DNA from: a virus
Length of the DNA: 22,659 nucleotides
Direction: 5' to 3' (one strand)
Virus record (IMG/VR): IMGVR_UViG_3300042892_002448
Location: 1 to 22,659 of that record
Shown here: piece by piece, positions 1 through 22,659 of the stretch
How the letters are laid out: every line of letters begins with the position of its first letter
How positions within the stretch are numbered: the first letter of the stretch is position 1
Translations under genes and position numbers: made by a program
The notes under the pieces: model-generated
Seen by the model: only the letters and a program-made list of their open reading frames with translations
What the model was told of the DNA's origin: nothing
Database searches by the model: none

Positions 1-456
1 CATTCAAACCAATCATATGATGAAATATTCCCATATGAAAAACACTTGGATGATGTTGTTGATGTAATCAAGCGTTTTGGTTACTCTGGTAAATTTATCG
101 TTGCTGGTTACCTACATGATAGTATCGAAGATGATGGTATATCATTTAACGATATTAAAAAACACTTTGGTATTGATATAGCTGAAATGGTTTATTGTGT
201 TACTGATGAATTAGGTAGAACTCGTAAAGAGAAAAAAGAAAAGACGTTACCTAAGACTGCTGGTAACCCAGATGCTATCATTCTTAAGTTAGCTGATAGA
301 ATTGCTAATATTGAGCATGGCGGTAAGATTGATATGTATGCTAAAGAATACGAAGAATTTAAAGGTGCTTTATTTTTAAACACACCATTAGATGCTCGAC
401 TTATGTGGAGTCATTTAGATAAATTATTGAAAATAAATTTGGTAGAATCAAATTAA
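1..456 (+). CDS. HD-domain hydrolase, SpoT/MESH1-like (5' end outside window)
   Basis: The frame is open from base 1, so the true start lies upstream; a TTG at 46 is only an internal codon. Numbering from base 1, the visible part carries H15, the LHDSIED motif (H39-D40, then E43-D44) and KLADR with D99. This is the metal-binding HD pattern of the (p)ppGpp hydrolase family (SpoT/RelA hydrolase domain, MESH1), where HDxxED and the later Asp hold Mn2+. The family removes the 3' pyrophosphate of alarmones; related phage proteins may act on other nucleotides. There is no synthetase domain in the visible part. The gene ends just before promoter 438-469. I infer a small alarmone hydrolase that could relieve the host stringent response; substrate not certain. 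Confidence 0.7.
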   Translation, partial: HSNQSYDEIFPYEKHLDDVVDVIKRFGYSGKFIVAGYLHDSIEDDGISFNDIKKHFGIDIAEMVYCVTDELGRTRKEKKEKTLPKTAGNPDAIILKLADRIANIEHGGKIDMYAKEYEEFKGALFLNTPLDARLMWSHLDKLLKINLVESN

Positions 457-469
457 TTACTTACCTTTG
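438..469 (+). promoter_or_regulatory. Bacteroidetes-type promoter
   Basis: TTTG at 438-441 (-33 box), 20 bp, TACCTTTG at 462-469 (-7 box). It reads into the small gene at 490 and the DNA ligase operon. The leader before the first ATG is 20 nt. Confidence 0.8.
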
Positions 470-489
470 TCAAACAAAATAAAACAACT

Positions 490-663
490 ATGGAAAGAAC
501 ATTTAATAAAAAAGAAGTTGAGGCTATGTGTAGTCAATCTTATATGAGGGGTATGAGTATTCAACACAGTACTATGACTAATAAAAAAATGAAACCACAA
601 AAAGTTTTTGTTGAGTGGGTTAAAGAATTAATTGATGAATGTCCAGTTAATAAATTCAAATAA
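490..663 (+). CDS. Small phage protein, 57 aa, unknown
   Basis: ATG at 490 lies 20 nt behind a strong promoter box and the frame runs 57 codons to TAA at 661-663. The product is basic, begins MERTFNKKEVEAM, contains several Met residues and a C-terminal amphipathic stretch (FVEWVKELIDE). It is the first gene of the operon leading to DNA ligase, 15 nt upstream of it. I do not recognise the family. Support is position, promoter and an uninterrupted frame filling the gap. Confidence 0.6.
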   Translation: MERTFNKKEVEAMCSQSYMRGMSIQHSTMTNKKMKPQKVFVEWVKELIDECPVNKFK

Positions 664-678
664 AAATATAAAATAACT

Positions 679-2088
679 ATGAGTATTAGACACATCTTAA
701 ATACAATCGCTGCTATCAGCGGTAAAAACGATAAAGGCAAAGAATTAGCCAAGCATAAAGACAATGAATTACTTAAAAAAGTAATTTATCTAGCACACTC
801 TCCGAGAGTCAAGTTTTATATTAAACAGATACCAGAGTATAGTCGTTTAGCAACTCACACACAAACACTAACACTTGAAAGTGCGTTATCGGCTTTAGAT
901 TTGTTATCTAGCCGTAAGGTTACTGGTGCTGAGGCTACTCAACACTTAAAAGAAATATTAAGAACTTGTGAAACAGATGATGCTATCGTTATTGAGCGTA
1001 TCATTGGTAAGGATTTAAAAATCGGTATGGACTCTGGTATTAACAAGATTATACCAAAGCTTATCGAAGAAACACCATATCAAGGTGCTAAGTCGTTCTC
1101 TGAGAAAGGAGCACTTAAGTTATTTGAAAAACGTAAGGTCGTTATCTCACAGATTAAGGCTGATGGGACTTACAGAAATGCTATCATCAGAAGTAACGAA
1201 GTTGAGTTAATCTCAAGACAAGGTGAAGTATCAACATTAACTGGTGCTAAATTTTTAAATGAATTATCTAAGCTTGATGATTGTGTACTTAATGGTGAGT
1301 TAACCATTGATGGTTACAAGAGAACCATTGCTAATGGTATGGTTAACTCAATTATGGATATACTTGAGAATACCAATAGCCGTACACCAGAGGAAACACA
1401 AAAGAAATTAGAAGCTTTCGAAGAAAAACATGGTAGTTGGCAAGAAGCATTAGATAAAATGCGTTTCACAGTATGGGATAAGATTACTGTTGAAGAATAT
1501 TTTGATGCTAAGTCAGACGTACCTTATGCTAATAGGTTCACAAACTTAGAACACAATTTAAGAAATCATAAACTTGAACAAGTTGAAGTAGTTGAAACAC
1601 GCTACATCACAACTTATGCTGAGGCTATTGAACACTTCTTAGATGCACAAAAAAGAGGTCTTGAAGGAACAATCATTAAATCTTCTGAGGCTGGTTGGAA
1701 AGATGGTAAGCCGACATACCAAATCAAGATGAAACTTGAAATGTCAATGGATTTAAGAATCGTTGGTTTCAAATATGGTACCAAAGGAACCAAGAACGAA
1801 AATGTTATTTCGGTACTTGAATTAGAGTCAGAGTGTGGTAAATTAAAAACAGCCCCAGCTGGTATGACCGAAGAAATGATGGCTGACATCACTGCAAGAC
1901 AAAAAGAACTTATGGGGACTATTGTTGAAATCAGATGTTGCGGTCTTTCTGAGACTGATAAAGGGTGGTCAACACAACATCCATCGGTAACTGAATTAAG
2001 ACCAGACAAGAATACTTGTGATACGCTTGAATCTTGTCAAGAAATTGAAGAAATGGCAAAAACACTTACATCTAAGAAATTAGCATAA
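679..2088 (+). CDS. ATP-dependent DNA ligase, T4 gp30 type
   Basis: This 469-aa protein seals DNA nicks using ATP during replication, recombination and repair. It aligns from memory along its length with T4 gp30 (487 aa): the helical N-terminal domain (KHKDNELLKKV near residue 26), then the nucleotidyltransferase motifs. Motif I is KADG with catalytic K160 (K159 in T4), motif III NGELTI with E207, motif IV LEGTIIK (328-334), motif V QIKMKLE with K350 and K352, followed by an OB-fold region. All catalytic residues are present. It is second in an operon with the RNA ligase at 3302; its stop overlaps the next start by one base (TAATG). Confidence 0.95.
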   Translation: MSIRHILNTIAAISGKNDKGKELAKHKDNELLKKVIYLAHSPRVKFYIKQIPEYSRLATHTQTLTLESALSALDLLSSRKVTGAEATQHLKEILRTCETDDAIVIERIIGKDLKIGMDSGINKIIPKLIEETPYQGAKSFSEKGALKLFEKRKVVISQIKADGTYRNAIIRSNEVELISRQGEVSTLTGAKFLNELSKLDDCVLNGELTIDGYKRTIANGMVNSIMDILENTNSRTPEETQKKLEAFEEKHGSWQEALDKMRFTVWDKITVEEYFDAKSDVPYANRFTNLEHNLRNHKLEQVEVVETRYITTYAEAIEHFLDAQKRGLEGTIIKSSEAGWKDGKPTYQIKMKLEMSMDLRIVGFKYGTKGTKNENVISVLELESECGKLKTAPAGMTEEMMADITARQKELMGTIVEIRCCGLSETDKGWSTQHPSVTELRPDKNTCDTLESCQEIEEMAKTLTSKKLA

Positions 2089-2510
2089 TGAGAAAGAACA
2101 TATTCTACGGTGTAGGTATACTTTTAACGATTGGTCTTTTATGGTTGTATTATTCAGCCCTTGTAGGTGCGATTAAAAGTAGCGTTGAGGAACGCCAGAA
2201 ACACGAAAAAGAATTAAATGATAAAACACTTGAAAACATTTTTTCTAGTCAAAAAATTGACTCGTTAAATAAAGCGAATGGTGAATTATCGAAATACAAA
2301 GCACTTACCCAAGCGATGATTCATCGTGATGAAGCCACAAACCAATTGAAACATAAGATTGGTGATATGGTTTATCTGAAGAACGATTCGTCAAGGGTGG
2401 TAATAGAAGATGTACTGATTGGTGGTGGGAAGTACAACTACTATGTTAAATACAGAGTCTTATTGAAAGACAACACCACAAGGGAAATGGTTCCCGAATT
2501 AATTTACTAA
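2088..2510 (+). CDS. Membrane-anchored coiled-coil protein, unknown
   Basis: 140 aa. An N-terminal membrane helix (residues about 5-28, GVGILLTIGLLWLYYSALVG) is followed by a charged, probably coiled-coil segment (about 33-78) and a small C-terminal beta-rich part (KIGDMVYLKNDSSRVVIEDV and on) that resembles a short SH3-like barrel. The layout suggests an inner-membrane protein with a soluble coiled-coil stalk, perhaps spanin- or holin-associated, but there is no lipobox or lysis signature, so no function is assigned. Start codon overlaps the ligase stop, which implies translational coupling. Confidence 0.7.
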   Translation: MRKNIFYGVGILLTIGLLWLYYSALVGAIKSSVEERQKHEKELNDKTLENIFSSQKIDSLNKANGELSKYKALTQAMIHRDEATNQLKHKIGDMVYLKNDSSRVVIEDVLIGGGKYNYYVKYRVLLKDNTTREMVPELIY

Positions 2511-2520
2511 AACGAATAAA

Positions 2521-3003
2521 ATGAAAAAATTATTAACAATCGCATTAATTTGCCTAATCAGTACTGTAACATTTGCACAAACAGATTCAACTTCTTGTTG
2601 TAAAAAGAAATCACCAATTACAGGTTATTTATCCTATGGTCTTTCTGTAACCAATTCAAGTGATTTCAATTCAAGTTCATATACTGGCTTAGAAGGTGGT
2701 ATTATGAAAGGTAATTTTGGTCTTGGTGTTGTATTGGGACGTGGAAGTCTTAAAGGATTAGGTTCTAAGTCTGATAATATCCAAAACTATTTCTATGAAG
2801 TTAAAACATTCGCCTCATATCCGATTGGTAATGTGTCTGGTAGTTTTATCCTTGGATATGGTGGATATATAGACACACCACACATGTTTATTGAATATGG
2901 TGCTGGATTATGTTATAACATTGGTAAACTTGGTTTAGGTGCAACTTATAGCAACTGGGATGGTGTAAACTATATCACACCAAGTATAACACTTAATTTC
3001 TAA
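2521..3003 (+). CDS. Exported beta-barrel (outer-membrane-like) protein
   Basis: 160 aa. A signal peptide (MKKLLTIALICLISTVTFAQ, likely cut after the Ala before Gln19-20) is followed by a CC-rich spot and then alternating hydrophobic/Gly segments typical of small outer-membrane barrels (GYLSYGLSVT, GNFGLGVVLGRG, GSFILGYGGYI, KLGLGATYSNWD), and it ends in Phe (ITLNF), the classic C-terminal signature for BAM insertion. Predicted location is the host outer membrane. It lies between the coiled-coil membrane protein and a P-loop protein in the ligase operon. Such a protein could alter the host surface, for example to exclude superinfecting phage; that role is inference. Confidence 0.75.
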   Translation: MKKLLTIALICLISTVTFAQTDSTSCCKKKSPITGYLSYGLSVTNSSDFNSSSYTGLEGGIMKGNFGLGVVLGRGSLKGLGSKSDNIQNYFYEVKTFASYPIGNVSGSFILGYGGYIDTPHMFIEYGAGLCYNIGKLGLGATYSNWDGVNYITPSITLNF

Positions 3004-3007
3004 TAAT

Positions 3008-3301
3008 ATGGAGAATACAATACACATTACTGTAACAGGTCCGTACAATAGCGGTAAGACAATGATATCACAAGAGATTGTTGATGCACTAAGAAAGTTA
3101 GGTTTAGCTGTTAAATGGGATGTTAAACCAGACTTTAAATTTGAAGATGAAGCTCGTAGAGATGGGTTAGAACGTATATCAGCAATTGAAGCAATTAGCG
3201 ATAAGACAAATATCATTGTAAAAGAAGCAACAGTTAAAAAAGATTTTAATTCTGTTTTAAACGCTAAGGTTGGTCATCACGTTAAAAATAAAGATAAATA
3301 A
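3008..3301 (+). CDS. Short P-loop protein
   Basis: 97 aa. It begins with a beta strand and a Walker A loop GPYNSGKT (about residues 11-18), followed by a helix, as in nucleotide kinases and small ATPases. The protein is far shorter than normal P-loop enzymes, and I see no Walker B or lid region: after residue 45 it is mostly charged helices. It may be a minimal nucleotide-binding phage protein or a shortened kinase. Start lies 4 bases after the barrel gene stop, and the RNA ligase ATG follows its stop codon directly. Confidence 0.7.
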   Translation: MENTIHITVTGPYNSGKTMISQEIVDALRKLGLAVKWDVKPDFKFEDEARRDGLERISAIEAISDKTNIIVKEATVKKDFNSVLNAKVGHHVKNKDK

Positions 3302-4351
3302 ATGAAAAAACACATTAGTTTCCCAAGCATTGAGCAATTTAGAAATATTGTTTCCAATGTTAATAGAAGTTTTAATTTTGTTGGTCTTGACGAACAAGGT
3401 GAAGCAATCTATGACCATAATAAATTAAAACCAATACTTACTTTCAAAGGTACTGTTAAATTACATGGTACAAATGCTGGTGTGTGTTACAATTCAGCTG
3501 ATGGGTTATGGGCTCAATCTCGTGAGAATATAATCACACCAGAACAAGATAATGCTGGGTTTGCTTTTTTTGTTGAAAGTAATAAAGAACAATTCTGTTC
3601 TTTAATTGATAAAGTGATTGATACAACACATGTTGATACCATATTGAATAATATTTCTATTTATGGTGAGTGGTGTGGTGGTAACATTCAAAAAGGTGTT
3701 GGTATTACCAACTTACCTAAGTCTTTCTTTATCTTTGGTGTTAAGATTAGTCCAATCGTAGATAAAGACGATGAGGCAGCTGCTAAAGCTAATCCAGCAT
3801 ACTGGGTAGATTCAACTTACTTAAGAAATAACCAAGCTAGAATTTATAACATTAATGATTTCCTAACTTGGGAAATGGATATCAATTTTAATGAGCCAGA
3901 AATGTCTCAAAACAAATTGAGCGAGTTAACTATCGCTGTTGAAGAAGAATGCCCTGTCGCTAAAGCGTTTGGTTTCTCTGGTATTGGTGAAGGTATCGTA
4001 TGGGCTTGTGAATACAAAGATGTTGTTCATAGATTCAAGGTTAAGGGTGAAAAACACTCTGCTAGTAAAGTTAGAACACTAGCTGCTGTTGATACTGAAA
4101 AGATTAACAGTATCAAAGAATTTGTTGAATACGCAGTAACTGAAAGCCGTTTCAATCAAGGTCTTGAAAAGACATTCATTAATGGTGAGCCTATTGATGT
4201 TAAAAAGATAGGTGAATTAATGAAGTGGATTGTTAGTGATATCCTAAAGGAAGAAATGGATACTATGGTAGCTAATAAACTTGAACCTAAAGATATCGGT
4301 AAATACGTATCTACAAAGGTTAGAGAAATGTTCTTTAAACTACCAGTCTAG
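3302..4351 (+). CDS. RNA ligase, T4 Rnl2 type
   Basis: 349 aa, matching the usual size (T4 Rnl2 is 334 aa). The family seals 3'-OH/5'-phosphate breaks in RNA, often in duplex or nicked contexts, through a lysyl-AMP intermediate. Visible motifs: motif I KLHGTN with nucleophile K53, R74 in the QSRE segment, YGEWCGG with E123, motif IV EGIV with E230, motif V FKVKG with K246 and K248. A C-terminal helical domain (about 265-349) resembles the Rnl2 RNA-binding domain. All active-site residues seem intact. It shares an operon with the DNA ligase and lies a few kb from a 2H phosphoesterase and a tRNA array, so tRNA repair or splicing is a plausible job. Confidence 0.9.
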   Translation: MKKHISFPSIEQFRNIVSNVNRSFNFVGLDEQGEAIYDHNKLKPILTFKGTVKLHGTNAGVCYNSADGLWAQSRENIITPEQDNAGFAFFVESNKEQFCSLIDKVIDTTHVDTILNNISIYGEWCGGNIQKGVGITNLPKSFFIFGVKISPIVDKDDEAAAKANPAYWVDSTYLRNNQARIYNINDFLTWEMDINFNEPEMSQNKLSELTIAVEEECPVAKAFGFSGIGEGIVWACEYKDVVHRFKVKGEKHSASKVRTLAAVDTEKINSIKEFVEYAVTESRFNQGLEKTFINGEPIDVKKIGELMKWIVSDILKEEMDTMVANKLEPKDIGKYVSTKVREMFFKLPV

Positions 4352-4353
4352 GG

Positions 4354-4384
4354 TTGATTTTATAATAATTAAGAAGTATCTTTG
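4354..4384 (+). promoter_or_regulatory. Bacteroidetes-type promoter, leaderless
   Basis: TTG at 4354-4356, 20 bp, TATCTTTG at 4377-4384, then four bases and the ATG at 4389. The spacing places transcription start at or next to the start codon. Confidence 0.75.
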
Positions 4385-4388
4385 TGAT

Positions 4389-4592
4389 ATGATAAAAAAT
4401 AGAGTCTATAGACTAAAACAAGCTGCTGAAGTTGGCAAAGATATGCCACTTCCAAAGGGGCAAGAACTCGAAATCGTAACTGATGTCGTATACATTAATG
4501 GGAACATGGTTCCACCAAACATGCAATCAATGTTCTATGCTTGGATAATTAATAATCCAACATTGTTTGACGATGTAACAAAAAATTGGTAA
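4389..4592 (+). CDS. Small protein, 67 aa, unknown
   Basis: The start is set by the promoter: ATG 4389 lies four bases after a TATCTTTG box, while the frame upstream runs back into the RNA ligase gene. The product begins MIKNRVYRLKQAAEVG and has a C-terminal region with hydrophobic residues (MFYAWIINNPTLF). I do not recognise a family. It is the first gene of a four-gene run; its stop overlaps the next ATG (TAATG). Confidence 0.65.
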   Translation: MIKNRVYRLKQAAEVGKDMPLPKGQELEIVTDVVYINGNMVPPNMQSMFYAWIINNPTLFDDVTKNW

Positions 4593-4975
4593 TGGCTAAA
4601 GAAAAATGTGATTGCGGAAAAGATGCTGTATGGTTATATATGCCTGGATACAGTAATGGTATAAATCCTTTTCATTGCGATGATTGCGTAATGGATGATG
4701 ATAACAAGATAGGTTGTTCATGTAATTGGCATTATTCAAAACCTCAAGAAGGTTTACCACAAGATTTACCAGAAGGTATTGAAGGTATTGATTGGGCTTG
4801 GGTTGAACATGCTGGTGATGAGTACATTGATAAGATTACCAAGGAAGAAGGATTCTGGATTCATTTAGATGAACGTGGAAGGCCATCACCTTGTGTTGAA
4901 TACGATTATGATGAAAACGGATTTGATTTCAGTGATTTAGATTCTAAGGACGATGAACATGATAGCAAAAATTAA
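4592..4975 (+). CDS. Cys/His-rich probable zinc-binding protein
   Basis: 127 aa starting at the ATG that overlaps the previous stop. The N-terminal part has a cluster of potential zinc ligands: C6, C8, H28, C29, C32, C42, C44 and H47. The rest is acidic, ending in a Asp/Glu-rich tail (FDFSDLDSKDDEHDS). This looks like a small zinc ribbon with an acidic tail, perhaps protein- or nucleic-acid-binding. No family recognised. It is translationally coupled on both sides. Confidence 0.7.
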   Translation: MAKEKCDCGKDAVWLYMPGYSNGINPFHCDDCVMDDDNKIGCSCNWHYSKPQEGLPQDLPEGIEGIDWAWVEHAGDEYIDKITKEEGFWIHLDERGRPSPCVEYDYDENGFDFSDLDSKDDEHDSKN

Positions 4976-5042
4976 GCAAGCAATTAAAAATTGGTGGAAA
5001 CGTCACGTATGTGATATAGCACCAGACAATCAAGATTTGTAA
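4953..5042 (+). CDS. Micro-protein, 29 aa, unknown
   Basis: This short basic frame begins with ATG 4953 (or ATG 4959, two codons later), overlaps the end of the previous gene in another frame, and stops at 5040-5042, where its TAA overlaps the next ATG in the same TAATG arrangement used by its neighbours. Product contains IKNWWKRHVCDIAP. The coupling pattern is the main support; it could also be a reinitiation spacer. Confidence 0.45.
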   Translation: MNMIAKIKQAIKNWWKRHVCDIAPDNQDL

Positions 5043-5329
5043 TGGACGACAATTTTACATTTAGGGGTGGTAAACACGATTGTAAAACATATGGGTGGGT
5101 CAGAAAAAATGACCCATCCTATATTCGTTGGTGCCAAGAGAAAGCACCATTCATGTTAAAAGAACGTGCAGCACCTAAACCCGAACCAGTCCCAGAACCA
5201 AAGAAAGAAATTAAATTCAGAGATGAACCAGTTAAATCATTAGTACCAAATCTTAATTTCTGGAATGAAGGTCCAGATGATATTTCTAAGCCTTATTTAG
5301 AAAAAATGAAAAAAGATTTGGAGAAGTAA
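5042..5329 (+). CDS. ExoX C-terminal-like domain protein
   Basis: 95 aa. The N-terminal 40 residues (FTFRGGKHDCKTYGWVRKNDPSYIRWC) match the small domain at the C-terminus of exonuclease X and related phage proteins, with the usual pattern F-G-K..G-K-T..W..DPSYI.WC. There is no DnaQ-type nuclease domain, so this is the accessory domain alone. A Pro/Lys/Glu-rich linker (PKPEPVPEPKKE) follows and a charged tail ends the protein. The domain is thought to bind protein or DNA; here it may act in trans. Catalysis is unlikely. Confidence 0.65.
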   Translation: MDDNFTFRGGKHDCKTYGWVRKNDPSYIRWCQEKAPFMLKERAAPKPEPVPEPKKEIKFRDEPVKSLVPNLNFWNEGPDDISKPYLEKMKKDLEK

Positions 5330-5348
5330 ATTATTTATATTACCTTTG
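5317..5348 (+). promoter_or_regulatory. Bacteroidetes-type promoter, leaderless
   Basis: TTTG at 5317-5320 (inside the end of the upstream gene), 20 bp, TACCTTTG at 5341-5348, four bases, then ATG 5353. Confidence 0.85.
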
Positions 5349-5352
5349 TCTT

Positions 5353-6672
5353 ATGATAACAAAAGAAAACGGTCTTAAGTACGCAAAGCTTATCCACGTT
5401 AGTGTGGATAACGGCAAAACTGATAACAGTAATAAAGTTTACATAATGGAAGAACTATCCGATGGTCGCATTAAATGCGAATATGGTCGAGTAGGGAAAC
5501 AATTAGTTACTGAATTTAAGCCAAGCCACAAATGGGATAGTGTACTTAAACAGAAACTTAGTAAGACTAAAGGTTATACTGATGTTACTGATTTATTAGT
5601 CACAAAAGAAGAAATCATTGATGATAACGCAGCACCTAAAGATAATAAGGTTGATGCTATCAAAGATGCACTTGTAAAGAAGTTGATTGAAGAATTAATG
5701 GCTTTTGCAAACAAATCAATCCAAAAGAACTACAAGGTTACACAAGAAGCCGTATCTGAACAACAAGTTAATGCGGCACAAGATGTTATCTCACAAATTA
5801 GTGGGTTAGTAAAGATTGGTGTTGACATTAAACATGTAAACGATTTATTATTGAAATTATATACAATTATCCCTCGTAGAATGGATAATGTTAAAGACCA
5901 TTTAATGTATGCTATTACTAGCAAAGATTCATTATCTACAGCTCAACATATCATAGATAACGAGCAATCAGCATTAGATACAATGGCTGGACAGGTACAA
6001 TTGATTAAACAACAAAAAGAAGCTGCCGAAAAAGCTAAAGCTGATGCTGTTGAAACTAAGGGTAAGAAAATAAAAGGTAAGGAAATTACTATACTTGACC
6101 AAATGGGTTTATCAATTGAAGTTGAGAATGATAAAACAACGCTTGATTTGATTAAGAAATTAATGGGGTCAAATGTAAATCAAATGAAGAAAGTGTATAA
6201 AGTTATTAATAGCAAAACACAAGTTAAATTTGATGCTCATTATGCCAAGGCTGAAGTTAAAAAGAAACGACTATATTGGCATGGTTCAAGAAACGAGAAC
6301 TGGTTTAATATCCTTCAAACAGGATTGCTTATCAGACCATCTGGTGCTGTACATACTGGAAGTATGTTCGGTGATGGTATCTACTTTGCCGATAAAGCTC
6401 AGAAATCAATTGGTTACACATCATTAAGAGGTTCTTATTGGGCACATGGTGGTGGTGATAAAGCATTCTTAGCTTTATTTGATGTACAAGTAGGTAAACA
6501 AAAAGAAATCCTTCATCACACATCAAGTTGTTCATCTTTATCTGATAAGGTAATGAAGAAAGAAGGGTACGATAGTGTATTTGCTAAGGGTGGTGCTGAT
6601 TTAAGAAACAATGAATATATTATTTACAAAGGGGAGCAGTGTACTGTTTCACATTTAATAGAAATTGGATAA
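5353..6672 (+). CDS. WGR-domain poly(ADP-ribose) polymerase-like protein
   Basis: 439 aa. Order: WGR domain (about 8-82, with KVYIMEEL and CEYGRVG), helical region resembling the PARP regulatory domain (about 100-230, ELMAFANKSIQ onward), then the ADP-ribosyltransferase domain (about 300-439). The H-Y-E triad of the PARP1 group is complete: H310 in YWHGSR, Y344 in MFGDGIYFADKA, E421 in NNEYIIY. In PARP1 the Glu supports chain elongation, so true PAR synthesis from NAD+ is possible. WGR domains sense DNA ends, so the protein probably acts on nucleoprotein. Leaderless promoter upstream; it overlaps the next gene by one base. Domain calls are from remembered motifs but the match is strong. Confidence 0.92.
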   Translation: MITKENGLKYAKLIHVSVDNGKTDNSNKVYIMEELSDGRIKCEYGRVGKQLVTEFKPSHKWDSVLKQKLSKTKGYTDVTDLLVTKEEIIDDNAAPKDNKVDAIKDALVKKLIEELMAFANKSIQKNYKVTQEAVSEQQVNAAQDVISQISGLVKIGVDIKHVNDLLLKLYTIIPRRMDNVKDHLMYAITSKDSLSTAQHIIDNEQSALDTMAGQVQLIKQQKEAAEKAKADAVETKGKKIKGKEITILDQMGLSIEVENDKTTLDLIKKLMGSNVNQMKKVYKVINSKTQVKFDAHYAKAEVKKKRLYWHGSRNENWFNILQTGLLIRPSGAVHTGSMFGDGIYFADKAQKSIGYTSLRGSYWAHGGGDKAFLALFDVQVGKQKEILHHTSSCSSLSDKVMKKEGYDSVFAKGGADLRNNEYIIYKGEQCTVSHLIEIG

Positions 6673-7157
6673 TGAAAAATAAATTAGAATTAAGAATGTA
6701 CGGCTTAGTACCGTACAACATCAGTCCAATTCAACAAGGTATCCAATACGGACACGCTGTTGTTGATTATCGTGAATCACTTGATGGTCATAAAGACATG
6801 CTTAAGTTGTATAAGAAATGGGCTAAAAAAGATAAGACGTTTATCATCCTTAACGGTGGAACAACTAATAACAACAAGAAAAGACTTGGTAGTCTTAACA
6901 AGCATTTATCGACACTTAAAGCTAATGGGGTTAAGGTTCAAGATTTTTATGAGCCAGATTTGAATGATGCATTAACAGGTGTTTGTTTCTTAGTTGATGA
7001 ACGAGTATTCAACCGAGAAGATTACCCAGATTATATCCTAGATGAAGCTGAATCTAAGAAGCAAGCTGCTAAGAGATATACTAAATGGGTTGAGTATGTT
7101 GGTGGACCTAAGAATGTCTTTCTTAGAGATTTTTTAAGAGGACTTAGATTAGCATAA
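6672..7157 (+). CDS. Pth2-like / phage conserved protein
   Basis: 161 aa from the ATG that overlaps the PARP stop (TAATG). The N-terminal part (GLVPYNISPIQQGIQYGHAVVDY) resembles the peptidyl-tRNA hydrolase II signature in which a strand is followed by KGKxAAQxxHA; FIILNGGTTNN and the ALTGVCFLVDERV strand also fit a Pth2-type alpha/beta fold. The canonical catalytic residues are not clearly retained, so activity is uncertain. Known phage proteins of this kind are mostly annotated as hypothetical. Given the tRNA array in the window, a role on tRNA is attractive but unproven. Confidence 0.6.
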   Translation: MKNKLELRMYGLVPYNISPIQQGIQYGHAVVDYRESLDGHKDMLKLYKKWAKKDKTFIILNGGTTNNNKKRLGSLNKHLSTLKANGVKVQDFYEPDLNDALTGVCFLVDERVFNREDYPDYILDEAESKKQAAKRYTKWVEYVGGPKNVFLRDFLRGLRLA

Positions 7158-7182
7158 CAATTTACTTTTCACTAAAATGACA

Positions 7183-7190
7183 TATATTTG
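7183..7190 (+). promoter_or_regulatory. Probable promoter, -7 box only
   Basis: TATATTTG, three bases before GTG 7194. No TTG is present 20 bp upstream, so this is weaker than the others. Confidence 0.4.
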
Positions 7191-7193
7191 TAT

Positions 7194-7775
7194 GTGGATT
7201 TTAATGAAAAACAAGAGCAATTACTTAAGTACCTTGATAAGAATTATCTTATTAAAGACGATAGGTTCTTCACAAAGTATGATGATGTACATGAGTGGGG
7301 AAGGTCAATAGCATATGGTCTAGGTAAGATATTTAGCCATGATGAAGAGTTCTGCGTAATGCAGCTCAAGTATTGGTCTGAGCTTAATGGATTACATGAA
7401 GATGAATGGGGTTTAGCGTATAACACACATAAGCTTAAAACACAGTGGTCTGTAGAAATGGCCAGTGATATACAAGCACAATGTGGTTTTGATGCTGAAG
7501 AACAATTAGTAACAATGTTATCAGCTGAGTTAGCTAGAGAAATTGACTCTGATATACTTAGAGATTTAAAATCAGATATTAAATCATCTGATGATTTATT
7601 AGGTGTTCTTAAATGTGTTGGTTATGAAACAACACAAACAATATATAACCCAGAGACATTTAAACCGTATAAAGGATTTATATCTATGAATTATAATGAT
7701 ATTAGAAATGAACGAAAGACTAACACTCACTGGAAAGATTGGGTTCGAACCAGAGAACAAGACAAAAAAACATAG
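7194..7775 (+). CDS. Unknown protein with a major-capsid-like helix
   Basis: 193 aa starting at GTG 7194, chosen because it lies three bases behind a TATATTTG box; an in-frame TTG at 7188 overlaps the box. The middle (HKLKTQWSVEMASDIQAQCG, then FDAEEQLVTMLSAELAREI) strongly recalls the segment of T4-type major capsid proteins (gp23) reading roughly KLKAEYTLELAQDLKAVHG-DAEAEL-ILS-E---EINREI. The rest does not look like a capsid protein and the total is much too short. It may be a capsid paralogue fragment reused as a head accessory, decoy or assembly factor. This resemblance is from memory. Confidence 0.6.
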   Translation: MDFNEKQEQLLKYLDKNYLIKDDRFFTKYDDVHEWGRSIAYGLGKIFSHDEEFCVMQLKYWSELNGLHEDEWGLAYNTHKLKTQWSVEMASDIQAQCGFDAEEQLVTMLSAELAREIDSDILRDLKSDIKSSDDLLGVLKCVGYETTQTIYNPETFKPYKGFISMNYNDIRNERKTNTHWKDWVRTREQDKKT

Positions 7776-7797
7776 CGGTCAATCTTCATGGAAAAAG

Positions 7798-8310
7798 ATG
7801 GCTATGGTATTCATCGATGGTGATATCACAGACTATTACTCCTGGTTTATAAATAGAAGATATAACTTGGTTTTAAACAAACCATTACGAGGAGCACATA
7901 TTTCATTTATCAATGATAGTATGAAAGACCTAAGCATCAACGGAACAAAAACAACAGAACAAATTGAAGAAACTTGGGAAGCTGTTAAAACTAAATGGGA
8001 TGGTAAGATTATACCAATCACAATCGACTTAAATCCACACACAGATGGTCGTACATGGTGGTTTAACATACCGCATGAAGAAAGAGGTCTCCTACAAGGT
8101 ATCAGAGAAGAACTAGGCTTAGGTAAGCCGTATTGGGGTATGCACATGAGTATCGGTTATGCTAACGAAATTAACATAGAACATTCGGAATACTTACACG
8201 CTACAGTTAAGACTAGTGATGTTCACGAATTGAATAAAATCAGTGCTAAGAGGGCAAAGTTATTATTAGCTAGAGAATTGAAAAGAAAAACTATAACTAA
8301 AAAAAGATGA
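7798..8310 (+). CDS. 2H phosphoesterase family protein
   Basis: 170 aa from ATG 7798, which lies 22 bases after the previous stop; an in-frame ATG at 7696 would add 34 residues overlapping the upstream gene. Two H-x-S motifs 80 residues apart, RGAHISFI (H34, S36) and GMHMSIGY (H116, S118), fit the 2H superfamily (LigT/ThpR, CPDase, and the phage anti-CBASS enzyme Acb1). Members hydrolyse 2',3'-cyclic phosphates or 2'-5' bonds, or cyclic nucleotides. Two jobs suit the context: opening cyclic phosphates at cut tRNA ends before ligation by the Rnl2-type ligase, or destroying host immune signals. Next gene overlaps its stop (ATGA). Confidence 0.72.
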   Translation: MAMVFIDGDITDYYSWFINRRYNLVLNKPLRGAHISFINDSMKDLSINGTKTTEQIEETWEAVKTKWDGKIIPITIDLNPHTDGRTWWFNIPHEERGLLQGIREELGLGKPYWGMHMSIGYANEINIEHSEYLHATVKTSDVHELNKISAKRAKLLLARELKRKTITKKR

Positions 8311-8594
8311 AAATTTCTAAATTAATTAGTAAGCTGGAAAAGCTAAAAGAGAAACATGGTGACCTACCAATTCTTGTTGAAGAAAGTGGTATGGGTGGTC
8401 ATGCAATGCATACTGTATCTGATAACTTAGAATTATCTACGATGTCATTATCAACGCTACTAACATGTGATGAACCAGAAGAAGCTGCAATCAAAGAAAT
8501 GTTTCCAGCGTGGGACGGTGACCTAGAAAGTAAACAAAATTTAAAAACAAAATACGTAGAGATAGCTCTAGAGACAATGCTATATGCAACCTAA
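8307..8594 (+). CDS. Small conserved-type phage protein, unknown
   Basis: 95 aa; the ATGA overlap with the phosphoesterase gene shows coupling. The start MKISKLISKLEKLKEKHGDL, then PILVEE, is a pattern I associate with small phage proteins of unknown function that begin with a helix followed by GDLPI/V-type strand. Contains GMGGHAMHTV. No catalytic motif seen. Confidence 0.65.
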   Translation: MKISKLISKLEKLKEKHGDLPILVEESGMGGHAMHTVSDNLELSTMSLSTLLTCDEPEEAAIKEMFPAWDGDLESKQNLKTKYVEIALETMLYAT

Positions 8595-8596
8595 AC

Positions 8597-8627
8597 TTGT
8601 TTAATTCATTTAATATTAGTATATTTG
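8597..8627 (+). promoter_or_regulatory. Bacteroidetes-type promoter, leaderless
   Basis: TTG 8597-8599, 20 bp, TATATTTG 8620-8627, four bases, ATG 8632. Confidence 0.8.
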
Positions 8628-8631
8628 TAAT

Positions 8632-8958
8632 ATGTCAGAAATAAAACCAATAAGACCAGACGAAATCATGGCTAATCTTGAGAAGATTATCCCTACAGTA
8701 GTCATCACCGCAGTGAACAATTTGTTAACCAAAAACTTCCGAGGCGGTTCAGTCACCATCAGACAAAAAGATATCGCTGCTGAAATCATGAGACTTGATG
8801 CGAGTGTAACTGAGAACGAAATCTATGCTAATAAGTGGATGGATTTTGAAGAAGTTTATCGTCAGTATGGTTGGTCTGTATCCTACGACAAACCAGGATA
8901 TAATGAGTCCTATGATGCGACTTTTCAATTTAAACCTAGAATGAGTGTCGTTAAATAA
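8632..8958 (+). CDS. Conserved-type phage protein, unknown
   Basis: 108 aa behind a leaderless promoter. Helical N-terminus (PTVVITAVNNLLTKNFRGGSVT), a middle helix, then FEEVYRQYGWSVSYDKPGYNESYDATFQF. I associate this last motif with small phage proteins that are widely annotated as hypothetical; a nucleic-acid-binding role is a guess. It overlaps the next gene by 14 bases. Confidence 0.7.
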   Translation: MSEIKPIRPDEIMANLEKIIPTVVITAVNNLLTKNFRGGSVTIRQKDIAAEIMRLDASVTENEIYANKWMDFEEVYRQYGWSVSYDKPGYNESYDATFQFKPRMSVVK

Positions 8959-9292
8959 AAAAATTAAGTTAGGTGATTTAGTATCCGTTAGAAAAATCAA
9001 ATGGACTAAAGAACAAATCGAAATGACTAGTGACGTAATCAATAATTACGATACTAAGAAAGGAATTATAAAGATATCTAAGGATAATAAAATATTAGAT
9101 GGAAACCATAGGTATGAGATACTGATGAACCACTATGGGTGTGAACATGAAGTTGAAGTTAAACAGATGTCCTTTAATAGACGTTTTTATGTTGCAAGAG
9201 CATGGCTAGCAGTACTACTAACAGCACCAATCTTTATACCATACGCAATAATTTATAATATAATAAAAAATCGTACAAACACTAACCGATGA
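8945..9292 (+). CDS. ParB/Srx-like domain protein with C-terminal membrane helix
   Basis: 115 aa from GTG 8945, the only reasonable in-frame start (the next ATG, at 9001, is out of frame). Residues about 33-60 hold the ParB/sulfiredoxin-fold signature ISKDNKILDGNHRYEIL (the DGNHR box), found in ParB-type nucleases and related ATP-using domains. A membrane helix (WLAVLLTAPIFIPYAIIYNI) and a basic tail follow. The fusion suggests a membrane-tethered nucleotide- or DNA-acting protein. No helix-turn-helix domain is present, so it is not a partition ParB. Confidence 0.6.
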   Translation: MSLNKKIKLGDLVSVRKIKWTKEQIEMTSDVINNYDTKKGIIKISKDNKILDGNHRYEILMNHYGCEHEVEVKQMSFNRRFYVARAWLAVLLTAPIFIPYAIIYNIIKNRTNTNR

Positions 9293-9342
9293 TATATTCA
9301 TGAAGCCGATTATTTAAATTCTAATGGATAATGTAAAATAAA

Positions 9343-9374
9343 TTTGGTAGTTACAAAAATTATTTGTACCTTTG
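9343..9374 (+). promoter_or_regulatory. Bacteroidetes-type promoter
   Basis: TTTG 9343-9346, 20 bp, TACCTTTG 9367-9374; leader of 30 nt to ATG 9405. Confidence 0.8.
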
Positions 9375-9404
9375 TATTATTGAAGATTAATAAATTGAAA
9401 CAAA

Positions 9405-10406
9405 ATGGGAGGATTAGCACTTAAAAATACACCGACTCGCAGATACGATAGGGCAGAGTTTGACGTTATTAGCGTTGAATTACTAGACATACTAAAGAAA
9501 GACTTTAAGCGTGTGGCAATGCCATTATTCTACAAGAATAAGAAGTCATTCGGTGATGCGGATATTATTGTATCAATGGAAGGGTTCAATCGTAACGTAA
9601 GAGATTACATTACTGAAACCTTTAAACCAAATGAGATTTTCCATAATGGAAATTGTTATTCGTTTGATTACAAAGAATTACAGGTAGACGTTATTACACT
9701 TGCTCCAGAACATTTTGATTCTAATGAAATGTACTTGTCATATAATGACCTTGGTAATTTCATTGGGCGTATAGCACAAGGCTTCGGTCTTAAGTATGGT
9801 CAAGAAGGTCTTTGGTATGAGCATTACTTTAAAGGTGGTAACATTGCACGTATTCCTATTTCAAAGGATTACCGAGACATCTTCAAATTCCTAGGTCTGT
9901 CTTATGAAAGATGGGAACAAGGGTTTGATGAATTAGAGGATATCTTTGAGTATATCTCAACATGTAAGTTTTTCAATTGGGAAATGTTTCAATTATCTAG
10001 ATTGAATAAGATTAATCGTGAGCGTAACTTAAAGCGTAAGTCTTATATGTCGTTTCTTGAATGGATGGATAAGAATGTACGTGATGATAACCACTTATTT
10101 GAATTCAACCAATCACAGGAATGTTATAATGAAGAAATCGTTGAAGCGTTCCCTTATGCTAACTTGGATTTAGAAATCCGTAAGGCAGAGTACGAATACT
10201 GTAAGAGCCTTTACATCAAGTCTAAGTTCAGTGGTGGTGATGTAATGAGAAAATATGGTTTTAAAGGTAAAGAACTTGGCGATGCGTTAACAGGTTTTAA
10301 AAATGTTATTGGAAGTATTTTCGGAGACGAAACATACGAAGATTATATCATAAATAACACTGTAGAACAAATCTATAGTGATTTTGATTCATACTTAGAA
10401 AAGTAA
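9405..10406 (+). CDS. Pol-beta-type nucleotidyltransferase with CCA-enzyme-like tail
   Basis: 333 aa. The N-terminal part has the nucleotidyltransferase pattern: SFGDADIIV gives D51 and D53, and LQVDVIT gives the third carboxylate D95. The middle is helical. The C-terminal segment (SGGDVMRKYGFKGKELGDAL, about 279-298) resembles the tail of tRNA nucleotidyltransferases and poly(A) polymerases (typically SGxDLxxxGxxPGPxxGxxL). Several tRNA genes here lack an encoded CCA, so a tRNA-end-processing role would make sense. The usual GS motif before the catalytic Asp is changed (KSFGDAD), so this is a divergent member and the substrate is not certain. Confidence 0.6.
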   Translation: MGGLALKNTPTRRYDRAEFDVISVELLDILKKDFKRVAMPLFYKNKKSFGDADIIVSMEGFNRNVRDYITETFKPNEIFHNGNCYSFDYKELQVDVITLAPEHFDSNEMYLSYNDLGNFIGRIAQGFGLKYGQEGLWYEHYFKGGNIARIPISKDYRDIFKFLGLSYERWEQGFDELEDIFEYISTCKFFNWEMFQLSRLNKINRERNLKRKSYMSFLEWMDKNVRDDNHLFEFNQSQECYNEEIVEAFPYANLDLEIRKAEYEYCKSLYIKSKFSGGDVMRKYGFKGKELGDALTGFKNVIGSIFGDETYEDYIINNTVEQIYSDFDSYLEK

Positions 10407-10407
10407 T

Positions 10408-10932
10408 ATGAGAATAGAAGACACACCGAAGGATTGTATCAGAACTAATTCTGGGCTTTACATCAATATCTTCGACCCAAAACCAGAAATGCTATGTATT
10501 GAAGATATAGCACATGGTCTTGCTAGGCAACCTAGATTTGCTGGTCATTTAGATAGGCATTATTCGGTTGCACAACATAGCATTCATTGTTGTGAAAGAG
10601 CATTACCAGAGAATAAATTAGTTGCATTACTTCATGATGCTAGTGAAGCTTATATGCTAGATATGCCGACACCTATTAAAGCTAGGATGCCAGAGTATAA
10701 AGAATATGAACATCACTTGATGGAAGTAATAGCTAATAAGTTTGGGTTTGTCTATCCATATAATCACCCAGAGATAAAGGAGATTGATACCTATATGGTT
10801 CATTTAGAATGGGATATGCTTGTTGAAAAGAATGATATGTCTTTTAAGTGCCTTACAGCTATTCAAGCTAAGAAAGAGTTCCTTAGGGTTTATTATGAAC
10901 TTTGTAAGTGTGAGCAACCAGAGGAAGCTTAA
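10408..10932 (+). CDS. HD phosphohydrolase, YfbR-like
   Basis: 174 aa. The order H47 (FAGHLDRHYSVAQHS, also H57), H76-D77 in ALLHDASEAY, then DMPTPIK fits the YfbR/HDDC2 group of dNMP 5'-nucleotidases and related phage HD proteins. Such enzymes remove the phosphate from deoxynucleoside monophosphates and can adjust nucleotide pools for phage DNA synthesis. It follows the nucleotidyltransferase gene after one base, in the same operon, and meets the minus-strand gene 10929-11165 tail to tail over a shared TTAA. Confidence 0.85.
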   Translation: MRIEDTPKDCIRTNSGLYINIFDPKPEMLCIEDIAHGLARQPRFAGHLDRHYSVAQHSIHCCERALPENKLVALLHDASEAYMLDMPTPIKARMPEYKEYEHHLMEVIANKFGFVYPYNHPEIKEIDTYMVHLEWDMLVEKNDMSFKCLTAIQAKKEFLRVYYELCKCEQPEEA

Positions 10933-11165
10933 CGTTCTTTTAGAGAGATAATAGTGTCAGTATTTAGGTTAAGGTCGGTTAAATCGTTATATGCGATATG
11001 ACTGACCTTAACTATTTTTTCACCATCTGGGATACTTACATTACCATTAAAATCTGAATAATAAATAGACTTGTTTGTAGTAATAGCAACAGCTGGAAGA
11101 GTTTCCTTAGTCTTAGAGTCGACTACTTGAAGGTGTATACAGATTAATAATATTAATGTTTTCAT
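10929..11165 (-). CDS. Exported CarboxypepD_reg-like single-domain protein
   Basis: 78 aa on the minus strand. A short signal-like hydrophobic start (MKTLILLICIHLQ) leads directly into a beta-sandwich repeat of the CarboxypepD_reg type (VVDSKTKETLPAVAITT, SDFNGNVSIPDGEKIVKVSHIAY). In Bacteroidetes this domain sits at the N-terminus of SusC/TonB receptors and many exported proteins; here it stands alone. It may interact with the host outer-membrane receptor system. The usual G-x-V strand before VVD is missing, so the domain is slightly shortened. Confidence 0.7.
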   Translation of the reverse strand: MKTLILLICIHLQVVDSKTKETLPAVAITTNKSIYYSDFNGNVSIPDGEKIVKVSHIAYNDLTDLNLNTDTIISLKER

Positions 11166-11229
11166 ATCTATACGTATGTTAAGTTTTTAGTAAAACGTAA
11201 CTTTTTATTGAATTTAAAGTATAGATAAG

Positions 11230-11237
11230 TATTTATT
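11230..11237 (+). promoter_or_regulatory. TATTTATT element (second promoter class, candidate)
   Basis: TATTTATT lies 14 bases before ATG 11252. The same element precedes other genes in the window (see findings). Confidence 0.35.
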
Positions 11238-11251
11238 AACAAAAGGATAAC

Positions 11252-11584
11252 ATGAGAAATTTGATTTTAACAATATTCTTGATACTAGCTTTAGAAGCTA
11301 ACGCACAAGACAAAAAAATCGTTACTATTAATGGTAATGGTTCTATCGAAGAAGTTGGATACTTAACCTCTGAAGGGAAGAAAGATTCAACTTGGACAAG
11401 ATATAACGATAAGGGTATCATAGTTGGTACTGCACAGTTCTCACAAGGTAAAAAGCATGGAGTTTGGGAAACATATAGTGAAAAAGGTGTTAAGCTTTTT
11501 GAAATTGTTTATGTTGATGGAAACAAGACTCATGGTAAACGATGGGACGAAAATGGTATCTTAATTGAAACAAAAGACTATTAA
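11252..11584 (+). CDS. Exported YwqK/MORN-like repeat protein
   Basis: 110 aa. Signal peptide MRNLILTIFLILALEANAQ, with a Bacteroidetes-style Ala-Gln cleavage site. The mature part has repeats of the YwqK/MORN type: GYLTSEGKKDSTWTRYNDKG, then GKKHGVWETYSEKG, then GNKTHGKRWDENG. This repeat family is common in Bacteroidetes exported proteins; annotations as antitoxin are poorly founded. A phage copy with a signal peptide probably acts at the periplasm or surface. A purine-rich AAAAGGA stretch and a TATTTATT element precede it. Confidence 0.75.
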   Translation: MRNLILTIFLILALEANAQDKKIVTINGNGSIEEVGYLTSEGKKDSTWTRYNDKGIIVGTAQFSQGKKHGVWETYSEKGVKLFEIVYVDGNKTHGKRWDENGILIETKDY

Positions 11585-11911
11585 CTACTTATAGAAAGGA
11601 TTTGTTTTCTTAAGAATGGTGATGGTTTCATCAGCACTCTTACAATCCTCTAAAAATGAAATTATTTGTTCATTGGTTAGGTTACGCCATTCATTTTTAG
11701 CTTCGGTCTTAGAATCAAAATACTTGCGATGCATCCATCTTTCAACCTTAAGGTAGTTATCGCTATCATAGATACGAAGAACACTAATCTTATTAGGGTT
11801 TCCTGTTTGTAATTCACGAATCCTAGTATCAACATTTCTTTTAGTTACACCGATTTTGTAAACTTCTTCTCCGTAATCGTTTATTGATAGTAATAAATAT
11901 ACAAAACCCAT
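11585..11911 (-). CDS. T5orf172/GIY-YIG-like domain protein
   Basis: 108 aa from ATG 11911-11909, three bases behind a minus-strand -7 box; a TTG two codons earlier overlaps that box. MGFVYLLLS matches the first GIY-type strand, and EEVYKIGVTKRNVDTRIRELQTGNP is the YIG-like strand plus the conserved Arg helix of the T5orf172 (MUG113) branch of the GIY-YIG superfamily. EAKNEW supplies a candidate metal-binding Glu in the later helix. Single-domain members are common in phages and are thought to be nucleases. It has no NUMOD DNA-binding domains, unlike the endonuclease at 18194. Confidence 0.75.
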   Translation of the reverse strand: MGFVYLLLSINDYGEEVYKIGVTKRNVDTRIRELQTGNPNKISVLRIYDSDNYLKVERWMHRKYFDSKTEAKNEWRNLTNEQIISFLEDCKSADETITILKKTNPFYK

Positions 11912-11914
11912 TAA

Positions 11915-11946
11915 CAATAATAATTCTTTTTTGTTAAATAGTCAAA
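11915..11946 (-). promoter_or_regulatory. Minus-strand Bacteroidetes-type promoter, leaderless
   Basis: On the minus strand: TTTG (11946-11943), 20 bp, TATTATTG (11922-11915), three bases, ATG 11911. It lies back to back with the plus-strand promoter 11952-11983. Confidence 0.65.
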
Positions 11947-11951
11947 TTATA

Positions 11952-11983
11952 TTTGGTGGTCTGGAAAAGATTTATTACCTTTG
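11952..11983 (+). promoter_or_regulatory. Bacteroidetes-type promoter, leaderless
   Basis: TTTG 11952-11955, 20 bp, TACCTTTG 11976-11983, four bases, ATG 11988. Confidence 0.85.
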
Positions 11984-11987
11984 TTGT

Positions 11988-12377
11988 ATGGAAGAATATA
12001 AAAAGATATTAATCATCACAGAATACGATAACGAAATGGATAAAGTTATTGATTTTATTGACTGGTCATTGAAAGGTTTTACATCAGAAAAAATAATGAT
12101 AAATGATGATGTAATGTTAATTGATACTTACCATACGGTTGAAGAATTAGAAACTGAGTTTACTGGTTTTGATATTAAAATTATTGATATCAGTGATATC
12201 AGTCTTTACGGTATTGTTGATGAATCTTTAAAACAACCGATTTTAGAAGCTAAAAAAACGTTAGATATCTCTGATGATGTTAATTATTTTTTAGATTTAA
12301 TAACTGAAAAAGGTGATATTTGTTTATTAACCACTAAAGAAATACAAAGATTATATAAATTAGCTAAAAAGAATTAA
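11988..12377 (+). CDS. Unknown acidic protein, 129 aa
   Basis: Start fixed by the leaderless promoter (ATG 11988); the frame extends upstream through the promoter but that part is not coding. The product starts MEEYKKILIITEYDNEMDKV with a clear beta strand, continues as alternating strands and helices rich in Asp, Ile and Glu, and ends with a helix (KEIQRLYKLAKKN). No signal peptide, no membrane helix, no motif I recognise. It ends tail to tail with the minus-strand gene 12374-13210, sharing four bases. Confidence 0.65.
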   Translation: MEEYKKILIITEYDNEMDKVIDFIDWSLKGFTSEKIMINDDVMLIDTYHTVEELETEFTGFDIKIIDISDISLYGIVDESLKQPILEAKKTLDISDDVNYFLDLITEKGDICLLTTKEIQRLYKLAKKN

Positions 12378-13210
12378 AGATTATCCAGAACAGTATCTTG
12401 AAGTCCTTGGTCTAATAAATGAAAAATATCATCAGTTTTAATATCAACATCAGCCATTGTTTTAAATTTGTTAATTGATGGGAAATATTTTACTATTGAA
12501 CCATCAGTTAACTTAATTTTTTTAAACTTTTCGTCTTGTATCTTTTTAAGTGCGTCACTATCTAACGCTTTTTGTTTCTTAGGAAACATTGCAATATCTT
12601 CAATATTACTATCATCAACAACAGTTATATTATTTTTAATAAGATAATTGACATCAATAACGAATTTTGGGTTATCGTTAGAACTTTCTCTATTAGAACC
12701 TAATGAAGATAAGTCTTCTTGATTTTGCCATTGAATTGTAACTAATTTACCACCATCAATACTTGGTTTAACAACACCATCTAATATTTTACCCCAAATC
12801 TTTGCACCAGATTCCCTTTTTGTACCAATAGAAATAACTAATATAATGCTGTCACCATCGGTCAATATTTTTTTATGTTCTGGATACATTTTTTCATCCA
12901 CCACATTAATTTTTAGTTTATTTTTTATAAAATCAATTTTACGAAAAATATCTTCGACTCTACCAGTTGCTGGGATATCAAGCGTACCACCACCAGATAT
13001 TGGAACGTTAATTGTTTTATACTTTGATGGGTCAGCCCATGCTGGTTTACCAAGACTTGGTGGGTCTGGATTTACACCATAAAAAGGTGATTTACTAAAA
13101 GTTAAATCTTTCTTACCCCAAACTCGTTCTTCGGCACGTTCATAAGAGTGATTAGCGATTTCCACCTCATCAATCTGCTCTTTTAAGTATTTACGGATTA
13201 AGTCTTTCAT
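12374..13210 (-). CDS. Unknown protein with head-targeting-like N-terminus
   Basis: 278 aa on the minus strand. It begins MKDLIRKYLKEQIDEVE: a short amphipathic helix ending in L-K-E, similar to the T4 capsid-targeting peptide MKTYQEFIAE, whose (I/L)xE site is cut by the prohead protease. The body has no motif I know; it contains NHSYERAEERVWG, GGGTLDIPATGRVEDIFRKID and beta-rich segments. A TATTTATT element lies four bases before its ATG. Possibly packaged in the head and injected; this rests on the N-terminus only. Confidence 0.65.
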   Translation of the reverse strand: MKDLIRKYLKEQIDEVEIANHSYERAEERVWGKKDLTFSKSPFYGVNPDPPSLGKPAWADPSKYKTINVPISGGGTLDIPATGRVEDIFRKIDFIKNKLKINVVDEKMYPEHKKILTDGDSIILVISIGTKRESGAKIWGKILDGVVKPSIDGGKLVTIQWQNQEDLSSLGSNRESSNDNPKFVIDVNYLIKNNITVVDDSNIEDIAMFPKKQKALDSDALKKIQDEKFKKIKLTDGSIVKYFPSINKFKTMADVDIKTDDIFHLLDQGLQDTVLDNL

Positions 13211-13214
13211 ATAA

Positions 13215-13222
13215 AATAAATA
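13215..13222 (-). promoter_or_regulatory. TATTTATT element (candidate late-type promoter)
   Basis: Minus-strand TATTTATT at 13222-13215, four bases before ATG 13210. Confidence 0.4.
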
Positions 13223-13243
13223 TAAAAAAAAACAAAAAAAGAC

Positions 13244-13274
13244 TTGCTTTATTAGAAAATGTTTAGTACCTTTG
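13244..13274 (+). promoter_or_regulatory. tRNA-array promoter 1
   Basis: TTG 13244-13246, 20 bp, TACCTTTG 13267-13274. The box lies inside the first copy of the conserved leader block and drives leader peptide 1 and the Cys/Val/Leu tRNA cluster. Confidence 0.85.
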
Positions 13275-13328
13275 TGTAACTTTAAGAAAAAGCTATATAT
13301 TTATTACAAACGGGGTAACCCAAAAACA
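13256..13328 (+). repeat. Conserved promoter/leader block, copy 1
   Basis: 73 bp, 70 identical to 16221-16293; the three differences fall in a 4-base patch after GTGTAAC. It holds the -7 box, a TATTTATT element (13298-13305), the sequence AAACGGGGTAACCC and an A-rich run just before the leader ATG. Such identity in a noncoding leader, when the sequences after it differ completely, shows recent duplication or strong selection on the 5' UTR. Confidence 0.9.
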
Positions 13329-13337
13329 AAAAAGAAA

Positions 13338-13412
13338 ATGAGAACAACAAGCGTAATATTAGTCCTTTTATTGTGTTTACTAGTGGTAGACAGGGTGGGC
13401 TATGCTTGTTAG
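13338..13412 (+). CDS. Leader peptide 1 (attenuator, Val/Leu/Cys-rich)
   Basis: 24 codons beginning MRTTS, then VILVLLLCLLVV (residues 6-17), then DRVGYAC. The Leu codons are TTA, CTT, TTA, TTG, TTA and CTA, the Val codons in the run GTA, GTC, GTG and GTA, and Cys13 is TGT. Downstream tRNAs are Cys(GCA) x2, Val(GAC), Val(TAC) and Leu(CAA, TAA, TAG, AAG), so every Leu isoacceptor has its codon here. The segment 13392-13401 near the end of the ORF can pair with 13438-13447, the 5' arm of the terminator. This is the layout of an amino-acid attenuator. Too hydrophobic and short to be an ordinary gene; function as a sensor is inferred. Confidence 0.75.
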   Translation: MRTTSVILVLLLCLLVVDRVGYAC

Positions 13413-13447
13413 TTAATTACATAACTTAAACAATCGAAGCCCTTCCT
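13392..13447 (+). promoter_or_regulatory. Candidate antiterminator pairing of attenuator 1
   Basis: AGGGTGGGCT (13392-13401) can pair with AGCCCTTCCT (13438-13447): eight Watson-Crick pairs, one G-U and one mismatch. This excludes the terminator stem 13437-13461. The first segment lies in the last codons of leader 1, so a ribosome that finishes the ORF would mask it. Confidence 0.5.
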
Positions 13448-13467
13448 AATCCGAAGGGCTTTTTTTA
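13437..13467 (+). terminator. Intrinsic terminator after leader peptide 1
   Basis: AAGCCCTTC (13437-13445), 7-nt loop, GAAGGGCTT (13453-13461), then a T run to 13467. It lies only four bases before the first tRNA, so constitutive termination would silence the tRNA cluster. Confidence 0.9.
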
Positions 13468-13470
13468 TAT

Positions 13471-13556
13471 GCTGATGTGGCGTGAGAGGCTTAAACCAAC
13501 AGTCTGCAAAACTGTTTCTCGAAAGAGAGTCGCCAGTTCGAATCTGGCCATCAGCT
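13471..13556 (+). tRNA. tRNA-Cys(GCA) with long variable arm
   Basis: 86 nt. Acceptor GCTGATG/CATCAGC, discriminator T73 (the Cys identity base), anticodon stem ACAGT/ACTGT with loop CTGCAAA (GCA at 13506-13508), T arm GCCAG/CTGGC with TTCGAAT. Between anticodon and T arms is a 16-nt variable arm with the hairpin TCTC-GAAA-GAGA. Bacterial tRNA-Cys normally has a 4-5 nt variable loop, so this is unusual. The D arm has a Ser/Leu-like loop. CCA is not encoded. Confidence 0.88.
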
Positions 13557-13557
13557 C

Positions 13558-13755
13558 ATGGAAAATGAGAATAAAAAAGTAAAAGAAATGGCTAGGAAAT
13601 GGGAAACCTTAGGTTTCCTTGATGGACTTAAGGGTCATATAAAAGAAAACATAGCTAACCTTTATGAAGGATGTAGAAGAATGATTAAGAATGAAGAAAC
13701 TGGCGAATGGGAGTGTTGTAAAGAAGGAATAAATTGTGACGATAAAAAAGAATAA
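13558..13755 (+). CDS. Small protein, capsid N-terminus-like, 65 aa
   Basis: ATG lies two bases after the tRNA-Cys discriminator. The segment ARKWETLGFLDGLKGHIKEN, then IANLYEGC, resembles the N-terminal part of T4-type major capsid proteins of Bacteroidetes phages (KWE.TGLLEGL....NIA.LLENQ), from memory. The C-terminus has a short Cys-containing tail (ECCKEGINCDDKKE). As with the protein at 7194, this may be a shortened capsid paralogue. Alternatively the motif is a coincidental helix. Confidence 0.5.
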   Translation: MENENKKVKEMARKWETLGFLDGLKGHIKENIANLYEGCRRMIKNEETGEWECCKEGINCDDKKE

Positions 13756-13759
13756 ATAT

Positions 13760-13830
13760 GTCCCCTTGGCCGAGAGAATAGGCACACCGCTGCAAACGGT
13801 GGTACAGTGGTTTGAATCCATTAGGGGACT
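13760..13830 (+). tRNA. tRNA-Cys(GCA)
   Basis: 71 nt, ordinary shape: acceptor GTCCCCT/AGGGGAC, D stem GCC/GGC, anticodon stem CACCG/CGGTG with loop CTGCAAA, 4-nt variable loop, T loop TTTGAAT, discriminator T. Second Cys tRNA, with a different body from the one at 13471. Confidence 0.9.
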
Positions 13831-13858
13831 CAAAATAACGTTTTAAAAAACAAACAAA

Positions 13859-14206
13859 ATGAAAACAAAGATTACACCGTATGAGTTCTTACAGAACAGA
13901 GATGAAACAGGAAGATTAATTGTCCGTATGCTTGATGGCACCAACAAAAACTATTATGTTGAATTCATCGAACCTAAGGGTGGTATCAGAACTGATTGGG
14001 GTTCTTATAACCCATCAACTGGTAACATTGAAAACAAGAAGGGTGCTGGTAAATACAATGGTGGAATCCCAGAAGAAGATTCATTGATTACTGTTGAAAA
14101 TGGCTTCAGTGAAGAAGATTCAAACACTATTCATCCAGGTGCATCATTTGAATGGAGTATAACAAAAGCACATAATAAATGGAAAAAGGAGAACGGTTAT
14201 GTTTGA
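13859..14206 (+). CDS. Unknown protein, 115 aa
   Basis: Starts MKTKITPYEFLQNRDETGRL and contains YVEFIEPKGGIRTDWGSYNP and an acidic stretch (EEDSLITVENGFSEED). Likely a small soluble beta-rich protein. I do not recognise it. It lies inside the first tRNA cluster, between tRNA-Cys and tRNA-Val, and overlaps the next gene by eight bases, so these two are probably cotranslated. Confidence 0.65.
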   Translation: MKTKITPYEFLQNRDETGRLIVRMLDGTNKNYYVEFIEPKGGIRTDWGSYNPSTGNIENKKGAGKYNGGIPEEDSLITVENGFSEEDSNTIHPGASFEWSITKAHNKWKKENGYV

Positions 14207-14504
14207 TATCAACGAAATAAAGAAAGACTTATATAAGTCAAAGAATATGGCTTATTTTAGTCATTATCAATCTGGTGATTTGTTTTATAACGTTGTAGTT
14301 ATGGATGCATTGTATCAATTTCCAATAGCAGTAGTTGAAACTGATTATATTGAGCCATTTGAAGAAGGTGAAGACGAAAGAGAAATAATTAAACTTTCTG
14401 AAGATTTAGGTAGTACACCATTTGAAGCTGAGATGAAAGGTTCTGAACTAATCAGATGGATGCAAATGGCGATTAAAAAAGAACAATTTATAAAGGTAGG
14501 GTAA
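14199..14504 (+). CDS. Unknown acidic protein, 101 aa
   Basis: Begins MFDINEIKKDLYKSKNMAYF; the middle has strands (DLFYNVVVMDALYQFPIAVVE) and the C-terminal half is acidic then helical (SELIRWMQMAIKKEQF). No motif recognised. A purine-rich AAAAGGAG lies just before its start. Its stop falls within a small hairpin (14495-14512) that precedes tRNA-Val. Confidence 0.65.
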   Translation: MFDINEIKKDLYKSKNMAYFSHYQSGDLFYNVVVMDALYQFPIAVVETDYIEPFEEGEDEREIIKLSEDLGSTPFEAEMKGSELIRWMQMAIKKEQFIKVG

Positions 14505-14512
14505 AACCTACC
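14495..14512 (+). other. Hairpin before tRNA-Val
   Basis: GGTAGG-GTAAAA-CCTACC spans the stop codon of the upstream gene and has no T run after it. More likely an mRNA/tRNA boundary or processing element than a terminator. Confidence 0.4.
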
Positions 14513-14516
14513 ATAT

Positions 14517-14588
14517 TGGAGCTTAACTCAGAGGCAGAGTAATACTATGACATGGTATAAGTCGAGATTTCGAAATTCTCAGTTCCAA
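14517..14588 (+). tRNA. tRNA-Val(GAC)
   Basis: 72 nt. Acceptor TGGAGCT/AGTTCCA (one G-U), D stem ACTC/GAGT, anticodon stem ATACT/GGTAT with loop ATGACAT, variable loop about 5 nt, T loop TTCGAAA with one mismatch in the T stem, discriminator A. No encoded CCA. Confidence 0.78.
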
Positions 14589-14593
14589 CATAA

Positions 14594-14664
14594 GGGAGAT
14601 GCATATAATGGTGGTATGCTGCGTTTACATCGCAGTCGAACTGGTTCGATTCCAGTATTTCCTA
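14594..14664 (+). tRNA. tRNA-Val(TAC)
   Basis: 71 nt. Acceptor GGGAGAT/ATTTCCT with two wobble pairs, anticodon stem CTGCG/CGCAG with loop TTTACAT, T stem ACTGG/CCAGT with TTCGATT, discriminator A. The D stem is short (ATA/TAT). Confidence 0.85.
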
Positions 14665-14693
14665 CAAAATAATATAAACTAAAAAAAAATAAA

Positions 14694-14840
14694 ATGGAAT
14701 TTATTTGTGCACACTGCGAGAAGCCAATCAGATGCTCAGCTATACTGGTTGATGGGGAGTTCTTACATTCTACTTGCGAAGCTTCATTTAATGAGGCAAA
14801 GGAAAAAGCTGAAGACAAGTTGGAAGAAGCTTGTTCATAG
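14694..14840 (+). CDS. Small zinc-finger-like protein, 48 aa
   Basis: ATG 14694 to TAG 14838-14840. The N-terminus has CAHC (residues 5-8), then a Cys at 14, and LHSTCEASF supplies His and Cys, forming a treble-clef-like C-x2-C...H-x2-C pattern with sequence ICAHCEKPIRC. The rest is a charged helix (EAKEKAEDKLEEAC). Probably a tiny zinc protein. It lies between tRNA-Val and tRNA-Leu genes. Confidence 0.6.
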   Translation: MEFICAHCEKPIRCSAILVDGEFLHSTCEASFNEAKEKAEDKLEEACS

Positions 14841-14847
14841 AATTGGT

Positions 14848-14868
14848 TTGTTCACGAATCATGAACAA
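14848..14868 (+). other. Hairpin before tRNA-Leu(CAA)
   Basis: TTGTTCA-CGAATCA-TGAACAA, 7-bp stem and 7-nt loop, without a T run. Confidence 0.35.
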
Positions 14869-14885
14869 GCAGAAAAAGTGAACAC

Positions 14886-14970
14886 GGGGATATGGTGGAA
14901 TTGGTAGACACGCTTGACTCAAAATCAAGTGCCGTAAGGCGTAACGGTTCGAGTCCGTTTATCCCTACCA
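14886..14970 (+). tRNA. tRNA-Leu(CAA), CCA encoded
   Basis: Acceptor GGGGATA/TATCCCT, discriminator A14967, CCA 14968-14970. Anticodon stem CTTGA/TCAAG with loop CTCAAAA. Class II variable arm, T stem AACGG/CCGTT with TTCGAGT. Reads TTG. Confidence 0.93.
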
Positions 14971-15054
14971 AAAGTGTATTATATTGCACATTTACGTGAA
15001 ATATACTTACATTTTGTGAAAAATACTTATAAAAGTGTATTATAGTGCACTTTT
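14971..15054 (+). repeat. Interlocking short repeats between tRNA-Leu genes
   Basis: A 19-bp motif starting AAAGTGTATTATA and ending TGCAC occurs at 14971-14989 and 15032-15050 (one difference). Between them GTGAAA-ATACTTA occurs twice (from 14996 and from 15016). The second copy is also an inverted repeat (AAAAGTG...CACTTTT, 15031-15054). No gene or promoter box seen here; possibly a processing or protein-binding site. Confidence 0.6.
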
Positions 15055-15062
15055 ATATACAT

Positions 15063-15149
15063 GGGGGTGTGATGAAATTGGTAGCACATGCGAGACTTAA
15101 AATCTCGTGGGCTGTGAAGCCCGTGTCGGTTCGACTCCGACCACCCCTA
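15063..15149 (+). tRNA. tRNA-Leu(TAA)
   Basis: 87 nt. Acceptor GGGGGTG/CACCCCT, anticodon stem CGAGA/TCTCG with loop CTTAAAA, class II variable arm GGGCTGTGAAGCCC, T stem GTCGG/CCGAC with TTCGACT, discriminator A. Confidence 0.92.
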
Positions 15150-15153
15150 CAAA

Positions 15154-15342
15154 ATGGAATATATTGAAAAAATATTTTTACGTGAATTAGACTTGATGAA
15201 ATCTCGTGGTTTTATTGTAGGTTTAAGTAATGTATCAATAACTGATAAAACATTAAATGTATTATCATCATTTTATGGAGTTGAAGAAAATGAAATAGTC
15301 GTTTTATTTAATAAGATATTTAAAAATAAAGTTGCAAAATAG
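15154..15342 (+). CDS. Unknown small protein, 62 aa
   Basis: ATG four bases after tRNA-Leu(TAA). Helical protein starting MEYIEKIFLRELDLMKSRGF with a C-terminal basic tail (FNKIFKNKVAK). No family recognised. Ends inside the next promoter region. Confidence 0.55.
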   Translation: MEYIEKIFLRELDLMKSRGFIVGLSNVSITDKTLNVLSSFYGVEENEIVVLFNKIFKNKVAK

Positions 15343-15362
15343 AAAAACATTTAGTACCTTTG
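15332..15362 (+). promoter_or_regulatory. Internal tRNA promoter
   Basis: TTG 15332-15334, 20 bp, TACCTTTG 15355-15362, ten bases before tRNA-Leu(TAG). It gives the later Leu tRNAs transcription independent of attenuator 1. Confidence 0.8.
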
Positions 15363-15372
15363 CAAAACAAAT

Positions 15373-15454
15373 GGGGATATGGTGGAATTGGTAGACACGC
15401 TGGTCTTAGAAGCCAGTGTCGAAAGACGTGGGAGTTCGAGTCTCCCTATCCCTA
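15373..15454 (+). tRNA. tRNA-Leu(TAG)
   Basis: 82 nt. Acceptor GGGGATA/TATCCCT, anticodon stem CTGGT/GCCAG with loop CTTAGAA, class II variable arm, T stem GGGAG/CTCCC with TTCGAGT, discriminator A. Its 5' half is nearly the same as tRNA-Leu(CAA) at 14886, so the two are probably duplicates that changed anticodon. Confidence 0.93.
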
Positions 15455-15458
15455 CTAA

Positions 15459-15537
15459 AAGATAGTTACTGCAAATAAAAGGTTAAAAATTTATCTCAAA
15501 CATAAATCCAGTGGTTCAATCCCACAAAACTATCTTG
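15459..15537 (+). tRNA. Degenerate tRNA-like element, apparent CAA anticodon
   Basis: AAGATAGTT (from 15459) pairs perfectly with AACTATCTT (to 15536). Inside are a T arm (GTGG/CCAC with loop TTCAATC) and an anticodon arm (TTTAT/ATAAA with loop CTCAAAC). The D stem is missing and the variable loop is only about 3 nt, unlike any tRNA-Leu. Counting from 15462 the element has 73-nt tRNA length. It lies between two good tRNA-Leu genes. Could be a decaying tRNA or a mitochondrial-like minimal tRNA. Confidence 0.45.
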
Positions 15538-15542
15538 AATTT

Positions 15543-15624
15543 GGCCGAATGGTGGAATTGGTAGACACGCCAGTCTAAGAAGCTGGTGCCGCAAGGCGTG
15601 AGAGTTCGAGTCTCTCTTTGGTCA
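15543..15624 (+). tRNA. tRNA-Leu(AAG)
   Basis: 82 nt. Acceptor GGCCGAA/TTTGGTC with two wobbles, anticodon stem CCAGT/GCTGG with loop CTAAGAA, class II variable arm, T stem GAGAG/CTCTC, discriminator A. An A34 anticodon is rare in bacteria outside Arg(ACG) and would usually be deaminated to inosine by TadA. Confidence 0.9.
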
Positions 15625-15625
15625 C

Positions 15626-15940
15626 ATGGCTGTGACAACATTAGTTAATCTGAACAAAGAACCTTATGATGTTTACATCGGTAGGGGAAGCAAATGGGGT
15701 TGTCCTTATACAATAATAAAGGACCGACCAACACTAGCTAAAGAAATTGTTGATACAAAGGAAGAAGCATTATCAAAGTATAAAGAATATGTTCTTGCTA
15801 GTCCAGAGTTGATGAATAGTCTTGATGAGTTATATGGAAAGGCACTTGGTTGTTTTTGTAAGCCAGATAAGTGTCATGGTGATGTACTATTAGAACTGAT
15901 ATCACAAAAGAAATTAAAAGAATTTTTAGCTAATAAGTGA
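15626..15940 (+). CDS. DUF4326 family protein
   Basis: 104 aa. It has the full family pattern: VNLNKEPYDVYIGRGSKWGCPY near the start, KYKEYVLASPEL in the middle, and LYGKALGCFCKPDKCHGDVL near the end with conserved Cys and His. The family is widespread in bacteria and phages; the reaction is unknown, and the Cys/His set suggests metal binding. ATG lies one base after the tRNA-Leu(AAG) discriminator. Start chosen by the family N-terminus. Confidence 0.88.
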   Translation: MAVTTLVNLNKEPYDVYIGRGSKWGCPYTIIKDRPTLAKEIVDTKEEALSKYKEYVLASPELMNSLDELYGKALGCFCKPDKCHGDVLLELISQKKLKEFLANK

Positions 15941-15948
15941 TATTTATA
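15941..15948 (+). promoter_or_regulatory. TATTTATA element (candidate late-type promoter)
   Basis: TATTTATA, three bases (AGT), then ATG 15952. The arrangement is the same as at 18183-18194. Confidence 0.4.
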
Positions 15949-15951
15949 AGT

Positions 15952-16185
15952 ATGAAAGAATTTATTAGAACATTAATTAGAGAGAATTTAGGTAAGGAAA
16001 TATCAAGAAAATTCTTGACTCAATATATCAAGGGTGTTAGTGATAAATTAACTTTTAAATTAATTACTAGTTGGATTAACCGAGGTACTGGTGATATGGT
16101 AAGTTTATCACCAAAAGAATCTACCTTGTGGAATATAATAAAAACAACAGGTATAGCACCAAAAGAATTCAGTTCTAAAAATTAA
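15952..16185 (+). CDS. Small basic protein with head-targeting-like N-terminus
   Basis: 77 aa from ATG 15952 (a GTG five codons upstream overlaps the previous stop). It begins MKEFIRTLIRENLGKEISRK, again a short amphipathic helix with an I-R-E site at residues 9-11 like the T4 capsid-targeting peptide. The remainder contains FLTQYIKGVSDKLTFKLI and SLSPKESTLWNII. Basic and small, as T4 internal proteins are. Function is inferred only from the N-terminus. Confidence 0.6.
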   Translation: MKEFIRTLIRENLGKEISRKFLTQYIKGVSDKLTFKLITSWINRGTGDMVSLSPKESTLWNIIKTTGIAPKEFSSKN

Positions 16186-16208
16186 TTTAAAAATAATTTA
16201 AAAAAAGC

Positions 16209-16239
16209 TTGCTTTTACCAAAAATGTTTAGTACCTTTG
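16209..16239 (+). promoter_or_regulatory. tRNA-array promoter 2
   Basis: TTG 16209-16211, 20 bp, TACCTTTG 16232-16239, at the front of the second leader block; drives leader peptide 2 and the Phe/Glu/Asp/Ala tRNA cluster. Confidence 0.85.
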
Positions 16240-16293
16240 TGTAACAATTAGAAAAAGCTATATATTTATTACAAACGGGGTAACCCAAAAACA
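16221..16293 (+). repeat. Conserved promoter/leader block, copy 2
   Basis: 73 bp with three differences from 13256-13328. Contains a TATTTATT element at 16263-16270. Identity stops at the start of the leader ORF apart from the first codons ATG AGA ACA, which both copies share. Confidence 0.9.
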
Positions 16294-16300
16294 TAAAACA

Positions 16301-16390
16301 ATGAGAACAGTTAACAACATATTTGATTTTGCATTTTTTGCTGCCGAGGCCGATAGAAGCCAAGGAAGGTCAACTATTGTCAAATGTTAA
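16301..16390 (+). CDS. Leader peptide 2 (attenuator, Phe/Asp/Ala/Glu run)
   Basis: 29 codons beginning MRTVNNI, then FDFAFFAAEAD (residues 8-18, bases 16322-16354), ending STIVKC. The 11-residue run uses only Phe, Asp, Ala and Glu; the nine tRNAs that follow are Phe x2, Glu x2, Asp x3 and Ala x2. An intrinsic terminator follows 25 bases after the stop. The match of peptide to tRNA content, the shared leader block and the shared MRT start make this the partner of leader 1. By eye I did not find a good antiterminator for this copy. Confidence 0.75.
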   Translation: MRTVNNIFDFAFFAAEADRSQGRSTIVKC

Positions 16391-16415
16391 CGTAATTGTT
16401 AAATACATATTGATG

Positions 16416-16445
16416 AGAGCTGGCCGAAACGCCAGCTCTTTTTTT
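16416..16445 (+). terminator. Intrinsic terminator after leader peptide 2
   Basis: AGAGCTGGC (16416-16424), loop CGAAAC, GCCAGCTCT (16431-16439), then a T run to 16445. It lies nine bases before tRNA-Phe. Confidence 0.92.
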
Positions 16446-16454
16446 GTTACATAT

Positions 16455-16530
16455 GGTGCTTAAGCTAACTTGGTAGAAGCACTGGTCTGAAAAACCAGAG
16501 GACTCGGTTCGAAACCGAGAAGTACCACCA
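16455..16530 (+). tRNA. tRNA-Phe(GAA), CCA encoded
   Basis: Acceptor GGTGCTT/AAGTACC, discriminator A16527, CCA 16528-16530. Anticodon stem CTGGT/ACCAG with loop CTGAAAA, T stem CTCGG/CCGAG with TTCGAAA, 4-nt variable loop. Confidence 0.92.
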
Positions 16531-16560
16531 AAAAGTTGTTTGACATATTGGATTTAATTT

Positions 16561-16633
16561 GTGGGTGTAGCTCAGTTGGTAGAGCACTACGTTGAAGGCG
16601 TAGGTGTCGCTGGTTCGAATCCAGCCGCCCACA
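16561..16633 (+). tRNA. tRNA-Phe(GAA), second copy
   Basis: 73 nt. Acceptor GTGGGTG/CGCCCAC, D stem GCTC/GAGC, anticodon stem CTACG/CGTAG with loop TTGAAGG, T stem GCTGG/CCAGC, discriminator A. Loop positions 37-38 are GG, unlike the first copy, so the two have separate origins. Confidence 0.9.
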
Positions 16634-16638
16634 CACAT

Positions 16639-16725
16639 GTTGCATTAGACTAGCGGCCTAGGTCGTCACCCTTTCAAGGTGATGGAAGAAATTCCTCACG
16701 GGTTCGAATCCCGTATGCAATACCA
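16639..16725 (+). tRNA. tRNA-Glu(TTC) with long variable arm, CCA encoded
   Basis: 84 nt plus CCA. Acceptor GTTGCAT/ATGCAAT, D stem GAC/GTC, anticodon stem TCACC/GGTGA with loop CTTTCAA, T stem ACGGG/CCCGT with TTCGAAT. Variable region is 15 nt with the hairpin GGAA-GAAA-TTCC, whereas bacterial tRNA-Glu normally has 4-5 nt. All other elements are intact. Confidence 0.88.
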
Positions 16726-16797
16726 CGTCCCATCGAATAGTGGTTAGTTCGTTTGGTTTTCAACCAAAAAACAGGGGTTCAATTCCCCTTGGGATGA
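16726..16797 (+). tRNA. tRNA-Glu(TTC), ordinary shape
   Basis: 72 nt directly after the CCA of the previous tRNA. Acceptor CGTCCCA/TGGGATG, D stem GAA/TTC, anticodon stem TTTGG/CCAAA with loop TTTTCAA, T stem AGGGG/CCCCT with TTCAATT, discriminator A. Confidence 0.88.
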
Positions 16798-16864
16798 CAA
16801 ACGCTCAAGCTAGGTTACGACTAGTATGAGTTTTGAGTATGACAATCTGGAAAGACAGATACAC
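16798..16864 (+). other. Structured tRNA spacer
   Basis: Holds nested inverted repeats: CTCAA...TTGAG around CTAG-GTTACGA-CTAG, then ATCTG-GAAAGA-CAGAT. No T-loop motif, so not a recognisable tRNA. Could fold into processing hairpins. Confidence 0.4.
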
Positions 16865-16936
16865 GGCTAGTTAGTAGAGAGGAACAATATCGCACTGTCA
16901 CTGCGAAGGTCACGGGTTCGAGTCCCGTACTAGCCG
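16865..16936 (+). tRNA. tRNA-Asp(GTC)
   Basis: 72 nt. Acceptor GGCTAGT/ACTAGCC perfect, discriminator G (Asp identity), anticodon stem TCGCA/TGCGA with loop CTGTCAC, T stem ACGGG/CCCGT with TTCGAGT. The D stem is weak. Confidence 0.88.
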
Positions 16937-16947
16937 CTGAATAAAAT

Positions 16948-17030
16948 GGTCTGGGCGTATAACGGCTGGTGCACTACCCTGTCACGGTAGCGTGTAAAAA
17001 CAAAGTGGGTTCGACTCCCATCTTAGACCG
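16948..17030 (+). tRNA. tRNA-Asp(GTC) with long variable region
   Basis: 83 nt. Acceptor GGTCTGG/TTAGACC with two G-U pairs, discriminator G, anticodon stem CTACC/GGTAG with loop CTGTCAC, T stem GTGGG/CCCAT with TTCGACT. The variable region is 14 nt (16991-17004) with a weak TGT/ACA hairpin, and one extra C (17022) separates T and acceptor stems. Confidence 0.8.
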
Positions 17031-17086
17031 CTAGCAGAAATGGTTTTCAATGACCGCAAACTGAAAATTAAAGAAATATTGAAACT

Positions 17087-17162
17087 GGGGTAGCATGTAC
17101 CAAGGCTTTGGCGATGTTGACTTGCAATCAGCGTGAGGTGGGTTCGATTCCCATCTGCTCCA
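17087..17162 (+). tRNA. tRNA-Ala(TGC) with unusual D arm
   Basis: 76 nt. Acceptor GGGGTAG/CTGCTCC (two wobbles), anticodon stem GTTGA/TCAGC with loop CTTGCAA, T stem GTGGG/CCCAT, discriminator A. The D region does not form the normal stem; instead CCAA-GGCT-TTGG makes a tight hairpin. The G3-U70 pair that marks tRNA-Ala is present (G at 3 facing T at 70). Confidence 0.8.
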
Positions 17163-17167
17163 CAAAT

Positions 17168-17240
17168 GGTCCGTAGGTGTAACGGTTGCAGTCTCCCCCT
17201 GTCACGGGGAGGGTAACGGGTTCGACTCCCGTACAGACCG
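17168..17240 (+). tRNA. tRNA-Asp(GTC), third copy
   Basis: 73 nt. Acceptor GGTCCGT/ACAGACC with one C-A mismatch, discriminator G, anticodon stem TCCCC/GGGGA with loop CTGTCAC, T stem ACGGG/CCCGT with TTCGACT. Confidence 0.85.
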
Positions 17241-17245
17241 CTTAG

Positions 17246-17273
17246 TTATCTGGCAATATCTGGTAATAGATAT
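17246..17273 (+). repeat. 28-bp direct repeat, copy A
   Basis: Begins TTATCTGGCAATA and contains CTGGTAATAGA; 26 of 28 bases match 17310-17337. Also contains a tandem half-repeat ATCTGGCAAT/ATCTGGTAAT. Confidence 0.75.
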
Positions 17274-17309
17274 AGCCACTAACATAAGCAAAAATAGGGT
17301 ATTGTCAGT

Positions 17310-17337
17310 TTATCTGGCAATACCTGGTAATAGAGAT
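17310..17337 (+). repeat. 28-bp direct repeat, copy B
   Basis: Second copy of the repeat at 17246-17273, in the spacer between tRNA-Asp and tRNA-Ala. Confidence 0.75.
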
Positions 17338-17341
17338 GAGC

Positions 17342-17371
17342 TGGCGAAACACTCTTTAAAAAGTTTTGCCA
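17342..17371 (+). other. Hairpin before tRNA-Ala
   Basis: TGGCGAAAC...GTTTTGCCA, nine pairs with one G-U and a 12-nt loop, four bases before the tRNA; likely a processing or pausing hairpin. Confidence 0.4.
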
Positions 17372-17374
17372 CAT

Positions 17375-17447
17375 GGGCCTATAGCTCAACTGGCTGAGCA
17401 TCTGCCTTGCACGTAGAAGGATGTGGGTTCGAATCCCACTGGGTCCA
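17375..17447 (+). tRNA. tRNA-Ala(TGC), ordinary shape
   Basis: 73 nt. Acceptor GGGCCTA/TGGGTCC with the G3-U70 pair, D stem GCTC/GAGC, anticodon stem TCTGC/GTAGA with loop CTTGCAC, T stem GTGGG/CCCAC with TTCGAAT, discriminator A. Confidence 0.9.
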
Positions 17448-17456
17448 CAAAATAAA

Positions 17457-17487
17457 TGCATTATAACATGGATTATGTTATAATGCA
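17457..17487 (+). other. Perfect 13-bp hairpin after the tRNA cluster
   Basis: TGCATTATAACAT (17457-17469), loop GGATT, ATGTTATAATGCA (17475-17487). The tract after it is A-rich on the plus strand, so it is a poor intrinsic terminator; it may mark the 3' end of the cluster by processing or be a protein site. Confidence 0.55.
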
Positions 17488-17507
17488 AAAAGAATGTTAA
17501 AATACAT

Positions 17508-17681
17508 ATGATGAGTAAGTTAGACAAAAAGAAAGCAAAGCTTCAAGAAAGAATCCAATATTTAGAAACTGAAATGAGAACAGCTCTTACCAAAAAGACA
17601 TCTGATACGAAAGAAATTTCGGTAGCTGGTCATACACGTAAGATTGCAGAATTAACACAAGAATTAAATTCACTAAAATGA
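17508..17681 (+). CDS. Small coiled-coil protein, 57 aa
   Basis: ATG 17508 (or ATG 17511 next to it) to TGA 17679-17681. Highly charged and helical: MSKLDKKKAKLQERIQYLET, then SVAGHTRKIAELTQELNSLK. Small proteins with this pattern occur in many Bacteroidetes phages, as I recall, but the role is unknown. Its TGA overlaps the ATG at 17678 (ATGA). Confidence 0.7.
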   Translation: MMSKLDKKKAKLQERIQYLETEMRTALTKKTSDTKEISVAGHTRKIAELTQELNSLK

Positions 17682-18174
17682 ACAGTCAAGGGGGCAACGG
17701 CTTGGACGCACCAAGCACCAACGTATACAATTACGTAAGGTAGAAATCGGAACGAAGCATGAAAGAAAGCTTCAAAAATATTCACCAGGTTTCAATGAAA
17801 TCTTTACATTCTTTTTACAATCATACCGTAAAGGTATACTTACCTTCTGTGGTAGTAATATCAATCCAATTGACTTTGATATAAACGAAATAGAAGGTAA
17901 AAATGTTTTTAGAAAATATGATAATGGTCAATACAAATTCAATAGTCTAATAAAGACTCGGCATCCAAATATTGTAACTGGCATACTTATAGGTAAGAAG
18001 AGTTGGGGGTTACACGTTAAGATGTGGTCTGAAGGTATTTCAGAGGGAAGTTTTACAAAATATGAATTACTCGATGAATTTAAACGTGTTAATATAATAA
18101 TACCAGAATCGTTATTATTAGATTTTAACAATCAAATAGTGAAAAAAGTAAAACAAACTATTCATTTATCCTAA
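17678..18174 (+). pseudogene. Frame-disrupted gene (frameshift at a G5 run), unknown function
   Basis: ATG 17678, coupled to the previous gene by ATGA, opens a frame that hits TAG after 21 codons. Another frame is open from 17677 to TAA 18172-18174 (166 codons) but has no usable start. Joining them needs a -1 shift (or one extra base) at the G run 17690-17694 and gives a smooth 165-aa product beginning MNSQGGQRLGRTKHQR with the later segments FTFFLQSYRKGILTFCG and KKSWGLHVKMWSEG. The downstream frame shows no decay. Options: programmed -1 shift, recent mutation, homopolymer sequencing error, or a non-standard start. Family not recognised. A homing endonuclease lies directly downstream. Confidence 0.6.
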
Positions 18175-18182
18175 GTTCGATA

Positions 18183-18190
18183 TATTTATT
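18183..18190 (+). promoter_or_regulatory. TATTTATT element (candidate late-type promoter)
   Basis: TATTTATT, AGT, ATG 18194. Confidence 0.4.
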
Positions 18191-18193
18191 AGT

Positions 18194-18880
18194 ATGGAAA
18201 CAGTTTGGATATATACATTAAGTGACCCTTTAACGTTAAAAGTTAAATATGTTGGTAAAACTTGTAGGATAAATAGAAGGTTGAATGACCATTTGAAATG
18301 TACTGGTCGAAGCAAAAAAGATGCTTGGGTTAAATCTTTAAAAAATAAAAATTTGTCACCTATACTTGAAATATTAGATATTGGTGACAAAAAAAATTGT
18401 GATTTGTTAGAACAATATTGGATAAGTCAGTTTAGAGCGTGGGGTTTTGAACTAAAAAACATGACAGATGGAGGGGATGGTTCTTATGGTCTAATACCAT
18501 GGAATAAGGGGTTGAAAGGAGTGTTTACACATTCAGAAAAATCTAAACTAGAAATGAGTAAACAGAGAAAAGGAAAACATGTTGGTGAAAATAATCCAAT
18601 GTATGGTAAAAAACTATCACCAGAAACAATAAAAAAACAAAACAATAAAAAAATTGGTAGTAAACGTTCTAACGAATTTAAAAATAAAAGAACTGGTGAA
18701 AAAAACCCTAATGCAAAACCAGTATATTGTTTTACTATCGATGGTGTATTTGTTAAAAAATATGAGTGTGCTAGATTTACAGTTGAAGATGGTTTTGATT
18801 GGAATATAGTTTCTAAAGTTTGTAGAGGCATTAATAAAACACACAAAAAACATGTTTTTTCATTTGAAGAAAAATTTTAA
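18194..18880 (+). CDS. GIY-YIG homing endonuclease with NUMOD domains
   Basis: 228 aa, stand-alone. Residues 1-85 are the GIY-YIG nuclease domain (WIYTLSDP as the GIY strand, KYVGKT as the YIG strand, Arg in RINRRLNDH, Glu in CDLLEQYWI as the metal ligand). Then NUMOD3 repeats (HSEKSKLEMSKQRKGKH, NNPMYGKKLSPETIKK) that lie in the DNA minor groove, and a C-terminal NUMOD1-type helix-turn-helix (KPVYCFTIDGVFVKKYECAR). It cuts intron- or gene-specific DNA sites to spread itself. It has no intron around it and has its own TATTTATT element. The frame-disrupted gene upstream may reflect its insertion. Confidence 0.92.
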   Translation: METVWIYTLSDPLTLKVKYVGKTCRINRRLNDHLKCTGRSKKDAWVKSLKNKNLSPILEILDIGDKKNCDLLEQYWISQFRAWGFELKNMTDGGDGSYGLIPWNKGLKGVFTHSEKSKLEMSKQRKGKHVGENNPMYGKKLSPETIKKQNNKKIGSKRSNEFKNKRTGEKNPNAKPVYCFTIDGVFVKKYECARFTVEDGFDWNIVSKVCRGINKTHKKHVFSFEEKF

Positions 18881-18881
18881 T

Positions 18882-19064
18882 ATGAACGATTTTAAATTTA
18901 TACAAGGAGTAGATTATTACCTAGAAAAGGGGCAGATAATTATGACCGAAGAATACCTAGCAAAAAGAAGCACTTGTTGTGGCAGTGGTTGCAGACATTG
19001 CCCTTTTTGGCCAGCATATACCAAAGGTAATAAAGAATTGGCTATTAAACCTAAAAACGATTGA
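18882..19064 (+). CDS. DUF5522 family Cys-rich protein
   Basis: 60 aa from ATG 18882, one base after the endonuclease stop. It carries the family signature: D-Y-Y-x-x-x-G (VDYYLEKGQIIMTEEYLAKR) and CCGSGCRHCPFWPAY. Four Cys plus His in CCxxGCRHCP suggest a metal site. The family occurs as short proteins across bacteria with no known function. Rare in phages to my knowledge. Confidence 0.82.
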   Translation: MNDFKFIQGVDYYLEKGQIIMTEEYLAKRSTCCGSGCRHCPFWPAYTKGNKELAIKPKND

Positions 19065-19084
19065 CATTTTATGATTTTTATCGA

Positions 19085-19092
19085 TATTTATT
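19085..19092 (+). promoter_or_regulatory. TATTTATT element (candidate late-type promoter)
   Basis: TATTTATT in the sequence CGATATTTATTG, 17 bases before ATG 19110. Confidence 0.4.
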
Positions 19093-19109
19093 GATAAACA
19101 ACATATAAA

Positions 19110-21419
19110 ATGAAATTAGGGAACATATACAACCAAATACTAGCTGAAGATTTTAAATCTCAAACAAAACGATATTTAGACCAAGGAATTGATTCTGATA
19201 TTGTTAAATCTTATATTGAGAAATTTAAGCATATTAGAGATAAAAAATATAAAGAAATGTTTGATACAAATCTAAACATTTCTGTTGACCCAAAAAGAAG
19301 AAATGACATTGATGCTTATTCAGATTTTCATGAACTAGAACAATTAGTTGATTATGTTAGTGGTCAAAGACAAGGTATTTCTGGTATCGGTAAAAGTGAT
19401 GCAAAAGAAACAATTGAAGTTACAGGTGAACCAATATTTAAAGATGCTAATATTGAATTGTTTTATGCTGATAATCCAAGAGCTTGTATTAAGTACAAAG
19501 GTAAGTTTCCTTATTCATGGTGTGTAGCTCGTTCTGATTCTTCTAATATGTTTTATACATATAGATTCAAGCCATATGAACCAGCATTTTATTTTGTTAA
19601 AAACCTACCAGCAACTGAAAAAGAATTTGGTATTTGGAATATGGCTAAGAATGTATTCAAAGGTCAGTTTAAAAATAAATACCATTTCTTTGTTATTCAA
19701 GTTCCTAAGAACGTAAACATGGAAGACCTGGATTCTGAGCAATATATTGTTTCGTCAGCTAATAATGATGGTGATACTCAAATGAGTTGGAAACAAATTC
19801 TTAAGATAAATCCTAAGTTAGCTCCATTACATAAATTACTAGAACCAAAACCATTTACTCCAGAAGAAAGAGAGAAACATCAAAAGTTTAAAAATGGTAT
19901 TGGTGATAAAGAATTTGAAAAGTTATCATACGAAGATAAACGTAGTTATTTAGATATCTACCCAACTATAGCAAGACCAATAACTCTTCGTCAATTACAA
20001 GCATTACCAGACGACTTATTAAATCTATATGTTTCATTTGGTATTGGTCTTGATGATGAACAATTTGCTTTTATTAAACCAAAAAAAGAAGTTCTTAAAC
20101 GATATGCTCAAATCAGTAAACGTAAGTTTGATGAGTACATGAATAGAGATAGCTATGATAGAAGACAATTAAAAATGTATTATAGTGAATTGGTATTACT
20201 ATCTGATAGTGATATTAAAACATATTTAGAATCTTTGTCATCATCAGCTATTAATGATTTCGTTCATACCAACGGTGAAGATAAACTTGAGCTACTAGAA
20301 AAACATTTACCAGATAAATTTGGTGATGAATATCAATCAATTAAAAAATTAGTAATAGCAGCTAAAAATGATGATGAGGCAGCGATTGAGAAATTACAAT
20401 CAATGTTACCAGAAGGTGTTACGTTTTCATTTAGAACTAATAATATAATTTTTGATACATCAGATTACGGTGCTTATATCAAAGATAATTTAGATGATGA
20501 TAAATTAAGTTATTTTAATAATCTTGATGATAGAGCTCATGGGTATGGTAGTTCTTATGATTATTTTGATGGTGATGATGAAGCACTTACTGATACATAC
20601 AAACATTATATTGAAACAATAATTCAAAATAATCCAACATTGGGTAATGAAGTTAAATCAGTTGGTCTTGGTTGGGATGTTGATACTATTGTAGATTTAT
20701 TAGAAAAATCAGAAGATGATATTAAACAAAAAATAAGTGAAGATTATGGTGAAGCTAGAGATGCATCAGAAGAAAAAGAATGGAATGAAATCAGAACAAA
20801 AGTAAGGTCTATTGTTTATTTAGATTGGGAAGATGTCGAAGTTAACCTATCAGCTTTTTTAATGTTTATACCTAATCATGAATTTTTTAGTACTGATAGA
20901 CAAACATTTATCGATAACGTAATCTATTTACTTGAAAATATACTTAGTGGGTACGATGTACCAGAGTCATACGAAGAAGCTTGGGAACGAGTTAGCGAAG
21001 CTGGATATAATTTTAACTTAGGGAATGAAAATTCAATCACTGAAGCGATTGAAGAAGCGATTGAAGAAGCCTTGGCTTTTCAAGATAGTGACGAAGAAGA
21101 TGATGATAGTGAAGAAGATTATAGTGGTGAAAATAATAGAACAATTAAGCTTAAATCACAAATAGTTAAATTACTTAATGATACACTATCTAGTCTTGGA
21201 CAAGATGCTTTTGCTAAAACAATAGAAAACGAATTGGTTAAGATTGATATTGATAGAACAAAGTTTCATATGGATGGTAAAGTCTATATAAAAATGACAA
21301 ATAAGAAAAGTGGTGAAGAACATGAAGGGTATGTGTTTATAAAGGACATACCAACATACTTTACTAATCATAAACTTTTTGAACAGTTAATAAAAATGAA
21401 GCATCTAATGCGTTATTAA
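19110..21419 (+). CDS. Large phage protein, probable head-packaged, unknown
   Basis: 769 aa. The N-terminus MKLGNIYNQILAEDFKSQTK resembles the T4-type capsid-targeting peptide, with L-A-E at 11-13 as a possible prohead-protease site. Residues about 105-240 include ACIKYKGKFPYSWCVARSDS, then NMFYTYR, AFYFV and YHFFVIQVP, a WC..A..N.F..Y....YF pattern that I recall from large uncharacterised phage proteins. The rest is helical with repeats (ITLRQLQALPDDLLNLYVSFG), and a very acidic stretch near 660-680 (DSDEEDDDSEED) separates a C-terminal domain. No enzyme motif recognised. It ends at a strong terminator and is transcribed on its own. Confidence 0.8.
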   Translation: MKLGNIYNQILAEDFKSQTKRYLDQGIDSDIVKSYIEKFKHIRDKKYKEMFDTNLNISVDPKRRNDIDAYSDFHELEQLVDYVSGQRQGISGIGKSDAKETIEVTGEPIFKDANIELFYADNPRACIKYKGKFPYSWCVARSDSSNMFYTYRFKPYEPAFYFVKNLPATEKEFGIWNMAKNVFKGQFKNKYHFFVIQVPKNVNMEDLDSEQYIVSSANNDGDTQMSWKQILKINPKLAPLHKLLEPKPFTPEEREKHQKFKNGIGDKEFEKLSYEDKRSYLDIYPTIARPITLRQLQALPDDLLNLYVSFGIGLDDEQFAFIKPKKEVLKRYAQISKRKFDEYMNRDSYDRRQLKMYYSELVLLSDSDIKTYLESLSSSAINDFVHTNGEDKLELLEKHLPDKFGDEYQSIKKLVIAAKNDDEAAIEKLQSMLPEGVTFSFRTNNIIFDTSDYGAYIKDNLDDDKLSYFNNLDDRAHGYGSSYDYFDGDDEALTDTYKHYIETIIQNNPTLGNEVKSVGLGWDVDTIVDLLEKSEDDIKQKISEDYGEARDASEEKEWNEIRTKVRSIVYLDWEDVEVNLSAFLMFIPNHEFFSTDRQTFIDNVIYLLENILSGYDVPESYEEAWERVSEAGYNFNLGNENSITEAIEEAIEEALAFQDSDEEDDDSEEDYSGENNRTIKLKSQIVKLLNDTLSSLGQDAFAKTIENELVKIDIDRTKFHMDGKVYIKMTNKKSGEEHEGYVFIKDIPTYFTNHKLFEQLIKMKHLMRY

Positions 21420-21423
21420 AATT

Positions 21424-21453
21424 AAATCCCGAATTATTCGGGATTTTTTTTTT
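21424..21453 (+). terminator. Intrinsic terminator
   Basis: AAATCCCGA (21424-21432), 5-nt loop, TCGGGATTT (21438-21446), T run to 21453, five bases after the 769-aa gene. Confidence 0.92.
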
Positions 21454-21461
21454 GAATATAC

Positions 21462-21492
21462 TTGTTTTATTTGAAAACTATTAGTACCTTTG
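21462..21492 (+). promoter_or_regulatory. Bacteroidetes-type promoter, leaderless
   Basis: TTG 21462-21464, 20 bp, TACCTTTG 21485-21492, four bases, ATG 21497. Confidence 0.85.
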
Positions 21493-21496
21493 TTGT

Positions 21497-21646
21497 ATGA
21501 AAATAAAAATATTACAATCAATAGCTAATGGAATAATCAACAGATTAGAGAATGCTAGTCATGATGATATATTTAATTTTTATTTGGAGTTAGGTATGTG
21601 GTATGATAATTTTTGTATCATATATTTAGATTTGTATTTAGATTAA
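21497..21646 (+). CDS. Small protein, 49 aa, unknown
   Basis: Leaderless promoter and start in the standard four-base arrangement. Product MKIKILQSIANGIINRLENA, then a Tyr/Phe/Asp-rich part ending CIIYLDLYLD. Acidic and partly hydrophobic. No family recognised. Next promoter begins 19 bases after its stop. Confidence 0.65.
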   Translation: MKIKILQSIANGIINRLENASHDDIFNFYLELGMWYDNFCIIYLDLYLD

Positions 21647-21664
21647 AAATAAATACAAATTTAC

Positions 21665-21695
21665 TTGACAGGTATTAAAATTGTTAGTATCATTG
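21665..21695 (+). promoter_or_regulatory. Variant promoter before the second RNA cluster
   Basis: TTG 21665-21667, 20 bp, TATCATTG 21688-21695 (one change from TAnnTTTG). No leader ORF follows; the next features are a structured leader and tRNA-Phe. Confidence 0.6.
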
Positions 21696-21732
21696 CAAAA
21701 GAAAAAACAAGTTCATTGATTTAATTAAAAAC

Positions 21733-21797
21733 ATTGGCAAGGTGATGTAAGTTTTCACACCTTTGAAACATTCGGAGAAATACACTGATAAGCCAAT
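21733..21797 (+). ncRNA. Structured leader before tRNA-Phe
   Basis: Outer stem ATTGGC (21733-21738)/GCCAAT (21792-21797) encloses the hairpin AAGGTG...CACCTT. About tRNA size but without T-loop or anticodon arm. Could be a 5' processing or sensory structure. Confidence 0.35.
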
Positions 21798-21799
21798 AT

Positions 21800-21872
21800 G
21801 GTGTGATAGCTCAGCTGGTAGAGCACTAGACTGAAAATCTAGGTGTCGGTGGTTCAAACCCACCTCGCACCA
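21800..21872 (+). tRNA. tRNA-Phe(GAA), third copy
   Basis: 73 nt. Acceptor GGTGTGA/TCGCACC, D stem GCTC/GAGC, anticodon stem CTAGA/TCTAG with loop CTGAAAA, variable loop GTGTC, T stem GGTGG/CCACC with TTCAAAC, discriminator A. Confidence 0.92.
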
Positions 21873-22076
21873 CTAACGGAAGTACCGTGGTGTACATGAC
21901 GGATTTGGTGATTGCAAGCCGAAATTTTCCCATGCTAAGGGGAAGCTAGTCAGAAGGTGTGGCGACACCTAATGACATCCACAAAACGCACAACTTGAAA
22001 TTAATGGCGTGTCCCCTTGACCTAAATGCGATGCTGCGGTTAAGACCAGTAGGAAGTCCTGTAAGAGTTGTGTAAT
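21873..22076 (+). ncRNA. Structured noncoding segment, two candidate RNAs
   Basis: No convincing ORF and no TTCRA T-loop. Part one closes with GTGGTGT (21887-21893)/ACATCCAC (21975-21982) and holds TTCCC...GGGGA with a 7-nt loop ATGCTAA, plus AGGTGT-GGCG-ACACCT inside GTCA/TGAC. Part two closes with CACAACT (21989-21995)/AGTTGTG (22066-22072) and holds CTTGACC/GGTTAAG. Both look like folded RNAs of about 85-95 nt that are not ordinary tRNAs. Confidence 0.4.
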
Positions 22077-22175
22077 GGTCGAGTAGCTCAGTTGGTTCAG
22101 AGCGTAGAAAAAAATCGGCAGATATGCGTTACGGTTGAGTATCTAAGGTCGGTGGTTCGAACCCACTCTCTTCCA
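22077..22175 (+). tRNA. Interrupted or degenerate tRNA-like gene, specificity unclear
   Basis: 99 nt. D arm GCTC/GAGC, variable loop AGGTC and T arm GGTGG/CCACT with TTCGAAC are normal; the acceptor GGTCGAG/CTCTTCC has two mismatches. Between D arm and variable loop are 42 bases instead of 18, so about 24 extra. TAGA (22105-22108) could pair with TCTA (22142-22145), as if the anticodon stem were split by an insertion. Trial removals leave a TGA anticodon, which does not fit the body, so no specificity is assigned. Confidence 0.5.
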
Positions 22176-22322
22176 CTAATATTAGGGTAGAAATACTTAG
22201 GATTAGCTCGCAAAGCTGATATTATACAGAAGAAGTAAGCGGATTGTGTATAGTACTATCAAAACGCCTGTGCTACGGTTATAAACGTACATCAGAAAAG
22301 CACGAATGGGATAATATTAAAT

Positions 22323-22439
22323 GGGGTGGTAGCTCAGTTGGTAGAGCACGTAAAAAATTTAATCTGATAAGATTAATTACAGCAATCCAACTTAAGCCTT
22401 TTAAGCTCGTGGTCGCTGGTTCGAATCCAGCCCACCCCA
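22323..22439 (+). tRNA. tRNA-Lys(TTT) interrupted by a 44-nt insertion
   Basis: Acceptor GGGGTGG/CCACCCC, D stem GCTC/GAGC, variable loop TGGTC, T stem GCTGG/CCAGC with TTCGAAT, discriminator A. The 5' strand of the anticodon stem is split: CG at 22349-22350, then 44 extra bases (22351-22394), then AGC (22395-22397), loop CTTTTAA, and 3' strand GCTCG. Deleting 22351-22394 gives a perfect 73-nt tRNA-Lys(TTT) with stem CGAGC/GCTCG. The insert itself contains TTAATCT-GATA-AGATTAA (22359-22376). Confidence 0.85.
22351..22394 (+). other. Intron-like insert in tRNA-Lys
   Basis: 44 nt between tRNA positions 28 and 29. Begins TAAAAAATTT, ends AACTTA, and carries a 7-bp hairpin with GATA loop. Far too short for a group I intron. 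Confidence 0.7.
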
Positions 22440-22444
22440 CATAT

Positions 22445-22515
22445 TGCATATTAGTGAAGGGGTATCATACTCCCGTTTTAAGGGAGAGTCCTAAGTTCGA
22501 GTCTTGGGTATGCGA
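22445..22515 (+). tRNA. tRNA-Lys(TTT), uninterrupted
   Basis: 71 nt. Acceptor TGCATAT/GTATGCG with wobble pairs at both ends, anticodon stem CTCCC/GGGAG with loop GTTTTAA, T stem CTAAG/CTTGG with TTCGAGT, discriminator A. Follows the interrupted tRNA-Lys by five bases. Confidence 0.85.
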
Positions 22516-22518
22516 CAA

Positions 22519-22602
22519 TGGAAGTATGTCATGGGAAAATAACGTTCAAGTACCAGTGACAGAGTAGCAATACTTGTGGGTTCAAATCCATCTATGCTCC
22601 AC
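22519..22602 (+). tRNA. tRNA-like element, probably interrupted or degenerate
   Basis: A T-loop motif (GGGTTCAAATCC near 22576-22587) is followed by ATGCTCC, which can pair with GGA-GTAT near the 5' end if one A is bulged. Between them CAAGTA (22545-22550) and TACTTG (22569-22574) could form an anticodon stem with an 18-nt loop instead of 7. T-stem pairing is poor. Specificity unknown. Confidence 0.35.
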
Positions 22603-22634
22603 AAAATAACGTGAGTACAATAAAAAAAAAAAGA

Positions 22635-22659
22635 ATGGGAAATTACATGCGAATGAATG
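22635..22659 (+). CDS. Possible start of a gene running out of the window
   Basis: ATG 22635 opens a frame (MGNYMRMN) that continues past the end. Only eight codons are visible, so this is weak; a purine-rich run precedes it. Confidence 0.25.

What the first reader, a model, noticed from the sequence alone, without database searches (positions are those of the whole stretch)
13256..17447. Two attenuator modules whose leader peptides spell the tRNAs they control
Two nearly identical 73-bp promoter/5'-UTR blocks each lead into a short ORF, an intrinsic terminator and then a tRNA cluster. Leader 2's run FDFAFFAAEAD uses only Phe, Asp, Ala and Glu; the nine tRNAs before the next protein gene are Phe x2, Glu x2, Asp x3 and Ala x2. 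Leader 1's run VILVLLLCLLVV uses Val, Leu, Cys and one Ile; the cluster behind it holds Cys x2, Val x2 and four tRNA-Leu. Amino-acid attenuators of biosynthetic operons are well known, and so are tRNA-sensing T-boxes, but I know of no phage system in which a leader peptide samples the tRNAs encoded downstream. Inferred logic: when these tRNAs are depleted (host shutdown, codon demand or anticodon nucleases), the ribosome stalls and the tRNA array is transcribed.
Basis: partly seen in the sequence, partly recalled or inferred. Interest (0 to 1): 0.96.

Follow-up and report, generated by a model that had tools for sequence, protein, structure and literature searches.

The report
Phage tRNA-sensing leader peptides
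Large viruses of Bacteroidota-type bacteria place short "test" genes in front of their transfer-RNA genes, and each test gene is written in exactly the amino acids whose tRNAs follow, so the virus most likely switches on a given set of tRNAs only when the cell runs short of them.

Summary
In the window, two promoter–leader ORF–terminator units precede tRNA clusters whose amino acids match the leader (VLC; FDAE). Relatives carry two further units (TKYQPG; INHMSWR); the four tRNA sets are disjoint and cover all 20 amino acids. Unrelated Bacteroidota-type phages partition the amino acids differently, yet match again: the 735-kb huge phage LR756501 (5 units), LR745206, LR756502 and LR756504 (6–7 each), and cultured Cellulophaga phage phi17:2 (3 units). 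Examples: SSRSRSS before Arg/Ser tRNAs, QQQQQQQ before Gln, SLSLSLSL before Leu/Ser. In all six phage sets the real leader–cluster pairing is the single best of all possible pairings (1 of 362,880 for the first nine units). A segment near the leader's 3' end complements the terminator's 5' arm and changes together with it. In nascent-RNA folding this antiterminator forms only while the ribosome has not passed the matched codons. Best explanation: classical ribosome-mediated transcription attenuation, rewired so that shortage of usable tRNA switches on genes for those same tRNAs. The parts list is strongly supported in silico; sensing and readthrough have not been measured. No earlier report turned up in the papers searched. 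Mechanism class known; target, breadth and phage setting new.

The parts
13243..13274 (+). Promoter of unit 1, Bacteroidota type (upstream TTTG-like element and -7 TAGTACCTTTG)
   Evidence: Sequence; copy of unit 2's promoter, 88% identical over 102 bp
13275..13337 (+). 5' UTR of unit 1 (...AAAAAGCTATATATTTATTACAAACGGGGTAACCC...)
   Evidence: Shared with unit 2
13338..13412 (+). Leader 1 ORF MRTTSVILVLLLCLLVVDRVGYAC*
   Evidence: Conserved class L1 in 18 modules found by scan, always before Cys/Val/Leu tRNAs
13353..13388 (+). Control-codon run VILVLLLCLLVV; all codons but ATA are read by tRNAs of the cluster
13392..13401 (+). Antiterminator strand inside leader 1 (AGGGTGGGCT), complementary to terminator 5' arm AAGCCCTTCC
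   Evidence: Duplex -14.6 kcal/mol versus -8.8 for codon-shuffled leaders, P 0.015; forms only with ribosome upstream of about codon 17
13436..13466 (+). Intrinsic terminator 1
   Evidence: 10-bp stem and T-run
13471..15625 (+). tRNA cluster 1: Cys(gca)x2, Val(gac), Val(tac), Leu(caa), Leu(taa), Leu(tag), Leu(aag), with small ORFs between
   Evidence: ARAGORN and Rfam
16208..16239 (+). Promoter of unit 2
16301..16390 (+). Leader 2 ORF MRTVNNIFDFAFFAAEADRSQGRSTIVKC*
   Evidence: Class L2 in 16 modules; control run under purifying selection, pN/pS 0.39
16322..16354 (+). Control-codon run FDFAFFAAEAD
16367..16382 (+). Antiterminator strand inside leader 2 (AGGTCA...TGTCA), partner of terminator 5' arm GAGAGCTGGCC
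   Evidence: Weak in this one sequence (P 0.33) but conserved in class L2, and own terminators beat swapped ones (194 of 20,000)
16412..16445 (+). Intrinsic terminator 2
16455..17448 (+). tRNA cluster 2: Phe x2, Glu x2, Asp x2 (third Asp uncertain), Ala x2

Best explanation
Each unit is a ribosome-mediated transcription attenuator whose regulated genes are the tRNAs that its own leader tests. RNA polymerase starts at a Bacteroidota-type promoter and transcribes a 15-42-codon leader that is translated at once. If all the tRNAs tested are available, the ribosome runs through the control codons and covers the antiterminator strand near the end of the leader; the terminator hairpin forms and transcription stops before the tRNA genes. 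If any tested tRNA is missing or uncharged, the ribosome stalls in the control run; the antiterminator strand stays free and pairs with the terminator's 5' arm, and the tRNA cluster is transcribed. Each leader is thus an OR-gate for 1-7 amino acids, and a phage's set of leaders together surveys most or all 20. Shown in silico: architecture, leader-tRNA matching, conserved and covarying antiterminator/terminator pairing, and placement of control codons upstream of the computed switch point. Inferred: translation, stalling, readthrough, and the trigger (tRNA cleavage by host defence, codon demand or charging).
For: (1) A scan that ignored amino-acid content found 102 promoter/ORF/terminator candidates in the fetched phage DNA; 88 are followed by tRNAs, and all 74 of those left after removing alternative-frame or non-leader ORFs are matched leaders. 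(2) Classes L1-L4 have disjoint tRNA sets covering 20 amino acids; LR756501's five sets also cover 20; the true pairing is 1 of 362,880. (3) Unrelated phages chosen by an EF-G or DNA-ligase match, not by leaders, show the same with different partitions; the true pairing is unique best in each of six sets. (4) The leader segment pairs with the terminator 5' arm, own -13.5 versus other-class -8.9 kcal/mol; swapping terminators within a class lowers complementarity (reached in 1, 15, 23 and 194 of 20,000 permutations for L4, L3, L1, L2). (5) Antiterminator formation in nascent RNA is lost just after the matched run: matched residues before/after the switch are .53/.03 (L2).85/.24 (L3).86/.41 (L4) and 234/428 versus 40/187 in 23 further units. 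(6) The L2 control run has pN/pS 0.39. (7) Leader-peptide attenuation is reported for amino-acid operons of Flavobacterium (PMC9723704).
Against: No expression data. At equilibrium the full terminator is favoured from nearly every ribosome position, so the model depends on co-transcriptional kinetics, as in known attenuators. In some units the antiterminator strand lies 20-30 nt upstream of the stop codon, so masking depends on ribosome transit rather than on a ribosome parked at the stop. Some tRNAs in the window have leader-free promoters (15350-15362 before Leu(tag); about 21677-21695 before Phe 21800). One leader (G034) has no detected tRNA within 10 kb. Synonymous-codon spread within leaders is not clearly above expectation. 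Pairings within a clade are not phylogenetically independent.
Confidence: 0.9

Rival explanations
1. The same attenuator senses amino-acid starvation (uncharged tRNA) rather than loss of tRNA molecules; making more tRNA is a by-product or helps through extra acceptor pools and phage synthetases.
For: Leader attenuators of biosynthetic operons sense charging (established knowledge); LR756501's Leu unit is followed by a class I tRNA synthetase ORF that best matches leucyl-tRNA synthetases.
Against: No biosynthetic genes follow the leaders; the output is tRNAs, which do not relieve amino-acid shortage; the leaders cover all 20 amino acids.
Confidence: 0.25
2. The short ORFs make functional peptides or are translation buffers for tRNA-operon transcripts, and the amino-acid match is a by-product of shared composition or common ancestry.
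For: Leaders within a class are conserved.
Against: Unrelated phages use different partitions and unrelated peptides that still match, including QQQQQQQ, SSRSRSS and SLSLSLSL; the match stops at the computed switch point.
Confidence: 0.03
3. The units are T-box riboswitches or other tRNA-binding RNAs, with the ORF incidental.
For: tRNA is the signal in both; leader 1 holds an AGGGTGG stretch that recalls the T-box motif.
Against: Only tRNA families pass Rfam's gathering scores in the window; AGGGTGG is the antiterminator strand and becomes AGGATGGGTT or CTGGGTGGGCT in relatives along with the terminator; the reading frame carries the specificity.
Confidence: 0.02
4. Inverse logic: fast translation favours the tRNA genes and stalling shuts them off.
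For: Expression direction has not been measured.
Against: The antiterminator strand lies downstream of the control codons and is free only when the ribosome is upstream of it.
Confidence: 0.05

Closest known systems
Ribosome-mediated transcription attenuators of amino-acid operons (trp, his, leu, ilvGMEDA, ilvBNC)
   Same: Leader peptide rich in regulatory codons, antiterminator competing with an intrinsic terminator, ribosome position as the switch
   Different: Regulated genes are tRNAs, not biosynthetic enzymes; each leader tests 1-7 unrelated amino acids; the set covers up to 20; found in phages; product and signal are the same molecule
pheST (phenylalanyl-tRNA synthetase) attenuator of E. 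coli (from general knowledge)
   Same: A Phe-rich leader regulates translation machinery instead of biosynthesis
   Different: One amino acid, one host operon, enzyme product
T-box riboswitches
   Same: Gene expression is switched by availability of charged tRNA of a given identity
   Different: Direct RNA-tRNA binding without a translated leader; none detected by Rfam here
Leader-peptide attenuators of flavobacterial amino-acid operons (PMC9723704)
   Same: Same host phylum and same apparent mechanism
   Different: Host biosynthetic operons; tRNA genes not mentioned in the passage read
tRNA arrays of huge phages (PMC7162821) and phage tRNAs that evade tRNA-cleaving defences (PMC10264068, PMC11555353)
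   Different: No leader control appears in the passages or abstracts read; this adds a cis circuit that could turn the tRNAs on when tRNAs are lost

Membership tests
Ribosome-mediated transcription attenuator (trp/his/leu type) | Short translated leader ORF between promoter and regulated genes | tested here: met
   ORF present in every unit; L2 control run pN/pS 0.39. Translation itself was not measured.
Ribosome-mediated transcription attenuator (trp/his/leu type) | Regulatory codons specific for the operon's product or pathway | tested here: met
   Leader residues match downstream tRNAs; true pairing is best in six phage sets
Ribosome-mediated transcription attenuator (trp/his/leu type) | Intrinsic terminator before the first regulated gene | tested here: met
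Ribosome-mediated transcription attenuator (trp/his/leu type) | Antiterminator pairing mutually exclusive with the terminator | tested here: met
   Pairing with terminator 5' arm, covarying within classes; weak in a few single units, window unit 2 among them
Ribosome-mediated transcription attenuator (trp/his/leu type) | Ribosome position decides between the two structures | tested here: met
   In-silico nascent folding only; equilibrium folding favours the terminator
Ribosome-mediated transcription attenuator (trp/his/leu type) | 1:2 pause/protector hairpin | not tested
   No systematic search made
Ribosome-mediated transcription attenuator (trp/his/leu type) | Readthrough rises when the cognate charged tRNA is limiting | not testable with these tools
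   Needs experiment
T-box riboswitch | T-box fold with specifier loop and conserved T-box sequence | tested here: not met
   No match at gathering score in the window

The most novel reading that the evidence does not exclude
Large Bacteroidota phages carry a complete tRNA surveillance array: a small set of leader attenuators that partition all 20 amino acids, each turning on exactly the tRNAs it finds missing. This would be an autogenous, inducible countermeasure to host tRNA-cleaving defences and to codon demand, re-invented with different partitions in different phage lineages.
Probability: 0.75. Interest if true: 0.97.

Novelty: new variant of a known kind. Interest (0 to 1): 0.94.

Why it matters
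Why phages carry tRNA genes has been debated for about 50 years (stated in the abstract of PMC10264068). A circuit that switches tRNA clusters on when those very tRNAs run short would mean that the phage senses its tRNA supply and replaces what is lost, and it makes the question testable in a cultured phage-host pair (Cellulophaga baltica with phi17:2 or phi4:1). It would also be an attenuator family that controls stable RNA genes and reads up to seven amino acids at once, and it lets one predict from a 20-40-codon ORF which tRNAs follow.

Tried and rejected
Exact-pattern scans with the 5' UTR block found no relatives; protein-based and leader-based scans did. Equilibrium folding with a ribosome footprint mostly showed the terminator from all positions, so nascent RNA cut before the terminator's 3' arm was used instead. 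A test whether leaders spread over more synonymous codons than expected was inconclusive. T-box: no Rfam match. A host-chromosome copy was sought with the L4 pattern in genome contigs: none. Negative controls, namely tRNA regions of crAss-like cr111_1, Stenotrophomonas RAS14, Streptomyces Jollison, Proteus Mydo and the 484-kb LR756508, gave no terminator followed by tRNAs (GC-rich terminators may score differently). Alternative-frame ORFs at L1 units were discarded as nested duplicates. Literature: no report of leader-peptide control of tRNA clusters in seven searches, but the library lacks most subscription journals.
Full report
What is in the window. Two units share an almost identical promoter and 5' UTR (88% over about 102 bp). 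The promoter is of Bacteroidota type (-7 element TAGTACCTTTG). Unit 1 encodes MRTTSVILVLLLCLLVVDRVGYAC*, then a terminator, then tRNAs Cys2 Val2 Leu4. Unit 2 encodes MRTVNNIFDFAFFAAEADRSQGRSTIVKC*, then a terminator, then Phe2 Glu2 Asp2 Ala2. In unit 1 every codon of the run except ATA is read by a tRNA of its own cluster, and each of the four Leu anticodons has a codon in the run. The window is a 22.7-kb viral contig. Its DNA ligase is 53% identical to that of Cellulophaga phage phi17:2.

Relatives complete the set. Four contigs with a homologous 769-aa protein keep both units, or the part of them that lies on the contig, with altered leaders. Scans with leader DNA patterns found further contigs, several of them 200-370 kb. 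A systematic scan that did not look at amino-acid content found 102 promoter-ORF-terminator candidates, 88 of them before tRNAs. Removing alternative-frame or non-leader ORFs leaves 74, and all of these belong to matched classes. Two more classes appear: L3, for example MTTTTTYQTQYQPKGGKPF..., before Pro, Lys, Gly, Gln, Tyr and Thr tRNAs; and L4, for example MRTINIHMISISNWRRNSHQ..., before Ser, His, Trp, Ile, Met, Asn and Arg tRNAs. The four tRNA sets are disjoint and together cover exactly 20 amino acids. L4 and part of L2 were gathered by leader DNA pattern, so their number says nothing about frequency; tRNA content was never used for selection.

Unrelated phages do the same with other partitions. 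The 735-kb huge phage LR756501 came in through a homing-endonuclease match. It has five units: YNDYCIND before Ile/Cys/Asn/Asp/Tyr; a Leu-rich leader before five tRNA-Leu followed by a class I synthetase ORF that best matches leucyl-tRNA synthetases; MIQEQMQQIQ before Met/Gln/Glu/Ile; TPAPAVAFRRGTGTGTGT before Arg/Thr/Val/Ala/Gly/Pro; and SKHSKHFSSSSKWF before Trp/His/Phe/Lys/Ser. LR745206, LR756502 and LR756504, found by elongation-factor G similarity, have 7, 7 and 6 units, including QQQQQQQ before Gln, SSRSRSS before Arg/Ser, SLSLSLSL before Leu/Ser/Cys and IAMIIRMRII before Arg/Ile/Met. Cultured Cellulophaga phage phi17:2 has three: KIQRLHLQELEQP before Pro/Glu/Gln/His/Leu/Arg; QLTKTGITVIDKTKGARA (GTG start; within annotated gp077, whose reported start is upstream) before Ala/Lys/Ile/Gly/Met/Asp/Thr/Val/Arg; and NYCTYNNSNWSFSY before Tyr/Ser/Asn/Trp/Phe. 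Phage phi4:1 carries nearly the same DNA over the first of these units and its tRNAs.

Statistics. For nine unit types the true leader-cluster pairing is the best of 362,880. Taken separately it is the unique best of 24 (window family), 120 (LR756501), 5040 (LR745206), 5040 (LR756502), 720 (LR756504) and 6 (phi17:2) pairings. LR745206 and LR756502 are related to each other, so these are not fully independent.

Antiterminator. In most units a leader segment downstream of the matched run is complementary to the 5' arm of the terminator. Own pairing averages -13.5 kcal/mol, against -8.9 with terminators of other classes. Both partners change together: in L4, GTCGGGT/ACCCGAC, GGTCAAGG/CCTTGACC and CTAGGTC/GACCTAG. 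Exchanging terminators among leaders of one class lowers complementarity; the observed value was reached in 1, 15, 23 and 194 of 20,000 permutations for L4, L3, L1 and L2 (related sequences make these only indicative). Window unit 2 is weak taken alone (P 0.33).

Position of the switch. I folded the RNA between the leading edge of a ribosome and the end of the terminator's 5' half, for every codon. The antiterminator forms while the ribosome is in the matched run and is lost just after it. Matched residues before and after the switch are .53/.03 (L2).85/.24 (L3).86/.41 (L4) and .58/.38 (L1). In the 23 units of the other phages the counts are 234 of 428 against 40 of 187. The switch point was computed from RNA pairing alone, so its agreement with the end of the amino-acid match is an independent support. 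Full-length equilibrium folding favours the terminator from almost every position, so the switch must be kinetic, as in known attenuators.

Reading. This is the anatomy of ribosome-mediated transcription attenuation with tRNA genes as the output. Each leader acts as an OR-gate: lack of any one tested tRNA would induce the whole cluster. The most sensible trigger is loss of tRNA, for example by the tRNA-cleaving defences that phage tRNAs are known to counter (PMC10264068, PMC11555353); uncharging remains possible. With no ribosome on the leader the antiterminator strand is also free, so readthrough may occur when translation fails altogether (inference). Exceptions exist: leader-free promoters before tRNA-Leu(tag) and tRNA-Phe in the window, and one leader (G034) without a detected tRNA.

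Known or new. Leader-peptide attenuation is reported for flavobacterial amino-acid operons (PMC9723704). The huge-phage paper describes the tRNAs and synthetases, and no leader control appears in the passages read (PMC7162821). Seven literature searches found no report of leader peptides that match downstream tRNAs, within an open-licence library only. I file it as a new variant of a known kind of regulator, with a new target, new breadth and a new setting.

Noticed in passing
window 22323-22440 and 22077-22175: Overlong tRNA genes; the first is called by ARAGORN as a UAA-reading (tta) tRNA with a 46-nt insert at base 31. Rfam tRNA hits of 99-124 nt also occur in other phages.
   Followed up: partly
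window 15350-15362 and about 21669-21695: Bacteroidota-type promoters directly before tRNA-Leu(tag) and tRNA-Phe without any leader: leader-independent expression of some tRNAs.
   Followed up: partly
window 46-456 (+): HD_4 protein (Pfam PF13328) that by eye resembles RelA/SpoT-type (p)ppGpp hydrolases; it could damp a stringent response to uncharged tRNA.
   Followed up: partly
window 3302-4351 and 5353-6672 (+): RNA ligase and a PARP-domain protein; in phi17:2 the corresponding ligase/PARP stretch also holds a tRNA nucleotidyltransferase, suggesting a tRNA-repair neighbourhood.
   Followed up: partly
L008 20638-22164: Class I tRNA synthetase ORF (508 aa, best matches leucyl) directly after LR756501's five tRNA-Leu genes, so apparently within the Leu attenuator's operon.
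   Followed up: partly
G024 (L161) about 16042 and 14478, minus strand: Two tandem L4 leaders, the second after the first tRNA-His of the cluster; LR745206 and LR756502 likewise have a Gln-only leader inside a Pro/Asp/Gln cluster.
   Followed up: no
L183 (G034) about 1251-1360: L4 leader and terminator with no tRNA detected within 10 kb downstream: lost, missed or rearranged cluster.
   Followed up: no
G006, G007, G012, G014: tRNAs called Pyl (CUA anticodon, UAG-reading) in several relatives, possibly suppressor tRNAs.
   Followed up: no
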